Of a DNA stretch of 64,000 bases, positions 1-64,000 are shown piece after piece. The translations under genes were made by a program, and so were the position numbers. Each line of letters opens with the position of its first letter. Within the stretch, counting starts at the first letter, position 1. The notes below the pieces were generated by a model. The model did not search any database, had not been told where the DNA came from, and was given only the letters and a program-made list of their open reading frames with translations. The stretch is taken from positions 440,501 to 504,500 of the forward strand of contig NZ_CP040517.1 in the NCBI RefSeq assembly GCF_005849285.1, given 5' to 3'. This stretch comes from Luteithermobacter gelatinilyticus (GTDB taxonomy: Bacteria > Pseudomonadota > Alphaproteobacteria > Sphingomonadales > Emcibacteraceae).

Positions 1-1
1 G

Positions 2-1348
2 GAAATGATTAGGAAAGAGGGGCGCGAAAGGTTACATCGCGCTGGCGCTCATATCCTGTTATGGGGGCATTTTGACGGGGAAAGAATACGGGTTCGTTTC
101 ATTTCTGGGACGACAGATCTCAGTCCGGTGTCGCTGGATGTGGGGGGGAGGCCTGCCCAGCTTTCGGAAACCCGGCTGGAAGTCCCGGTTTCCTTCAGCG
201 ATCCGGGAGCCGCTTTTGCGGATATCAAAAAACTGACCCTTGATTTGATGAAGCTTGAAACCCCGGAACTGCGGCACCGCCGGCAGGAAGCCGTACGGTC
301 CTACCGAACCTCCATGGACTGGCTTCGGGCATCCATTCTGGGAGACCGTAATGTCCGGCGCCAGATAGATGCGAAGAAGGACCCACAACTCTGGGCGCTG
401 ATCAATGGTCAGCTGTGTTATAAACAGCGCCTTCTGGGAGATTATGACGCGGACATCACGCAATATCTGGAAGCGCAGGAAAGCTGCCGCAATGCTCTGG
501 CGGTGCGTGACCGCGCGCAATATCCCCGGGACTGGGCAACGCTCAAAATCAATCTGGCCAGTGTGCTGATCCGGTTGCATCTATATGCGGACAGCCCGGC
601 CAAAAGCCTTGAAGCCCTGCGCCAGGCCGAGGCTCTTATGGCCGAAGCCGGTCAAGTTCTGGACAGAGCGGCCATGCCGCAACTCTGGGCTCTGCAAAGA
701 CGCAATATGGGGGTGGTTTTCATGCGGTTGGGAGAACTTTCCACCGGGGCGCAGGCAGAAAGTTACTTTGAGCGCGGCCTGGAACTGATGGAGGCTTCCT
801 TAACGGTGTTGGATCCCGAGTTTCAGCCGGTGGACTGGGCCATGACCCAGCAGAACATGTGTGCCTCCCTCTATCGCAAAGGCTATAACCAGGGGGCTGG
901 AGGGGTGCCTCTGGTCGTGTTGGCGGAAGAACATTGCCGAGAGGCCCTACGCTGGCTTGATCCGGAAAACACGGCGCTTACCTGGGCCATGGTGCAAAAC
1001 AATCTTGCGGTCAGTCAGGCTATTCTTGCGCAACTGGAACAGGACCCGGATCGTCTGGCCCAGGCTATCGACGAGTTTCGCAAGGCGCAGCGTGTTTACA
1101 CCCGGGATGCATTTCCGTCCAACTGGGCGGAAGTGGAAATCAATCTGGGCGAATTGCACTGTAATCTGGCGGTGCTGCGTGGGGATCCGTCTTATCTTGA
1201 GACGGCGATTGCCCATTCCGAGCAGGCATTGGAAATATTGATGTATAAAAAAATGGCCCGCTATCAGCGTTATCTGCAGGGACTGCTTACGACCTACAGA
1301 AACTGTCAGCGGGACGATATTTCCCGCTGTGTTTGTGCCCCTGGGTAA
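2..1348 (+). CDS. TPR-like repeat protein, probably 5'-truncated by the window edge
   Basis: The frame is open to the left edge of the window; the first ATG is at position 5, but the protein probably starts upstream because the visible part begins mid-domain. About 447 residues are seen. From residue 130 on there are six helical repeats about 50 residues apart, each marked by a tryptophan (W130, W177, W228, W278, W327, W374) in a pattern like W-A-x(4)-N-(L/M). This is the long-period tetratricopeptide style found in alphaproteobacterial scaffold proteins. The first 85 residues are beta-rich and contain an LLWGHFDG stretch. No enzyme motif is visible, and binding partner and role are unknown. 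The gene downstream of the 6S RNA locus is often zapA's neighbour in this class, but this protein is not ZapA. Confidence 0.65.
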   Translation, partial: EMIRKEGRERLHRAGAHILLWGHFDGERIRVRFISGTTDLSPVSLDVGGRPAQLSETRLEVPVSFSDPGAAFADIKKLTLDLMKLETPELRHRRQEAVRSYRTSMDWLRASILGDRNVRRQIDAKKDPQLWALINGQLCYKQRLLGDYDADITQYLEAQESCRNALAVRDRAQYPRDWATLKINLASVLIRLHLYADSPAKSLEALRQAEALMAEAGQVLDRAAMPQLWALQRRNMGVVFMRLGELSTGAQAESYFERGLELMEASLTVLDPEFQPVDWAMTQQNMCASLYRKGYNQGAGGVPLVVLAEEHCREALRWLDPENTALTWAMVQNNLAVSQAILAQLEQDPDRLAQAIDEFRKAQRVYTRDAFPSNWAEVEINLGELHCNLAVLRGDPSYLETAIAHSEQALEILMYKKMARYQRYLQGLLTTYRNCQRDDISRCVCAPG

Positions 1349-1402
1349 ATGGGCACCAGCCTGGGATCTTTTCTGCGCCGGGCAGCTTTGTTTTATTCCC
1401 CA

Positions 1403-1431
1403 TTGCACTGATTGAAAATACATCTTACATA
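1403..1431 (+). promoter_or_regulatory. Candidate sigma-70 promoter for the 6S RNA
   Basis: TTGCAC (1403-1408) and TACATA (1426-1431) are separated by 17 bases, in the intergenic gap just before the putative 6S RNA. Transcription would begin near 1438. Pattern match only. Confidence 0.4.
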
Positions 1432-1437
1432 TAGGAT

Positions 1438-1610
1438 GAGCGGGTACTGCCTTGTGCGAGGTTTTTTTTATTCCCTGGGGCTATAAAATTCTCTGAGGGA
1501 GCTGTCCCTGTGAAGATCGTGGTCTTCATATAACGGCGCCCACCTGTTTCTGCAGGCACCGGAGGATTAAACAGAAATCACGGCAAGGTGGTCCCGCCAT
1601 TGTTTAATCC
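1438..1610 (+). ncRNA. ssrS: 6S RNA (RNA polymerase-binding regulatory RNA)
   Basis: This gap of about 320 bases has no gene. It holds a chain of complementary segments: a hairpin closed by GAAGA/TCTTC near 1513-1529, a CCTG/CAGG hairpin near 1542-1556, and a perfect 10-bp pair GGATTAAACA (1564-1573) with TGTTTAATCC (1601-1610). The ATTAAACAGAAATCACGG segment resembles what I remember of alphaproteobacterial 6S RNAs. Position is the strongest support: in this class 6S RNA commonly lies directly upstream of the 5-formyltetrahydrofolate cyclo-ligase gene and a TIGR00282 phosphoesterase gene, exactly as here. 6S RNA mimics an open promoter and sequesters the housekeeping RNA polymerase in stationary phase. 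The ends are approximate. Confidence 0.65.
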
Positions 1611-1666
1611 GCCCGTTGATTATACCGGTTAATCTGCAAGGGCGGAAAACGTATGATCAGAGATTC

Positions 1667-2239
1667 ATGAACAGCAAGAGCGAGCTACGCAAAAAACTGC
1701 TTGAGGAGCGGCGGTATTTGTCACAGACCCAGGGCGTTGCGGCGGCACGGGATGTGGCGGCACGGCTGCTGTTGCTGCCGGAAATGAAAAATGTCGAGTT
1801 TGTGGCCGGATACGCCCCGCTGAACAGCGAACTGGATTGTCTGGTAGCGCTCAAAGTGTTGCATGCGGCCTATTATCGGGTGGCTTTGCCGGTTGTGGTG
1901 CGAAAGGACAGCCCACTCATGTTCCGGGAATGGGACTTTGAGCGGCCACTCATCAACGGCCCTTATCAGACCCGCCACCCCGACGAAAACTACCATGAAG
2001 TCATCCCCGATATGATGCTGGTGCCGTTGCTGGCGTTTGACAAGGTGGGGCATCGGTTGGGCTATGGTGGCGGATATTATGACCGCACGCTGGCGGCCTA
2101 TCGGGCCCAGCGGCCGGCGTTTCTGGCTGTGGGGTTGGCTTTTGAGGGGCAACGCCATGACGAACTGTTCCGGGATGCCCATGACGAGCCCCTGGATATG
2201 GTGATTACCGAAAAAAATGTATACAGGTTTACTCAGTGA
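1667..2239 (+). CDS. fthC: 5-formyltetrahydrofolate cyclo-ligase
   Basis: Converts 5-formyl-THF to 5,10-methenyl-THF using ATP, returning a storage or inhibitory folate to the one-carbon pool in the cytoplasm. The 190-residue product has the family layout: a basic N-terminal helix (SELRKKLLEERR), then the C-terminal signature LGYGGGYYDR that forms the ATP/folate pocket, and a closing strand before the end. An upstream in-frame ATG at 1616 would add 17 unrelated residues that overlap the end of the 6S locus, so the ATG at 1667 is preferred. It follows the 6S RNA and overlaps the next gene by a few bases (GTGA), which suggests co-translation. Confidence 0.93.
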   Translation: MNSKSELRKKLLEERRYLSQTQGVAAARDVAARLLLLPEMKNVEFVAGYAPLNSELDCLVALKVLHAAYYRVALPVVVRKDSPLMFREWDFERPLINGPYQTRHPDENYHEVIPDMMLVPLLAFDKVGHRLGYGGGYYDRTLAAYRAQRPAFLAVGLAFEGQRHDELFRDAHDEPLDMVITEKNVYRFTQ

Positions 2240-3051
2240 GATTTCTTTATTTAGGTGATATCGTGGGCCGGTCCGGTCGGAAACTGGCCCTCGAACAGGT
2301 TCCGCTGTTGCGGGACCAGCTCAGGCTGGATTTTGTGGTAGCCAACGGGGAAAATGCCGCGGCCGGCTTTGGGATTACGGAAAAAATCGCGCAGGAGCTT
2401 TTCGCCGCGGGGGTGGATGTGATTACCACCGGCAATCATGTCTGGGACCAGAAGGAAACCCTGGGATATATAAATTCTGAAAAACGTCTGATCCGGCCGA
2501 TCAACTTTCCCAAAGGAACGCCCGGCATGGGCGCGGGGGTGTTTGAGCTCAGCCGCGGCAGAAAGGCGCTCATCATCAATGCCATGGGACGCATTTTCAT
2601 GGATCCGCTGGACGATCCCTTTGCTTGTGTCGAGGCGGAACTCAGCAAACACCGGCTGGGGGTGACGGTGCAATTCATCCTGGTGGATATCCACGGCGAG
2701 GCCACATCGGAAAAAATGGCGATGGGACATTTCTGTGATGGCCGGGTGTCGCTGGTGGTGGGATCGCACAGTCATGTGCCGACGGCAGATGCCCAGATCC
2801 TGGATGGTGGCACGGCCTATCAGACCGATGCTGGCATGTGCGGCGACTATAATTCGGTGATCGGTATGGATAAGGCGGAACCTTTACAACGATTTACCCG
2901 CAAGATTGCCACCGCCCGGTTCACGCCGGCTCTGGGGCCGGCCACGCTGTGCGGGGTTTTTGTGGAAACCGACGACAAAACGGGCCTCGCCAGACGCATC
3001 GAGCCGTTGCGGCTCGGCGCCCGGTTGCACGAACACCTGCCGACAGGGTAG
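2236..3051 (+). CDS. TIGR00282 family metallophosphoesterase (YmdB-like)
   Basis: A 271-residue calcineurin-like phosphoesterase of the TIGR00282/YmdB family; characterised members hydrolyse 2',3'-cyclic nucleotides. The metal ligands are visible: LGDIVG at the N-terminus, ANGENAA, TGNHVWDQ, VDIHGEATSEK and the final VGSHSHVPTAD. It starts with GTG, and that codon overlaps the TGA of fthC, so the two are probably translationally coupled. Pairing with fthC is typical of alphaproteobacteria and does not by itself reveal the substrate. The family assignment is firm, the in vivo role is not. Confidence 0.88.
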   Translation: MRFLYLGDIVGRSGRKLALEQVPLLRDQLRLDFVVANGENAAAGFGITEKIAQELFAAGVDVITTGNHVWDQKETLGYINSEKRLIRPINFPKGTPGMGAGVFELSRGRKALIINAMGRIFMDPLDDPFACVEAELSKHRLGVTVQFILVDIHGEATSEKMAMGHFCDGRVSLVVGSHSHVPTADAQILDGGTAYQTDAGMCGDYNSVIGMDKAEPLQRFTRKIATARFTPALGPATLCGVFVETDDKTGLARRIEPLRLGARLHEHLPTG

Positions 3052-3201
3052 ATTTTTTCCGCGCCCTCCTGGAAAGAACGGAATTCCCTGTTCACAAATG
3101 CGGCGGAGTGCATTATCTCTAGGACATCTGGTATTATTAATTAGCTATAGAAAACGGGTCCGTTCGCCCTTATGCAACGGGACCCGGCAGGATATGGAGA
3201 C

Positions 3202-3951
3202 ATGGCAGGACATTCCAAGTTCAAAAACATCATGCACCGCAAGGGTGCGCAGGACAAGAAAAGGTCATCCCTGTTCAGCAAGCTCAGCAAGGAGATTACC
3301 GTTGCGGCGAAACTGGGCGGGCCGGATATTGACGCCAATCCACGCCTGCGTCTGGCGGTCAATAACGCCCGTGCCAACAGCATGCCCAAGGAGAATATTC
3401 AGCGGGCCATCAACAAGTCCCAGGGGGGCGACAGCGAGAATTACGAGGAAATCCGCTATGAGGGATTCGGGCCGGGCGGCGTGGCGCTGATCGTGGAAAG
3501 TCTGACCGACAATCGCAATCGGGCGGCCACAGAAATCCGTACCGCTTTCGCCAAGAACGGCGGCAATATGGGCGAGACCGGCAGCGTGTCCTATCAGTTC
3601 GATAAGAAGGGCGAAATCATCTATGAAGCCAGCGTCATGGATGCCGACAGCATGTTTGAAGCGGCCTTGGAGGCGGGGGCGGAAGACGTCATTTCTGACG
3701 ACGAAACCCACGAAATCTATTGTGCGATGGAAGATCTGCATGCTGTGACTACGGCATTGACCGAGGCGGTAGGTCAGGAGCCGAAAAGCTCCCGTCTGAT
3801 CTGGAAACCCCAGACTCTGGTCCAGGTCAATGAAGAGGACGCCCGCAAGTTGCTGAAAATGCTGGATGTCATGGATGATCTTGACGATGTTCAGAACGTC
3901 TATGGCAATTATGAAATTCCTGACGAGATCTTGGAGAAGCTGGGCGCGTGA
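3202..3951 (+). CDS. yebC: YebC/PmpR family protein (TACO1-like)
   Basis: A 249-residue member of the YebC family. The hallmark start [21 protein letters not shown] fixes the initiation codon at 3202; an in-frame ATG at 3172 would add ten unrelated residues. Conserved blocks follow: the first domain with [15 protein letters not shown], then [20 protein letters not shown] and the [14 protein letters not shown] loop. The family was described as a transcriptional regulator; more recent work links it, like mitochondrial TACO1, to relief of ribosome stalling. It sits directly ahead of ruvC with a GTGA overlap, an arrangement widespread in bacteria. Confidence 0.95.
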
Positions 3952-4553
3952 ACACACGGCAACGTCTGATCGGGCTGGACCCCGGATTACGCAAGACAGG
4001 CTGGGGCATTATTGATGTGGAAGGCACCCGGCTTCGTCATGTCGCCAACGGCGTTGTCCATTCCGATGATCGTTGCCCGCTTGGCGAGCGGCTGGTGCAG
4101 CTTTATGACGGCCTGACAGAAGTCATCGCTACCTGGGAGCCGCATTCGGCCGCTGTCGAGGAAACCTTTGTTAACAAAAACCCCACCACAACCCTGAAAC
4201 TGGGGCAGGCGCGGGGTGTGGTTTTGCTGGTGCCGGCCCTGGCAGGCATTCCGGTGGCGGAATATACCCCCAACCACATCAAAAAATCGGTGGTGGGGTC
4301 CGGCCATGCGGCCAAGCGGCAGATCCGCGCCATGCTGTCGGTTTTGCTGCCTGGGGTGGAAATTCACGGGGAGGATGCCGGGGATGCGTTGTCCGTGGCC
4401 ATATGCCATGCTCATCATGGCGGCGCCACTCCAAAGACGGCGACTGTTTCCAAATTCAGCCCTGCGGAGCTGGCCTTGAAACAGGGGCCGGGAGCGCAGA
4501 TTATTATGCCCAAACCCCGGAACGGGGCCGAAGGGGGGGAAGGAAACAAATGA
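3948..4553 (+). CDS. ruvC: Crossover junction endodeoxyribonuclease RuvC
   Basis: Holliday-junction resolvase that cuts symmetrically at four-way DNA junctions made by recombination, working with RuvAB. The 201-residue protein keeps all four acidic catalytic residues of the RNase-H fold: D11 (GLDPG), E71 (VEETF), D143 and D146 ([16 protein letters not shown]). The GTG start overlaps the stop of yebC and the gene end overlaps the ruvA start, so yebC-ruvC-ruvA-ruvB form a coupled unit. The C-terminal ~35 residues are low-complexity and longer than in E. coli. Confidence 0.96.
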
Positions 4554-5185
4554 TTGCCAAATTACGGGGCCTTCTGGACAGCAGCGGCGAAGACTGGTGT
4601 ATCGTGGATGTCAACGGGGTCGGCTACCAGGTGTTCTGTTCTGCCCGTACGCTGAGCCGGATGGGCGGCGTGGGGGAGACGGTGACCCTGATGATTGAAA
4701 CCCATGTGCGCGAAGATCATATTCACCTGTATGGTTTCGCCAGCGAACTGGAACGGGACTGGTTCCGTTTGCTGCAGACGGTACAGGGGGTGGGGGCAAA
4801 AGTGGCGCTGGGTATTCTGTCGGTGGCAGGGCCCGACGAGCTCAGCAGTTCCATTGCCGCAGGAGACAAAACCACCGTAGGGCGCGCCAGCGGTATCGGT
4901 CCCAAACTGGCGACCCGTATTGTCACGGAACTTAAGGATAAGGTAGCCAAGTTTGCGTTTCTGCCAACCCAGGCGGGCGGCGGGAAAGCCGCCCCGACCG
5001 GTACCGGGGCGGTCCCGGTTGGCGACAATGGCGAAATCGTTCAGGATGCGGTGTCGGCATTGGTAAATCTGGGCTATCGGCAGGCGGAAGCTTATATGGC
5101 GGTCAATGCTGCGGCCCGCAGTCTGGACGGCGAGGTGACCGTGCAGACCCTGATCCGTCTGGGTCTTAAGGAGCTGAATAAATGA
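4550..5185 (+). CDS. ruvA: Holliday junction branch migration protein RuvA
   Basis: Binds four-way junctions as a tetramer and loads the RuvB motor. The 211-residue product starts [10 protein letters not shown] at 4550, in an ATGA overlap with the ruvC stop. It has the three expected parts: an N-terminal OB fold (to about residue 65, with the acidic-pin region), tandem helix-hairpin-helix motifs ([16 protein letters not shown] and [19 protein letters not shown]), a flexible glycine/alanine linker near 145-165, and a small C-terminal domain that contacts RuvB ([17 protein letters not shown]). Its end overlaps the ruvB start by four bases. Confidence 0.96.
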
Positions 5186-6252
5186 GTGGTATGGAGGAAG
5201 ACGGCGGCCGGCTGATGAGTGCGCAACCAAGAACCGAGGACGAGTTTGAGGCCAGCATCCGCCCCACGCGCCTCAGCGAGTTTATTGGCCAGAACAAGGC
5301 CCGGGAGAATCTGAGTGTGTTCATCAAGGCGGCACGGGCGCGCGGGGATGCGCTGGATCATGTGCTGTTTTACGGGCCGCCGGGGTTGGGCAAAACCACG
5401 CTGGCCCAGATCATGGCCCGCGAACTGGGCGTGAATTTCCGCGCCACTTCAGGACCGGTGATCTCCAAGGCCGGGGACCTGGCGGCGCTGCTGACCAATC
5501 TTGAGGAAAACGATATTCTGTTTATTGATGAGATCCACCGGCTCAATGCGGCGGTGGAGGAAATTCTTTATCCTGCCATGGAGGATTACCATCTGGACCT
5601 GATCATTGGCGAGGGACCGGCGGCGCGTTCCGTGCGCATTGATCTGCCGCCCTTTACTCTGGTGGGGGCCACAACCCGGTCGGGATTGTTGACCACGCCA
5701 CTTAGGGATCGTTTCGGTATTCCCACCCGGCTGGAATTTTACGGTCCTGAGGATCTGGAAAAAATTGTCAGTCGGGGGGCGCGGGTGCTGGGGGTGGAGA
5801 TCACCCGGGAAGGAGCGTACGAGATTGCCCGACGGGCGCGCGGCACGCCGCGTATTGCCGGGCGGCTGTTACGACGGGTACGGGATTTTGCCCTGGTGGC
5901 CGGGGATGGCGTGGTGGACGAGAAAATCGCCGATCAGGCCCTGAACCGGATGGAGGTGGATGCCGTGGGACTGGATGCCATGGATCACCGCTATCTGAAT
6001 TGTATTGGGGTCAATTACGGTGGCGGGCCAGTGGGGGTGGAGACCCTGGCGGCGGCCTTGTCGGAACCACGGGATGCAATTGAAGAGATCATCGAACCGT
6101 ATCTCATCCAGATCGGTTTTGTCCAGCGCACGCCGCGCGGGCGCATGCTTTCCGCCGCCGGTTTCCGTCATATCGGTCTTGAGGCGCCCCAGGTGCCGAC
6201 GCCGGAACAGATGAATTTTCTGGAAAACGGGCCGGGAAACGGAAATGACTGA
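5182..6252 (+). CDS. ruvB: Holliday junction branch migration ATPase RuvB
   Basis: Hexameric AAA+ motor that drives branch migration together with RuvA. The 356 residues show Walker A GPPGLGKT at 65-72, Walker B with DEIHR at 116-120, sensor 1 in VGATTRSG, and the C-terminal winged helix that touches DNA ([13 protein letters not shown]). The ATG at 5182 overlaps ruvA (ATGA). A second in-frame ATG 11 codons in is also possible because the first ~20 residues are poorly conserved in the family. It is followed by an 8-base overlap with ybgC. Confidence 0.97.
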
Positions 6253-6763
6253 AATTTTGCCACATTCAGGAACTATGCCTAATGCTGGGCAGATTAAGGA
6301 TGGTGAACATATTCTGCCGGTAAGGGTTTATTATGAGGATACGGATGCAGGTGGAATCGTCTATTACGCCAATTACTTACGGTTTCTGGAGCGGGGACGG
6401 TCAGATATGTTGCGGCTTCTGGGGGTGGACCAGGTAAGGATGCTGGATTTCCGGGAGCCGGACGATATCATGTTTGTGGTTCGTCGGGCAGAAGTGGATT
6501 ATCTGCGGCCGGCGCGGCTGGATGATGCGCTGACGGTGCATACGAAGCTTGCGAAACTGGGGGCGGTGAGCCTGACCATGACGCAGGAAATCCGCCGCCA
6601 GACGGAAGGACAGGAAGAACCCCTGGTCAGGGCCGTGATCAAGGCGGGGATCCTGGGTCAGGATGGGAAGCCGAAACGGCTTTCCGGACGGATCAGGACG
6701 ATGCTGGAAATGGCAGACCGGCTAGGGACAGAGCAGGATTCTGGAAGAACGACAGGCATTTAA
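6245..6763 (+). CDS. ybgC: Tol-Pal system-associated acyl-CoA thioesterase
   Basis: A 172-residue hot-dog-fold thioesterase. The catalytic signature [19 protein letters not shown] is at about 29-47, with D34 the expected catalytic aspartate. Homologues hydrolyse short- or medium-chain acyl-CoA and, in some bacteria, associate with phospholipid-synthesis enzymes; the link to Tol-Pal is conserved in gene order more than explained mechanistically. The first ATG lies within the ruvB end; a second at 6275 would remove ten weakly conserved residues and may be the true start. It is the first gene of the tol cluster. Confidence 0.93.
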
Positions 6764-6785
6764 CAATGGGGATGTAAGGTAGAGC

Positions 6786-7502
6786 ATGGCAGAAAATACA
6801 GTTGAGGCCGTCAATCTGGGCGGCGAAGTTCCCGATTTTTCCTTGTGGGGCATGTTTGCCCAGGCCGATATCGTGGTCCAGCTGGTGATGGTGTTATTAT
6901 TGTTGGCCTCTGTATGGTGCTGGGCCATCATTTTCGATAAAATTCGGCGTATCCGGCGGATTTCGGCCCAGGCTGACCAGTTTGATGCGGAATTCTGGTC
7001 CGGCAATTCGCTGGAAGACCTGTATGAACGGGTCCGCCGCAATCCGGATCATCCCATGGCCATGCTGTTTGTGGCGGCGATGAAGGAGTGGCAGCGTTCG
7101 GTGTCCAGCACGGGACGTATTGCGATGGGGGTTCAGGACCGCCTGTTCCGGGTGATGCGGGTCACTGTCAGCCGGGAAATGGAAAATCTGGAAAATTATC
7201 TGAGTTTCCTGGCCACGGTGGGGTCAACAGCGCCGTTTATCGGCCTGTTTGGCACCGTCTGGGGCATTATGAACAGTTTCCAGTCGATCGCCATCACCCA
7301 TAATTCTTCCCTTGCGGTGGTGGCCCCGGGCATTGCCGAGGCGTTGTTTGCCACGGCAATGGGGCTGGTGGCGGCGATACCGGCGGTGATGGCCTATAAC
7401 AAGATTTCCAACGACCTGGCGCGTTACGCCAATCGGCTGGACAGTTTTGCCGATGAGTTTGGCACCATCCTGTCCCGTCAGTTAGATGAGGAGCAGCACT
7501 GA
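6786..7502 (+). CDS. tolQ: Tol-Pal system inner-membrane protein TolQ
   Basis: Stator-like subunit of the TolQR proton channel, homologous to ExbB and MotA, which powers TolA movement during outer-membrane constriction. The 238 residues show three transmembrane stretches: about 20-42 (DIVVQLVMVLLLLASVWCW), 135-165 (the GSTAPFIGLFGTVWGIMNSF region) and 170-195 (the PGIAEALFATAMGLVAAIPA region). A purine-rich GGGATGTAAGG lies upstream of the ATG. The stop overlaps the tolR start by one base. Confidence 0.96.
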   Translation: MAENTVEAVNLGGEVPDFSLWGMFAQADIVVQLVMVLLLLASVWCWAIIFDKIRRIRRISAQADQFDAEFWSGNSLEDLYERVRRNPDHPMAMLFVAAMKEWQRSVSSTGRIAMGVQDRLFRVMRVTVSREMENLENYLSFLATVGSTAPFIGLFGTVWGIMNSFQSIAITHNSSLAVVAPGIAEALFATAMGLVAAIPAVMAYNKISNDLARYANRLDSFADEFGTILSRQLDEEQH

Positions 7503-7942
7503 TGGGGGCCTCCTTCGATCCGCGGCCACATTATCATCGTAGCGGGTTTTCCCGCCGTCACCGGGCCATGAGCGAGATTAACGTTACTCCCTTTGTGGAT
7601 GTGATGCTGGTGCTGCTGGTGGTGTTTATGGTCGCGGCGCCGCTGCTGACCGTAGGGGTGCCCATTGACCTGCCGCGCTCGGACGCAAGACCGCTGCCGG
7701 AAAACACCAAACCGCTGAATATCACCATTGACAAAAACGGCAGGATCTATCTGCAGGATGAAGAGATCGCCCTGGACAGCCTGGTGCCGCGGCTCAAGGT
7801 TATTTTTGAAAACCGTCAAGATGACCGCATCTATGTACATGGCGACAAGGCGGTGGATTATGGCACCGTCATCAAGGTCATGGGGGTTATGAATGCCGCC
7901 GGCTTTTCAAGGGTAGCCCTGGTAACGGATACGGAACATTAA
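7502..7942 (+). CDS. tolR: Tol-Pal system protein TolR (ExbD-like)
   Basis: Partner of TolQ in the proton channel. The 146 residues have a short cytoplasmic N-terminus, one transmembrane helix at about 30-50, and a periplasmic domain. The MSEINVTPFVDVMLVLLVVF stretch carries D33, the membrane aspartate equivalent to D23 of E. coli TolR that is protonated in the cycle. The one-base overlap with tolQ means translation is almost certainly coupled. Confidence 0.95.
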   Translation: MGASFDPRPHYHRSGFSRRHRAMSEINVTPFVDVMLVLLVVFMVAAPLLTVGVPIDLPRSDARPLPENTKPLNITIDKNGRIYLQDEEIALDSLVPRLKVIFENRQDDRIYVHGDKAVDYGTVIKVMGVMNAAGFSRVALVTDTEH

Positions 7943-7954
7943 GGCAGGAGTAAC

Positions 7955-8794
7955 GTGCGTAACGCCCTTATCATTTCCCTGGTTCTGCATATTTCCGTCA
8001 TTGCTGTGGCAGTGGTGGGACTGCCGTCATTGCGCGATGATCGGGCGGAAACGGAAATGACGGTTATTCCGGTGGAAGTGGTGCGCGTAGCGGACAAAAC
8101 CCGCCTGAAACCCAAGCCTGTCAAAGTGGATGAAGCTAAAGACAAACCCAAAGAAGACGCGAAAAAACCGGAGCGTAAAACAGCGCCGCCACCGCCCGAA
8201 CCGCCAAAACTGGCTTCCAGCATGCCGCTTCCGGACATGAAACCCAAACCCAAGCCTGAAAAGAAGAAACCCGAGCCAAAACCGCAGATTGCCCGGGCCA
8301 GCACCCCCAATGTGACGCCGCGGGCCAAACCCCGTCCGCCCAGCCGGTTTTCCAGCAGCCGGATTGCCGCCCTGCTGGATAAACGGCGGGAAGAACAGAA
8401 AACCCTGGGCGAAATGCTGAAGGAAAAGGGGTATTATGATCAGCCGCAACAGATCAGTGATCTGGACCTTCAGCAGCAGACGCTCAGTCTGGCCGATGCG
8501 ATCCGTCGGCAGGTTCATAACTGTTGGAGCATTCCGGCGGGGGCCAAAAATGCGGAGGATCTTCAGGTGGTGATCCGTATCAATCTGACGCCGGACGGTA
8601 AACTTGCCCGTCCGCCAAAGGTGAAGGACCAGGACCGTATGCATCAACCGGGGCAGGAATTTTTCCGGACCGCCGCAGAAAGTGCCCTTCGGGCGGTACG
8701 CAAATGCGAACCTTATGAACTGCCCCGGGACAAATACGAACTTTGGCGTGAAATCGAATTGATTTTCGATCCCAAGGAAGTATTGACAGGATAA
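7955..8794 (+). CDS. tolA: Cell envelope integrity protein TolA (TonB-like C-terminus)
   Basis: Links the TolQR motor to Pal and TolB across the periplasm. The 279 residues have an N-terminal membrane helix (about 3-21), a proline/lysine-rich linker at about 45-130 with repeated KPKP-type motifs, and a TonB/TolA-like C-terminal domain from about 175 (CWSIPAGAKNAEDLQVVIRI). The linker is proline-rich rather than the long alanine-rich helix of enterobacterial TolA, which is normal in alphaproteobacteria. It starts with GTG behind a good AGGAG site at 7946-7950. Confidence 0.9.
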   Translation: MRNALIISLVLHISVIAVAVVGLPSLRDDRAETEMTVIPVEVVRVADKTRLKPKPVKVDEAKDKPKEDAKKPERKTAPPPPEPPKLASSMPLPDMKPKPKPEKKKPEPKPQIARASTPNVTPRAKPRPPSRFSSSRIAALLDKRREEQKTLGEMLKEKGYYDQPQQISDLDLQQQTLSLADAIRRQVHNCWSIPAGAKNAEDLQVVIRINLTPDGKLARPPKVKDQDRMHQPGQEFFRTAAESALRAVRKCEPYELPRDKYELWREIELIFDPKEVLTG

Positions 8795-8872
8795 TTCAGG
8801 CTGATCATCCGGGTTGGGGAAATAAGGCAGATAACTGAGCCGGATAACTGAGAATAAAATGGAGAAGACAGA

Positions 8873-10210
8873 GTGAGGCTTGTACAACTTTTTGTAATGA
8901 CGTTTGTCGCCGGGGTGTTGTCCCTTTCAGCCGCCCATGCGGTTATTCGGGTGGACATCACCAAGGGGCAGGTGGATCCGCTGCCTATCGCCGTAACGGA
9001 CCTGAAAGGGGATGAGCGTCAGACCATCTCTGGCGGAACCATCAACGATATTGGCAAGCGGATTTCCCAGGTGGTCAGTGCCGATCTCGATCGTTCGGGC
9101 CTGTTTCGTTTGATTGACCCTCGGGCCTTTTTCCGGGATTCTGCCGGCAGCAGCCCCAAATTTGCCAACTGGCGGGCTGTGGGCGCGCAGGCGCTGGTCA
9201 CTGGCACGCTCACCCTTCAGGAAGACGGGCGTATCCGGGTGGAATTCCGTCTATGGGATGTTCTGGCCAAAAGCCAGATGATCGGCCTGCGCTATTATAC
9301 CACGCCGCAGAACTGGCGGCGCATTGCCCATATGATTGCCGATGCGATTTATGAACGGCTGACTGGTGAAAAAGGGTATTTTGATACACGGATCGTGTAT
9401 ATTTCCGAAAGCGGTCCGGCGACTAACCGTATCAAACGTCTGGCCATTATGGATCAGGACGGCCACAATCATAAATTCCTGACGGATGGCCGTCACCTGG
9501 TGCTCACGCCGCGGTTTTCTCCGACAGCCCAGGAAATTACCTATCTTTCCTATATCAACGATAACCCGCGGGTTTATCTTTATAACATTGACACTGGAAA
9601 GCAGGAGCTTCTGGGCGATTTTCCGGGCATGACCTTTGCGCCGCGCTTCTCCCCGGACGGCAATAAGGTGATCATGTCTCAGGCCCAAGATGGTAATTCG
9701 GACATTTATGTCATGGAGCTGAGAACCCGCAAGGTAACGCGTTTGACGACCCATTCCGCCATTGACACGTCGCCCAGCTATTCGCCGGATGGCCGGTATA
9801 TCACCTTTAACTCCGACCGGGGCGGCAGCCAGCAGATTTATGTCATGGATGCCGATGGCAAGAATGTGCGGCGGATCAGTTTTGGTAAGGGGCGCTACGC
9901 GACCCCGGTTTGGTCTCCTCGGGGTGATTTGATTGCGTTTACGAAAATCTATCAGGGGCGGTTTTATATCGGGGTGATGCGCCCCGACGGATCAGGGGAA
10001 CGGCTATTGACCGAGAGTTATCTGGACGAGGGACCGACCTGGTCGCCCAACGGCCGGGTGCTGATGTTTTTCCGCCAGCAACCCTATAATAGTAATGGAA
10101 AAGGGGGGGAGACTCAGATATGGTCAATCGACCTGACCGGGTACAATGAAAGGCAGATCATAACACCTTTGGAGGCGTCGGACCCTGCATGGTCCCCCTT
10201 GATTAGATAA
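8873..10210 (+). CDS. tolB: Tol-Pal system beta-propeller protein TolB
   Basis: Periplasmic protein that binds Pal and the TolA C-terminus. It begins with GTG at 8873 and encodes 445 residues. A signal peptide is clear ([18 protein letters not shown]), with likely cleavage after AHA near residue 23. The N-terminal alpha/beta domain runs to about 170, then come six PD40 propeller blades recognisable by repeated (P/S)xxSPxG motifs, for example [33 protein letters not shown] and [11 protein letters not shown]. The gene fits its place between tolA and pal. Confidence 0.96.
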
Positions 10211-10344
10211 TCTTGTCTGCTATAGTTGCTTTAGCCTGTCGAATGGTTAAAGATTGTCAAGAAATGTAGATCGCCAGTTCATATAACGGGGGTCGAAATA
10301 TTTGGTTGGTGAAAAATTCTAATAATATGTGGAAGGACCACTAG

Positions 10345-10890
10345 ATGCTGGAAAAAATATTTGGCGCAAAATATTTGGTATTGGCTGGGGCTGTGCTTTT
10401 TGTGAGTGCATGTGCAAATACCGACAAGTCGGCTCTTGACAGGGCGCCGCAGGAAACGACCACGCCGGAAGAGGAAATTGAAACCGCCCCGCGTGAAGAA
10501 GTGATTGTTGAGCCCGAGGATGTGGGCCCGCCGGCGGGTTCTCAGGAAGATCTTGATGTGACGGCCGGGTCACGGGTTTATTTCGGCTTTGACCGGTATG
10601 ATCTGACACCCGAAGCCCGTGATACGCTGCAGGCTCAGGCAAAATGGCTGATGGACAACCCTTCTGTCACGGTGACCATCGAAGGACATGCAGACGAGCG
10701 GGGGACCCGTGAATACAACCTGGCGCTTGGTGATCGTCGCGCCAATGCCGTGAAAAACTATCTGGTGGCTCTCGGCGTCAGCCCGTCCCGGATCCGTACT
10801 GTCAGCTACGGCAAGGAACGTCCGGCTGTTCTTGGCTCCGGGGAAAGCGTCTGGGCCCAGAACCGTCGCGCCTTTACCCGGGTAGATTGA
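10345..10890 (+). CDS. pal: Peptidoglycan-associated lipoprotein Pal
   Basis: Outer-membrane lipoprotein that clamps the outer membrane to peptidoglycan and is moved by the Tol motor. The 181 residues begin with a lipoprotein signal peptide ending VSAC, lipidated cysteine C23. An acidic linker (residues 30-70, rich in E and P) is followed by the OmpA-like domain with FGFDRYDLTPEARDTL and the peptidoglycan-contacting loop EGHADERGTREYNLALGDRR. A GGAAGGA ribosome site is at 10331-10337. A terminator follows. Confidence 0.97.
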   Translation: MLEKIFGAKYLVLAGAVLFVSACANTDKSALDRAPQETTTPEEEIETAPREEVIVEPEDVGPPAGSQEDLDVTAGSRVYFGFDRYDLTPEARDTLQAQAKWLMDNPSVTVTIEGHADERGTREYNLALGDRRANAVKNYLVALGVSPSRIRTVSYGKERPAVLGSGESVWAQNRRAFTRVD

Positions 10891-10924
10891 TCACCTAGTC
10901 GAGAGATCTGCCATTTGGTCATTT

Positions 10925-10966
10925 ACCCGCGCGGCCAGGGTGACTGCGCGGGTATTTGTGTATTTA
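10925..10966 (+). terminator. Rho-independent terminator after pal
   Basis: ACCCGCGC (10925-10932) pairs perfectly with GCGCGGGT (10946-10953), leaving a 13-base loop, followed by a T-rich tract (ATTTGTGTATTTAT). It closes the tolQRAB-pal transcript, so cpoB further on may need its own promoter. Confidence 0.75.
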
Positions 10967-11004
10967 TGGGGGAAACCCCGCGTGCCGTTTCTGAAAAGCG
11001 CTGC

Positions 11005-11211
11005 CTGGAGTGAATTGTGTATAGGTTGAACCATTCTGCTGGGCCAGACCGGCCCGGCCCTTTGGGTTGGCGGCTTGAGGCCGCTCACTTTATCAGACGC
11101 CTGGGTCAGACGCCTGGCCCGATGCCCCGCATCGCCCGGCGCCGTCTTTCGCGTGAGGCGGGCCGCAATCCGTCAACAGAATTGAGTCAACCTATGCACA
11201 ATTCACTCTAG
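11005..11211. mobile_element. MITE-like element, full-length copy 1
   Basis: About 207 bp bounded by inverted repeats of about 27 bp: CTGGAGTGAATTGTGTATAG at the left end (11005-11024) corresponds to the reverse complement of the right end, which finishes CACAATTCACTCTAG at 11211. Inside, a 12-base unit CAGACGCCTGGG/C occurs twice near 11104-11127. The right 128 bases (11083-11211) are about 90% alike to 38523-38650. No transposase is encoded; short open frames differ between the copies, so the unit looks non-coding. It lies between the pal terminator and cpoB. Confidence 0.65.
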
Positions 11212-11274
11212 AGTGATCGGTGATGAGAGGAGCGCCATTTTGTTTCATGAAGCTTCGCTCTACTATTCACTCTA
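11208..11274. repeat. Short CTAG palindrome abutting MITE copy 1
   Basis: Starts at the CTAG that ends copy 1. CTAGAGTGA (11208-11216) is matched by TCACTCTA at 11267-11274. The interior is unrelated to copy 1 but carries AGAG...CTCT complementarity. It separates copy 1 from cpoB. Confidence 0.45.
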
Positions 11275-11300
11275 AAAGATGTTCCGGGAGAAGTGATGTC

Positions 11301-12266
11301 ATGTCTATCGGTGAACGCCTGATTAAACTCGTTCGGGCTAATGTCAGACCCCCTGTCAAATCCTCTGTCAAACCCAGTATCAGTCTCCGTCTCGGGGCCG
11401 CTCTCACAATCGGCGGTCTTGCCGGGCTGATGGTGCTGGTTTCGACCGGCGGGACGATGGCGGCGCCATCTCTGGAAAAGCGGATTGATATTCTTGAAAA
11501 GCAGCTCAGGGCGGTTCAGCGCAAGGTTTTTACGCCCGGCAGCATGTTTGAGGATCAACAGGGGGCTCCCCAAAGCCCCGCCGCGGCGCCGGTTGCTTCT
11601 CAGGGGCGGGCGGTTGTGGCGAACCTGGAGGCGCGGGTGGCGCAGATGGAAACCCAGCTCCGTCAGCTTACAGGGCAGGTTGAGGAAACCAACCACCGGC
11701 TGAACAAGCTGATCCAGAGGCTGGACCTGTTGTCTGATGATTACGAGTTCCGCCTTTCCGAACTGGAAAAAGGTAAGGGACAGGGCGCTGCGTCCGGATC
11801 TGCTGCCGGAACTGGGGGGGCTGCCTCTTCTCCAAATTTGGCGGCAGTGCCGTCTGGGGGAACACAGCCCCTTTTGCCCGGGGGCACGGTGCGGGAACAA
11901 TATGACTATGCCTACGGGCTGGTCACTAGGGGGGATTATATCCGCGCCGAAGCGGCACTTCAGGAGTTTTTGCGGTTATATCCCCAGGACGAACTGGCTG
12001 GCAATGCCAAATACTGGCTGGGACAGACCTATTATGCCCGCGGCATGTTTACGGAAGCCACCCGGACCTTTCTGGAAGGTTATGACCAGTATCCCAAAAG
12101 CCAGAAAGCCCCGGCTTTTCTCTTGAAAATCGGTATGTCGCTTTATGCCTTGGGAGAAAAGAAAGACGCTTGTGAGGCGTATCGGGAGCTGGAAATGCGG
12201 TTCCCGGACAGCGTGGAAAACAAAAACCGCCGCCCGGCCGAGGCCCGGAAAGCCGGGTGCCAGTGA
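11301..12266 (+). CDS. cpoB: Cell division coordinator CpoB (YbgF)
   Basis: Periplasmic TPR protein that couples outer-membrane constriction by Tol-Pal with septal peptidoglycan synthesis. The preferred start is ATG 11301, behind GGGAGAAG; an upstream ATG at 11220 lies in repeat DNA. From 11301 the protein has 321 residues: a basic N-terminus, a hydrophobic segment at about 28-53 ending TMAA that may be a long signal peptide, a short coiled coil (SLEKRIDILEKQLRAVQRKV), a second coiled coil around 105-145 typical of YbgF trimerisation, a Gly/Ala linker, and three C-terminal TPRs (from AYGLVTRGDYIRAEAAL). Its operon neighbour pal is cut off by a terminator and inserted repeats. Confidence 0.88.
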   Translation: MSIGERLIKLVRANVRPPVKSSVKPSISLRLGAALTIGGLAGLMVLVSTGGTMAAPSLEKRIDILEKQLRAVQRKVFTPGSMFEDQQGAPQSPAAAPVASQGRAVVANLEARVAQMETQLRQLTGQVEETNHRLNKLIQRLDLLSDDYEFRLSELEKGKGQGAASGSAAGTGGAASSPNLAAVPSGGTQPLLPGGTVREQYDYAYGLVTRGDYIRAEAALQEFLRLYPQDELAGNAKYWLGQTYYARGMFTEATRTFLEGYDQYPKSQKAPAFLLKIGMSLYALGEKKDACEAYRELEMRFPDSVENKNRRPAEARKAGCQ

Positions 12267-12274
12267 CAAGGGCC

Positions 12275-12332
12275 AGAATGAAGTGACAGGGTCCTGTGTG
12301 CATGGTGTCAATCTTATCACAGTTCATTCTAG
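12275..12332. repeat. CTAG-family palindrome, first of three before tilS
   Basis: AGAATGAAGTG (12275-12285) pairs, with one mismatch, with the reverse complement of CACAGTTCATTCT (12318-12330). The right side GTCAATCTTATCAC... is a diverged version of the right end of the MITE copies. It ends in CTAG at 12329-12332, into which the next palindrome appears inserted. Confidence 0.5.
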
Positions 12333-12406
12333 TGTGGTGAATTTGAAGTTCCTGTTATTGATTATGTCATACGACTTAGGAACTTCAAATTCAGAAACCA
12401 CACTAG
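12329..12406. repeat. CTAG palindrome A (25-bp arms)
   Basis: The left arm CTAGTGTGGT + GAATTTGAAGTTCCT (12329-12353) pairs perfectly with AGGAACTTCAAATTC (12378-12392) and ACCACACTAG (12397-12406). A 4-base AGAA bulge interrupts the right arm and the loop is 24 bases. This is not terminator-like: AT-rich, no T tract. Both ends are CTAG. Confidence 0.8.
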
Positions 12407-12420
12407 AGTCAAATAATTAA

Positions 12421-12495
12421 CTAGTCTTCTTGTTGACTCTGAAATTCGAATAGCCTGCTACAAATATGATACGAACTTCAGAGTCAGAAGACTAG
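12421..12495. repeat. CTAG palindrome B
   Basis: Same architecture as palindrome A but different sequence. CTAGTCTTCT (12421-12430) pairs with AGAAGACTAG (12486-12495); GACTCTGAA (12435-12443) pairs with TTCAGAGTC (12477-12485); TTCG pairs with CGAA beyond a single mismatch. A 4-base bulge (TGTT) is on the left arm and the loop is 23 bases. It ends 28 bases before the tilS start and may affect its expression. Confidence 0.8.
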
Positions 12496-12522
12496 CCGAC
12501 AGATTTCTGAGAGGTCCATAAC

Positions 12523-13875
12523 ATGGATCATGACAAGTCCAGCACTACACCACTTTCCCATGACGAATTCTCAGCCCTGATGGCGGAGGCGCTGGAGGGG
12601 GTGAGGCTGCCAGAGGGGGCATTGGTGGCGGCTGGCGTGTCTGGTGGAGCCGACAGCATGGCGCTGACGTTATTGTTGGACAGGTGGTGCCGCGCGAAGG
12701 GATATAACCTGGTGGCGCTGACCGTGGATCATGGCTTGCGAGCGGCTTCTTCTCAGGAAACGAGGCAGGTTTCTTCCTGGCTTGGTGGTCGGAAGATCCG
12801 TCATAAAATCCTGTCCTGGCAGGGCCGAAAACCATCAGCTTCACTCCAGGAAAACGCTCGTCGTGCCCGCTATCAGCTGATGGGAGAGTGGGCGGCGGGG
12901 CAAGGCGTTTCCCTGCTGTGTCTGGCGCATCATCAGGAAGACCAGGCGGAAACCTTTCTGCTGCGTCTGGCCCGGGGCAGCGGGGTGGACGGTCTGTCGG
13001 CCATGAAACCGCTCATGGAATATCCGCTGATCGGGGCCTATCCGGATCCGCACCGTTTGCCCAGACTGTGCCGGCCCCTGCTGGATATTCCCCGGGAGCG
13101 GCTCCGGGCCACCCTTCGGGTTCAGCATCAGGACTGGATTGAGGATCCCAGCAATGAGGACCGCCGCCATGCCCGGGTTCGGGTCCGACAGTTTCTGCAA
13201 CACCCGGAAATTGATGGCCTGACACCCCGCCGCCTGGCAGATACCGCCCGACGCATGGGGCAGGTTCAGAAACTTCTGAATGAGTTGATGCATGAGGTCA
13301 TGACAACGGCTGTGCGCATTGACCCGCTGGGGTATGTAACGGTGGATCGGGAAGCGATACGGGCGGCGCATCGGGAAATTGTGGTGCGGCTTCTGGCCGT
13401 TCTGGTTCGTGAAGTCGGTGGCAAGGATTATGGACCGCGTTTCGAAAAAATCGAAAAACTGTATGAGGCGCTGCACGATCCGGATTTCAAGGGGCAGACC
13501 ATCGGAGGATGTGTGGTCCGTCCTGGCCAGGGCAGCGCGCGAAAACACAAGCCTGTGGTGGTGTGCCGGGAAGTGGCAGCCGTCAATGACGTCGCGGAAC
13601 TGCAGCCGGGGCAAGCGCTTCTCTGGGATGGGCGGTTCAGGATCTATTCCCCCCGGATTGGGGGGCAGGTGGTCGTTATGGGTGTGGCGCGCTGGCATGA
13701 ATTGTGCCATAAAACGCCAGATCTGAAGACGCGCTGGATGGCCCCGCCCGAAGCCGTAGTGAGCCTGCCCTGCCTGATTGATCGTGATGGCGTGGAGCGG
13801 GTGCCACACTTGGCGACACAGGCCACAGGGCAGGATGTGCAGATGGAATTTGTGCGGTTTTGGAACAAAACATGA
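12523..13875 (+). CDS. tilS: tRNA(Ile)-lysidine synthetase TilS
   Basis: Modifies the wobble cytidine of tRNA-Ile(CAU) to lysidine so that it reads AUA and is charged with isoleucine; essential in most bacteria. The 450-residue protein has the N-type ATP-pyrophosphatase P-loop SGGADS at 40-45, followed by LTVDHGLR and the HHQEDQAETFLLRLARGSG block (the HxxDDxxET-type region), then a linker and the C-terminal substrate-binding domains. It sits between cpoB and ftsH as in many alphaproteobacteria. The ~255 bases upstream are mostly palindromic repeats. Confidence 0.95.
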   Translation: MDHDKSSTTPLSHDEFSALMAEALEGVRLPEGALVAAGVSGGADSMALTLLLDRWCRAKGYNLVALTVDHGLRAASSQETRQVSSWLGGRKIRHKILSWQGRKPSASLQENARRARYQLMGEWAAGQGVSLLCLAHHQEDQAETFLLRLARGSGVDGLSAMKPLMEYPLIGAYPDPHRLPRLCRPLLDIPRERLRATLRVQHQDWIEDPSNEDRRHARVRVRQFLQHPEIDGLTPRRLADTARRMGQVQKLLNELMHEVMTTAVRIDPLGYVTVDREAIRAAHREIVVRLLAVLVREVGGKDYGPRFEKIEKLYEALHDPDFKGQTIGGCVVRPGQGSARKHKPVVVCREVAAVNDVAELQPGQALLWDGRFRIYSPRIGGQVVVMGVARWHELCHKTPDLKTRWMAPPEAVVSLPCLIDRDGVERVPHLATQATGQDVQMEFVRFWNKT

Positions 13876-13924
13876 TAAAATGGTTGCCAAGAGGGCTTAT
13901 TCTGGAAAAAACTGTGCCGAGTGG

Positions 13925-13952
13925 CTTGTTTGTCGCGGCCAAGCCCCTATTT
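13925..13952 (+). promoter_or_regulatory. Candidate RpoH (sigma-32) heat-shock promoter of ftsH
   Basis: CTTG (13925-13928), exactly 17 bases, then CCTATTT (13946-13952) matches the alphaproteobacterial RpoH pattern CTTG-N17/18-CYTATNT. Transcription would start near 13960, about 63 bases before the ftsH ATG. ftsH is a known sigma-32 target in other bacteria. Pattern match, not tested. Confidence 0.55.
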
Positions 13953-14022
13953 TAATAGATGAAGTAATCCGGGTCATTTATCAATGCCCCGCCCCTTTTA
14001 ACTTAGTGACACGTGGATAAAT

Positions 14023-15954
14023 ATGGGACGCAATCTTGCTTTTTGGGCGATAATCTTAATTCTGCTTTTGCTGTTGTATAATGTCTTTCAGGGGTCTGCG
14101 ACCCAGGGACCGCGCAGTGAGCTGGCGTTTTCTGATTTCCTGGACAGGGTGGAAACTGGCCAGGTTCAGGAGGTCACCATTCAGGGGCACAGAATCAGGG
14201 GGCGGATGAATGACGGCAGCGGCAGCATGATGTTCCGCACATATGCTCCGGACGATCCGGAACTGGTCAAGCGGCTTCGGGAAAAAGGGGTGCGCATCAT
14301 GGCAGAGCCGGTTGAGGACGGTTCGCTGCTGAATATTTTCCTGAGCTGGTTGCCGATGATCATCCTGATTGGCGTGTGGATTTTCTTCATGCGCCAGATG
14401 CAGGGCAGCAGCGGCAAGGCCATGGGTTTTGGCAAATCGAAAGCCAAGTTGCTGACAGAGCGGCAGGGTCGTGTCACCTTTGACGATGTGGCCGGCATTG
14501 ACGAAGCCAAGGAAGAACTTGAAGAAATTGTCGAGTTCCTGAAAGATCCCCAGAAGTTTCAACGCCTGGGCGGTACTATCCCCAAAGGCGCGCTGTTGGT
14601 GGGACCGCCGGGTACTGGGAAAACCCTGCTGGCGCGGGCCATCGCCGGCGAAGCCAATGTGCCCTTCTTTACCATTTCGGGGTCTGATTTTGTGGAAATG
14701 TTTGTGGGCGTCGGCGCGAGCCGGGTGCGCGACATGTTCGATCAGGCCAAGAAAAATGCCCCCTGTATCATCTTCATCGACGAGATTGACGCGGTGGGCC
14801 GGCATCGTGGCGCGGGCCTGGGCGGCGGTAATGACGAGCGGGAACAGACCCTCAACCAGCTTTTGGTGGAAATGGACGGGTTCGAGGCCAATGAAGGCAT
14901 TATTCTGGTGGCCGCGACCAACCGCCCCGATGTTCTGGACCCGGCGTTGTTGCGGCCGGGCCGGTTTGACCGCCAGGTGGTTGTGCCGCGTCCCGACGTT
15001 CTGGGCCGGGAGAAAATCCTTAAAGTGCATATGAAAAAGGTGCCGCTGGCGGCTGATGTGGACACTCGGGTGATTGCCCGGGGCACGCCGGGCTTTTCCG
15101 GAGCGGATCTTGCGAATCTGGTTAACGAGGCGGCTTTGCTGGCGGCGCGTAAAGGCAAACGGGTCGTCTCCATGGAGGATTTTGAATCCGCCAAGGACAA
15201 GGTGATGATGGGGGCGGAACGCCGCTCCATGGTCATGAGCGAAGAGGAAAAGAAACTCACCGCCTATCATGAAGCCGGTCATGCGCTGGTGGCGTTGCAT
15301 TGTCCGGCATCAGACCCCGTGCATAAGGCAACCATTATTCCGCGCGGTCGGGCGCTCGGCATGGTCATGCGTCTGCCGGAACGGGATCAGTTGTCCATGA
15401 GTCGGGAAAAAATGCATGCGGATCTTGCGGTGGCCATGGGGGGACGCGTGGCTGAGGAAATCATTTTCGGTTATGACAAGGTCACCTCCGGCGCGGCATC
15501 GGATATTTCCCATGCTACGAAAATTGCGCGTGCCATGGTGACCAAATGGGGGATGAGCGACAAGCTCGGGCCCTTGGAATATGGGGAAAATCAGGAAGAG
15601 GTCTTCCTTGGGCATTCCGTAACCCGCAATCAGAATATTTCCGATGAAACGGCCAAACTGATTGATGAGGAAATCAAGCGGATCGTAGAGGAAGCCTATG
15701 AGAGGGCCCGCAAAATCCTGACGGAAAATATTGACGATCTGCATAAGCTGGCCAAGGCGCTGCTGGAATATGAAACCCTTACCGGAAGTGAAATCAAGGA
15801 ACTGCTGGCCGGGAAAACGATTCAGCGGGGAGAATCCTATAAAGATTCCGATCAGAACCGTCCACGCCCGGGATCCGTTCCTTCCACGGAAACACCTCCT
15901 AAAGGAGATGATGGTCCCAAAGGCGTGGGATCCGATCCCGTTCCGGAAAGTTGA
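14023..15954 (+). CDS. ftsH: ATP-dependent zinc metalloprotease FtsH
   Basis: Membrane-anchored AAA+ protease that degrades misassembled membrane proteins and regulators such as RpoH and LpxC. The 643 residues show two membrane helices (about 4-22 and 103-123) flanking a small periplasmic domain, Walker A GPPGTGKT at 194-201, Walker B with DEID at 253-256, the second region of homology [19 protein letters not shown], and the zinc site HEAGH at 416-420. A hydrophilic tail (residues 610-643) is rich in P, D and S. It follows tilS and a heat-shock-type promoter. Confidence 0.98.
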
Positions 15955-16028
15955 GGGCGTGTGATAGGGGAAGGCTGTCGGCCTGTCCTGAAGACTATGC
16001 ATGAAGCGGCGCTGAGCGGGGAGCCGAG

Positions 16029-17123
16029 ATGACGGCAAAACTTTATCTGCAACCTCTGGGGTTTCTCAGAGGTGCGCTCGCGCGTTCTGCCGAAGCTGCC
16101 GGACAGGCCCGGCGGCTGGCTGGACTGGATCTGTCTTTTACCCAGTTGCGTCTTATACGGCGGGCAGGCCCCCGGGAGGTGACGGAACAAATAGTTCCCG
16201 TTGGCGCCTTTGCAGATCATATGGCCGCGTATCCTGTCGAACAGAAAACCCAAATAAAGGATCTTTTTGCGCATCTTATCCGTCCGCGTCCCCCTTTGTG
16301 TCTGCCGGACGGAACGCGGCTTGATCTGCAAACTCCCCGGATCCAGGGCATCCTGAATGTCACGCCGGACAGTTTTTCCGACGGCGGGCGTTTTGATAAG
16401 GCTGCTGCTGCCCTCCGGCATGCCCGCTTCATGCATCAGGCCGGGGCCGATTTTATTGACATCGGTGGAGAATCCACCCGTCCTGGTGCGGAGCCGGTCT
16501 CCCTTGAAGAGGAGCTGGGTCGGGTCATTCCCCTGGTTGAAGAACTGGCGGGGGAAGGCATCCCGCTGTCTGTGGACACCCGGAATGCGCCCGTCATGGC
16601 GCAGGCGCTGGAAAAAGGGGCGCATATCATCAATGATGTAAGTGCGTTAACCCATGATCGGGATAGCCTGTCCGTGGTTGCCGCTTCGACGGCGCCTGTG
16701 ATCCTGATGCATGCGCAGGGCTCCCCGCAAACCATGCAGCAGGATCCGCGCTATGATGATGTGGTGCTGGACGTGTTTGACTATTTAGAGGAACGCATAG
16801 GCTGCTGCCTCGAAGCCGGTATTTCCCGGGATCGCCTTATCGCGGATCCAGGCATCGGCTTTGGCAAGACGGTGGAACACAATCTGGCTCTGCTGCGGCA
16901 TATTTCCCTGTTCCACGGCCTTGGCGTACCGCTTCTTTTGGGGGCGTCGCGCAAGAGTTTCATCGGCGCATTGAGCGGGGCGCAGACGGCAACGGACCGG
17001 TTGCCCGGTTCACTTGCCGCAGCACAGGCTTTCTGGGATCAGGGGGGGCAGATCGTCCGCGTTCATGATGTGGCCCAGACGCGCCAGGCGCTCACAATTT
17101 GGTCACATATCCATATTATTTAG
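16029..17123 (+). CDS. folP: Dihydropteroate synthase
   Basis: Condenses p-aminobenzoate with 6-hydroxymethyl-dihydropterin pyrophosphate to make dihydropteroate in folate synthesis, the target of sulfonamides. The catalytic core begins at GILNVTPDSFSDGG (107-120) and continues with DIGGESTRPGAE, DVSALTHD and the GASRKSFIG loop near the C-terminus. The 364-residue length exceeds the usual ~280 because of a ~100-residue N-terminal extension with no recognised motif, seen in other alphaproteobacterial FolP proteins. It lies between ftsH and glmM, a common order. Confidence 0.93.
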   Translation: MTAKLYLQPLGFLRGALARSAEAAGQARRLAGLDLSFTQLRLIRRAGPREVTEQIVPVGAFADHMAAYPVEQKTQIKDLFAHLIRPRPPLCLPDGTRLDLQTPRIQGILNVTPDSFSDGGRFDKAAAALRHARFMHQAGADFIDIGGESTRPGAEPVSLEEELGRVIPLVEELAGEGIPLSVDTRNAPVMAQALEKGAHIINDVSALTHDRDSLSVVAASTAPVILMHAQGSPQTMQQDPRYDDVVLDVFDYLEERIGCCLEAGISRDRLIADPGIGFGKTVEHNLALLRHISLFHGLGVPLLLGASRKSFIGALSGAQTATDRLPGSLAAAQAFWDQGGQIVRVHDVAQTRQALTIWSHIHII

Positions 17124-17288
17124 ACTGGGTACAACATGACTTTCTGTAAAAAGATTGTAGGAAAAGATGAGAGTCTGAGGAGGCGAACGCTGCTGAGCGG
17201 AGACTGTTGTCCAATGGTTTGTCCAATAATATTGTCTTAATCTTTTTGTCGTATTTGCAAGTTGCGTTTTATGGTTCATAAGGAACCG

Positions 17289-17317
17289 TTGAACATGTAT
17301 TAAGAACTTTATGTTAT
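17289..17317 (+). promoter_or_regulatory. Possible promoter upstream of glmM
   Basis: TTGAAC (17289-17294) and TGTTAT (17312-17317) are 17 bases apart in the folP-glmM gap, immediately before a palindrome at 17319-17333. Weak -10 match. Confidence 0.3.
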
Positions 17318-17318
17318 G

Positions 17319-17333
17319 ACCTTATGATAAGGT
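17319..17333. promoter_or_regulatory. Perfect 15-bp palindrome, operator-like, before glmM
   Basis: ACCTTAT-G-ATAAGGT is a 7+1+7 perfect inverted repeat lying at the predicted transcription start of glmM. It could bind a dimeric regulator or form a small hairpin in the 5' end of the mRNA. Confidence 0.35.
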
Positions 17334-17392
17334 ATCGTAAAGGAGGCGTGCGCAGAAATCTGGCGCGGAGTGAATCACAAGGTATAAGAAAA

Positions 17393-18745
17393 ATGTCACG
17401 GAAATATTTCGGTACGGACGGTATTCGCGGCAGAGCGAATGAGGGGCATATGACAGCGGAAGTCGCCATGCGTGTGGGCATGGCGGCGGGTAAACATTTC
17501 ACGCGCGGGGATCACAAACACCGGGTGGTGATCGGTAAGGATACACGGCTTTCGGGCTATATGCTGGAACCGGCGCTAGCGTCGGGATTTTTGTCCATGG
17601 GTATGGATGTGATCATGGTGGGACCGATGCCAACCCCGGCGGTGGCGATGATGACTCGTTCGCTCAGAGCCGATCTCGGGGTGATGATTTCCGCCTCTCA
17701 CAACCCGTTTCAGGATAACGGTATCAAGCTGTTCGGGCCGGACGGTTATAAACTTTCGGACGAGATTGAAAAGGTTATTGAGGATCGGATGGACAACGGA
17801 TATGCCGACCATCTGGCGCCGTCCGAAAAACTGGGCCGGGCACAGCGGTTGGAAAACGCCGTGGGCCGGTATATTGAGTTTGCCAAGAATACTTTTCCCA
17901 AAAATCTGCGCCTGGATGGCATGAAAATCGTGGTGGACTGCGCCAATGGTGCGGCCTACAAATCCGCCCCCAGTGTACTGTGGGAACTGGGGGCCGAGGT
18001 GGTGGCCGTAGGCGTATCCCCTAACGGCACCAATATCAACAAGGATTGCGGCTCGACCGCGCCGCAGCTGATGTGCGAACAGGTGGTGACCCACGGCGCC
18101 GATATTGGTATCGCCCTTGATGGGGATGCCGACCGGCTGATTATTTGTGATGAGAATGGCCGGATTATCGACGGGGACCAGTTGATGGCGACCATCGCCC
18201 AGTACTGGCAGGTGGCGGACAAATTGCGCGGTGGCGCGATCGCGGCCACGGTGATGTCTAATCTGGGGCTTGAGAAATATCTGGAACGGATCGGGCTGGA
18301 TCTGATCCGCACTCAGGTGGGGGACCGGTATGTGGTTGAGGTAATGCGCGAGAAAAACCTGAACCTTGGCGGGGAACAGTCCGGTCATATTGTGCTTGGG
18401 GATTTCTGCACCACCGGTGATGGGCTGATTGCCGCGTTGCAAATTTTGGCGGTTCTGGTGAAAAACGGCCGGCCGGTGAGCGAGATCTGCCATCTGTTTG
18501 ACCCTTATCCGCAGCTTCTGAAAAACGCCCGCTATAGCCCCGGGGCGGAGCCTCTTGAAAGCGATATTGTGAAAGAGGCCATTCGCGAAGGCGAAGAACG
18601 GCTCAACGGGGTGGGCCGGATCGTGATCCGCAAGTCCGGCACCGAACCCGTGATCCGGGTCATGGCGGAAGGGGAAGACGAAAAACTTGTCTCTTCGGTG
18701 GTGAATGATATTGTTTCTGTTGTAGAACAGACAACAGCAGCCTAA
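17393..18745 (+). CDS. glmM: Phosphoglucosamine mutase
   Basis: Interconverts glucosamine-6-phosphate and glucosamine-1-phosphate for UDP-GlcNAc, peptidoglycan and LPS. The 450 residues begin [13 protein letters not shown], which fixes the start at 17393 although a longer reading frame begins at 17324. The phosphoserine loop ISASHNPF puts the active serine at S102, the same number as in E. coli; the metal loop DGDADR and the sugar-binding GGEQSGH and RKSGTEP phosphate loop all follow in order. thiD starts eight bases after the stop. Confidence 0.97.
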
Positions 18746-18753
18746 GACAACCC

Positions 18754-19566
18754 GTGCCTGACGATACAAAGCTTCATGGAAAGGTTCTGAGCATCGCCGG
18801 GTCTGACCCCAGCGGTGGGGCCGGCATTCAGGCCGATATTAAAACCATCACGGCGCTTGGCGGATATGCCATGACCGCCATTACCTCGCTGACGGTGCAG
18901 AACACCCGTGGGGTCACCGCGGCCGAGGCGGCCGCGCCTGATCTTGTGCGGGATCAGATGCTGGCCTGTATCGAGGATATCGGCGTTGACTGCTTCAAGA
19001 GCGGCATGCTGCATCATGCCGGCATTATCCGACGCGTGGCCGAAGTGCTGACGCAAAAGCGGGGGCAGACGCCCTATGTGCTGGACCCGGTTATGGTGTC
19101 CACCAGCGGCCATCAGCTTCTCGACCCCGAAGCCCGGGATTGCCTGGTGCGTGATTTGTTGCCGCTGGCAACCCTGGTCACCCCGAACCGTCCCGAAGCC
19201 GTTGCCTTAAGCGGCCTGGAGCGGATCGAAACCCTGGACGACATGCGCCGGGCGGGTCAAAAAATCCTCTCTCTAGGGGCAGGGGCGGTGCTAATCAAAG
19301 GCGGGCATATGCCGGGGGAGCGGCTTGTGGATCTGTTGCTGACGAGGGGGGAAGAACATCTCTATGAGAGCGCGCGACTGGAAACCCGTCATACCCATGG
19401 CACGGGGTGCACCCTGGCCTCGGCCATTGCCACGGGGCTGGCGCAGGGCCTGTCCCTGCCCAAGGCTGTCGGGCGGGGCCATCTTTATGTGGCCCGGGCC
19501 ATTGCCACGGCCCCGGGGTTCGGTGGCGGCCATGGCCCGCTCAATCACCTTGTATCTGCTGACTGA
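18754..19566 (+). CDS. thiD: Bifunctional hydroxymethylpyrimidine kinase/phosphomethylpyrimidine kinase
   Basis: Phosphorylates HMP twice to HMP-PP for thiamine synthesis or salvage. It starts with GTG and gives 270 residues of the ribokinase fold. The N-terminal SIAGSDPSGGAGIQADIKT and the C-terminal anion-hole motif THGTGCTLASAIA, with the catalytic cysteine region typical of ThiD, are intact. No TPP riboswitch is visible in front, as expected for the second gene behind glmM. Confidence 0.94.
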   Translation: MPDDTKLHGKVLSIAGSDPSGGAGIQADIKTITALGGYAMTAITSLTVQNTRGVTAAEAAAPDLVRDQMLACIEDIGVDCFKSGMLHHAGIIRRVAEVLTQKRGQTPYVLDPVMVSTSGHQLLDPEARDCLVRDLLPLATLVTPNRPEAVALSGLERIETLDDMRRAGQKILSLGAGAVLIKGGHMPGERLVDLLLTRGEEHLYESARLETRHTHGTGCTLASAIATGLAQGLSLPKAVGRGHLYVARAIATAPGFGGGHGPLNHLVSAD

Positions 19567-19655
19567 TCTCTTTATAACAGAGTCCTGAGTGTAAAAATGA
19601 AGCCGGAGACGCGGGGAGGTTCAGCGTGTCCGCACCATATGATTTGGAGTGATGA

Positions 19656-22022
19656 ATGTTTAAAAACGGTATCTGTGGGATTGTTGCCGCTTTAGTTTTT
19701 TCATTGTTCAGCCTGTCTCAGGCGAATTTTTCCCAAGCTCAGACCATGGAGCAGCTCAACGACAAATTCCGTCAGTTGGATGAGGTTCTGCCGACGCCGA
19801 ACAATTATCGCACGGCCTCCGGCGCACCGGGGCATGCTTATTGGCAACAACAGGTAGATTACAAGATCGACGTCACTCTTGATGATGAAAAACAACGCCT
19901 CAGAGGGCGTGAAGTCATCAAATATCACAATAATTCCCCCGATCCGTTACGTTACCTCTGGCTGCAGCTGGACCAGAACCGGTTTTCCAGGGATTCCCTG
20001 GACCGTCAGACCCGGACCATGAGCCGGCCTAACAAAATGAGTTTTGATGCTTTTGGACAGGCAGTCCATGAAACGGAATTTTCCGGCGGGCACCAGATTC
20101 TTTCGGTCAAGGATAGCGGCGGGGCGGATCTGCCCTATACCATTGTCCAAACCATGATGCGGGTGGACCTGCCGGCGCCGTTGCGTCCGGGCCAGAGCAT
20201 GGAATTTTCCGTGGAATGGGCCTATCAGATCGTGGACGGCACTAAAATCCGTTCCCGCGGGGGGTATGAATATTTCAAGGAAGACGGCAACTATATTTAC
20301 GAGATTTCCCGCTGGTTCCCGCGCCTGGCTGCCTATTCCGATTATGAAGGCTGGCACAATAAACAATTTATCGGCCGTGGTGAATTTACCCTGGAATTTG
20401 GCGATTACGAGGTGGCCATTACGGTACCGGCCGATCATATCGTGGCGGCCACCGGGGTGTTGCAGAACGCCGATGAAGTCTTGAGCCGGGAACAGCTTAA
20501 ACGTCTGAAAAAAGCGCGTACTTCGGACAAGGTGGTGGAAATCGTAACCCAGGAAGAAGCTCTGGAAAATCAGAAAACCAAGGCCACCACAACAAAAACC
20601 TGGCGTTTCAGGGCGCAGAATGTGCGGGATTTCGCCTTTGCTTCTTCGCGCCGGTTTATCTGGGACGCAATGGGCTATAAACAAAAGGAAAACGGCCAGA
20701 CCGTCATGGCCATGTCATTCTATCCGGAAGAGGCCAACCCCTTGTGGGGGCAGTATTCCACCCATGCGGTGATACACACTCTTGAAGTGTATAACAAATA
20801 TGCCCTGACCTATCCTTATCCGGTGGCGATTTCCGTGCACGGGCCGGTCACCGGCGGCATGGAATATCCTATGATCAGCTTCAACGGCTACCGGCCCACC
20901 CAACATAAGGACGGTACCCGCACGTATGAACGGCGCACCAAATATGGCCTGATCAGCGTGGTCATTCACGAGGTGGGGCACAATTATTTCCCGATGATCG
21001 TCAATTCCGATGAACGGCAATGGACTTGGATGGATGAAGGGCTGAACACCTTTTTACAGTATCTGGCCGAACAGGAATGGGAAGACGATTACCCCTCCCG
21101 CCGGGGCGAACCCTATAAAATTGTGGATTATATGAAAAGCAAATCCCAGGTGCCGATCATGACCAACTCGGAATCCCTGCTGCAATTCGGCAACAATGCC
21201 TATGCCAAGCCGGCCACGGCGCTGAACATTTTGCGGGAATCCATCATGGGGCGGGAACTGTTTGATTTTGCCTTCCGGGAGTATGCCCGGCGCTGGCAGT
21301 TCAAACGGCCGACCCCGGCAGATTTCTTCCGCACCATGGAAGATGCCTCGGGCGTGGATCTGGACTGGTTCTGGCGGGGCTGGTTCTATACCACCGACCA
21401 TGTGGATATTTCCCTCGACAAGGTGGAACTGGTGCATCTGGACAGCAAGGATCCGGACAAGGAGGAACCCTGGCGCAAGCAACAGGACGAGGCGCGCCCG
21501 GAAACCCTGTCGGAGCAACGCAACAAGGCCCTGCCGAAACGGCTTGACGCCTATCCTGAACTCAAGGATTTTTACAACAAATATGACGAATATACCGTTA
21601 CCGACAAACAGCGCGAGGATTACAAGGCGTTTCTTGAGAGCCTGAAGGAAGAGGAACGGCAGTTGTTGCAGGAAGACGCCCATATCTACATGCTGGATTT
21701 CAGCAACAAGGGCGGTTTGGTGATGCCGATTTACCTTGAAGTGACCTATGAGGATGGTTCCACCGAGGAAATCCGCTGGGCGGCCGAGGTCTGGAAACAG
21801 AACACGAAACATATCCGCAAGATGCTGTTAAGCGACAAGAAAATTCGTTCCGTCACGCTGGATCCGCATCTGGAAACGGCGGATACGGATCTGTCTAACA
21901 ACCATTATCCGCGCCGGATCGAAGAAAAAACCCGCTTTGAGCTTTATAAAACCAAAAAGAAACGGGACATGATGCGTGAGATGATGGAAAAGAAAAACAA
22001 TAAGGCCAAGAAAAAGGATTAA
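19656..22022 (+). CDS. M1 family zinc metallopeptidase, exported
   Basis: A 788-residue aminopeptidase-N-like enzyme with a signal peptide (residues 1-29, cleavage near SQAQ). The zinc site is intact: HEVGH at 438-442 and the third ligand glutamate in WMDEGLNTF (E461). The substrate-anchoring GxMEN motif reads GGMEYP at 400-405, a variant seen in this secreted subfamily. The C-terminal third is charged and ends in a lysine-rich tail. The next gene encodes a DUF6702 protein, a frequent partner of such peptidases. Substrate is unknown; a role in periplasmic peptide breakdown is inferred. Confidence 0.9.
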   Translation: MFKNGICGIVAALVFSLFSLSQANFSQAQTMEQLNDKFRQLDEVLPTPNNYRTASGAPGHAYWQQQVDYKIDVTLDDEKQRLRGREVIKYHNNSPDPLRYLWLQLDQNRFSRDSLDRQTRTMSRPNKMSFDAFGQAVHETEFSGGHQILSVKDSGGADLPYTIVQTMMRVDLPAPLRPGQSMEFSVEWAYQIVDGTKIRSRGGYEYFKEDGNYIYEISRWFPRLAAYSDYEGWHNKQFIGRGEFTLEFGDYEVAITVPADHIVAATGVLQNADEVLSREQLKRLKKARTSDKVVEIVTQEEALENQKTKATTTKTWRFRAQNVRDFAFASSRRFIWDAMGYKQKENGQTVMAMSFYPEEANPLWGQYSTHAVIHTLEVYNKYALTYPYPVAISVHGPVTGGMEYPMISFNGYRPTQHKDGTRTYERRTKYGLISVVIHEVGHNYFPMIVNSDERQWTWMDEGLNTFLQYLAEQEWEDDYPSRRGEPYKIVDYMKSKSQVPIMTNSESLLQFGNNAYAKPATALNILRESIMGRELFDFAFREYARRWQFKRPTPADFFRTMEDASGVDLDWFWRGWFYTTDHVDISLDKVELVHLDSKDPDKEEPWRKQQDEARPETLSEQRNKALPKRLDAYPELKDFYNKYDEYTVTDKQREDYKAFLESLKEEERQLLQEDAHIYMLDFSNKGGLVMPIYLEVTYEDGSTEEIRWAAEVWKQNTKHIRKMLLSDKKIRSVTLDPHLETADTDLSNNHYPRRIEEKTRFELYKTKKKRDMMREMMEKKNNKAKKKD

Positions 22023-22033
22023 AGACGGTTCCG

Positions 22034-22552
22034 ATGAGGCGTGTCTTTGCAGCTTTCTGTAGTCTTGTCATGATGGTAGGCGTCGCTGAAATCAGCGGCG
22101 CTCACCGTTTCTATGCGGCCTTTACCCAGATTGATCTGCATCCGGAGCGAGGGGTTATACAGATTACGCACCGGTTGTTTACCCATGATGTGGAGGATCT
22201 GATCCGCCAGCGTCTCGACCGGGAAAAGGGGCCGGGGGCGGAACTTCTTGATCAGGATATTGATGATTTCCTGCGCCAATATATCGGCGGCAGTTTTGCG
22301 CTTTATGACGAGACGGGTGTGGCGGTCCCGCTTACCTGGGTCGGACATGAATTCAACATTGATGATATCTATGTCTATCAGGAAGCCCCTTTGCCGGATG
22401 GGCTGTCACGGCTGGGTGTCATCCACAAACTGTTTATGGATGTCTTTGCCGATCAAAAAAATACCGTTAATATAGAACGGGCTGGCGAAGTGCAGACCCG
22501 AATATTCCGCAAGGGTGACGGCGTGCAGTTTGTGGCGTTCCCGCAAGACTGA
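22034..22552 (+). CDS. DUF6702 family exported protein
   Basis: A 172-residue protein with an N-terminal hydrophobic segment (about 4-22), probably a signal peptide. The rest is hydrophilic, with the AHRFYAAFTQIDLHPERGVIQITHRLFTHDVEDL segment near the mature N-terminus typical of DUF6702. It starts 11 bases after the M1 peptidase gene, so the two are almost certainly co-transcribed and possibly act together. The biochemical role of the family is not established. Confidence 0.75.
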   Translation: MRRVFAAFCSLVMMVGVAEISGAHRFYAAFTQIDLHPERGVIQITHRLFTHDVEDLIRQRLDREKGPGAELLDQDIDDFLRQYIGGSFALYDETGVAVPLTWVGHEFNIDDIYVYQEAPLPDGLSRLGVIHKLFMDVFADQKNTVNIERAGEVQTRIFRKGDGVQFVAFPQD

Positions 22553-22625
22553 TGTTGAACAAGACTGATGTCGAAAGAAACGGAATAGACGGTCGGAAAG
22601 AACTGAAAAAGCAAGGGGCGAGGGT

Positions 22626-23948
22626 TTGAAATACAGGCTCATGCACAGAGCGGGAATCGGGCTCTGTCTTTTTTTGCTGGGGGTTGCGGTCAGCGGGTAT
22701 TGGCGGCCGTCCAAGGGCCATGATGTGCCATCTCCCGAGGATCAGGCCCTTGAGCAGGACGCCCTAGACCATGTTGCAGCAGAGACAAATGCCGCGCTGG
22801 CGGCGGCCAGTCCCGCCGCAGGAGAACAACAGTCGGCGTTGAAGCCACTGGTATTCCGGCCCTGGTTGCCGTTGCCGGATGGTTTTTCCTTATCAGAGTT
22901 TGCGTTATCCTTTGATGCCTATTTTCGCGAACAGCTTACCCGGGCCGGTGTGCCGGGCGGTGCCTATGCCATTGTCGAAGGGGGGCGGGTGGTGAAAATG
23001 GGCAGTTATGGCGTGCGCCGGTTGGGCGGGACGGCCCCTGTGGACGAACACACAGTGTTTCGCCTGGCTTCCGTCTCCAAGACCTTTGCCGCGGGACTCA
23101 GCGCCCGGCTGGTGGAAGAACGGAAATTTTCCTGGGAAGATCGCATCAACCAGTATGTTCCGGATTTTCGGTTCAGAACACCGGAATATTCCCGCGACCT
23201 TCAGGTGCAGCACATTCTCTCGCAAAGTTCCGGTCTGATCCCCAATGCCTATGACAATCTGCTGGAAGCCAATGTGCCGCTGCCGAAAATTATTTCCAAA
23301 TTTTCAGACCTGGACCCTTATTGTGCGCCGGGAGAATGTTATGGGTATCAGAATGTGCTCTATAGCCTCATTCAGCCTGTGATGGAACAGGCCACGGCAT
23401 CCAGTTATGAGCAGCTGATGCAGGAGGAAATCTTTGCCCCGCTGGGCATGGAGGATGCATCGGTGGGGCTGGAAGGGTTTCTGTCCAGCCCCAACCGCGC
23501 TACACCGCATATCAAAACCCGTTCCGGCTGGAAAGTCGGGCGGGTTGATCCCAGTTATTATTCCGTCTTGCCAGCGGCGGGCGTGAATGCCAGTGTTGTG
23601 GATCTGGCCAAATGGCTGTCGGCGCAATTGGGATATGAACCGGAAGTGTTAACGCCCGAAATGCTGGCGACCCTGACCGAACCGCGGGTGCGAACCCAAA
23701 GGGAATTGCGCCGGCGGGGCTGGCGTAATTATATTGAAGACGCCTATTATGGTCTGGGCTGGCGGATCTATCATTTTGGTACCGAGGAACTGGTTTATCA
23801 CAGTGGCTGGGTGTCGGGGTTTCGTGCTGATGTGGCCTATTCCCGTCGCCATAATATTGGCCTTGTCATCCTCTTGAATGCGGAATCCAATGTGATCAGC
23901 GACCTCAGCACCCATTTTTGGTCCGCCATCCTGCAGCCGGCGGAATAA
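22626..23948 (+). CDS. Serine hydrolase of the beta-lactamase class C/PBP4* family
   Basis: A 440-residue protein with one N-terminal membrane helix or uncleaved signal (about 9-25), then a spacer, then a class-C-type catalytic domain. The nucleophile motif is SVSK (S149-K152, numbering from TTG 22626) and the YxN-like motif is YQN in GECYGYQNVLYSL. A His-x-Gly-like YHSGWVSGF occurs near the end in place of KTG. TTG at 22626 follows GGGGCGAGGG; ATG at 22641 is an alternative. Likely a D-alanyl-peptide hydrolase or esterase; resistance is not implied. Confidence 0.82.
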   Translation: MKYRLMHRAGIGLCLFLLGVAVSGYWRPSKGHDVPSPEDQALEQDALDHVAAETNAALAAASPAAGEQQSALKPLVFRPWLPLPDGFSLSEFALSFDAYFREQLTRAGVPGGAYAIVEGGRVVKMGSYGVRRLGGTAPVDEHTVFRLASVSKTFAAGLSARLVEERKFSWEDRINQYVPDFRFRTPEYSRDLQVQHILSQSSGLIPNAYDNLLEANVPLPKIISKFSDLDPYCAPGECYGYQNVLYSLIQPVMEQATASSYEQLMQEEIFAPLGMEDASVGLEGFLSSPNRATPHIKTRSGWKVGRVDPSYYSVLPAAGVNASVVDLAKWLSAQLGYEPEVLTPEMLATLTEPRVRTQRELRRRGWRNYIEDAYYGLGWRIYHFGTEELVYHSGWVSGFRADVAYSRRHNIGLVILLNAESNVISDLSTHFWSAILQPAE

Positions 23949-23952
23949 CCGG

Positions 23953-24357
23953 TTACGGCCACAGGGCCAGGACAATCCCATAAACGGCAAACTGGACCGT
24001 GTGATAACCGCCGTCAATCATCAGCAGCCGGGTGGATTTGTCGGCAAACTGGTAATTGATGCCGAAACTGGTGGCGGCAAAAGCAATGCCGACAACCAGA
24101 CCCCGGCGCAGTCCTTCAAGCCATGTTGGGTTGGCAAGGTCGCCCATGATATAATAGGCAAAGCCTGCTGCGGCGATCAGCGAAAATATAAAACTCAGGC
24201 CATAAACCTTGGCTGGATGTCCGTGCTGGGCGTTCGGGTCATAATTGTTGTCTTCCATCCAGGCGGTCCCAAACACCTTGGGTGAATACCACACGGCGCC
24301 GAGCGCATAGGAAATGATGGTGGCAATCAGAACGGCCAGAAGATTGATTTGTTCCAT
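23953..24357 (-). CDS. DUF1761 family membrane protein
   Basis: A 134-residue protein with four predicted membrane helices and the ALGAVWYSPKVFGTAWM motif that marks DUF1761. The start at 24357 (MEQINLLAVLIATIISYALG) is chosen because AAAGGGAGAGGAGAC lies just upstream; an upstream in-frame ATG at 24399 would place the ribosome site inside the gene. It is convergent with the serine hydrolase, four bases apart, so this side has no independent terminator. Function unknown. Confidence 0.8.
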   Translation of the reverse strand: MEQINLLAVLIATIISYALGAVWYSPKVFGTAWMEDNNYDPNAQHGHPAKVYGLSFIFSLIAAAGFAYYIMGDLANPTWLEGLRRGLVVGIAFAATSFGINYQFADKSTRLLMIDGGYHTVQFAVYGIVLALWP

Positions 24358-24402
24358 TGTTGTCTCCTCTCCCTTTTTGGAATGGGAAATATAGCACAAT
24401 GG

Positions 24403-24433
24403 CGTAAAATCTCATAGGAATCAGAATTTTACG
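24403..24433. promoter_or_regulatory. Inverted repeat upstream of the DUF1761 gene
   Basis: CGTAAAAT (24403-24410) and ATTTTACG (24426-24433) are perfect inverted copies separated by 15 bases. This is a possible regulator site for the minus-strand gene. The rest of 24434-24648 shows no gene. Confidence 0.3.
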
Positions 24434-24648
24434 TAGGACAATATCTGACATCCGCCAGTCTTTTGACCCGGAGAATCGGGGCATCTGAAAAAAGTCAGGA
24501 ATTTGAAGATTTCACAACCCGGAAACATTATGCCGGAGAACATCACCTGGCGGTGCTGATCAATGGAAAACCTTTTAAAACTGCGCAGTTCTGGGTGGAG
24601 TGCTGAATATTCTTCGATCCCTATTTTTATTTGTCGCATAATCTTCAC

Positions 24649-24676
24649 TTGACGGATGGCGCCGGATCTTTATAGT
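24649..24676 (+). promoter_or_regulatory. serC promoter
   Basis: TTGACG (24649-24654), a 16-base spacer and TATAGT (24671-24676). Transcription starting near 24683 would begin just before the leader hairpins. Confidence 0.5.
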
Positions 24677-24738
24677 CCGCTGTGGGCTATCCCTCCCCAA
24701 CGAGGGACGCCTATTCTGGAAGGAATAGGAGATACAGA
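24677..24738 (+). ncRNA. serC leader RNA motif
   Basis: Two hairpins directly precede serC: CCCTC-cccaac-GAGGG (24691-24706) and CCTATTC-tggaag-GAATAGG (24710-24729). The second hairpin contains the ribosome-binding region of serC (AAGGAATAGGAG). This matches the described alphaproteobacterial serC motif, found upstream of serC-serA and thought to control translation by hiding the ribosome site. The ligand or trigger is unknown. Confidence 0.75.
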
Positions 24739-24739
24739 T

Positions 24740-25894
24740 ATGAAACCAGAAGTGAAGCCAGCGAATCCGCTGTTTTCGTCAGGCCCGTGCGCCAAACGCC
24801 CGGGTTGGACGCTCGAAGTTCTCAAAAATGCCCCTCTCGGCCGGTCCCATCGCGCCAAAGTGGGGAAATCCAGACTTAAAGAAGCTATTGACCGGACCGC
24901 CGCCCTTCTTGGGGTGCCGGAAGGGTATCGGGTGGGCATTGTGCCGGGCTCGGATACGGGAGCTGTGGAAATGGCCCTGTGGTCGCTCCTGGGCGCGCGC
25001 GGTGTGGACGTGCTGGCCTGGGAAAGTTTTGGCAAGGGCTGGGTGACCGATGTGGTCAAGCAGCTCAAATTGGACGATGTGCGGGTCATGGAAGCCGATT
25101 ATGGCGAATTGCCGGATCTTTCCAAGGTTGACCCGGCCCGTGACGTGGTTTTCACCTGGAATGGAACAACTTCAGGGGTCAAGGTGCCAAACGGAGACTG
25201 GATTGCCAGCGACCGGGCGGGCCTGACCATCTGTGACGCGACGTCTGCGGCTTTCGCCATGGACCTGCCGTTTGACAAGCTGGATGTGGTAACCTTCAGC
25301 TGGCAGAAGGTGCTGGGCGGGGAAGCTGCGCACGGGGTGATCATCCTTTCGCCCCGGGCCGTGGAGCGTTTGGAAAGCTATACACCGAAATGGCCGCTGC
25401 CAAAGATTTTCCGCCTGACCAAGGGCGGCAAGCTGATTGACGGTATTTTCAGCGGTGCTACCATCAATACCCCGTCCATGCTGTGTGTGGAGGATTATCT
25501 GGATGCGCTCAGCTGGGCGGAAATCGTCGGGGGCCTGGAAGGTCTGATCAAACGCTCCGAAGCCAATCTGGCCGTATTGAGGGCCTGGGTGGAAAAATCT
25601 CCCAATGTGGCTTTCTTGGCCAAGGACCCGGCCACAGTATCTAATACCTCCGTCTGTCTGAATATCACGGCCCCGTGGTTTACGGCCCTTGGACAAGAGG
25701 ACCAGGCCGCTGCCGCCAAAAAGGTGGTGGCCCTGTTGGAAGAAGAAGGGGCTGCCTATGACATCGGCGCCTATCGGGATGCGCCGGCGGGATTGCGCAT
25801 CTGGGCCGGCTCTACGGTCGAAACCGCGGATCTTGAAAAGCTAATTCCGTGGATTGAATGGGCGCTTGACGAGGTAAAAACCTCTTACGCCTGA
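24740..25894 (+). CDS. serC: Phosphoserine aminotransferase
   Basis: PLP enzyme that converts 3-phosphohydroxypyruvate to phosphoserine in serine synthesis and can also act in pyridoxine synthesis. The 384-residue sequence is of the proteobacterial-divergent type (like Brucella/Methanosarcina SerC). K190 in [14 protein letters not shown] is the expected PLP lysine, with TFSWQK and the earlier [12 protein letters not shown] typical of the family. The start at 24740 follows the leader RNA; ribosome site AGGAATAGGAGA. It is co-transcribed with serA. Confidence 0.94.
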
Positions 25895-25903
25895 GCGATA
25901 AAA

Positions 25904-25926
25904 GCCGGTCGCATTCTGCGGCCGGT
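25904..25926 (+). other. Hairpin in the serC-serA spacer
   Basis: GCCGGTCGCA (25904-25913) pairs with TGCGGCCGGT (25917-25926) except for one G-T wobble and weak ends, leaving a 3-base loop. There is no T tract, so it is not a full terminator; it may stabilise or partly attenuate the serC end. Confidence 0.45.
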
Positions 25927-25994
25927 CCGTGGTGGACTTCCCCGAAACAATCTTTCGGGTGAAAATCAAGACAAAAGAGCGAAAGGTAAAAGTG

Positions 25995-27572
25995 ATGGTT
26001 AAGGTCCTGATTTCGGACAAACTGAGCCCCCTGGCCAAGGAAATTTTTGAAAGACGCGGCATCATTGCCGATCAGATTGTTGGCATGACGCCGGAAGAAT
26101 TGATTGCGAAAATTCCCGAATATGACGGGTTGGCGATCCGCTCCGCCACCAAGGTTACGGCCGAGGTGCTGGATGCCGCCGAAAACCTGAAAGTGGTGGG
26201 CCGCGCCGGCATCGGTGTGGACAATGTGGATATCAAGGCGGCCACAGCCCGGGGTGTGGTGGTGATGAATACGCCGTTCGGCAACAGCATTACAACAGCG
26301 GAACACGCCATTGCTATGATGTTTGCCCTGGCCCGGCAGATTCCCCAGGCCAACGCCTCCACCCATGCCGGAAAATGGGAAAAATCCAAATTCATGGGGG
26401 TTGAACTGACCTCCAAAACCCTGGGCGTCATCGGCTGCGGCAATATTGGCTCCATAGCCGCCGAACGGGCGTTGGGTCTGAAAATGAAGGTGGTGGCCTA
26501 TGATCCGTTCCTGTCGGCCGAGCGGGCCGAGGAACTGGGCGTGGAAAAGGTGGAACTGGATGAACTGTTTGCCCGGGCTGATTTTATCACCCTGCATACC
26601 CCGCTGACCGACAGCACCCGCGGCATCATCGGCCGTGATGCCTTTGCCAAGATGAAGGATGGGGTTCGCATCATCAACTGCGCCCGTGGGGGGCTGGTGG
26701 ATGAGCTGGCCCTGCTGGATGCCCTTAACAGTGGGAAGGTCGCCGGGGCGGCGCTGGATGTGTTTTCGGAAGAACCAGCCCGTGAAAACCCGCTGTTTGG
26801 TCATGAAAAAGTGGTGGCTACTCCCCATCTTGGCGCGTCCACAACGGAAGCCCAGGTCAATGTGGCGGTGCAGGTGGCTGAGCAGATGGCCGACTACCTG
26901 TTGGATGGGGCCGTAACCAATGCACTCAACATGCCGTCTGTGACGGCAGAGGAAGCCACGCGCCTCAACCCCTATATGAAACTTGCTGGAGAATTGGGCA
27001 GTTTTGCCGGACAGTTGACGGAAAATGCCCTGCAAAGCATCCATATTGAATATCAGGGGGATGTGACGGAACTTAATATCCGTCCGCTGACAGCCATTGT
27101 TGTGGAAGGGGTGCTTCAGCCGCTAATGGATAGTGTGAATATGGTTAACGCCATGGCCATTGCCAAGGAGCGCGATATTGACATTATTGAAAGTAAAAAT
27201 GAGGGCGAGGGCGATTATCACACCCTGATCCGGGTCACCGTTACCACCGACAAACAAACCCGAACCGTCGCTGGCACGTTGTTCGCCGACCGGCGCCCGC
27301 GGATTGTGGAAGTCAAAGGCATTCGTCTTGAGGCCGAACTGACCAAACATATGCTGTATGTTACCAATGAAGACCTGCCAGGCTTCATCGGGGCGCTGGG
27401 CACGACCCTGGGCGATGCCGGTTTGAACATTGCCACGTTCAGCCTGGGGCGCAAGGATGCCGGAGGGGAAGCAATTGCTCTTGTAGCTATTGACCAACCG
27501 GCGTCGGAGGAGGTGCTGGCCAAGGTGCAGAACCTGCCGCATGTGCGTCAGGTTAAGGCCCTGAATTTCTGA
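25995..27572 (+). CDS. serA: D-3-phosphoglycerate dehydrogenase
   Basis: First enzyme of serine synthesis, oxidising 3-phosphoglycerate with NAD. At 525 residues it is the long form: a substrate domain, the nucleotide-binding domain with GVIGCGNIGS (144-153), catalytic NCARGG, a histidine in TPHLGAST, an intervening domain, and a C-terminal ACT domain (about 450-525) that often binds serine. ATG 25995 (MVKVLISDKL) is preferred over the upstream start at 25929 by homology. It ends in a strong terminator. Confidence 0.96.
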   Translation: MVKVLISDKLSPLAKEIFERRGIIADQIVGMTPEELIAKIPEYDGLAIRSATKVTAEVLDAAENLKVVGRAGIGVDNVDIKAATARGVVVMNTPFGNSITTAEHAIAMMFALARQIPQANASTHAGKWEKSKFMGVELTSKTLGVIGCGNIGSIAAERALGLKMKVVAYDPFLSAERAEELGVEKVELDELFARADFITLHTPLTDSTRGIIGRDAFAKMKDGVRIINCARGGLVDELALLDALNSGKVAGAALDVFSEEPARENPLFGHEKVVATPHLGASTTEAQVNVAVQVAEQMADYLLDGAVTNALNMPSVTAEEATRLNPYMKLAGELGSFAGQLTENALQSIHIEYQGDVTELNIRPLTAIVVEGVLQPLMDSVNMVNAMAIAKERDIDIIESKNEGEGDYHTLIRVTVTTDKQTRTVAGTLFADRRPRIVEVKGIRLEAELTKHMLYVTNEDLPGFIGALGTTLGDAGLNIATFSLGRKDAGGEAIALVAIDQPASEEVLAKVQNLPHVRQVKALNF

Positions 27573-27615
27573 GAATAGGAATTTTTAGCGGGTAATATAC
27601 CTGTATCCATCAACT

Positions 27616-27640
27616 GGGAGGCATTTTGCCTCCCTTTTTT
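27616..27640 (+). terminator. Strong Rho-independent terminator after serA
   Basis: GGGAGGCA (27616-27623), loop TTT, then the perfect complement TGCCTCCC (27627-27634) and six Ts (27635-27640). Confidence 0.92.
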
Positions 27641-27676
27641 ATGGGGGCTGGGGAACGGATCCGTTCCAGGGTAGAG

Positions 27677-27700
27677 CCAATCTCATCACAATTCACTCTA
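27677..27700. repeat. Half copy of the CTAG repeat right end
   Basis: CCAATCTCATCACAATTCACTCTA resembles the right end of the MITE copies. No matching left arm longer than five bases (TAGAG/CTCTA) is seen. Confidence 0.5.
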
Positions 27701-27724
27701 ATTATACTTATTCTTTATTAATTC

Positions 27725-27736
27725 ATAAGATCTTAT
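27725..27736. promoter_or_regulatory. Perfect 12-bp palindrome before the binding-protein gene
   Basis: ATAAGATCTTAT, in a very AT-rich stretch 60 bases upstream of the gene at 27797. It could be an operator or part of a promoter region; no function can be read from it. Confidence 0.3.
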
Positions 27737-27796
27737 TATGATTGGAAGTATTGCACCGGGAAAGCCGGAAGTGAATCTCTAGAAGGCCGGGGATAG

Positions 27797-28591
27797 ATGC
27801 GAAAGCTTATCATATTCTGGATCATGATGTCTGTCTCGACGGCCTGTTATGGCGGGGAAGAGCAACCGAACCCGGTTTTCAGTATTTTCGATACCTTCCC
27901 TTATTACTGGCTTGAGGGCGATCCGGAAAACCCTAGGCGCAAAGGGTTATATACAGAACTTGTCAATCTGATCGCGCATGAAGCAGGGCAGGACTTTACA
28001 CTCAGAACCCATCCTTTCGCCCGGGTGTTGTATTCACTGAAAACGGGAAATACCGATTTTTCCATGATTGCCCTGATTGATAATAAAGGACGCGGGGTCA
28101 ATGTTGTGGCGCCGCTGGTTTGCTCCTCGATGATTCTGATACCACGCAAAGGGTCCGGTATTCGGACCCTCAAAGATATCAAGGGCAAAAGAATTGCTTT
28201 TACCGGGCGCAGTGTTTTTGAAAAAAGCGGTTATACAAAGCAGGATATCATACCGGTTCGCCTGTCCCAGCCGCGGCTGTATTTTTCCATGATGGTCACG
28301 GGACGGCTGGATGCTTTTGTCATGAACGAGGTCATGTATTACGCCTATTTGCAGCACCTGACGCAGGCATCGGATTTTCCGGAAGATTTTCTGTCTTATG
28401 TTGGGGACCCGGTCCGTGTGACCGGGTATCAGCTAGGGCTTGTGGTTTCACAAAAATCCGCTTATGCCCATCTTGTCCCCCGCCTAACAGAAAGTGTGAG
28501 ACGTCTTCATGAAAGAGGCGCCATTCAGGAAACGTTTCGCCGTTACGGATCGGATTTACCTGTCACATGTTCCGGGGAGGCCCAAGAATGA
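27797..28591 (+). CDS. Periplasmic substrate-binding protein (SBP family 3-like)
   Basis: A 264-residue exported protein with signal peptide (about 1-20: LIIFWIMMSVSTACYGG). The fold signals are those of transporter substrate-binding domains: YTELVNLIAHEAGQDF near the start, TLKDIKGKRIAFTGRSVFEKSGY in the middle, and a second-lobe KSAYAHLVPRLTESV. No ABC permease or ATPase gene is near. Instead the stop codon overlaps the ATG of a histidine kinase, so it probably presents a ligand to that kinase or modulates it. Ligand not predictable. Base composition is somewhat AT-richer than the neighbours. Confidence 0.8.
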   Translation: MRKLIIFWIMMSVSTACYGGEEQPNPVFSIFDTFPYYWLEGDPENPRRKGLYTELVNLIAHEAGQDFTLRTHPFARVLYSLKTGNTDFSMIALIDNKGRGVNVVAPLVCSSMILIPRKGSGIRTLKDIKGKRIAFTGRSVFEKSGYTKQDIIPVRLSQPRLYFSMMVTGRLDAFVMNEVMYYAYLQHLTQASDFPEDFLSYVGDPVRVTGYQLGLVVSQKSAYAHLVPRLTESVRRLHERGAIQETFRRYGSDLPVTCSGEAQE

Positions 28592-30153
28592 CCGCGCGGC
28601 GCTTTGACACTCAAGTCACGGACAGCCTGTCTTTTAAACTTGCCAAAACAGCGGTGCTTTTGGCGTTGGCCATCGGGGTAACATTGTCTTTAGTGCAGGT
28701 CTATCTGGATTTTGTGGAAGAGGAAAGGTCCCTTGAGGCAAAAATTCAGGAGATCCTCTATGTGGTGGAAAAGCCTGCGGCGCGCGCGGTCTATATTCTT
28801 GATGAACAATTGGCCCAGCATGTGCTGGAAGGGCTTATGGTTTATGACTTCGTGGATTACGCCGCGCTGACAGATGATATGGGGCAAAAGCTGGCTTCTG
28901 TTTCCCGTGCCCCGACGGAAAGCGTAACGCACTGGTTAAGTGACAGGCTTTTGGCAGGGGAAACGGAATTCTCCATACCCTTACCGCTTCCGGGGGAAGC
29001 GATGGGCGTAACGGGACGGCTTGACATCCGGATAAACCGGGATGCGGCCCTCGCTGGATTTTATGACCGGGCGGTGACGGTTTTTTTTACCGGGGTTGTG
29101 CGCAATATGCTGCTGGTACTGCTGCTGTATCTGGCTTTTTATTATATTGTTGCTCGCCCTCTCAAAGGTCTGTCCCGTAAAATTAGCGCCGTGGACCCGG
29201 CTGCCCCTGACCGCCGGCCAGTGGAGGTTCCTGCCGGACATGAGGAGGACGAATTTGGTCTTCTGGCCCGCTCCTTCAATGATTTTGCGGCGGCCATCAA
29301 CCGGCAATATGACAAATTGAAACACACCCAGCAGGAATTGGCTTTTGCCCGTGACGAACTGATCCAGGAACTGCAAGCGCATAAGGAGACCGGCGCACAT
29401 CTGGTGGAGATGAAACTCAAGGCAGACAAGGCCAATCAGGCCAAGTCCTATTTTCTGGCCAATATGAGCCATGAGCTTCGCACCCCACTGAATGCCATTA
29501 TCGGTTTTGCGTCTTTGATTTCAGGGGAAACCCTGGGCCCGGTTGGTCATGAGACCTATAAGGAATATTTACGTGAAATTGAGCTGGCGGGCCGCAATCT
29601 GACGAATCTCTTGGGACAGATACTGGACCTGGCGCGTATTGAATCCGGAGGCTTTGAATTGCAGGAAACCACGTTTTCCGTGTCCGATCTCATCGAGAAC
29701 TGCCTGTTGTCCTATCAGACATTTCTGGATGAAAAACGTCTGATTCTGGTCAAGAATCTGGATGAGAATCTGGGGCAAATCCAGGGGGACCGTCTGCGCC
29801 TGCGTCAGGTTTTGGCGAATATTCTTTCCAATGCTGTCAAATTCTCGCCGGAAGGCGGCAAAATTACGGTGTCAGCACATTATCAAGAAGACAGGTCGTT
29901 TCTGATCTCTGTTGCCGATGAAGGGGTTGGCATTCCCCAGGACAAACTTGAACATGTTCTGGAACCTTTTGTGCAGGCGGATGTCAATTATAATAAGGTT
30001 TATCAGGGAGCTGGGCTTGGCCTGTCCCTGTCCAGCTCGCTGGTGAAGTTGCATGGCGGTAAAATCTGGATTGAAAGCCGGGAGAAAAAAGGCACGACGG
30101 TATATATCGAAATACCGGAAAAGCGGGTGATGGATCAGCCGGAAGTAAAATAG
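28588..30153 (+). CDS. Membrane sensor histidine kinase
   Basis: A 521-residue kinase. TM1 at about 21-41, a periplasmic sensing region 42-165, TM2 about 166-188, a HAMP-like linker 189-240, coiled coil 243-285, then the dimerisation domain with the phospho-acceptor in MSHELRTPLNAIIGF (H295). The ATPase domain has the N box (ANILSNAVKFSP), G1 box VADEGVGIP and G2 box GAGLGLSLS. It has no receiver domain and no response-regulator gene is adjacent. The start at 28588 overlaps the preceding stop (ATGA), which links it to the binding protein. It may form a ligand-sensing pair with that protein. Confidence 0.9.
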   Translation: MTARRFDTQVTDSLSFKLAKTAVLLALAIGVTLSLVQVYLDFVEEERSLEAKIQEILYVVEKPAARAVYILDEQLAQHVLEGLMVYDFVDYAALTDDMGQKLASVSRAPTESVTHWLSDRLLAGETEFSIPLPLPGEAMGVTGRLDIRINRDAALAGFYDRAVTVFFTGVVRNMLLVLLLYLAFYYIVARPLKGLSRKISAVDPAAPDRRPVEVPAGHEEDEFGLLARSFNDFAAAINRQYDKLKHTQQELAFARDELIQELQAHKETGAHLVEMKLKADKANQAKSYFLANMSHELRTPLNAIIGFASLISGETLGPVGHETYKEYLREIELAGRNLTNLLGQILDLARIESGGFELQETTFSVSDLIENCLLSYQTFLDEKRLILVKNLDENLGQIQGDRLRLRQVLANILSNAVKFSPEGGKITVSAHYQEDRSFLISVADEGVGIPQDKLEHVLEPFVQADVNYNKVYQGAGLGLSLSSSLVKLHGGKIWIESREKKGTTVYIEIPEKRVMDQPEVK

Positions 30154-30281
30154 GGTATTCCGGAAGCCAGGTGGCTGTGTTTCCCAACTTTTCTGATTTC
30201 CCTTTGGATTCTTCCGGCTCTGGTGATATAAGCACGGCGGCGCCCGATGACTTGTTTCGTGAGGTAGCATCATAAAGATAA

Positions 30282-30302
30282 TGACCCATGCTGATGGGGT
30301 CA
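30282..30302 (+). other. Hairpin upstream of hisZ
   Basis: TGACCC (30282-30287) pairs with GGGTCA (30297-30302), 20 bases before the hisZ start. It could be a weak terminator of the kinase transcript or a translation control element; no T tract follows. Confidence 0.35.
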
Positions 30303-30321
30303 TGGAAAATATGGATCACCT

Positions 30322-31473
30322 ATGCTCGAACCCGATGAAAAAGCCCTCCTGCCGGAAGGACTGCATGATACACTGGCCCGTGATGCGGAATATGAGGCCG
30401 AGGTCATTGGCCGGCTTTTGACCTGTTTTGCCCGTCAGGGATATGATCTGGTTTTACCGCCACTGGTGGAATTTGAGGAAAGCCTGTTGGCTGGTCCCGG
30501 GAAGGCCCAGTCCCGCCACATGTTCCGGGTAATGGATCCGGCTTCACAACGCATGATGGGGGTGCGGACCGACCTCACCGGGCAGGTGGCCCGGATTGCC
30601 CGGACCCGTCTAGGCAATGCGCCGCGGCCGCTGCGGCTGGCCTATGCCGGGGACGTATTGCGGGTCAAGGGGACCCAGTTGCGCCCGGAACGGCAGTTTA
30701 TTCAGTGCGGGGTGGAACTATTGGGCTCGGATTCACCTCAGGCCTATGTGGAAATTATTCTGCTGGCTCATGAGGCGCTGACTTCGGTGGGGATAAAGGA
30801 ATTGAGTCTGGATCTCACATTGCCCAGTCTTGTGCCGGCCATTTGCCGCGGCATGGACATCACCGAAGACCACGCCCGGGCGGTCCGGCATGCGCTGGAT
30901 GCCAAGGATATCGGGGAGCTGGAAGCGATTGAGGGGGATATCGGGGAGATTTCCCGTCAACTCCTCAAGGCCGCTGGCGGCGCAGAGACGGCGCTTGATA
31001 TTCTGGGCCAGCTGACCTTGCCGGCCCCAGCAGAGGCTATGATAGATGAACTGGGGCAGGTGGTCTCCCGTCTGCGCGAGATTGCTCCCGGCTTGCAAAT
31101 TACCATTGATCCCGGGGAATATCAGGGCTTTGAATACCATACCGGCCTCGGCTTTACCTTGTTTGCACCGGGTGTGCGCGGGGAACTGGGCCGGGGCGGT
31201 CGGTATGAGGCCAATGCCGAACTGAAAAGCAAACGCGAACCGGCCACTGGTTTTTCCCTGTATCTGGACAGCCTGATGCGTGCATTGCCGGCGCCTGTAC
31301 CGGTAAATCGGTTGTATGTTCCCTTTGGCACCGATCCGGCGGAACTCCCCCCGCTCCGGGATCAAAATTACAGAACCGTGCAGGGGCTGGAGCCGTGTGC
31401 GGACCCCGTCAAGGAGGCTCGCCGGCTGGGATGTAGTCATGTGCTGAAAGAAGGCACTGTGCTAACGCTCTGA
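30322..31473 (+). CDS. hisZ: ATP phosphoribosyltransferase regulatory subunit HisZ
   Basis: A paralogue of the histidyl-tRNA synthetase catalytic domain that partners the short form of HisG to start histidine synthesis. The 383 residues keep synthetase-like blocks (LPPLVEFEESLL, GVRTDLTGQVARIA, RPERQFIQCGVELLG) but lack the C-terminal anticodon-binding domain, which separates HisZ from HisS. Adjacency with purA, 73 bases downstream, is a known alphaproteobacterial order. The ATG has only a weak ribosome site. Confidence 0.9.
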   Translation: MLEPDEKALLPEGLHDTLARDAEYEAEVIGRLLTCFARQGYDLVLPPLVEFEESLLAGPGKAQSRHMFRVMDPASQRMMGVRTDLTGQVARIARTRLGNAPRPLRLAYAGDVLRVKGTQLRPERQFIQCGVELLGSDSPQAYVEIILLAHEALTSVGIKELSLDLTLPSLVPAICRGMDITEDHARAVRHALDAKDIGELEAIEGDIGEISRQLLKAAGGAETALDILGQLTLPAPAEAMIDELGQVVSRLREIAPGLQITIDPGEYQGFEYHTGLGFTLFAPGVRGELGRGGRYEANAELKSKREPATGFSLYLDSLMRALPAPVPVNRLYVPFGTDPAELPPLRDQNYRTVQGLEPCADPVKEARRLGCSHVLKEGTVLTL

Positions 31474-31546
31474 CCACCGGGCGGGCGGCGGACTGGCCGG
31501 GGGAAATTTAAGTGAATTCGAAGTGGTGAAGTGAAAGGTCTGAAAC

Positions 31547-32854
31547 GTGGCGAATGTTGTTGTGATTGGCTCCCAATGGGGCGATGAGGGCAAAGGCAAG
31601 ATTGTGGACTGGCTGTCCGAACGGGCCGATGTGGTGGTGCGTTTTCAGGGCGGTCATAACGCGGGTCATACGCTGGTGATTGATGGCACGGTCTACAAAC
31701 TCAGCCTGTTGCCGTCCGGCATTGTGCGTGGCGGTAAGCTGTCCATCATCGGCAATGGGGTGGTGGTGGACCCTTGGGCACTGATCAGCGAAATTGACCG
31801 CTTGAAGGAACAGGGGGTCAACGTGAGCCCCGACAATCTGATTATTGCCGAAAACTGTGCGCTTATTCTGCCGCTGCATGGTGAACTGGACGGGGTGCGG
31901 GAGGATGCCGCTAATGTCAGCACCAAGGGCGGGCCAAAAATCGGCACCACCCGTCGCGGCATCGGGCCGGCCTATGAAGACAAGGTGGCGCGCCGGGCGC
32001 TCAGGGCCTGTGACCTGTTTTCCGATACGGCTATTGAAAATCGTGTGGATGTGCTGCTCAGCCATCACAATCCTCTGCGTCGGGGGCTTGGGGTGGCGGA
32101 AATTAACCGGGACGACCTGATTGCACGGATCAAGGAAATTGCTCCCCGCATCACGCCTTACGTCAAGGCCAGCTGGCGGGTATTGGATGCGGCCAAACAT
32201 GATCGTCGCCGCATTCTGTTTGAAGGGGCGCAGGGCACCATGCTGGACGTGGACCATGGCACCTATCCCTTTGTTACTTCCTCCAACACCATCTCTTCCC
32301 AGGCCGCCGGCGGCAGCGGTACGGGTCCTGGCAATCTGGACTATGTTCTGGGCATCACCAAGGCCTATACCACCCGGGTGGGCGAGGGGCCGTTTCCCAC
32401 GGAACTGAATGACGAGGTGGGCCGGGGACTCGGGGAGCGCGGCCATGAGTTCGGGACCGTCACCGGACGCAGCCGTCGCTGCGGCTGGTTTGATGCGGTG
32501 ATGGTGCGCCAGGCAACCAAGATTGGCGGCATTGACGGCATTGCGCTGACCAAACTGGATGTGCTGGATGGCATGGAGGAACTGAAAGTCTGTATCGCCT
32601 ATGAACTGGATGGCGAGCGGATCGACTATTTCCCCGCCTCGACTGAGGCCCAGGCTCGCGTCAAACCGGTTTACGAGACGCTGGAAGGCTGGTCCGAGAG
32701 CACCTTCGGCGCCAGAAGCTGGAAGGACCTGCCGGCCACGGCCATCAAATATATCCGCCGGATCGAGGAACTGATCGAAACCCCGGTGGCGATGCTGTCC
32801 ACCAGTCCCGAACGCGAAGACACCATCCTGGTGCATGACCCGTTCGAAGATTGA
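31547..32854 (+). CDS. purA: Adenylosuccinate synthetase
   Basis: Makes adenylosuccinate from IMP, aspartate and GTP in AMP synthesis. It starts with GTG at 31547 and gives 435 residues. The GTP P-loop-like WGDEGKGK is at 11-18, followed by the IMP/active-site block [20 protein letters not shown] and the GTP-specificity motif LTKLDVLDG near residue 330. All core motifs are intact. Confidence 0.97.
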
Positions 32855-32908
32855 GCGCTCTGACACCTGCTGTCTGAGACATCCGCCGTGATTTTTCGAG
32901 GTGATCGC

Positions 32909-33277
32909 TTACGGGGTCACAAAACGGCCACTTGCCGCCGCATGGGGCAAGGACCACCCGAAATACACCTCGACATCAAGGACCTGTCCCCGCTGAATGG
33001 TCAAGACTTCGGTATTTCGAAGTCTTGAGCCGTTTTTCCAGCGCATTTCATAGGTCACGATCACCACATCGTCTTGATGGAGAAACCGGATAAAATTATA
33101 TCCCGCAACGTCGTTGTGGGAGGGCCAGCAGCGTTCCAGATAAGTTTGCCGGTCAATCCGGTTGTCGTAGGGACTGGTGAAATGAAATTCATCTGCAAGC
33201 AATGCTTCAATTTCTGCACGGTCCGAATTGACATAGGCGAGAAAAACCCTTTGGGCCGTGTCCACAGGATCACTCAT
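32909..33277 (-). CDS. SnoaL-like/NTF2-fold small protein
   Basis: About 122 residues (from ATG 33277) of the SnoaL-like, NTF2-fold type: a helical N-terminus (AQRVFLAYVNSDRAEIEALL) followed by FHFTSPYDNRID and later strands. Such domains serve as isomerases, hydrolases or binding modules. A TTG at 33283 could also start it. It follows the DUF1428 gene with an 8-base overlap (ATGAGTGA), so both are one unit controlled by the divergent HxlR regulator. Function unknown. Confidence 0.75.
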   Translation of the reverse strand: MSDPVDTAQRVFLAYVNSDRAEIEALLADEFHFTSPYDNRIDRQTYLERCWPSHNDVAGYNFIRFLHQDDVVIVTYEMRWKNGSRLRNTEVLTIQRGQVLDVEVYFGWSLPHAAASGRFVTP

Positions 33278-33623
33278 CGACAAGCACCTCGAATCCTCCC
33301 CAGATCAGACGTTTGCCGTCAAAGGGCATCGGGTTGACGGCAGGGTCGACACGAGGGTCATTCATAATTTTTTCCATGCCTGCATCCCGCACCGCGCGCG
33401 AGGGCCAGATGACCCAGGAAAAAGTAACTGTCTCCTCCTCTCTGCAGTGAACCGCCTTCGGAAATGACGTTACCTCACCGTCAGGAATGTTGGTGCCCCA
33501 ACATTCAACAACCTTCAGGGCGCCGTGTTCCTTAAAGACGGCAGCCGCTTCCGTCGCATGTTTGCGAAATGCTTCGCGGTTGGCCGTTGGTACCGCCGCG
33601 ACGAAACCTTCAATATATTGCAT
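33270..33623 (-). CDS. DUF1428 domain protein
   Basis: A 117-residue protein with the DUF1428 pattern: MQYIEGFVAAVPTANREAF start, CWGTNIPDGEVTSF, and the RLIWGGFEVLV ending. The family has a ferredoxin-like (dimeric alpha-beta barrel) fold without an assigned activity. It is divergent from the HxlR regulator gene and overlaps the SnoaL-like gene. The shared upstream region carries a repeated motif. Confidence 0.85.
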   Translation of the reverse strand: MQYIEGFVAAVPTANREAFRKHATEAAAVFKEHGALKVVECWGTNIPDGEVTSFPKAVHCREEETVTFSWVIWPSRAVRDAGMEKIMNDPRVDPAVNPMPFDGKRLIWGGFEVLVDE

Positions 33624-33638
33624 GTTCTGTCTCCCAAT

Positions 33639-33699
33639 CTGATTGCATATTGAAACCAGTTGATTTATAGCTTATCTGATTGTAAATTGCAACTGGTTT
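33639..33699. promoter_or_regulatory. Putative operator between the HxlR regulator and DUF1428
   Basis: Direct repeat: CTGATTGCATATTGAAAC (33639-33656) and CTGATTGTAAATTGCAAC (33676-33693), 37 bases apart. Superposed is a perfect inverted pair, AAACCAGTTG (33653-33662) and CAACTGGTTT (33690-33699). It lies exactly in the divergent intergenic region, a likely HxlR binding site controlling both directions. Confidence 0.55.
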
Positions 33700-33715
33700 G
33701 AGAGGAGTAAGAAAA

Positions 33716-34210
33716 TTGGGTCAACGTTCGGGCTGTCCGATTAATTTATCAGTGGAAATTCTGGGGGATCGTTGGAGCCTTGTCATCCTGCGCGACATGA
33801 TGTTTGGGGGCTATCGCAGCTTTCGTGAAATTCTGACCCATTCGCGTGAAGGGATTGCCAGCAATATCCTTGCCAGTCGCTTGAAGATGTTGCTCAGGGA
33901 AGGCCTGGTTACGAAGGCCGGCGACCCGCACCACAAACAGAAATCAATTTACAGTTTGACCGAAAAATCCATTGCCCTTGTGCCGGTCATGGTACAGCTC
34001 GGCGCCTGGGGCCGGCGGTTCCTGCCGGTCTCGGAAGAACTTACCATCCGTGCCCAACTCTTGGAGGAGGGGGGGCCGCAGATGTGGGAAGAGTTTATGG
34101 AGGAGTTGAGGCATATCCATCTTGGCGCCCCGGTGACGAAGGCGGGCCCGACCGTATCCGACCGCCTGCAAGCGGCCTATGAGGAAGTTGTTGCAAAAAA
34201 GGGCCCGTAA
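33716..34210 (+). CDS. HxlR family winged-helix transcriptional regulator
   Basis: About 164 residues. The winged-helix core is characteristic: CPINLSVEILGDRWSLVILRDM, then GYRSFREILTHSREGIASNILASRLKMLLREGLV and a wing (HHKQKSIYSLTEKSI). The N-terminal cysteine in SGC is the conserved, often redox- or aldehyde-sensing, Cys of this family. The preferred start is TTG 33716, eight bases after GAGGAG; TTG at 33698 is upstream of that site. It probably represses the divergent DUF1428-SnoaL pair and itself. A weak hairpin (CCCCG/CGGGG, about 34225-34239) follows the gene. Confidence 0.87.
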   Translation: MGQRSGCPINLSVEILGDRWSLVILRDMMFGGYRSFREILTHSREGIASNILASRLKMLLREGLVTKAGDPHHKQKSIYSLTEKSIALVPVMVQLGAWGRRFLPVSEELTIRAQLLEEGGPQMWEEFMEELRHIHLGAPVTKAGPTVSDRLQAAYEEVVAKKGP

Positions 34211-34396
34211 CCAGGTCAAGTGCACCCCGTGTTGCGGGGGCCAGATTTTGTGATCACGAAACGACTCAAGAAAGTTCTGAATTGTTTTGCAATATCAATG
34301 ACATAATTAACTCCTGATCGGCCGGAGAACGGGAACGCCTAAGGGCTTGTTTTTGGCCGTTTTTTGGTGAAGCCGTTTCTTGTGGTGCAAATATAT

Positions 34397-34426
34397 TTGA
34401 CAAAAGGGATCTGTTGACCTTACACA
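34397..34426 (+). promoter_or_regulatory. Promoter of the ornithine decarboxylase gene
   Basis: TTGACA (34397-34402), a 17-base spacer and TTACAC (34420-34425), or an 18-base spacer and TACACA. Transcription from about 34433 would begin just before the leader hairpins. Confidence 0.55.
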
Positions 34427-34431
34427 ATGCG

Positions 34432-34510
34432 CCTCTTGCCGAATCGGGCCTTCGCAACGTCGGCAACCGGGAGTGACAGACGCTCCGACTGATCTTAATT
34501 GACTGGTTTT
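34432..34510 (+). ncRNA. speF-type leader RNA
   Basis: Between the promoter and the decarboxylase gene lie at least two hairpins: GCCGA (34438-34442) with TCGGC about 17 bases on, and GGAG-tgacagac-GCTCC near 34471-34487. The position fits the alphaproteobacterial speF motif described upstream of ornithine decarboxylase genes. The assignment is from structure and position; no covariance model was run. The remainder of 34211-34396 shows no gene. Confidence 0.6.
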
Positions 34511-34534
34511 GGTTTTGTTGTGGAGGTCCCATGA

Positions 34535-35773
34535 ATGGACTACTTTACTAGCGTAGATGGACTGCTGGCAGAGCGTCTGCCGACCGATCCCGTTTTCTGC
34601 TTTCGCCCCCATGCTGCCCGGCGTGCCGCTGAATGGTTCCTCAACCATTTCCAGGGGGATGTGCTCTATGCGGTCAAGGCCAATCCGGAACCGGTGGTCC
34701 TGGAGGCGCTTTATGCGGCCGGCATTCGTCATTTTGACGTGGCTTCACCCAAGGAACTGGCCTTGGTGGCCCGGTTCAGGGATGCGCGGTTCTACAACAT
34801 GAATCCGGTCAAACACCCCCGCCATATTGCGGAAAGTTATTTTGAGTATGGTGTGCGGGATTTTGCCGTGGATTGTCTCGACGAACTGGAAAAAATCAAG
34901 CGCATGACTGGGAATGCCCGGGACCTGAACATCTATGTGCGTCTGGCCCTTGCCAATCACAGCAGCATGCTGCCGCTGGAGCATAAATTTGGGGTGCCGA
35001 TGGACCAGGCGGCGGAACTTCTGGTGGCGGCACGGTTGGCATCAGCCAAGCTTGGCGTGTGTTTCCATGTGGGATCGCAGACCATGGATCCGGAAGCCTA
35101 TCGGGCTGCCATTCATCAGGCCAATCAGGCGATTATTCAGGCCGGGGTGGTGGTCGATTATCTGGATGTGGGGGGTGGTTTCCCGTCTGCCTATCCGGGT
35201 ATGGAGGCCCCCCCGCTTGAACAGTATATGGCGACCATCCACCACGCGTTTGAAGAGTCCATGACCTCGGAAAATGCCCGGCTGCTGTGTGAGCCGGGTC
35301 GGGCGCTGTGTGCGGAAGCGGCGTCGCTGCTGGTGAGCGTCACGCTGCGCAAAGACAACCGGTTGTATATTACCGAAGGGGCGTATGGGGCGCTGTTTGA
35401 TGCGGCGCATCTGCGTTTTCCGTTTCCGGTGCGGATGATCCGCCCGACTGGCGAAGCGTCCCGGCGCATGACGGCCTTCATGTTTTACGGGCCGACCTGT
35501 GACAGCATTGATACCATTTCAGGTCCCTTCCTTTTGCCCGAAGATATCGGCGAAGGAGATTATATTGAAATTGGCATGCTGGGCGCATATGGCAAGAATC
35601 TGCGTACTGCCTTTAACGGATTTCATGACGGGGAAGATGTGATTGTCGGCGATGAACCTTTACAAAGCATGTATCGGCCTGCGGCGGTCTGTTTGCCCGA
35701 AATGCCGCGACCTGCTGCCGCGTCGGGCGAAAGCGGGCAGAGACCGGAAAACATCATCGCCCTGGATATGTAA
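34535..35773 (+). CDS. Ornithine decarboxylase-like type III PLP enzyme
   Basis: Decarboxylates ornithine to putrescine. This 412-residue alanine-racemase-fold (group IV) enzyme has K48 in YAVKANP as the PLP lysine, HVGSQ, the GGGFPSAYPG phosphate loop, CEPGRA, and the specificity and active-site cysteine region YGPTCDSID near the C-terminus. Ornithine is the likely main substrate, though some relatives accept lysine. Ribosome site GGAGG at 34522-34526. An ATG four bases upstream (34531) opens a six-codon frame ending TAG that overlaps the start. It leads a polyamine cluster. Confidence 0.9.
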   Translation: MDYFTSVDGLLAERLPTDPVFCFRPHAARRAAEWFLNHFQGDVLYAVKANPEPVVLEALYAAGIRHFDVASPKELALVARFRDARFYNMNPVKHPRHIAESYFEYGVRDFAVDCLDELEKIKRMTGNARDLNIYVRLALANHSSMLPLEHKFGVPMDQAAELLVAARLASAKLGVCFHVGSQTMDPEAYRAAIHQANQAIIQAGVVVDYLDVGGGFPSAYPGMEAPPLEQYMATIHHAFEESMTSENARLLCEPGRALCAEAASLLVSVTLRKDNRLYITEGAYGALFDAAHLRFPFPVRMIRPTGEASRRMTAFMFYGPTCDSIDTISGPFLLPEDIGEGDYIEIGMLGAYGKNLRTAFNGFHDGEDVIVGDEPLQSMYRPAAVCLPEMPRPAAASGESGQRPENIIALDM

Positions 35774-35775
35774 CC

Positions 35776-35813
35776 CAGAGTGAATTGTGTCGATCTCGTC
35801 AGAATTTACTCTA
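35776..35813. repeat. CTAG-family palindrome inside the polyamine cluster
   Basis: AGAGTGAATT (35777-35786) faces AATTTACTCT (35803-35812), one mismatch. It is a short version of the repeat ends found at 39275-39314 and lies between the decarboxylase gene and the DHS-like gene, within the transcript. Confidence 0.6.
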
Positions 35814-35831
35814 AACCAACAGGATTGAGCC

Positions 35832-36866
35832 ATGACTGAAAGAAGCAACGAAAAAGCCGCCCTGCTTAACAAGGTGGTCGAACATATTGACATTACCTCG
35901 TTTGACGCCCGCCCCATTATCGACAGCATGGGGAAAATGTCCTTTACGTCGCGGGATCTGGCCCGGGCCACTGGCATTTTTAACGAGATGCTGGCGGATA
36001 AGGACTGTTCCGTGATCCTGACCATTGCAGGGTCCACATCCGCCGGGGGGTGCATGCAGCTTTATGCGGATCTGGTGAAATACAACATGGTGGATGCGGT
36101 TGTCGCCACCGGGGCCAGCATTGTGGACATGGATTTTTTTGAGGCGCTGGGCTTCAGGCATTACCAGGCCGAGGGCGAGGTTGATGATCGGAAGCTGCGG
36201 GACCTGTATATCGACCGCATCTATGACACCTATATCGACGAGGAAGAGTTACAGCATTGCGATCACACCATTAAGGAAATTGCCGACGGGCTGGAAAAGC
36301 GGCCTTATTCGTCCCGCGAATTTATCCGGGAAATGGGGCGCTGGCTGACCACAAACGCCAAAAAACAGGGCAGCTTGATTCAGACCGCTTACGAGAATGA
36401 TGTGCCGATTTTCTGCCCGGCCTTTACCGATTCCAGCGCCGGGTTCGGTCTGGTTCTGCATCAGGTGGAAAATCCAGGAAATCATATGACGCTTGACAGT
36501 ATTGCCGATTTTCGGGAGCTGACCGAAATCAAGATTGCGGCGGGCCAGACCGGGCTGTTGATGATCGGCGGCGGGGTGCCGAAAAACTTCACCCAGGACA
36601 CGGTGGTCTGTGCCGAAATTCTGGGCAAGGAAGTGGATATGCACAAATACGCCATCCAGATTACCGTGGCCGATGTGCGGGATGGGGCCTGTTCCTCTTC
36701 GACGTTGAAAGAAGCCTGTAGCTGGGGCAAGGTGGATATTGTCAAGGAACAGATGGTCTATGCCGAAGCCGGGTCCGTGCTACCGCTGCTGGCCAGTGAC
36801 GCCTATCATCGCGGCCTGTGGAAAGATCGTGAGCCGCGCCGTTTCGCCAAACTGTTTGACAAGTAG
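35832..36866 (+). CDS. Deoxyhypusine synthase-family protein (aminobutyl transferase)
   Basis: A 344-residue homologue of eukaryotic/archaeal deoxyhypusine synthase. The NAD-binding signature regions are present (ILTIAGSTSAGG near 62-73, VVATGASIVDMDF 90-102) and the imine-forming lysine is retained, K300 in SWGK (equivalent to K329 of the human enzyme). Bacteria lack eIF5A, so the protein substrate is absent; bacterial homologues transfer an aminobutyl group between small amines, making homospermidine or guanidino precursors of it from agmatine. With ornithine decarboxylase upstream and an agmatinase-family gene downstream, a homospermidine route is the best inference. The annotation 'deoxyhypusine synthase' would be misleading. 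Confidence 0.88.
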   Translation: MTERSNEKAALLNKVVEHIDITSFDARPIIDSMGKMSFTSRDLARATGIFNEMLADKDCSVILTIAGSTSAGGCMQLYADLVKYNMVDAVVATGASIVDMDFFEALGFRHYQAEGEVDDRKLRDLYIDRIYDTYIDEEELQHCDHTIKEIADGLEKRPYSSREFIREMGRWLTTNAKKQGSLIQTAYENDVPIFCPAFTDSSAGFGLVLHQVENPGNHMTLDSIADFRELTEIKIAAGQTGLLMIGGGVPKNFTQDTVVCAEILGKEVDMHKYAIQITVADVRDGACSSSTLKEACSWGKVDIVKEQMVYAEAGSVLPLLASDAYHRGLWKDREPRRFAKLFDK

Positions 36867-36875
36867 GTTGGTGCC

Positions 36876-37796
36876 ATGAATTTTGACTATCTTTCCCCCG
36901 AGGACGGGTTTCTCGGGCTTCAAGCGGAACAGGCCGCGGCCCCGGAAGAGGCCCGGGCGGTGATCATTCCGTTCGGGCTTGAGGGGTCCGTCTCCTATGA
37001 AGGCGGGACCCGCCGGGGGCCGCAGGCCATGATCGCGGCGAGCCATCAGGTGGAGCTGTTTGATGAAGAACTGTGGTGTGAACCGTTTTCCCAATATGGG
37101 GTGGCAACGCTGAAGGAGCCTACCATTGGGGAGACGATCGCCGAAGAACTGGACCGGCTGGAGGCCATTGTCGAGCAGGTGCTTGCCGAAGGCCGTTTCC
37201 CCATGACCTTTGGCGGGGAACATTCCATCACTGCCGGCACGATCCGTCCCTTTGCCCGACGCTATGATGATCTGGCAATGCTGCATTTCGATGCCCATGC
37301 GGACCTGCGCGACGGGTATGAAGGGGAGCATTATTCCCATGCTGCCGCCATTCGTCGCTGCCTTGATTTTGAACATATTGAAATCGTGTCCGTGGGCATT
37401 CGCAATATTTCCGCGGAGGAAATCCCGTTTCTGGACCAAAACCGCCACCGTATCCATATTCATTGGGGCAAGGATCGTGCTCGCTGGAATGTGGAGGAGA
37501 TTGTGGCGCCGCTTAAGGGTCGGCCGATTTACCTTACTTTTGACGTGGACGGGTTTGACGCAAGCCTTATGCCCGCCACCGGCACGCCGGAACCGGGCGG
37601 GCTGTTCTGGCAGGACGCTATGGAAATCATCAAAGCCGCCAGCGAGGTGGGCACCATTATTGGTGCCGATATCAATGAGCTGGCCCCGCGGGAGGGGTTG
37701 CATGGCTGCGATTTTCTGGCCGCCAAGCTGGCCTACAAGATCCTCAATTACGCCCTGACCAGCAGAATGGGTCAATCTATGCACGATTTACTCTAG
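36876..37796 (+). CDS. speB: Agmatinase-family ureohydrolase
   Basis: A binuclear Mn enzyme that removes urea from agmatine or related guanidino compounds. Metal ligands are complete: H116 (GGEHS), D139, H141 and D143 (DAHAD), D223 and D225 (DVDGFD). 306 residues, close to the family norm. The last nine codons run into a CTAG repeat: the sequence ends GQSMHDLL and its stop TAG is the TAG of that repeat, so the C-terminus is repeat-derived. Downstream of the DHS-like gene it may release urea from agmatine or from bis-guanidino homospermidine precursor. Substrate is inferred. Confidence 0.88.
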   Translation: MNFDYLSPEDGFLGLQAEQAAAPEEARAVIIPFGLEGSVSYEGGTRRGPQAMIAASHQVELFDEELWCEPFSQYGVATLKEPTIGETIAEELDRLEAIVEQVLAEGRFPMTFGGEHSITAGTIRPFARRYDDLAMLHFDAHADLRDGYEGEHYSHAAAIRRCLDFEHIEIVSVGIRNISAEEIPFLDQNRHRIHIHWGKDRARWNVEEIVAPLKGRPIYLTFDVDGFDASLMPATGTPEPGGLFWQDAMEIIKAASEVGTIIGADINELAPREGLHGCDFLAAKLAYKILNYALTSRMGQSMHDLL

Positions 37797-37797
37797 G
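37771..37797. repeat. CTAG repeat half copy overlapping the speB 3' end
   Basis: GTCAATCTATGCACGATTTACTCTAG matches the right end of MITE copy 1 at about 21 of 26 positions. It encodes the last residues and stop codon of the agmatinase-family gene. Confidence 0.6.
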
Positions 37798-37890
37798 GAT
37801 CGTATTGCTGGCGCTTACGATGCAACACGGAACAGAACGTCACCGCAAACCCGATAGGGCGTGGCGATACCAGGCGGATATCATGGGTCG

Positions 37891-38373
37891 CTACAGCCAG
37901 CGGCGGACCCGGGATTTATAGGTGCGGTATCGCTCGCCGAATTTTTCTTCCAGATAAGCTTCTTCGCGCAGAATGACGCCGTAATGCATCACCACTAGGA
38001 CCGGCAGCAGAAGCAGAAAAATCCACACGTTGTCAAACAGAAACCCAAAGGCGGCCATGATCAGGGTAAATCCCACATACATGGGATTGCGGCTAAAGGC
38101 GTAAAGGCCGGTCTCATAAATGTCCGGGGTGGGCTCCAGCGGATCGGGATTCTGTTGCCCCCGCAAAAAAGGCAAGACGCTGAGCAGCAGTAACAGCAGT
38201 CCTGAACCCAGCAGCAGGCCCCCCGTAATGTCGCCGGCCAGTTCCAGCCCAAGGGATAATGGCAGCACATATTGAAGCCCCACGGCAATGCCGATGCCAA
38301 GGGCATAAATCACCGGCGGGCGGGTAACGACCCGGGCGTGGTCGCTCTGTTTGACCTGGTTGGTTTCAGGCAT
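37891..38373 (-). CDS. Isoprenylcysteine carboxyl methyltransferase-like membrane protein
   Basis: A 160-residue integral membrane protein with about four helices. The SAM-binding signature of the ICMT/PEMT fold is visible near the C-terminus: GLYAFSRNPMYVGFTL, then REEAYLEEKFGERYRTYKSRVRRWL. The start is at 38373 behind GGGGAG; a longer frame runs back into MITE copy 2 and is not credible. Bacterial members methylate small molecules or lipids; the substrate is unknown. Confidence 0.84.
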   Translation of the reverse strand: MPETNQVKQSDHARVVTRPPVIYALGIGIAVGLQYVLPLSLGLELAGDITGGLLLGSGLLLLLLSVLPFLRGQQNPDPLEPTPDIYETGLYAFSRNPMYVGFTLIMAAFGFLFDNVWIFLLLLPVLVVMHYGVILREEAYLEEKFGERYRTYKSRVRRWL

Positions 38374-38441
38374 GACGATACTCCCCAAGGATGTCGGTGG
38401 GGGATGAGAGTCCCACTCTGGAGGCAACAGATTTATTCCTG

Positions 38442-38650
38442 ACGTGTGCCGAGTGTATCCTGTTCCATTCAGCGGGGCCACTGGAAATATTGCCATAGAC
38501 GGTATGCATCAATTTTGGGGCTGCTCACCTTGTCAGACGCCTGGGTCAGACGCCTGGCCCGATGTCCCGCATCGCCCGGCACGTCTTCTGCGGGAGGCGG
38601 GCCGCAATCCGTCAACAGGATTGAGTCAAGCTATCCACAACTCACTCTAG
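38442..38650. mobile_element. MITE-like element, copy 2 (left end degraded)
   Basis: The right 128 bases (38523-38650) share about 90% with 11083-11211, including the doubled CAGACGCCTGG unit and the terminal ACTCTAG. The left half is diverged: only fragments such as CCATTC-GCGGGGCCA align to copy 1, and the left inverted end is largely lost. It separates the ICMT-like gene from the DoxX-like gene. Non-coding. Confidence 0.62.
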
Positions 38651-38758
38651 GACACGCGGATTTTGTGTTTCGGCATTTTCGTTCTATACTTACTCTTTTA
38701 TAACAAAATAACAGTCTGAATATCAGAGGATTGGCAGGCGGGAGTGGAAAGGGATGTC

Positions 38759-39220
38759 ATGAATGGAGATCTATTGGTGAAGGCCGCAATCTGGGTGTTC
38801 AGCCTGATTATGGCGCTGGTGTTCATTGCCACCGGCATTGGTAAACTGGCCGGAATCGAAGCCCATCTCGTCAACTATTCCGCCTGGAACTTCCCGCAAT
38901 GGGGCTTGTTGGCCTTGGGCGGGGTGGAGATTGTGGGCGGTATTTTCCTGCTGGTGCCCCGCTGGGCGTTCCTCAGTGCCGGGTTGTTGTGTTTGGATCT
39001 TCTGGTGAGCGGTGCCCTGCATTTTGCCCATGATGAGCCGTCCCTGGTGCTGCGGGCCTTGATTTTGGGCTTTATCCTGTTGGCGCTATGTTATCTGCGT
39101 TTGAAACAACGCTATACGCTCTCCTTTGAGGCAATCGGGACCAGAGGGCAGGAAAACCGTCCGGACGAAGCCGCGGACAAAATGACGGATTCCTTTTGCC
39201 CGACAAACAATAATTCATGA
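38759..39220 (+). CDS. DoxX-like membrane protein
   Basis: A 153-residue protein with four hydrophobic segments. The GIGKLAG motif after the first helix and the spacing of helices are typical of the DoxX/DoxX-like family. ATG 38759 lies six bases after GGAAAGGGA and is preferred over GTG 38744. The hydrophilic tail (residues 120-153) is unusual and lacks motif. Family members are linked to redox or thiosulfate chemistry, without evidence here. It converges on spoVR with a CTAG palindrome between them. Confidence 0.72.
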   Translation: MNGDLLVKAAIWVFSLIMALVFIATGIGKLAGIEAHLVNYSAWNFPQWGLLALGGVEIVGGIFLLVPRWAFLSAGLLCLDLLVSGALHFAHDEPSLVLRALILGFILLALCYLRLKQRYTLSFEAIGTRGQENRPDEAADKMTDSFCPTNNNS

Positions 39221-39274
39221 CAGAATAACAGATAAGTGAGCCGGAAGGCCAAGGCCGGGCGCGCCGGCCCGGGC

Positions 39275-39314
39275 CTAGAGTGAATTGAGTCAACCGATGT
39301 ACAATTCACTCTAG
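39275..39314. repeat. Perfect CTAG palindrome containing the spoVR stop codon
   Basis: CTAGAGTGAATTG (39275-39287), a 14-base loop, CAATTCACTCTAG (39302-39314): 13-bp perfect arms. Bases 39311-39313 read CTA on the plus strand and are the TAG stop of the minus-strand spoVR gene. It may also act as a weak bidirectional terminator between converging genes. Confidence 0.85.
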
Positions 39315-40855
39315 CCGCGCACTTCCTGTACCACTTCATTGGTGAGTGGATTAATGCTTTTCAGCACCACATTGTAGCCCCATAGCCGCCGCATATGCGC
39401 CAGCACCTTTTCGGCGCTGCTCTTGTCCAACGGGATGTGGTTGTTCATGCTGTGGGTGAGGGTGAGCGTCCGGTCCCCGGCCATATCCACATGACTGACC
39501 TGAATGTCCAGATCCTGATTGGCCACGGAATATTGTGCCGAAAGCGCCTCGCGCAGGGCCCGGTACCCGCTCTGGTTATGGATGTGGCTGACTTCGATAT
39601 AAGGGCTGCCCATATCGTCGTGAATATTGAACAGACGCATTTCCCGCATCAGATGAGGGCTGAGAAACTGCAGGATGAAACTTTCATCCCGGTAATTGGC
39701 CCAAGCGTCTTTCAGCGTTTCTATGGCGTTGTTGTTGCCGGCGATGTCGGGAAACCAGGCGCGGTCCTCATCCGTGGGGTTTTCACAGATCCGTTGGATG
39801 TCCATCATCATGTTAAACCCCAGCGCATAGGGGTTGATGCCGGAAAAATATTTACTGTCAAAGTCAGGCTGGGCCACGACGCGGGTGTGAAAATCCAGAA
39901 ATTCCAGCATTGCGCCTTCGGTGATCAGGCCCTTGTCATACAGCTGGTTCATCAGCGTATAATGCACGTAACAGGCACAGCCTTCATTCATCATCTTGGT
40001 CTGGCGCTGGGGATAGAAATACTGCGCTACAGATCGCACAATGCGCAGGATTTCACATTGCCAGCGTTCCAGAACCGGGCTGTTCTTTTCCAGAAAATAC
40101 AACAGATTGGATTCCGGGATGCCCAGCTTCTGCGCCAGCTGGCTGTCCATGACATTATTTTCGCCGTTTTTGCTTTTTTTGGCCGGCGGCAGGGTGCGCC
40201 ACAGTTCATTATACTGTTTTTCCTCATATTCCAGGCGCTCCATCTGCCGTTTCCAGATCTTGGCGTCATCCAGTTTGGTCGGCCGGGTATATCGGTCCAC
40301 GCCCTGATCCCTGAGCGCATGTGCGGAATCGAGAATTTTTTCTACTTCCTTGAAGCCATAACGTTCTTCGCATTTGGCGATATAGTTTTTGGCAAATTGC
40401 AGATAGTCGAGAATGGCGCTGGCGTCGGTCCATTGTTTGAATAGGTGGTTGTTTTTGAAAAAATGATTATGGCCAAAAGCCGCGTGCGCCATGACCAGGG
40501 TCTGCATGGTCATGGAGTTTTCTTCCATGATATAACAGATGCACGGGTCCGAATTGATGACAATTTCATAGGCCAGTCCGGAAAACCCCTTGCGATACAT
40601 GATTTCGTCGCGAATGAAGCTTTTGCCGAAGGACCAGTGATTGTACATCAGCGGCATGCCGATGGAGCTGTAGGCGTCCAGCATTTGTTCGGAAGTGATG
40701 ACTTCGATCTGGATGGGATAAACATCCAGTTTCAATTCATTGAGCGCAATATCCTCCAGCGCCCGGAAGGTCTTGTCAATGGTCTGGAAATCCCATTCTG
40801 CTCCCTCATAAAGAGGTTGAGCGGCCTGTGGGCGTTTCTTATGCGTTTTTGTCAT
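39311..40855 (-). CDS. SpoVR family protein (YcgB-like)
   Basis: A 514-residue cytoplasmic protein of the SpoVR/YcgB family, with hallmark motifs EVITSEQMLDAYSSIGMPLMYNHWSFGK and CACYVHYTLMNQLYDKG. The last residues and stop codon lie within the CTAG palindrome at 39275-39314. It starts four bases upstream of the yeaH stop (overlap), third in the prkA-yeaH-spoVR operon, which is found in many proteobacteria and linked to stress and stationary phase. The biochemical activity is unknown. Confidence 0.94.
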   Translation of the reverse strand: MTKTHKKRPQAAQPLYEGAEWDFQTIDKTFRALEDIALNELKLDVYPIQIEVITSEQMLDAYSSIGMPLMYNHWSFGKSFIRDEIMYRKGFSGLAYEIVINSDPCICYIMEENSMTMQTLVMAHAAFGHNHFFKNNHLFKQWTDASAILDYLQFAKNYIAKCEERYGFKEVEKILDSAHALRDQGVDRYTRPTKLDDAKIWKRQMERLEYEEKQYNELWRTLPPAKKSKNGENNVMDSQLAQKLGIPESNLLYFLEKNSPVLERWQCEILRIVRSVAQYFYPQRQTKMMNEGCACYVHYTLMNQLYDKGLITEGAMLEFLDFHTRVVAQPDFDSKYFSGINPYALGFNMMMDIQRICENPTDEDRAWFPDIAGNNNAIETLKDAWANYRDESFILQFLSPHLMREMRLFNIHDDMGSPYIEVSHIHNQSGYRALREALSAQYSVANQDLDIQVSHVDMAGDRTLTLTHSMNNHIPLDKSSAEKVLAHMRRLWGYNVVLKSINPLTNEVVQEVRG

Positions 40856-42222
40856 GAACTGTTCCCCTCTCCAGCCCGCGTTGCGGCGTCGGCTTTTTCG
40901 GAACTGCCGCTCAGATCCCGGTTTTTGGCAAACAGGTCATGCAGGACCGGATAAATATCCGCGGCTTTGGTAACCCGCCGGATGGCGAAATTGCGGTTGG
41001 TTTTGCGTACCTGGTCATAAGCTTCCCACAGCCGCGTGCTGCCGTTCCCGCCCATGAACATTTCCGATTCCTCGCTGTCCCAGATTTCCACATAGGCGAA
41101 ATACTGGCACAGCGGCAGCAGCACATCATTGAGCATATGTTGGCAATGGGCATTGTCGCTGTTGAGGTTGTCGCCGTCCGAGGCCTGGGCAGCGTAGATG
41201 TTCCAGTCTTCAGGCGGATACCGTTCCCGGATCACCTGTTCCATCACTTCCAGCGCGGTGGACACAATCGTGCCGCCGGTCTCCCGGGAATAAAAGAAGG
41301 TTTCCTCGTCCACCTCGCTGGCATGATGGGTGTGACGGATAAAGACCAGCTCTACCTTGGAATACTGTTTTTTCAGAAACAGATGCAGCAGCATAAAAAA
41401 CCGCTTGGCCAGTTCCTTGTGCATTTCGCTCATGGAACCGGAGACGTCCATCAAGCAGAACATCACGGCATGGGTGTTGGGTTTTTCTATTTGGGTGAAA
41501 TTGCTGTAACGCACATCAATCGGGTCGATATAGGGGACCAGTCGTCTGCGGCGCTGCTTCGTCTCCAACTGGCCCAGAAGATATTCCAGTTCCTTGTTCT
41601 CTTTTTCAGTTCGGTGTTCCTTGGCTCTCAGCGCGGTGATGCGTTCTTCCAGTTCCTCGATTTCCTGTTCCGTCGGCCGCCTTAGGGTCAGCCGCCGCGC
41701 CAGCGAATTGCGCATGGTAAGCTTCAGGTTGAGATTGGCGGGCGGGCCATCCTTTTTATAACCGGCGCGCCGATATTCATGCACCACTTCTTCCTTGATG
41801 GATTTTTTGACAAAATCCGGCAAGGCCATATCCTCAAACAGGATGTCCAGAAACTCATCCCGGCTGAGGGTGAAAGAAAAGGCGTCTTCGCCATCACCTT
41901 CGGCGCTGGCCTCGCGGCCGCCCTGTCCCTGTCCTTCTCCCTGTTCGGGACGTTTGATGCGGTCGCCGGGCATGAACTCCTTGTTCCCCGGCAGGACCCG
42001 GTTGCGCACCCCCTTGTTTTTGTCGCCCACCAGACGGGGTTCATCCAGACCCTCTGAGGGAATGCGGATTTTTTCAGAAGAGTCAATGTCGGCGATTTTC
42101 CGGTTTTTGACAGCTTCATCCACGGCTTTTTTAATCTGTTTCCGGGCCCGATGGATGAATCTTTGCCGGTTGGTCAGGCTTTTTCCCTTGGGGTTCAGCC
42201 TTCTGTCGATGATATGCATCAT
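40852..42222 (-). CDS. yeaH: YeaH/YhbH family protein (DUF444, von Willebrand A fold)
   Basis: A 456-residue protein. The N-terminal half is strongly charged and contains a glycine/glutamine-rich patch (residues ~88-105). The vWA domain follows, with the MIDAS metal motif DVSGSMS and later a conserved threonine/aspartate region (SRETGGTIVSTALEVM, then QASDGDN). Such domains usually scaffold protein complexes; here the complex is expected to involve PrkA and SpoVR encoded beside it. Confidence 0.92.
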   Translation of the reverse strand: MMHIIDRRLNPKGKSLTNRQRFIHRARKQIKKAVDEAVKNRKIADIDSSEKIRIPSEGLDEPRLVGDKNKGVRNRVLPGNKEFMPGDRIKRPEQGEGQGQGGREASAEGDGEDAFSFTLSRDEFLDILFEDMALPDFVKKSIKEEVVHEYRRAGYKKDGPPANLNLKLTMRNSLARRLTLRRPTEQEIEELEERITALRAKEHRTEKENKELEYLLGQLETKQRRRRLVPYIDPIDVRYSNFTQIEKPNTHAVMFCLMDVSGSMSEMHKELAKRFFMLLHLFLKKQYSKVELVFIRHTHHASEVDEETFFYSRETGGTIVSTALEVMEQVIRERYPPEDWNIYAAQASDGDNLNSDNAHCQHMLNDVLLPLCQYFAYVEIWDSEESEMFMGGNGSTRLWEAYDQVRKTNRNFAIRRVTKAADIYPVLHDLFAKNRDLSGSSEKADAATRAGEGNSS

Positions 42223-42296
42223 GACGCCATTACTCTCCTTGTGACAATCGGCAGTCTCCTGTCAGAACCGGGCAACGCCCTGCAGACCGGCCGGCC

Positions 42297-44243
42297 TTAA
42301 CCGGCCTTGTTGACCCGCATATACCATTCCACCAGCCGATGGACCTGGCGTTCACTGTAGCCCCGTTCCTTCATGCGCTGGACAAATTCATGGTGTTTGT
42401 GTTCGGTGTCCTTATCCTTTTTGCTGCCGAAGCTGATCACCGGCAGCAGATCCTCAACCTTGCTGAACATGCGTTTTTCGATGACGGAACGCAGTTTTTC
42501 ATAAGAGGTCCACCTCGGATTCTGTCCGGCATTGTTGGCCCGGGCCCGAAGCGCAAATTTCACCACTTCATTGCGGAAGTCTTTCGGGTTGGAAATGCCT
42601 GCCGGTTTTTCAATTTTGCTCAACTCCTGGTCCAGCACCTTGCTGTCCAGCAGCTGCCCGGTGTCCGGATCCTTGAAGTCATGTCCTTCGATCCAGGCAT
42701 CGGCATAGGCGATATAGCGGTCAAACAGGTTCTGGCCGTAATCGGAATAGGATTCCAGATAGGCTTTCTGAATCTCGTTGCCGATGAATTCCGCATATCG
42801 GGGGGCCAGTTCGCTTTTGATAAAGCCGATATATTTTTTCTCCAGATCGTCGGGCAGCTGTTCGCGCAGCAGCGCCTTTTCCAGAACATACATCAGATGC
42901 ACCGGATCCGCGCCCACCTCGTGAGTGTCATAGTTGAAGGTTTCGGCAAGCGTCTTGAAGGCAAAGCGGGTGGAAATGCCGTCCATGCCCTCGTCCACGC
43001 CGGCCATATCTTTATATTCCTGCATGGGTTTGGCCTTGGGGTCCACATCTTTCAGGTTTTCCCCGTTATAGACCCGCATCTTGGAATAGATGTTGGAATT
43101 TTCGTGTTCCCGCAGACGGGTCATGACACTGAAACGGGCCAGCATTTCCAATGTGCCGGGGGCGCAATGGCTGGTATTCAGGTCGGAATTGGCCAGCAGT
43201 TTTTCATAGATCTTGACCTCTTCATCCACTCGCAGGCAATAGGGCACCTTGATCACATAAACCCGGTCGATGAAAGCCTCGTTGTTTTTGTTGTTTTTGA
43301 AGCTCTGCCATTCCGCCTCGTTGGAATGGGCCATGATGATGCCTTGATAGGGAATGGCACCCAGATTCTCGGTACCGATATAGTTGCCTTCCTGGGTTGC
43401 GGTCAGCAGCGGGTGCAGCATCTTGATCGGCGCCTTGAACATTTCCACGAATTCCAGAATACCCTGGGTGGTGCGGTTCAGGCCGCCGCTATAGGAATAG
43501 GCGTCGCTGTCATTCTGGCTGAAATATTCTAGTTTCCGGATATCCACCTTGCCCACGAGTGTGGAAATATCCTGATTGTTTTCATCACCCGGTTCGGTTT
43601 TGGCAATGGCAATCTGGCGCAGCTTGGAGGGATAGATTTTGGCCACGGAAAACTTGGTCAGATCGCCTTCAAACTGGTCGAGCCGTTTTAGTGCCCAGGG
43701 AGAAATCAGGCCGGTCAGCCGATAGCGGGGAATGTTGTATTTGTCTTCAAACACATCTCCCATACGTTCGGGGTCAAACAGTCCCAGCGGGGATTCAAAA
43801 ATCGGGCTGATTTCGTCGCCGGCTTTGAGTACATAAATGGGACATTTTTCCATGAGGGTCTTGAGCTGTTCGGCGAGAGAAGATTTCCCCCCGCCCACAG
43901 GTCCCAGCAGGTAAAGCACCTGTTTGCGCTCCTCCAAGCCCTGGGAGGCGTGTTTGAAGAAGCCCACCAGGCGTTCGATGGTTTCTTCCATGCCGAAAAA
44001 ATTCTCGAAACTTTTGTAGCGTTTGATGGTGCGGTTCATGAAGATCCGCCCCAGGCGTTCATCCTTGGACGTGTCAATCAGCTCAGGTTCGCCGATGGCG
44101 TGGATCATGCGCTCGGCGGCACTGGCATACATCATGGGATCATCTTTGCAGCCGTGAAGGTATTCGCGCAGCGACAGTTCCGCTTCCATGTGTTTTTCAT
44201 AGTGCGTCGAATACAAGTCAAAGATGTCTTCTTCATTAGTCAT
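42297..44243 (-). CDS. prkA: PrkA family serine protein kinase (AAA+ domain)
   Basis: A 648-residue protein of the YeaG/PrkA type. An AAA+ ATPase domain carries Walker A GPVGGGKS at 114-121, and the C-terminal PrkA kinase-related domain follows. Homologues autophosphorylate and respond to nitrogen limitation or stress; recent reports also describe AAA+ protease-like behaviour, so kinase activity should be treated with caution. It leads the prkA-yeaH-spoVR operon. The 547-base gap upstream shows no obvious promoter by eye. Confidence 0.95.
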   Translation of the reverse strand: MTNEEDIFDLYSTHYEKHMEAELSLREYLHGCKDDPMMYASAAERMIHAIGEPELIDTSKDERLGRIFMNRTIKRYKSFENFFGMEETIERLVGFFKHASQGLEERKQVLYLLGPVGGGKSSLAEQLKTLMEKCPIYVLKAGDEISPIFESPLGLFDPERMGDVFEDKYNIPRYRLTGLISPWALKRLDQFEGDLTKFSVAKIYPSKLRQIAIAKTEPGDENNQDISTLVGKVDIRKLEYFSQNDSDAYSYSGGLNRTTQGILEFVEMFKAPIKMLHPLLTATQEGNYIGTENLGAIPYQGIIMAHSNEAEWQSFKNNKNNEAFIDRVYVIKVPYCLRVDEEVKIYEKLLANSDLNTSHCAPGTLEMLARFSVMTRLREHENSNIYSKMRVYNGENLKDVDPKAKPMQEYKDMAGVDEGMDGISTRFAFKTLAETFNYDTHEVGADPVHLMYVLEKALLREQLPDDLEKKYIGFIKSELAPRYAEFIGNEIQKAYLESYSDYGQNLFDRYIAYADAWIEGHDFKDPDTGQLLDSKVLDQELSKIEKPAGISNPKDFRNEVVKFALRARANNAGQNPRWTSYEKLRSVIEKRMFSKVEDLLPVISFGSKKDKDTEHKHHEFVQRMKERGYSERQVHRLVEWYMRVNKAG

Positions 44244-44790
44244 ATGCGGCTACTCCCGACTTTGGTTGAATTCAGGACACTGTCAGGAACCGAAAGCAGA
44301 AATCGAGATCAGGAAGTCAGGCGAATGCGCCGTGTGAATGGTTGCAAGCGAAAGCCGACCCTGCTCCGTTTCCGACAATGTGCCAGAAGGAAGTTGTGCA
44401 TCGGATGGTCACCAGCTTTCCCTTGCCGGGAGCCATGCAGTCTGCACGACTTCCCTCCCTTATTGTCGCCTCTCCAGCTCTTTTTTCGGGAGGCGACCTA
44501 GAATCTGGTACCCTGAGACATGCCCAGGAACTAAAAAATGTGACTAACTTTAGACCATCAATGAATAGTGTAATTATGGACTAAATTGATTAATGAGTGA
44601 TGAATAGGCAAAGATCAGTATAGTAGTGAACAACCCCAGTATGACACAATCTTAACCCAAAATCATGTTTAAAAATCGGCACTTCCCCAAAAAATAGCAG
44701 GAGGGTGTCAGTTTGTTCACATTTCAGATATGGGGATTTGCCTTCCTGAAAAAAAGGGGGAGACGGAAAAAAATACGACGGCGCCCCATC
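44244..44790. other. Non-coding gap between two minus-strand genes
   Basis: 547 bases between prkA and the EamA gene. The middle (44530-44690) is AT-rich with many stop codons; the rest has only short open frames with no family resemblance. I see no RNA gene or clear repeat. It presumably carries the prkA promoter. Confidence 0.5.
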
Positions 44791-45774
44791 TTAGGAGCAG
44801 GCCGTATCCCTTCTATTTCCGGCCTGTTTCCAGAGGTTTTTCCCGATTTTTCCAATCTTGCCGACTTTGCTCACATTAAAAATCAGCACACAGGAAATGG
44901 ACAGAACCACGCCGCCCCATCCGATCAGATTAATCGGGGCATAGACGATTTTTTCGGGCACAACCAGCCAGGTCAGGAAACTGGCCAAGATCGTGACCAA
45001 TGGCGTGAGGGCTACCACCGAACTGACCTGGGTGGTCTCCCAGTGTTTCAGGCTTTCACTGAAGGCTCCATAAGCGATCAAGGTGTTAAAGGCACAAAAG
45101 ATCAGAATGCCCCAGTCTGCAGAGTCCAACCGCAGGAGATCTTCCGGAGTGCTCAATGGCGCCAGAAGAACTAACGCCTGAAGATAAATAAACAGCAAAA
45201 TGTTCGATGAGGACAGTTTGCCAAATAGGGTGCGTTGTAACAGGGCGTAGAAGCTCCAGATCAGAGCCGCGCCGATGGCGATTCCAACCCCGGTCAGAAG
45301 CCGGTCGTCGGCAGTACCGAATTCCGCCAATGAGTCGTTGAAAAACAGGAGAATGCCTGTCACCAACCCCAGGGCGCAGGCGATCTGGAGGGCGGTCAGC
45401 CGTTCCTTGAAAAAGATGATACCGCCCAACGCCAGAAAAATCGGGGTGGTCTGGGAGACGATGGTCAGGGCATTGGGGGTGATGAATTCCAGCGCGTAAA
45501 TAAACCCGACATAATCAATAATCAAAAACAGGCCGGCAAAAAACAGGATCCCCCAGTCCTTTTTGCTCAGGGCCTGGTATTCCCCCAGTTTGCCGCGCAG
45601 GAACTGGATCATAAGACTGAAAACGGCGGCCACCATGAAGCGGAACCAGGTCACGGTGACGGAATCCAGCTTTTCCAGGGAAAACAGCAGGGCAATGGGC
45701 AGGATCCCCCAAAACAGCACAGTCACCGCAATATAAAACAGACCGGTTCTGAAATTTTTTTCGTAAAGCGGCAT
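44791..45774 (-). CDS. EamA/DMT family transporter
   Basis: A 327-residue integral membrane protein with ten hydrophobic helices arranged as two EamA repeats of about five helices (first ending near the ITPNALTIVSQTTPIFLALGG motif, second near VSSVVALTPLVTILASF). The hydrophilic, lysine-rich C-terminal tail (residues 300-327) is a family-untypical addition. Such exporters move amino acids, nucleosides or drugs; the substrate cannot be told. It is divergent from the GntP gene. Confidence 0.88.
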   Translation of the reverse strand: MPLYEKNFRTGLFYIAVTVLFWGILPIALLFSLEKLDSVTVTWFRFMVAAVFSLMIQFLRGKLGEYQALSKKDWGILFFAGLFLIIDYVGFIYALEFITPNALTIVSQTTPIFLALGGIIFFKERLTALQIACALGLVTGILLFFNDSLAEFGTADDRLLTGVGIAIGAALIWSFYALLQRTLFGKLSSSNILLFIYLQALVLLAPLSTPEDLLRLDSADWGILIFCAFNTLIAYGAFSESLKHWETTQVSSVVALTPLVTILASFLTWLVVPEKIVYAPINLIGWGGVVLSISCVLIFNVSKVGKIGKIGKNLWKQAGNRRDTACS

Positions 45775-45934
45775 GGCGACCCGTCAGAAGTCCGTACATA
45801 TATGGAGATTGATTTTTTGGATGAATGCCCTGAATATAGACCGTCCTGATAAAAGTCAAACGCAATCAGCAAGACAAAAAACGAGTCCGACAAACCCGAA
45901 AGGGATTGGGGCAAGGGTCTGAAAGGGGGACGAC

Positions 45935-47257
45935 ATGTTGAGTATGGCGGGATTGATCGGGGGGCTGATTCTGTTGATCATCCTGACAATCCGGGGGGTG
46001 AATATCCTTATTGCGGCGCCCGTGAGTGCTTTGGTGGTGGCCCTGTCCAGTGATATTGCCCTATTGCCGCAGATGGCGGCGGAAGGCGCGCCCAGTTTCA
46101 CTGTGGATTATATGACCGGTTTTGCCGGGTTCCTGAAGGACTGGTTTATCGTTTTTCTTTTGGGGGCCATGTTTGGCAAGGTGATGGAGGACAGCGGCGC
46201 GGCGGATAGTGTTGCCCACTGGGTAGTTCAGGCGCTGGGTATGAAACATGCCGCGCTTGCGGTCATTCTGGCCTGTGCCATTCTCACCTATGGGGGGGTG
46301 AGTGTGTTCGTGGTGGCTTTTTCAGTTTTTCCCATGGCCCTGAGCCTGTTCAAGGAGGCCAATCTGCCGCGCCGGTTTATTCCGGCGGCGCTGGCCTTTG
46401 GGTCCGTCACCTTCACCATGACCTCGGCGGGATCGGTGGAAATCCAGAACTTCCTGCCTTCAGGCTATCTGGGCACCAATCATTTTGCCGGCTGGCAGGT
46501 GAGTATTATTGTTGCCCTGTTCATGGCGTCCACAGGGATCTGGTGGTTTGAAAAAATGTTGGCCCGGGCAAAGGCCAATGGAGAGATCTTCGAGGCGCGC
46601 GAGGGGGATCCGGAGGAAAAAAACTATGACCGCCTGCCGCCGCCGCTTCTGGGGCTTGTTCCGCTTGTTGTGGTGTTAGGCACCAGTTTTTATTTCAGCG
46701 TAATACTGGATTATGGCAAATCCGCGTTGATTGTGGCGCTGCTGGCGGGCCTGATCGCAGCGGTTGTTATTTACCGCAATCATTTCACCAATCTGGGGGC
46801 GGCGTTGTCGGTGGCCACTTTCGGCGCGCTGATCGCCATCAGCAATACCTGCGCCGTCGTGGGGTTCGGCAGCATTGCCAAACTGACGCCGGCCTTTCAG
46901 GTGGCCCTGGACTATATGACCCATCTGCCAGGCAATGAATTGATCGGGGCAGCGGTGGCGGTGAGTGTGATTGCCGCGCTCACGGGATCGGCGTCCGGCG
47001 GGCAGGCCATTGCCCTGCCATTGCTGGCACCGCATTATCTTGCGCAGGGGGTGGATCCCGAAGCCCTGCATCGGGTGGTGGCGATTTCTTCTGGCGGGCT
47101 CGACTCGCTGCCTCATAATGGTTATGTGGTGACCACGATCCGCGCCATTTGTGGAGAAACCCATAAATCGGCCTATCTACCGGTGGGGGCGCTGACGGTG
47201 GTGATCCCGTTTATTGGGGCTATCCTCGCGATTATCCTGTTCTTGCTTGGTCTCTAG
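45935..47257 (+). CDS. GntP family permease
   Basis: A 440-residue proton symporter of the GntP/gluconate family with about 12-14 membrane helices. Family marks include the DSGAADSVAHWVVQALG stretch after the second helix group, GGVSVFVVAF, the ALTGSASGGQAIALPLLAP motif and HNGYVVTTIRAICGETH near the end. A GAAAGGGGG ribosome site precedes the ATG. Gluconate or a related organic acid is a likely substrate, but none of the flanking genes is a sugar-acid catabolic enzyme. Confidence 0.88.
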   Translation: MLSMAGLIGGLILLIILTIRGVNILIAAPVSALVVALSSDIALLPQMAAEGAPSFTVDYMTGFAGFLKDWFIVFLLGAMFGKVMEDSGAADSVAHWVVQALGMKHAALAVILACAILTYGGVSVFVVAFSVFPMALSLFKEANLPRRFIPAALAFGSVTFTMTSAGSVEIQNFLPSGYLGTNHFAGWQVSIIVALFMASTGIWWFEKMLARAKANGEIFEAREGDPEEKNYDRLPPPLLGLVPLVVVLGTSFYFSVILDYGKSALIVALLAGLIAAVVIYRNHFTNLGAALSVATFGALIAISNTCAVVGFGSIAKLTPAFQVALDYMTHLPGNELIGAAVAVSVIAALTGSASGGQAIALPLLAPHYLAQGVDPEALHRVVAISSGGLDSLPHNGYVVTTIRAICGETHKSAYLPVGALTVVIPFIGAILAIILFLLGL

Positions 47258-47282
47258 AGCGGAATCATGCGATAACGTGTGC

Positions 47283-48296
47283 ATGACGAAAACACCGGAA
47301 GACTTTGCTCCCTATATCCGCATTCTCGGACGCGGCCCCACCAATGCCCGCCACCTGACCCGGGAGGAGGCGCGGGAGGCGTTTGCCGGGGCGCTGTCGG
47401 GCAAGATGGCCGATGTGCAGATCGGCGCTCTGTTGTTGTTGCTGCGTTATCGCGGGGAAGATGCGGCGGAACTGGCCGGCATTGTGGAAGCCATGCGCGA
47501 CAGTCTTGCGGGCAACCCCGCCATGCCGTCGCCGGAAGAAGGGTATCGGGACCTGATTGATTGGCCCTCATATGCGGCGGGCAAAAGCCGGGAACTGCCC
47601 TGGTTCCTACTTTCAGCAAAACTTCTGGCGGAAAACGGCCACAAGGTGTTCATGCACGGTTATAACAGCCATCTGGAAAAGGGACTGGCGACGGAAAACT
47701 GCCTGCCGGCCATAGGCGAGACGGCCTGCCGGTCCCTTGAAGACGCCCGGGAAAAACTTGAAGTGGACAATTTTGCTTTTCTGCCGCTTAAAACCTATTC
47801 CCCGCGCATTCTGGAATTTCTTAAACTGAGACGGTTTTTGGGGGTGCGCTCCATCATCAATACGGCGGTGCGGCTGATTAATCCTTTCCGGGCGGATACC
47901 CTGTTTCTGGGCATTTTCCATCCGCCCTATATCCGGCTCAATCTTGAGGCGGCCAGGCTTCTGGGCCAGCCCCGCCTTGGCGTGGTCAAGGGTGGCGCAG
48001 GTGAAGCAGAACGTAATCCGTTCAAAAAAATCATTCTTTATGCTCTGCTTATGGGGGAAGAAGAGCAGACCGGCTGGCCGGCGGGCCTTAACCCCCGGGA
48101 GGTGGAGAAAATGCCCGTAACGCTGGATCATCTGGGGCGGGTCTGGCGCGGGGAAGTACGGGATGAAAAAGGCCTGGCCACGCTCTTGGGCACGGCGGCG
48201 CAGGCTTTGTATCTGAAGGGATGTGCCGAAACACCTGAACAGGCGGAGAAAATGGCCCGGGTTTATTGGCAGGCTCATCTTTCACAAAGACAATAA
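47283..48296 (+). CDS. YbiB family protein (TrpD2-like nucleic-acid-binding protein)
   Basis: 337 residues of the anthranilate phosphoribosyltransferase-like fold. The N-terminal helical domain (FAGALSGKMADVQIGALLLLLRYRGEDAAELAGIVEAM) is clear, but the phosphoribosyl-pyrophosphate motif is diverged, which fits YbiB (TrpD2), a nucleic-acid binder rather than a tryptophan enzyme. ATG 47283 is chosen by homology; a GTG two codons earlier is possible. It is closely followed by a VOC-fold gene. Confidence 0.8.
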   Translation: MTKTPEDFAPYIRILGRGPTNARHLTREEAREAFAGALSGKMADVQIGALLLLLRYRGEDAAELAGIVEAMRDSLAGNPAMPSPEEGYRDLIDWPSYAAGKSRELPWFLLSAKLLAENGHKVFMHGYNSHLEKGLATENCLPAIGETACRSLEDAREKLEVDNFAFLPLKTYSPRILEFLKLRRFLGVRSIINTAVRLINPFRADTLFLGIFHPPYIRLNLEAARLLGQPRLGVVKGGAGEAERNPFKKIILYALLMGEEEQTGWPAGLNPREVEKMPVTLDHLGRVWRGEVRDEKGLATLLGTAAQALYLKGCAETPEQAEKMARVYWQAHLSQRQ

Positions 48297-48309
48297 GGGA
48301 GAAAATATT

Positions 48310-48708
48310 ATGGCACGTGTGCTGGGTCCGGGGGGATTCTTTTTCAAGGTCAATGATCCGGAGAACCTGAAACAATGGTACAGCCGTCATCTGGGGTTGG
48401 CGTTTGATGAATATGGCGGTGTAAAGTTCGATTTTGCGGAACAGGCGCAGTCGGACCGCGAGTCCTATGTGTTGTGGGGCATGTTCCGGGCGGATACAGA
48501 CTATTTTGGTCCCCACAAACATGATTTTATGTTTAATTTCCGGGTTGATGACCTGGACGGGATTCTGGAAAGATTGGCGGCGGAAGGGGTGGAAATCCTG
48601 CCCGAGCGGGAAGAGGAATATTACGGCCGTTTTGCCTGGGTCCTGGACCCGGAAGGCCACAAGATCGAACTGTGGGAACCGCCGCTCAGACAGGGTGACA
48701 CCCAATAG
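48310..48708 (+). CDS. VOC family protein (glyoxalase/bleomycin-resistance fold)
   Basis: 132 residues. The beta-alpha-beta-beta-beta modules of the VOC fold are evident: GFFFKVNDPENLKQWYSRHLGLAF at the start, and the metal-site glutamate ending FAWVLDPEGHKIELWEPP. The start at 48310 follows AAGGGAG. Specific activity (dioxygenase, glyoxalase or resistance) is not determined. Thirteen bases separate it from the upstream ybiB-like gene. Confidence 0.88.
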   Translation: MARVLGPGGFFFKVNDPENLKQWYSRHLGLAFDEYGGVKFDFAEQAQSDRESYVLWGMFRADTDYFGPHKHDFMFNFRVDDLDGILERLAAEGVEILPEREEEYYGRFAWVLDPEGHKIELWEPPLRQGDTQ

Positions 48709-48718
48709 GGAGGCGGAA

Positions 48719-48732
48719 GCAATTTACTCTAA
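48719..48732. repeat. Short CTAG-type remnant at the MATE gene end
   Basis: GCAATTTACTCTAA repeats the ends of the CTAG elements. The CTA at 48729-48731 is the TAG stop of the minus-strand MATE gene. No other arm is seen. Confidence 0.4.
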
Positions 48733-50084
48733 GCAAGTCGCCGGATGGTGCGCCTAATCCAGATATAGGCTATAAGCCCGGTAACCAGGTTTGCAGCGCT
48801 GAGAACGGCGAAAATCACAGGCAGATTAAAATAATAGGCAGCCAGGATAATCAATGGCAGCGGCAGCACTACGGTGCGTAAGGTAGAGATCATTACGCCG
48901 GGCAGTGGTTTGCCGAGGCCGTTGAAGGTGGCGTTGGCAGTCATGACAAAACCGTAAGCGCCGTAAGACAGCGGCACGATGGAAAGATAGGCGGTGGCCA
49001 CTTCCACGATGCGGGCATCGTCGTTAAACAGGCTGGCAAGCGGTTCTGCCACAAGCGCGATAAGAACCGCCAGCACAATCCCCCAGCTCACACAGAAAAC
49101 GGCGCAGATCTTCATGGCCTGTTCAATGCGCTCATATTGATGTGCCCCCAGGTTCTGCCCGGCAAAGGGACCGATCACGGCGGAAAGAGCAAAAAAGAAA
49201 ATCATTGCCAGGGATTCGATGGAGGTGGCTACATGGGTGCCGGCCACGGCCTTGACGCCGTATTCTGAAATAATGGCGATCAGGATCAGGGCGGCGATCG
49301 GAATGATCATGTTGGTGCCTGCCGCGGGCAGCCCTACATGCAGGATTTTGCGCAAGGACGGGCGAAAGGCGCTGATCACCTTGCGGCTGAACTGAAGCAC
49401 TTCAAAGCGGTGATAAAGATATCCGTAAATGGCCAGGAACGACCCGCCGCGGGCGATCAGGGTGGCCAGGGCGGCGCCCTCCAGTTCCAGTCGTGGGAAT
49501 CCCAGCAGGCCGAAAATCAGGATTGGATCGAGAATGGCGTTGGCCACGGCGGCCCAGATGTTGATGTGGGTCTGCAGGATGGTGTTGCCCATGGCGCGCA
49601 TGATGCCCTGGCCGACCATCGGGGCAATGATGAACAGGGTGGAAAAATACCAGATGGTCACATAGTCACGGATCAGCGGCATGATTTTTTCATCGGCACC
49701 AATCAGGGTAAACAGTGGATCAACGGTCAGAAGACCGACCACCGTAAAGGTCAGCGAAAAAATGACGCAGATCAGAAAGGCATTGGTGGACAAACGGATC
49801 ATTTCCGCATGGTCCTTCTGGCCATAGGCGCGGGCGAGCACCGAGGAGGTGCCCGCACTCAATCCGATAGAAGCGGCCACCACCACCATGGCAACGCGGG
49901 AGACATATCCCACCGCGGCAAGCTCCTGGGGACCAAGCTGTCCCACGAAATAGAGATCCACATTGATAAAGGCCATCGTACAGAAAATGCCGATCACCAT
50001 CGGCAGGGCCATGTCCAGAAGGTGTTTGTGAACGGCGCCCTGGGTAAGGTCTCTGTGAATCGGCTTTTTTGAATTGGTGGCCAT
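48729..50084 (-). CDS. MATE family multidrug/toxin efflux transporter
   Basis: A 451-residue, 12-helix antiporter of the NorM/DinF type, with internal pseudo-symmetry of two six-helix halves. Marks are the N-terminal PMVIGIFCTMAFINVDLYFVGQLG, GLSAGTSSVLARAYGQKD, and LSAVIGPFAGQNLGAHQYERI in the second half. The stop codon is provided by a CTAG-type remnant. It exports cationic compounds with sodium or protons in relatives; substrate unknown. Confidence 0.92.
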   Translation of the reverse strand: MATNSKKPIHRDLTQGAVHKHLLDMALPMVIGIFCTMAFINVDLYFVGQLGPQELAAVGYVSRVAMVVVAASIGLSAGTSSVLARAYGQKDHAEMIRLSTNAFLICVIFSLTFTVVGLLTVDPLFTLIGADEKIMPLIRDYVTIWYFSTLFIIAPMVGQGIMRAMGNTILQTHINIWAAVANAILDPILIFGLLGFPRLELEGAALATLIARGGSFLAIYGYLYHRFEVLQFSRKVISAFRPSLRKILHVGLPAAGTNMIIPIAALILIAIISEYGVKAVAGTHVATSIESLAMIFFFALSAVIGPFAGQNLGAHQYERIEQAMKICAVFCVSWGIVLAVLIALVAEPLASLFNDDARIVEVATAYLSIVPLSYGAYGFVMTANATFNGLGKPLPGVMISTLRTVVLPLPLIILAAYYFNLPVIFAVLSAANLVTGLIAYIWIRRTIRRLA

Positions 50085-50321
50085 AAACGCGGGATCCCTG
50101 GTGACGAGTGGTTATAAGTATTTTTTTGAGTTTCACAGATGGGATAAAAACACGACTTTTTCAAGAAAGCCAGTTTTCTTTAATTCAGAGAAGATGTCCG
50201 TGAGGAACGCCGCAGGGCGGTTTTCTACAGGACCGGTCGCTTCTTTCCCGCTTTTTCTTGTCAATCTCTTGCCAGTTCTCTTGTCAACTTGGGGGGGCAG
50301 CGTATATGGTGTGACGTCATT

Positions 50322-50350
50322 GGTTACAGCAAGAGGGGGTTACAGCAAGA
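50322..50350 (+). repeat. Two tandem 16-base repeats before yaaA
   Basis: GGTTACAGCAAGA occurs at 50322-50334 and 50338-50350 (period 16). A small local duplication in the leader that affects which start codon looks best. Confidence 0.6.
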
Positions 50351-50361
50351 TGGAGAAGGGG

Positions 50362-51135
50362 ATGCTGGTTATCGTTTCGCCCGCGAAAAAACTGGATTAT
50401 GAGACGGAAATTACGGCCCAGACCTGGAGCGAACCGGACTTTCTTGAAGACAGTGCGGAACTGATCAAAACGGCGCGGCAATTGACACGCTCGGAGATTG
50501 CCGGACTGATGAAGCTCAGCGATAGTCTTGCCGATCTCAATTATCGGCGCTTCCACGATTTTTCCACCCCCTTCACCCCGGCTAATGCCCGTCCGGCCAT
50601 CTATGCGTTCAAGGGAGACACCTATGTCGGACTGGATGCGCCCAGCCTCACGAAAGAAGACCTTGATTATGCTCAGGACCATCTGCGTATCCTCTCAGGG
50701 CTTTACGGCCTTTTGCGGCCGCTGGACCTGATGCAGGCATACCGGCTGGAAATGGGCTGCCGGCTCAGCAATCCGCGGGGCCGCAATCTTTATGATTTTT
50801 GGGGCGATAAGCTGACCGAGGCGCTTAATACCCTCCTCGAACAGCAGAACAGCGATGTGCTGGTTAACTGTGCATCCAATGAATATTTCAAAGCCATAAA
50901 ACCCAAAAACCTCAAAGCGCGTGTCATCACTCCGACCTTCAAACAGGTCAAGGATGGCAAGGTCAAGTCACTGGGGATGATGGCGAAACGGGCCCGGGGC
51001 ATGATGGCGCGCTTTATCATCCAGAACCGGATCGAAACCCCGGAGGATCTGAAAAAATTCGATATGGACGGGTATGTCTTCCAGCCGGCCCTATCCGACC
51101 ATGAAAATTTTGTTTTCCATAAGATCAGCCAGTAG
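50362..51135 (+). CDS. yaaA: Peroxide stress protein YaaA
   Basis: 257 residues from ATG 50362, giving the canonical start MLVIVSPAKKLDYET; an ATG at 50350 adds four residues and is also plausible. Conserved blocks: KLSDSLADLNYRRF, AIYAFKGDTYVGLDA and the ILSGLYGLLRPLDLMQAYRLEMG motif. In E. coli YaaA lowers free iron and protects DNA and proteins from hydrogen peroxide. It has a DNA-binding fold. The gene is divergent from the MATE gene and 12 bases from the TauE gene. Confidence 0.92.
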   Translation: MLVIVSPAKKLDYETEITAQTWSEPDFLEDSAELIKTARQLTRSEIAGLMKLSDSLADLNYRRFHDFSTPFTPANARPAIYAFKGDTYVGLDAPSLTKEDLDYAQDHLRILSGLYGLLRPLDLMQAYRLEMGCRLSNPRGRNLYDFWGDKLTEALNTLLEQQNSDVLVNCASNEYFKAIKPKNLKARVITPTFKQVKDGKVKSLGMMAKRARGMMARFIIQNRIETPEDLKKFDMDGYVFQPALSDHENFVFHKISQ

Positions 51136-51147
51136 GGCGGCCGTCGT

Positions 51148-51909
51148 ATGGCCGATAGCCTGCCCTTTTTTCTGCTGGCGGCTCCGCTGGTTCTGCTGAC
51201 CGGAATTTCCAAGGGAGGGTTTGCCAATGGTCTGGGCAGTATTACGGTGCCGCTCCTGTCGGTGCTGATTGACCCGCGCCAGGCGGCGGGCATCATGCTG
51301 CCCATTTTGTGTTTCATGGATCTTCTGGCGCTCTGGCAGTATCGCCGGGGCTGGGACGCCACCAGTCTCAGGCTCATGATCCCCGGAGCGCTTATCGGCA
51401 TTGGCATTGGTACCCTCACCTTCCATCTCATGAATGTGGATATGCTGCGTCTGGTGGTGGGGCTGATGGCGGTTTATTTTGTTCTGAATTTCCTGTGGGC
51501 AAAAGTGCGGCAAAGCGCGCCGAAGGCCAAGGGACATAACCCGGCTAAGGGTGGCTTGTTTGGCCTGCTTGCCGGCTTTGTCAGTTTTGTGGCGCATGCG
51601 GGCGGGCCGCCAGTGGCCATGTATTTGTTGCCGCTCAGGCTGCACAAAACAACTTTGGTGGCTACCTCTGTGGTGTTTTTTACCACTGTGAATTATGTGA
51701 AGCTTATCCCTTATGCCTGGCTCGGACAGCTGTCGCCCGGCAATCTCAGAACCTCGCTGATCCTGCTGCCGCTGGCGCCGCTGGGCATCTGGCTGGGCGC
51801 CTGGATGCATCGGAATTTTTCCGACCGGCTGTTTTATGTGTTTTTTTACGGTGTGCTGTTTGTGGTAGGGGTGAAGCTCACGGTGGAGGGCCTGTGGGCC
51901 CTCCTGTAA
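51148..51909 (+). CDS. TauE/SafE family sulfite/anion exporter-like protein
   Basis: A 253-residue membrane protein with about eight helices and the family GISKGGFANGLGSI motif after the first helix, the HAGGPPVAMYLLP motif in the middle, and a duplicated-half layout. These proteins move sulfite, sulfoacetate or other organic anions; the substrate cannot be told here. It is 12 bases downstream of yaaA and convergent with the DUF1134 gene (7 bases between stops). Confidence 0.85.
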   Translation: MADSLPFFLLAAPLVLLTGISKGGFANGLGSITVPLLSVLIDPRQAAGIMLPILCFMDLLALWQYRRGWDATSLRLMIPGALIGIGIGTLTFHLMNVDMLRLVVGLMAVYFVLNFLWAKVRQSAPKAKGHNPAKGGLFGLLAGFVSFVAHAGGPPVAMYLLPLRLHKTTLVATSVVFFTTVNYVKLIPYAWLGQLSPGNLRTSLILLPLAPLGIWLGAWMHRNFSDRLFYVFFYGVLFVVGVKLTVEGLWALL

Positions 51910-51916
51910 AATGAGA

Positions 51917-52531
51917 TCAGAACGGGATCCAGTCGCGATCCTTGGTCAGATGCATATAACCGATATTGGCGCCGGCTCGCAGGCCGACCCCGACCCGGAT
52001 CGGGGCGATGATGATATCGTCCTTTTGCTGATAGTTCATCCCCAGGCCGCCGATGTAATAGAAACTGCCTTCCACGGCCGGAAAGCGTTGATAGATGTCG
52101 TGGACGTCATGGAGGTTATAGACCAGCGCAAAAACCCGTGAGGCGTTGCCGCCCACATCAAAGCCGATGGATGGTCCTTTCCAGTAGATGCGGCTGTCGC
52201 CTTCGATTTTGTGGGACAGAGTGCCGTCGCCATATCTGAGCCCCACCACCAGTGCACCGCTGCCTTCGGTGCCGATGATATAGGCGTTGGGCCGTCCGTG
52301 ATCCTTGAACGCCTTTTCAATGAGTTTCGCCAGGGCCTCGGACCCGCCGCCCAGGAAGTCGGACGCGGCGTTCATGATGCTTTTTTCATCATAGGTATTG
52401 GCGTAATTGGTCCCGTCCTGGTTCTGGCGGTACTTGCTGCCGTCAACCGGTTTGTCGCCCTGGCCGCTGCTGGCGCAGCCGGACAATATCAGCATGCTGG
52501 AAAACAAAGCGGTTATCAGGATGTTACGCAT
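51917..52531 (-). CDS. DUF1134 family lipoprotein
   Basis: A 204-residue lipoprotein: signal peptide MRNILITALFSSMLIL, lipobox LSGC with lipidated C19. The mature protein contains the DUF1134 sequence with ITGTEGSGA-like and GGNASRVFALVYNL motifs, ending GANIGYMHLTKDRDWIPF. The family is nearly restricted to alphaproteobacteria and is of unknown function. It follows the DUF2842 gene, probably one transcript. Confidence 0.86.
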   Translation of the reverse strand: MRNILITALFSSMLILSGCASSGQGDKPVDGSKYRQNQDGTNYANTYDEKSIMNAASDFLGGGSEALAKLIEKAFKDHGRPNAYIIGTEGSGALVVGLRYGDGTLSHKIEGDSRIYWKGPSIGFDVGGNASRVFALVYNLHDVHDIYQRFPAVEGSFYYIGGLGMNYQQKDDIIIAPIRVGVGLRAGANIGYMHLTKDRDWIPF

Positions 52532-52558
52532 GTGATCCCCTTTTTAAAAGTGGCCCGC

Positions 52559-52780
52559 TCAGCGGGGCTGATCCTGGTCGGCTTTGTGAGAAAAGGTCCG
52601 GTTGAGGACCCAGTAAGCCGGGAATATCCAAACGATACCTGCAATAAGGTAGCAGATCAACTGCATCACAATCTGATCTGCAAAAATGGCTTCAATAAGG
52701 CGGCTGGCAAGCAAGGCATAGACAGACAGTCCGATCATGAGGATGACAATGCCAAACAGTTTTTTCAGGGAAGGTCGCAT
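52559..52780 (-). CDS. DUF2842 family small membrane protein
   Basis: 73 residues with two membrane helices. MRPSLKKLFGIVILMIGLSVYALLASRL and the AGIVWIFPAYWVLNRTF ending fit the alphaproteobacterial DUF2842 family. ATG 52780 is preferred; a TTG at 52810 would add ten residues. It lies 27 bases upstream of the DUF1134 gene in the same direction. Function unknown. Confidence 0.72.
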   Translation of the reverse strand: MRPSLKKLFGIVILMIGLSVYALLASRLIEAIFADQIVMQLICYLIAGIVWIFPAYWVLNRTFSHKADQDQPR

Positions 52781-52843
52781 GGCGGGTATCTCGATCTGTT
52801 GCTCTCTCAATTTATCTCGGTTGGGGTATTTCCGTTATGGGAC

Positions 52844-52975
52844 TCAGGACATCAGGCCGATCATCCGAAAAACATAGATCATGAGATGAATTCCGGCATA
52901 AGCCCCAAGGCCCAGCACGACGGCAATGATCATCAGGCGCAGATGTGTTTGAAGGGTGCTCAGGAATTTTTTCAA
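52844..52975 (-). CDS. Small hypothetical membrane protein, coupled to Nudix gene
   Basis: If started at TTG 52975, the frame gives about 43 residues: a basic N-terminus (KKFLSTLQTH) and one membrane helix (IIAVVLGLGAYAGIHLMIYVF). The TTG forms a TTGA overlap with the Nudix stop, typical of coupled translation. A longer frame starting at 53044 overlaps the Nudix gene more and is less likely. I do not recognise the family; it may be a small-membrane partner or simply spurious. Confidence 0.4.
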   Translation of the reverse strand: MKKFLSTLQTHLRLMIIAVVLGLGAYAGIHLMIYVFRMIGLMS

Positions 52976-53421
52976 AATCTCAGCTTTCCGTCCGGATATT
53001 TGCGTCTGTAGCCTTTCAGAATCATCTTTTCCGTTGCTGACCATAAACCATAATCAGACAAGTCGCCAAGCGGAACCCATCGGGCGTCAATGGCGTCATC
53101 TCCCGGAACGATATCTCCCCCCGCATAAAGTCCCACAAAGTCGATCAGGCTGTAATGATGCCGGATGGCGCCGCTCTCGTCCGGGTCAATGAGGTCCAGC
53201 ACATCCAGCAGTTCCAGGTCCTTCACCCGGATGCTGGTTTCTTCAAGAACTTCCCGTGCCGCTGTCTGGTGAAGACTTTCCCCCAAATTCTGGGCACCGC
53301 CGGGAATACTCCAACGGTCCTTTTTGGGCGGTTTTCTGCGCCGGATAAGCAGTACCTCGTCCTGGCGGAACACCACGGTGCCTACGGCGACGATCGGACG
53401 GTCGGGATACTCCCTTTTCAT
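52972..53421 (-). CDS. Nudix hydrolase
   Basis: A 149-residue Nudix protein. The Nudix box is complete: GGAQNLGESLHQTAAREVLEETSI contains the GX5EX7REVXEEX pattern. Most such enzymes hydrolyse a nucleoside diphosphate linked to another group, for house-cleaning. It begins directly at the divergent region facing the SRAP gene. Exact substrate unknown. Confidence 0.92.
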   Translation of the reverse strand: MKREYPDRPIVAVGTVVFRQDEVLLIRRRKPPKKDRWSIPGGAQNLGESLHQTAAREVLEETSIRVKDLELLDVLDLIDPDESGAIRHHYSLIDFVGLYAGGDIVPGDDAIDARWVPLGDLSDYGLWSATEKMILKGYRRKYPDGKLRF

Positions 53422-53509
53422 TCAGTTGTTCTCCTGTATGCTTGTTCGGGCGTGAGCAGACTATTGGGCATCGGAACGAAATAGGCAAGGGGGAATTGAG
53501 CGGTTTACC

Positions 53510-54271
53510 ATGTGTGGCAGATATGCATTATCGAGCGAGAGTTACCGGAAGTTTCTTGAGTTTCTGAAACTGGGTCAGTCATTTCCGCTGCCGTCCCGGT
53601 TTAATATTGCGCCATTGCAGCCGGTAGCTGTGATCCGTTTGAAGGGCGCGGACAGGGATCAGCCGATTCTTCCCGACGCGCCTTTACCGGAAAAGGAGGC
53701 GGCCCTGATGCGTTGGGGGCTGGTGCCGGGCTGGGCAAAGGAACTGAAGCAGGGCCGTCTCCTGATCAATGCCCGCCGTGAGACCATCGCTGACAAGCCG
53801 TCTTTTCGCGGTCCCTTTCGCCGCCGCCGGTGTCTGGTACCGGCGGACGGTTATTATGAATGGCGTAATACGGGAGCAACGCGCACGCCTTATTTTATTC
53901 ACCTGCCGGATCGTGAGGTATTTGCCTTTGCCGGGATCTGGGACGTATGGATGGGGCCGCACGGGGAAGACTGGCTGGAAACGGTCAGTATCGTCACCCG
54001 ACCGTCACACGGGATTCTGAAACAACTGCATCCCAGAATGCCGGTGGTGCTCGCGCCCGAGGATTATGATCTGTGGCTTAGGCCCTCGGATCCGCCGGAC
54101 CGTGAAATTTTCGCGCGCCTGTCTCCCATAAGGGAGGAGCGACTGATGGCGTATGAGGTCAGCCGCTATGTGAATAATGTGCGTCATGAAGGGCCAGGAT
54201 GTATTGCCCCCGTAGGCACTGTGGAGCGTTCCGAAAGTCAGCTGGACCTGTTTTCGGGGGGAAGGCGATGA
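53510..54271 (+). CDS. SRAP family protein (SOS response-associated, YedK/HMCES type)
   Basis: A 253-residue protein that covalently protects abasic sites in single-stranded DNA. The catalytic C2 (MCGRYALS), N87 (INARRET), E117 (YYEWRN) and H174 (LHPRMP) match the YedK arrangement, so it is likely active. Cysteine exposure requires removal of the first methionine. It is divergent from the Nudix gene. No LexA-type site is obvious in the 88-base spacer. Confidence 0.93.
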   Translation: MCGRYALSSESYRKFLEFLKLGQSFPLPSRFNIAPLQPVAVIRLKGADRDQPILPDAPLPEKEAALMRWGLVPGWAKELKQGRLLINARRETIADKPSFRGPFRRRRCLVPADGYYEWRNTGATRTPYFIHLPDREVFAFAGIWDVWMGPHGEDWLETVSIVTRPSHGILKQLHPRMPVVLAPEDYDLWLRPSDPPDREIFARLSPIREERLMAYEVSRYVNNVRHEGPGCIAPVGTVERSESQLDLFSGGRR

Positions 54272-54325
54272 TGACGTTCCCCCCCGCTGCACCGTTACAG
54301 CGAGACGCGACAGCCGAAGCCATCC

Positions 54326-54364
54326 ATGACACACAGGTATGACACACAGGCATGACACACAGGG
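54326..54364. repeat. Three tandem 13-base repeats
   Basis: ATGACACACAGG plus one variable base occurs three times in a row (54326-54338, 54339-54351, 54352-54364), just downstream of the SRAP gene and next to the end of pheT. Confidence 0.85.
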
Positions 54365-54383
54365 ATTTGAAATGACGACAGGA

Positions 54384-56774
54384 TTAGCGCAACTGGCCGC
54401 CGGTGGCCTTTTCCACCGCGGCGATGACTTTTGCGGAAAGTTGCTCAATCTCCTCGTCTGTCAGGGTCCGGTCCCGGGGCTGCAGCCGCAGCGACAGGGC
54501 CACTGACTTTTTGCCGTCTGCCACACCAGGGCCTTCATAGACGTCAAAGACACTGATGTTTTCAATCAGTTTTTTGTCGGCGCTGGCCGCCGCGCGCATG
54601 AGCTGTGCTGCGGTCACGTCATGCCCTACGACAAAGGCAAAGTCCCGTTCCACGGCCTGGAAGTCAGACGCCTTGAGAGGACCGCGACTGGTGCCGGCTT
54701 TGGCTTTCGGCAGCGGAATGTTCTCCAGCAGTATTTCAAAACCTACCAGCGGTCCCTTGACATCCAGCTGTTTCAGGATTCTGGGATGCAGTTCCCCGAA
54801 ATAGGCCAAGGCGTTTTTCGGGCCAAGCCGGATCACGCCGCTGCGACCCGGATGGTACCAGGCCGGCGCTTCCGCAACCACTTGCGCATTGTCGATTTTG
54901 GCGCCAATGGCGCGCAGAATGGCTTCCGCATCCGCCTTGGCGTCAAACACGTCCACATTTTCCGGTTTAACCGCCCAGTGACGTTCACCGGTCTGACCGC
55001 GCCGTACCCCGGCGAGCACCAGGTGCTGGCCCTGTGATGTATCGTCAGCAAACTGATGGCCGGCTTCAAACAGGGCAACATTCTTGACCCCGCGGTCCAC
55101 ATTGCGCCCGGCGGCTGTGATCAGATTGGGCAGCAGATTGGGGCGCATGGCATCCAGATCGGCGCTGATTGGATTTTCCAGCACCAGCTCCGGCTTGAGA
55201 TCCGCAAACAGTTTTGCCTGAGAAGACGGCAGGAAAGACCAGGTCACGGCTTCCCGCAGGCCGCGGGCGGCGGCGGCGCGTTTGGCAATCCGCACACGTT
55301 TCTGTAACGGGCTTAACCCCGTAGAGATCACCCGGCCCGGTTTGGGCAGCGGAGTGGAGGGGATGTGCTCAAAACCATGAATACGCAGAACTTCCTCCAC
55401 CAGATCGGCTTCGCCGTCAATATCGGCACGCCAGGACGGGGTAACAACCTCCAGGGTCTGTCCTTTATCCGTCACCTGAAACCCGAGACGGGACAGAATG
55501 GCTTTTACCTCGTCAGGAGACACGTCCACACCGCCCAGATCCCGAACCCGTTCAGGACGCAAATTGACGGTTTTGGTGAGATCGGGGACATCCCCCGCCA
55601 GATAAACGTCGCTGGCTTCGCCACCGCAGAGCTCCAGAATCATGCGGGTGGCCTGCTCGATGCCGCTCAGCACGGTTTCGGGATCCACCCCCCGTTCGAA
55701 ACGGTAACGGGCGTCGCTTTCAATGCCCAGCCTGCGGCCGGTCATCGCCGTGATGACCGGATCAAACCAGGCGCATTCCAAAAATACATTGACTGTGTCG
55801 GTATCGCAGCCGGTGCTCATCCCACCGATAATGCCGCCAAGGCCGATGACGCCGTTGTCATCGGTAATCACACAGGCCCCTTCGTCCAGCGTATAACTGG
55901 CGTCGTCAAGGGCTTCCAGGGTTTCTCCAGCCTGTGACAGGCGCACCCGGATGTCCCCTTTGAGGCGGTCCGCGTCATAAACATGCAACGGCCGGGCCCT
56001 GTCATAGGTCAGGTAATTGGTAATATCCACCAGGGCGGAAATGGGCCTGAGGCCGATGGCTTTCAGGCGCTGCTGCAGCCAGTCGGGGCTGGGGCCATTT
56101 TTTACCCCCCGGATATAACGTCCGGCGAACACCGGGCAGGCTTCCGGCGCGCCCAGATGAACCTTGATCGGGCTTTCCCCGCTGGCAGGAACGGGCGCAG
56201 GCTGCGGTATTTTCAAGGTGCCAAGACCGGCCGCCGCCAGGTCCCGGGCAATGCCGTAAACCCCCAGCGCATCCTGACGGTTGGGGGTGATGGCGATTTC
56301 AATCACCGGATCGTCCAGACCGGCATAGGCTGCGAAACTTTGCCCCACGGGGGCATCGGCCGGCAGGTCAATAATGCCGTCATGGTCGTCACCCAGGCCC
56401 AGTTCCCGTTCTGAGCACATCATGCCATTGCTTTCCACACCGCGGATTTTGGTGGGACGCAGTTTCAAGCCGCTGGTGGGAATGGTGGCACCGGAAGGCG
56501 CAAAGGCGCCTTTGAGCCCTGTGCGGGCGTTGGGCGCGCCACAGACCACCTGCAGCACTTCGCGGCCCGTATTAACCTTACAGACCTGCAGTTTGTCCGC
56601 GTCCGGATGGGGCGCCGCCTCAACAATTTCAGCGATCACAAAAGGGGCCAGGGTTTCGGCGGGATTGGTGACTTCCTCGATTTCCAGGCCAATGGCGGTG
56701 AGTTTCCCGGTAATGGTTTCCAGGTCCGCATCGGTTTCGAGATAATCCTTAAGCCAGGAGAGTGTGAATTTCAT
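54384..56774 (-). CDS. pheT: Phenylalanine-tRNA ligase beta subunit
   Basis: The 796-residue beta subunit of the heterotetrameric enzyme charging tRNA-Phe. Its start MKFTLSWLKDYL and the N-terminal tRNA-binding domain (to about 150, with the VCGAPNARTG motif) are followed by the B3/B4 editing region, the B5 domain and a C-terminal ferredoxin-fold anticodon-binding domain. It is 17 bases downstream of pheS, same strand. Confidence 0.97.
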   Translation of the reverse strand: MKFTLSWLKDYLETDADLETITGKLTAIGLEIEEVTNPAETLAPFVIAEIVEAAPHPDADKLQVCKVNTGREVLQVVCGAPNARTGLKGAFAPSGATIPTSGLKLRPTKIRGVESNGMMCSERELGLGDDHDGIIDLPADAPVGQSFAAYAGLDDPVIEIAITPNRQDALGVYGIARDLAAAGLGTLKIPQPAPVPASGESPIKVHLGAPEACPVFAGRYIRGVKNGPSPDWLQQRLKAIGLRPISALVDITNYLTYDRARPLHVYDADRLKGDIRVRLSQAGETLEALDDASYTLDEGACVITDDNGVIGLGGIIGGMSTGCDTDTVNVFLECAWFDPVITAMTGRRLGIESDARYRFERGVDPETVLSGIEQATRMILELCGGEASDVYLAGDVPDLTKTVNLRPERVRDLGGVDVSPDEVKAILSRLGFQVTDKGQTLEVVTPSWRADIDGEADLVEEVLRIHGFEHIPSTPLPKPGRVISTGLSPLQKRVRIAKRAAAARGLREAVTWSFLPSSQAKLFADLKPELVLENPISADLDAMRPNLLPNLITAAGRNVDRGVKNVALFEAGHQFADDTSQGQHLVLAGVRRGQTGERHWAVKPENVDVFDAKADAEAILRAIGAKIDNAQVVAEAPAWYHPGRSGVIRLGPKNALAYFGELHPRILKQLDVKGPLVGFEILLENIPLPKAKAGTSRGPLKASDFQAVERDFAFVVGHDVTAAQLMRAAASADKKLIENISVFDVYEGPGVADGKKSVALSLRLQPRDRTLTDEEIEQLSAKVIAAVEKATGGQLR

Positions 56775-56791
56775 CGGTCTTATCCTTCCCC

Positions 56792-57868
56792 TTATTTGAC
56801 ACCCTGGGTGCTGAGAGATGGCAGGTCCAGCGCCGTAAACCCGTAATGTTTCAGCCAGCGCAGGTCGGCGGCAAAGAAGTCACGCAGATCCGGAATACCC
56901 CATTTCAGCATGGCAATCCGGTCCAGCCCCATCCCGAAGGCAAAACCCTGATAATCATTCGGGTCGAGGCCGACATTTTCCATAACCCGCGGATGAACCA
57001 TGCCGCAGCCCATGATTTCGAGCCAATCGTTGCCTTCACCAATGGCAATTTCATCGCCTTTGAATGCGCAGCCGATATCCACTTCGGCACTAGGTTCCGT
57101 GAAGGGAAAATAACTGGGCCGGAAACGGATCTTGATGTCGCCCACCTCAAAAAAACGGCGGGCGAATTCCTCGATACACCATTTCAGGTGCCCCATGTGA
57201 ATGTTCCGGTCAATCAGCAGGGCTTCGACCTGGTGAAACATGGGGGTGTGGGTGGCGTCCGAGTCACAACGATAGGTCCGCCCAGGCGCGATGATGCGAA
57301 ACGGTGGTTCCCCCGCCATCATGGTGCGGATTTGCACCGGCGAGGTATGGGTGCGCAACACCTTGCGTTTGCCATTGGCATCTTCGGGCAGGTAAAATGT
57401 ATCGTGCATCTGCCGGGCAGGGTGTTCTTCGGGAATGTTCAGTGCCGTGAAGTTATAGAAATCTTCCTCAATGTCCGGCCCTTCGGCTACGCTGAACCCC
57501 ATCTCGGTGAAAATTTCCGTAACTTCGTCAATCACTTGGGTAATCGGGTGAATGCCGCCTTCGGGTTGGGGGGCGGTGGGCAGGGTAATGTCCACTTTTT
57601 CGGACTGAAGCCTTTCGTTCAGCAGGGCGTTTTCAAGCGCTTCGCGACGGGCGGCGATGGCTGCATTGAGGGTGGTTTTAAGGGTGTTGAGACGGGGGCC
57701 GAGTTCTTTTTTTTCCTCCGGCGTCATTTGTCCCAGTTCCCGCATCATCAGGCTGACGCGGCCTTTTTTGCCCAATGTGGCGACCCGGATTTCTTCCAGC
57801 GCCGCCAGGTCGCCGGCCCCTTGGATCCGATCAAGAAGTTCCGTTTGCAGTGTCTGGAGGTCTTCCAT
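56792..57868 (-). CDS. pheS: Phenylalanine-tRNA ligase alpha subunit
   Basis: The 358-residue catalytic alpha subunit. Class II motifs are intact, including [12 protein letters not shown] (motif 2) and [14 protein letters not shown] (motif 3). ATG 57868 is used; a longer frame (to 57961) covers the rplT-pheS spacer and its terminator. It is separated from rplT by a transcription-terminator-like hairpin, suggesting attenuation control of pheST. Confidence 0.96.
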
Positions 57869-57908
57869 TATTACACCCGTTTTGTTTCTGTTATCCCTGC
57901 GTCTATAT

Positions 57909-57945
57909 AAAAAGGGACCTGCCGCCAGCAATGGCACAGGCCCCT
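57909..57945 (-). terminator. Terminator/attenuator between rplT and pheS
   Basis: On the minus strand, GGGGCCTGTGCC (57944-57933) can pair with GGCGGCAGGTCCC (57926-57914), a GC-rich stem with some mismatches, followed by TTTTTATATA. It either ends the rpmI-rplT transcript or acts as an attenuator in front of pheS, as known for pheST of enterobacteria; no leader peptide with phenylalanine codons was found. Confidence 0.72.
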
Positions 57946-57969
57946 TCAAACTTGAAAGCAACCGGTAGG

Positions 57970-58332
57970 TTAAGCCGCAGCCAAAGCAGATTGCGCTTGC
58001 TCAGCCAGGGCTTTGAAGGCTTCCGGTTCACGAACGGCCAGATCGGCCAGAACTTTGCGATCAAGTTCGATGCCTGCTTTTTTCAGGCCGTTCATAAATC
58101 GAGAATAAGTCATGTCGTGCAGACGGGCGGCCGCGTTGATGCGTTGAATCCACAGTGCGCGGAACTGCCGTTTACGCACGCGCCGGTCACGGTAGGCGTA
58201 CTGACCTGCTTTTTCCACGGCCTGTCTGGCGACGCGGATCGTATTTTTGCGGCGGCCAGAATATCCTTTGGCGGCCTTGATGACTTTTTTGTGCCGGGCG
58301 CGAGATGTGACGCCTCTTTTTACATGTGCCAT
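57970..58332 (-). CDS. rplT: 50S ribosomal protein L20
   Basis: A 120-residue protein starting [24 protein letters not shown], then [43 protein letters not shown], all typical of L20, which helps start 50S assembly by binding 23S rRNA. It lies 11 bases downstream of rpmI. Confidence 0.98.
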
Positions 58333-58343
58333 GATGCGTCTCC

Positions 58344-58541
58344 TTAACCGTAGGGCAGGAATTTCTTAACGATCCGGGCGTCCTGGTCACTGAGCAGGGT
58401 AGTGCCCCGATTGTTGCGGATCTGTTTGTTGGTACGTTTGATCATGCCGTGGCGTTTGCCGGCCTGACCTGCGCGTACCTTACCCTTGGCGGTAAGGCTG
58501 AAGCGCTTTTTTGCGCCACTTTTTGTTTTCAGTTTGGGCAT
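58344..58541 (-). CDS. rpmI: 50S ribosomal protein L35
   Basis: A 65-residue, very basic ribosomal protein starting [21 protein letters not shown], with the family ending VKKFLPYG. It pairs with rplT. infC, often upstream of rpmI in other bacteria, is absent here; a plausible promoter lies 107 bases upstream. The ATG is preceded by AAAGGAAGC. Confidence 0.97.
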
Positions 58542-58647
58542 TTCAGCTTCCTTTAAAATTAAACGGTAATCTCGCATTGATGTGCGAAAGCTTTCCGGAT
58601 GGCGAGGCATGCCCTTGTGAGAGCCAGACCATCCTCTGGAAGCAAGG

Positions 58648-58676
58648 CTTATAGCCTCCTTTGTCGGCAAATGCAA
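58648..58676 (-). promoter_or_regulatory. rpmI-rplT promoter
   Basis: On the minus strand TTGCAT (58676-58671), exactly 17 bases, then TATAAG (58653-58648). It leaves a leader of about 100 bases before rpmI, which could carry L20 feedback control, although no L20-binding pseudoknot was worked out. Confidence 0.6.
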
Positions 58677-58710
58677 GAGGATTTCCGGCCTGTAGAACCA
58701 GCCTGTCGAA

Positions 58711-58742
58711 CCGGGGTATGGAGGGGCCGGGGTATGGAGGGG
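58711..58742. repeat. Tandem 16-base repeat
   Basis: CCGGGGTATGGAGGGG occurs twice in a row (58711-58726 and 58727-58742), in the divergent region between rpmI and the TraB/GumN gene. The rest of this 415-base gap holds no gene. Confidence 0.8.
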
Positions 58743-58956
58743 CTGGGAAGCTTCGGAACGGAAAACATATTCCTATCATATTCTCTGGTATAGATTGTTT
58801 CAGACTAAAAACATGGGTGGCATAAAAATGCCGACCGCCTTATGCTGACCCCCACAGGTGGTCCCGGGGGCCGGAGGAAAACCTAAAAAAATGAGGAAAA
58901 CCTGAAAGAAATAAGGTTCTGAAAAGGCAGACAAAAACAACAAGAAGAAGGATGAC

Positions 58957-59889
58957 ATGACGATTTTTTTACACTTCTATCCGCGACGTGTTGCGCAGGC
59001 CGTGCCGCAGATTTTCCTGCTTTTGTTCCTGATCTTTACGACAGCCGCCACGGCGGAACAAGCGGTGCCACAGCAGGCAAGCCCGGCCCTGTGGAAGCTG
59101 GCACGGGAAAACGGGAACGGGCATGTTTATCTGTTCGGATCTTTTCATGTGCTGCCGCGGGAACTGCGCTGGTTCACCGGGGAGGTGCGCAAGGCATTTG
59201 AAGAGGTGGACGAACTGGTGTTTGAAACCAGTATGACAACCGAGGCGCAATCGGAAACGGCGCTGCTGGTTATGTCGCGCTCAATGTTGCCGGCGGGATA
59301 CAGTCTGAAGGGGCTTTTGGAGGAAGAAGATTATGCCAGAGCGGTCCAGCATGCAGCAGCCCTGGGGCTTGAAGAACGACAGGTGTCCCGGCTGCAGCCC
59401 TGGTATCTGGCGCTGACCCTGTCGGTACAGTCAATCATGTCCTATGGCCTGGACCCCAACAGTGGTGTGGAAAAAATCATGCAGGCCTTGGCGGAGGCGC
59501 GGGGGCTGACCATCTCCGGTCTGGAAACCCCTCAAGAGCAGATTATGGCGTTGTCCGATCATCCGCTGGAGGTGCAGACGGCCATGCTGGTTGACACGCT
59601 GGACAAACTGTCCGACTTCGAAACTTATATTTCTGCCTATATTGAGGCTTGGGCCTCGGGTAAGGACGAAGTGATTGCGGCCAGAATGATTGAGGATATG
59701 AAAAAATATCCCCAGATGTATCAGGCGGTTCTGGTGCAGCGTAATAAGAATTGGATCCCGAAGCTAACCTATCTCATCAATTCCGGGAAATCGGTAATGG
59801 TGGTGGTGGGGGCTGCTCATCTGGTGGGGCAGGACGGACTGATCCGTATGCTTGAGGAAAAAGGGTATCATTTCGAGAAAGTGCAATAG
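58957..59889 (+). CDS. TraB/GumN family protein
   Basis: A 310-residue exported protein with a signal peptide (about 14-33, ending ATAEQA). The family motifs are a glycine-serine-phenylalanine-histidine patch LFGSFHVLP near the N-terminus, VDELVFETSM, and the ending MVVVGAAHLVGQDGLIRMLEEKGY. TraB/GumN proteins have a fold that suggests metal-dependent proteolysis, with no fixed activity. It is convergent with the RND pump genes across a 172-base gap. Confidence 0.87.
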   Translation: MTIFLHFYPRRVAQAVPQIFLLLFLIFTTAATAEQAVPQQASPALWKLARENGNGHVYLFGSFHVLPRELRWFTGEVRKAFEEVDELVFETSMTTEAQSETALLVMSRSMLPAGYSLKGLLEEEDYARAVQHAAALGLEERQVSRLQPWYLALTLSVQSIMSYGLDPNSGVEKIMQALAEARGLTISGLETPQEQIMALSDHPLEVQTAMLVDTLDKLSDFETYISAYIEAWASGKDEVIAARMIEDMKKYPQMYQAVLVQRNKNWIPKLTYLINSGKSVMVVVGAAHLVGQDGLIRMLEEKGYHFEKVQ

Positions 59890-59969
59890 GAAACCGTTCT
59901 CTCCCGTGGGGTGTTACCTCATAAATGATAGATGGTGGTGCTTTCACACTCTCTTTAAGTTACTTAAGT

Positions 59970-60045
59970 TACGTTGCGCAATGGCGAAGAAGAAAGAGGC
60001 GTCATTGCGCCCCCGTAGGAGGCGGCGATCCACGGGAGCATGGAT
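59970..60045. repeat. REP-like intergenic repeat
   Basis: GCGCAATGGCG (59976-59986) is matched, with one mismatch, by the reverse complement CGTCATTGCGC (59999-60009). The right part, CGTCATTGCG...GGCGGCGATCCA, resembles the CATTGCGAG...GATCCA repetitive extragenic palindromes common in many bacteria. It lies between convergent genes. Confidence 0.45.
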
Positions 60046-60061
60046 GGCTGCCCCATCCACT

Positions 60062-63000
60062 CTATTCCCCCATTTTCTGCGTTCTCAGATTTTTTTCGAT
60101 TTTCTGCCGCAGCCGCCGCACCGCATTGGGAGAGGCGGTATTGCGGGCGAAAATCATATAGGCCACCGGTACGATAAACAGGGTAAAGAAGGTGGCGAGC
60201 AAGACGCCGCTGATTACCACCACCCCGATGACAAATCGGGTTTCCGCGCCCGCGCCACTGCCCAGCACCAGGGCCACAGACCCCATTATGGTGGTGATGG
60301 AGGTCATGATGATCGGACGGAGGCGCTTGCGGGAGGCTTCCAGCAGCGCTTCCATGAACTCGACGCCGCGGTCACGCAACTGGTTGGCAAATTCCACGAT
60401 CAGAATGCCGTTCTTGGCCGCAAGTCCCACCAGCATGATGATGCCGATCTGGCTGTAGATGTTCAAAGACTGGCCTGTGAGATACAGTCCGATAAAGGCG
60501 CCGGTCATGGCAAACGGTACGGTGAGCAGGATGATGAACGGATGGCGGAAGCTTTCAAACTGGGCCGCCAGCACCAGGAACACCACAATGATCGCCATGC
60601 CGAAGACAACATAGATGGAGCGGCCGGCTTCCATGAAGTCCCGGCTTTCTCCCTTATAGTCAATCCGGGCCGTGGCGGGCAGATGGGTGCGGGCGGTTTC
60701 TTCCAGATGCTCAAGAACCTCCCCCAGTGTATAACCGGGCGCCAGGCTCGCGGAAAGAGTGATGGAGCGCAGCCGGTTAAAACGTTTGAGGTCCGAGGCA
60801 CTGCCCACTTCATGCAGGCTCACCAGGTTGGAAATGGGAATCAGTTCCCCGGTGCGGTCCGAGCGCACATAGATGTTGGACATGTCGTTGGGGGTTTGGG
60901 TGTCGCCTTTGCGGCCTTCGAGGATGACGGGGTATTCCTCGCCGCTGGAGACAAAGGTGGTGACCTCGCGTGACCCCATCATGGTTTCCAACGCCCGTCC
61001 GATGGTCACCACGGAAACGCCCAGATCGGCAGCCCGGTCGCGGTTGATGTCCACCATGATCTGGGGTTTGGTTTCCTTATAATCACTGTCGAGACCCACG
61101 AGGCCCGGGTAACCGGCCAGTTCGTTCAGCATAATGTCCCGCCAATGGGCCAGTTCCTTATAGTCGGTGCCCTGAAGCACAAACTGTACCGGCTGTCCGG
61201 ATCCCCCGCGCAGGCCGGTGGGCATGCTGGGGAAAATCCTGAGATCCACATGTTTGGCCAATTTGCGGCGCAATTCGTCGCGAATTTCCTGAGCCGAACG
61301 GTCCCGTTGGTCCCATTCCACAAGGCGGAAAATGCTGATGCCTGAATTCATGCCCCGGCTGCCCCAGCCGGGCACCCGCACAATGACGTTGAAGGCTTCG
61401 CCAGTTTTCAAATATTCCAGCAGGTCTTTTTCCACGGCGAACATCTTTTTGTGCATGGTTTCATAACTGCTGCCTTCCGGACCTTTGGCAATAATATAGA
61501 TCACGCCCTGGTCCTCCAGCGGCATGAATTCTGCGGGCAATTCCCGGTAAATGCTCACCGCCAATACGATCACCCCGGCCATGGTTACCAAGACAATCCA
61601 GTAATGTTTCAGAAGCCAGTGGAGAGTGCGTTTATAGCCCTGTTCCAGCTTCTTGAAGCCGGCATTGACCCCGGCATGGAAGGCATTGTCTCGTTCTTTT
61701 TTGCGCAGGATCTTGGAACACAGCATGGGAGAAAGGGAGAGAGCGACAAGAGAGGAAAACGCCACCGCAGCCGCCATGGCCAGGGCGAATTCCGTGAACA
61801 TGCGCCCGGTTTCTCCCTCGATAAAAACGATCGGGACAAAGACCGAGATCAGAACCAGGGTCGTGGCAATCACGGCGAATCCCACTTCCCGCGCCCCATG
61901 ATAGGCGGCAACCAGGGGTGGTTCGCCATTTTCCACCCGCCGATAGATGTTTTCCAGGACAAGAATCGCGTCATCCACCACCAACCCGATGGACAGCACC
62001 AGTGCTAGTAGGGTCAGAAGATTGACGGAAAAGCCGGCAATATTCAGAAAGATAAATGAAGCAATAATGGACACCGGCACCGTGACGGCAGGAATCAGCA
62101 TGGCCCGCACGCTGCCCAGAAACAGATAAATCACCAACACCACCAACACCATGGCAATGGCAAAGGTTTTATAAACTTCGTTGATCGCCTCCTCAATAAA
62201 GCGGGAGCCATCAAAGCTCAGTCCGATTTCGGTTCCCGCCGGCAGGGTCTGATTGATTTTCAGACGTTCGGCCTTGACCGCACGGGCGACGTCAAGAGTG
62301 TTGCCCTTGGATTGCTTGATGATGCCAAGCCCGATCATATAGTCGCCGTTGCTGTGCATCTCAGCCCGGTATTCCTCGGCCCCTAGCTCCACACGCGCCA
62401 CATCGCCGATCCGGGTGAGATGACCGTCAGCGTCTTGTTTGATCACCAGCCGGGCGAAGTCTTCGGGAGTTGTGTATTCGCGGCTCATACGCACGGAAAA
62501 TTCCCGTTCCAGGGATTCCAGCCGACCGGCCGGCAGTTCCACATTTTCGGTGCGCAGGGCGTTTTCAATATCGCCGGCGGTGATATTCCGGGCGGCCATT
62601 TTTTCCCGGTCCAGCCAGATGCGCATGGCATAGGTGGAAGACGAGGTGCGCACCCGCGCCACGCCGTCAATGCTGGACAGGCGATCGACGATATATCTTT
62701 GGGCATAATCGGCCAGTTTGAGGTTGTCCATGGTGGTGCTGCGCAGATTAAGCCACAGGATCGGATCGTCATTTTCATCGTCCTTGGACACTTCCGGCGG
62801 ATCGGCTTCTTCCGGCAGGTTGTTCAGCACCGTTGAGACCCGCTGACGAATATCATTGGCGGCGTCGTCCAGATCGCGGTTGATGGAAAATTCGATGGTA
62901 ATAGAAGACCGACCATCGGTGCTGTTGGAGGAAATGGTTTTGATGCCCTCTATGCCGCTGACGCGGTCTTCGATCAATTGCGTTACCTTGGTTTCTACGA

Positions 63001-63172
63001 CCTCGGCTGACGCACCGGGATAATTGGTGCGGATGGAAATCACCGGCGGATTCACATCCGGATATTGTCTGAGCGGCAGGTCGATGAAGCTCATTACGCC
63101 AAAAGTGATCAGCAGAAGGCTGATGACAGTGGCAAAGACCGGACGATCAACGGAAATGTCGGAAAGGATCAT
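60062..63172 (-). CDS. Efflux RND transporter permease subunit (HAE1-type)
   Basis: A 1036-residue inner-membrane pump of the AcrB/MexB kind, 12 helices and two large periplasmic loops. The N-terminal MILSDISVDRPVFATVISLLL and the proton-relay pair D400-D401 in TM4 (GLVVDDAILVLENIYRR) are present, as is the repeat-half signature LAAKNGILIVEFANQLRDRG. With the adjacent adaptor protein it makes a tripartite efflux system; an outer-membrane channel gene is not in view. It starts three bases after the adaptor stop. Confidence 0.96.
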   Translation of the reverse strand: MILSDISVDRPVFATVISLLLITFGVMSFIDLPLRQYPDVNPPVISIRTNYPGASAEVVETKVTQLIEDRVSGIEGIKTISSNSTDGRSSITIEFSINRDLDDAANDIRQRVSTVLNNLPEEADPPEVSKDDENDDPILWLNLRSTTMDNLKLADYAQRYIVDRLSSIDGVARVRTSSSTYAMRIWLDREKMAARNITAGDIENALRTENVELPAGRLESLEREFSVRMSREYTTPEDFARLVIKQDADGHLTRIGDVARVELGAEEYRAEMHSNGDYMIGLGIIKQSKGNTLDVARAVKAERLKINQTLPAGTEIGLSFDGSRFIEEAINEVYKTFAIAMVLVVLVIYLFLGSVRAMLIPAVTVPVSIIASFIFLNIAGFSVNLLTLLALVLSIGLVVDDAILVLENIYRRVENGEPPLVAAYHGAREVGFAVIATTLVLISVFVPIVFIEGETGRMFTEFALAMAAAVAFSSLVALSLSPMLCSKILRKKERDNAFHAGVNAGFKKLEQGYKRTLHWLLKHYWIVLVTMAGVIVLAVSIYRELPAEFMPLEDQGVIYIIAKGPEGSSYETMHKKMFAVEKDLLEYLKTGEAFNVIVRVPGWGSRGMNSGISIFRLVEWDQRDRSAQEIRDELRRKLAKHVDLRIFPSMPTGLRGGSGQPVQFVLQGTDYKELAHWRDIMLNELAGYPGLVGLDSDYKETKPQIMVDINRDRAADLGVSVVTIGRALETMMGSREVTTFVSSGEEYPVILEGRKGDTQTPNDMSNIYVRSDRTGELIPISNLVSLHEVGSASDLKRFNRLRSITLSASLAPGYTLGEVLEHLEETARTHLPATARIDYKGESRDFMEAGRSIYVVFGMAIIVVFLVLAAQFESFRHPFIILLTVPFAMTGAFIGLYLTGQSLNIYSQIGIIMLVGLAAKNGILIVEFANQLRDRGVEFMEALLEASRKRLRPIIMTSITTIMGSVALVLGSGAGAETRFVIGVVVISGVLLATFFTLFIVPVAYMIFARNTASPNAVRRLRQKIEKNLRTQKMGE

Positions 63173-63175
63173 GGA

Positions 63176-64000
63176 TCAGCTCTCCTCTGTGCGGGCGACG
63201 GTTCCGTCCTCGGGGGAAAGGGGTCTGACCTCGACCCGTGTCCCATCCTGAACTTTCAGAAGGCCCTGGGTTACCACCAGTTCGCCCACTTCAAGACCAG
63301 ACAGAACTTCAACGGCCCCCGGCCGGCGGCGACCAGTGACAATCTGTCGGCGGGCGGTGGTGTTGTCCTCCTGAACGACAAAGACATATTTGCGATCTTC
63401 ATAAATGATCACGGCCTCTTCCGGAATCATAATGGATTTGGCCCGGTTTTTGATCAGGTCAATGGACAGCAGCATGCCCGGTCTCAGCAGCATGTCGGGA
63501 TTGGGAATTTCCGCCCGTACCGTGACGGCCCGGGAGACCGGATTGACCCGGGTGTCAATGGTGGTCACCGTGCCTTCAAAAATCCGGTCATAGGCTTCAG
63601 ATCGAGCCTTGATTTTCTGGCCTTGTTTCAACGCAGAAATAAAGGCTTCGGGCACGGTAAAATCCACTTTGATGACCGAAAGATCGTCAATGGTGGTAAT
63701 GATGGTGCCCGGCGTGAGCAGAGCGCCCACACTGATCTGTCGAAGCCCCAGTCGGCCGTCAAAGGGGGCGATGATCTGCCGGTCTTTGAGCCGGGCGCGG
63801 GACATCTGGACCTGGGCGAGGGCTTTTTCATACAGGGTTTTCTGCGCATCCAGTCGGGCGGTGGGCAGGGTTTTGGCCTGCACCAGGCCACGGATACGTT
63901 TCAGCTCCCTTTCCTGTTCGGCGAGATTGGCTTCTGCTTCCCTGAGATCGGCCATTTCCTCATCATTGTCCAGCGTGGCCAGGACAGTGCCCTTGCGTAC
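63176..64000 (-). CDS. RND efflux periplasmic adaptor subunit (5' end beyond the window)
   Basis: The reading frame runs off the right edge; about 275 residues are seen. The frame is open through the last base (VRKGTVLATLDNDEE), so the first Met in view is not the start. It shows the adaptor architecture: coiled-coil hairpin region (LREAEANLAEQERELKRI...), lipoyl-like half motif APFDGRLGLRQISVGALLTPGT, and the beta-barrel and membrane-proximal domains to the C-terminus. It pairs with the RND permease. Confidence 0.92.
   Translation of the reverse strand, partial: VRKGTVLATLDNDEEMADLREAEANLAEQERELKRIRGLVQAKTLPTARLDAQKTLYEKALAQVQMSRARLKDRQIIAPFDGRLGLRQISVGALLTPGTIITTIDDLSVIKVDFTVPEAFISALKQGQKIKARSEAYDRIFEGTVTTIDTRVNPVSRAVTVRAEIPNPDMLLRPGMLLSIDLIKNRAKSIMIPEEAVIIYEDRKYVFVVQEDNTTARRQIVTGRRRPGAVEVLSGLEVGELVVTQGLLKVQDGTRVEVRPLSPEDGTVARTEES

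Follow-up and report, generated by a model that had tools for sequence, protein, structure and literature searches.

The sequence between cpoB and tilS of Luteithermobacter gelatinilyticus at positions 12329-12495 is very probably a single mobile unit, namely a non-autonomous element (MITE) of the IS870-like subgroup of IS630/Tc1-mariner that moves as a whole into the TA of CTAG. Positions refer to the window, which is the whole stretch of 64,000 nucleotides that was analysed. The assignment was based on the structure of the unit, its copy number, its insertion at CTAG with an empty site for comparison, the similarity of its ends to those of autonomous IS630 elements, and the covariation of its arms.

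Structure of the cpoB-tilS palindromes

Three palindromes are located between the end of cpoB (12266) and the start of tilS (12523). All three are real, the coordinates given in a preliminary description were exact or a few bases off, and the arms, bulges, and CTAG feet described there for the two larger ones, hairpins A and B, were reproduced. The palindromic region folds at -46.4 kcal/mol, compared with -24.2 +/- 3.3 kcal/mol for 200 dinucleotide shuffles (z = -6.65), none of which folded as well.

Hairpin A (12329-12406) begins and ends with CTAG; its outer arm measures 10 bp, its inner stem 15-16 bp, and its loop 24 nt, and a 4-nt bulge is present in its right arm. Hairpin B (12421-12495) also has CTAG at both ends and a 10-bp outer arm; its inner stem is perfect over 10 bp and extends to 18 bp at 89%, its loop is 17-23 nt long, and a bulge of 3-4 nt (TGT or TTGT) is present in its left arm. 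The bulge is thus on the inner side in both hairpins, which are related as mirror images. The preliminary description regarded A and B as different sequences that are not copies of each other; the difference in sequence stands, but they are not unrelated, since their outer arms are 73% alike over 30 nt when compared as terminal inverted repeats.

The complete element consists of A, a 14-bp spacer (AGTCAAATAATTAA; 12407-12420, forward strand), and B, and it measures 167 bp on the forward strand (12329-12495) including both flanking CTAG sequences; its extent was defined by its copies in the genome and by homologous units in dozens of other genomes. The outer arm of A (12329-12353, forward strand) and the outer arm of B (12469-12495, reverse strand) form the left and right terminal inverted repeats, respectively, and both are in register with CTAG. 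The inner arm of A (12378-12406, reverse strand) was recognized by repeat comparison and folding as an inverted copy of the outer arm with the 4-nt bulge (AGAA, at about 12393-12396) before its CTAG foot, and the inner arm of B (12421-12448, forward strand), with its bulge at 12431-12434, was delimited by repeat comparison, folding, and position-weight scoring. The left CTAG (12329-12332), which is common to the unit and to the end of palindrome 1, is the presumed target with its TA duplicated, as judged from removal of the unit and from the geometry of an empty site in genome G040, and the right CTAG (12492-12495) is the second copy of the target according to the unit copies, the empty site, and unit removal.

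Copies in the genome of Luteithermobacter gelatinilyticus

Hairpins A and B were each compared by BLAST against the complete genome (3.15 Mb, one contig). This search for the arms, which had been proposed in the preliminary description, yielded many further copies: 14-15 near-full copies of each hairpin were found at the same places, in the same order, and 14 bp apart. Thirteen of these are contiguous 167-bp units with 87-100% identity, and three further copies are split by an insertion sequence (C1:2910682), split by another MITE (C1:941334), or have lost most of A (C1:3047692). The total of 16 full, split, or truncated copies are short, dispersed, and without coding capacity. Most of them are 97-100% identical, an indication of recent spread. 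In the copy split by an insertion sequence, an IS5-family element has entered precisely at the CTAG lying between A and B (L052:757-1556, corresponding to G000:C1:2910682-2911728).

Here and in dozens of other genomes A and B recur with their spacing fixed, which makes them the two halves of a single element of 167 bp. The preliminary description had instead proposed that different elements were inserted side by side. Its view of the sequences as non-autonomous elements was borne out, the independent insertion of A and B was not, and palindrome 1 probably represents an insertion of its own that preceded the unit. Independent small elements would account for the CTAG at both feet of each hairpin and for the few solo A-type hairpins of Brucella species, which carry CTAG at either end but lack a B partner (L230:5727-5804, Brucella pituitosa; L184:7675-7752). 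This explanation is nevertheless extremely improbable, given that the arrangement of A, 14 bp, and B is found in all near-intact copies of this genome and that 57 units elsewhere have a narrow spacer range and a mirrored bulge.

Palindrome 1 and family C

Palindrome 1 (12273-12332) is weaker than A and B, with 11-bp arms containing one mismatch, CTAG at its right end, and CCAG at its left end. Comparison with the end of a second family of elements, family C (CTAGAGTGAATTGTGAATAGGTTG), gave matches at 19 of 24 positions for the right end and 13 of 24 for the left, and palindrome 1 is therefore probably a separate, older, decayed short MITE of that family; the unit landed in the CTAG bordering it. 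The family C end has 257 matches with up to 3 mismatches in the genome, and since family C ends also match those of two IS630 copies in the same genome, family C constitutes a second IS630 MITE family. Its elements abut or split 9 of the 16 unit copies at their CTAG feet.

The two IS630 copies bordered by family C ends are autonomous elements, L133 (from G000:C1:3066139) and L134 (from G000:C1:115697). Their transposase reading frame is divided into two, which overlap around a run of A, an arrangement that points to programmed frameshifting. Further IS630-type MITEs or remnants of family C, bordered by CTAG or TTAG, were observed in the window at 11005-11211, 11208-11272, and 39275-39314, and the gap between pal and cpoB contains two family C elements with one CTAG in common.

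Insertion at CTAG

A base-resolved empty site was obtained from two genomes of one genus, in which a unit located between two genes in G046 is absent from G040 and the flanks are 91-92% identical. The sequence CCCCGC-CTAG-(unit)-CTAG-ACGAAGG in G046 corresponds to CCCCCC-TTAC-GCGAAGG in G040, where the TA is kept and is present once. Built-in empty sites, in which the CTAG is restored, were provided by nested units: in Chelatococcus (L204) a unit has entered another at the CTAG that joins A to the spacer, and in L226 at the CTAG that joins the spacer to B. In-silico removal of the unit at cpoB-tilS leaves ...TTCATT-CTAG-CCGACAG. The earlier proposal of insertion at CTAG with restoration of a single CTAG is thus upheld by the G040 site and by the nested units; duplication of TA alone or of the whole CTAG gives the same outcome in sequence.

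Relatives were also searched for an empty site at the locus itself, as the preliminary description had suggested. The spacing between cpoB and tilS is -10 to 74 bp in 26 relatives, compared with 256 bp here, and no palindrome was found in the cpoB-tilS gap of the f1 relatives. Among 31 sampled genomes of the same family, no unit was detected anywhere except for one weak 24-base match. Given the short gap in the relatives and the absence of the unit from the family sample, the palindromes at cpoB-tilS are a lineage-specific insertion. Conservation of the palindromes at this locus in relatives and a lack of further copies, the two outcomes that the preliminary description named as contrary to insertion, were both looked for and neither was seen. 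A search of the genus Sphingobium gave many extra copies and no clean empty site for the locus chosen, and the unit was present in all nine Roseibium plasmid records checked for an empty site.

A conserved RNA or regulatory structure, such as a small RNA, an attenuator, or a terminator of the cpoB operon, could be proposed from the compensatory changes found in 31 of the 50 base pairs of the stems (see below). Relatives without the structure at cpoB-tilS, the many copies at unrelated loci, and a share of G-T wobbles no different from random expectation make this explanation very unlikely. Searches of Rfam gave no family above the gathering score, and the sub-threshold hits consisted of microRNA noise only.

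Ends and candidate transposases

The genome contains only two DDE_3 transposases, both of the family C IS630 type with other ends, and no cognate transposase for the unit was found in it. A search for DDE_3 in 18 carrier genomes gave no match at all in 7. IS630 elements with ends matching those of the unit are present in other carriers as two tandem copies in a member of the Hyphomonadaceae (L349 and L353, genome G451) and as L357 in Sphingobium sp.; a related IS630 element is L352. A matching IS630 transposase is accordingly present in other carriers (G451 and G402) and was not found in the genome in question. The IS630-type origin suggested in the preliminary description is upheld by the autonomous IS630-family elements with matching ends. 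The transposases of the matching-end elements match the NCBIfam IS630 family with E values of 1e-82 to 1e-86, and the ORFs of L349, L352, and L357 stop at the TAG of the border CTAG, a feature of the IS870-like subgroup. Plasmid-borne IS630 elements with matching ends were found in Rhizobium, Bradyrhizobium, Sinorhizobium, Novosphingobium, Komagataeibacter, and others. The L349 and L353 copies (G451:C84) are arranged head-to-tail with one CTAG border common to both. Orphan arms near 1822299 and 1852274 in the genome of Luteithermobacter gelatinilyticus were considered as ends of an autonomous element and were rejected, being only decayed remnants.

A position-weight matrix was built from 23 insertion sequence ends, and other CTAG flanks in the genome (253 sites, three degenerate unit copies among them) served as background. 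The background had a mean score of -32.7 and, once the degenerate copies were set aside, a best score of -0.9. The outer arm of A scored 12.3 and the outer arm of B scored 29.2 (z = 5.4; none of the 253 background sites was as high). The inner arms scored at background level in register and regained most of the score when 3-4 nt were skipped; for the inner arm of A the values were -34.4 in register and -0.1 with 4 nt skipped. Within Sphingobium genome G402, a unit end and an insertion sequence end are identical at 22 of their 24 positions; in G451 the similarity is moderate (18-19 of 24). Terminal hairpins with an inverted inner copy were absent from the autonomous elements examined.

Distribution and class-wide architecture

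A homologous unit with 69% identity and the same hairpins was found in a genome of another family. A degenerate hairpin pattern matched at least 116 stretches in the genome collection, nearly all with alphaproteobacterial titles; the matches listed include Brucella, Mesorhizobium, Bradyrhizobium, Nitrobacter, Hyphomicrobium, Caulobacter, Asticcacaulis, Sphingobium, Paramagnetospirillum, and others, and one among those listed is titled as an Acidobacteria bin. Dozens of genomes carry the unit, in the Hyphomicrobiales, Caulobacterales, Sphingomonadales, Rhodospirillales, and other orders. The unit is rare in the order of Luteithermobacter gelatinilyticus, where the strict pattern was found in 6 of 396 sampled genomes, and many Sphingobium genomes contain relatives with 76-88% identity.

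A second-pass hairpin finder returned 57 non-redundant units. The architecture across the class comprises CTAG at all four feet, a bulge of 2-5 nt always on the inner arm, and a spacer of 11-18 nt (mode 13), and the length is 165-172 bp in nearly all units. Variant units at L191:1-336 and L202:7000-7207 have lost one hairpin from between its CTAG feet, as a precise or nearly precise deletion would do, and one spacer has an extra ACTAG, as imprecise excision from CTAG would leave (L223:2364-2381).

Proposed mechanism

Most likely, an IS630-type transposase provided in trans acts on the outer arms as its ends, and mobilisation by a transposase of the IS870-like IS630 class is inferred from the similarity of the ends. 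The two outer arms would be recognized as left and right transposon ends, and the transposase would cut at these ends and paste the unit into the TA of CTAG, which would be duplicated. The analogy is with ISY100, a member of the IS630 family, whose transposase suffices in vitro to excise it and insert it into TA (PMC2170065). In the present unit an inverted copy of each end folds with it to give a hairpin, and the bulge of 2-5 nt shifts this inner copy away from CTAG and out of register. Since the bulge separates the inner copies from CTAG, these should not be cut correctly; the bulge would disable the inner ends, the outer pair alone would work, and the whole unit would move. As no matching transposase is present, the copies of this genome are probably stranded and immobile today. 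MITEs often outlast their partner transposase, and a cognate transposase in the same genome is for this reason usual and not strictly defining.

Arm pairing

Recognition by a transposase leaves, on its own, one feature of the unit unexplained: the near-perfect pairing of inner with outer arms, which autonomous elements do not need. When 47 units were aligned, pairing held for 97.7% of cells, double (compensatory) changes were present at 31 of 50 base pairs, and covariation scored three times as high as after shuffling. Stem sequences vary freely across the class while the hairpins persist. G-T wobbles account for 15 of 49 non-Watson-Crick cells (31%), which is the share expected from random change, so that the symmetry is kept at the DNA level; this argues against selection on RNA. 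The arms within one hairpin covary strongly, and A covaries weakly with B (0.657 versus 0.623 +/- 0.012 shuffled).

An origin of the pairing in template-switch (quasipalindrome) correction, with no selection for hairpins and the element still an IS630-type MITE, has somewhat less than an even chance of being correct. Such correction can yield both the almost perfect covariation within hairpins and the weak covariation between A and B, and it has left visible traces in two copies of this genome (C1:2312872 and C1:3111324 in G000) and in L182:3377-3453, where an outer arm is altered to the inner sequence, bulge included, to give a perfect palindrome. Against this explanation, most units of the class still have the bulge, which means that correction would have to be incomplete or selected against. 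The competing explanation is selection for the DNA hairpin. A role of the hairpins as a selected transposition device, in which cruciforms extruded from the duplex or hairpins of the lagging strand, their bulge being fixed, would hide or disable the inner ends and enforce unit-length movement with an IS630/Tc1-type transposase, is a rather unlikely possibility; if true, it would define a structure-dependent class of Tc1/mariner-type MITEs across a whole bacterial class.

A further alternative is an element of the REP/BIME type, mobilised by a Y1 (RAYT) transposase acting on hairpins in single-stranded DNA. The strong covariation of the arms could be counted in its favour, as could the paired inverted hairpins, the bulge, and the tetranucleotide foot. 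The probability of this alternative is nonetheless very low, for the foot of the unit is CTAG and not GTAG, insertion at TA/CTAG is clean, the ends match DDE IS630 elements, just 6 of 14 carrier genomes gave a match to Y1_Tnp, and none of these Y1 genes has a hairpin within about 1.5 kb. The candidate RAYT/Y1 link was dropped, as no RAYT (Y1) gene in carriers is flanked by the repeats.

Comparison with known systems

The paired-hairpin architecture seems not to have been described before, as no earlier description was found in Rfam or in the literature searched, which took in few subscription papers. MITEs of the IS630 type are already a known kind; the distinguishing features are the four end copies, of which the inner two are out of register, and the hairpins that covary at the DNA level. 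They raise the question of whether DNA secondary structure or the register of the binding sites decides which ends a Tc1/mariner-type transposase uses, and the architecture provides a simple annotation signature for a common repeat.

RUP of Streptococcus pneumoniae, a MITE of IS630-Spn1, is an intergenic repeat of about 107 bp that has IS630-like ends, targets TA, and enters other insertion sequences (PMC2229807). The present element shares the IS630-like ends and the TA target, but it is about 167 bp long and has two mirrored hairpins, CTAG at four feet, and displaced inner end copies. The CTAG target reportedly supplies the stop codon for the large ORF of IS870 (Fournier et al. 1993, cited in PMC6471742), and IS630 reportedly prefers TA within CTAG (Tenzen and Ohtsubo 1991, cited in PMC2170065). 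The present element resembles both in its CTAG target and end sequences; it differs in having no gene, whereas the autonomous ends have no inverted inner copy. Bru-RS1 and Bru-RS2 of Brucella are palindromic repeats that serve as insertion sites for IS711, with the target YTAR (PMC2266754), and are 103-105 bp long (PMC2267715). They are likewise alphaproteobacterial palindromic repeats hosting insertion sequences, comparable to the IS5-family element in the middle CTAG of one copy described here, and are set apart by their published length from units of 165-172 bp. BIMEs, which are pairs of REP sequences associated with RAYT, are similar in that two bulged hairpins face each other as mirror images across a short linker, whereas the present element has no RAYT association and inserts in the manner of DDE-type elements at TA/CTAG.
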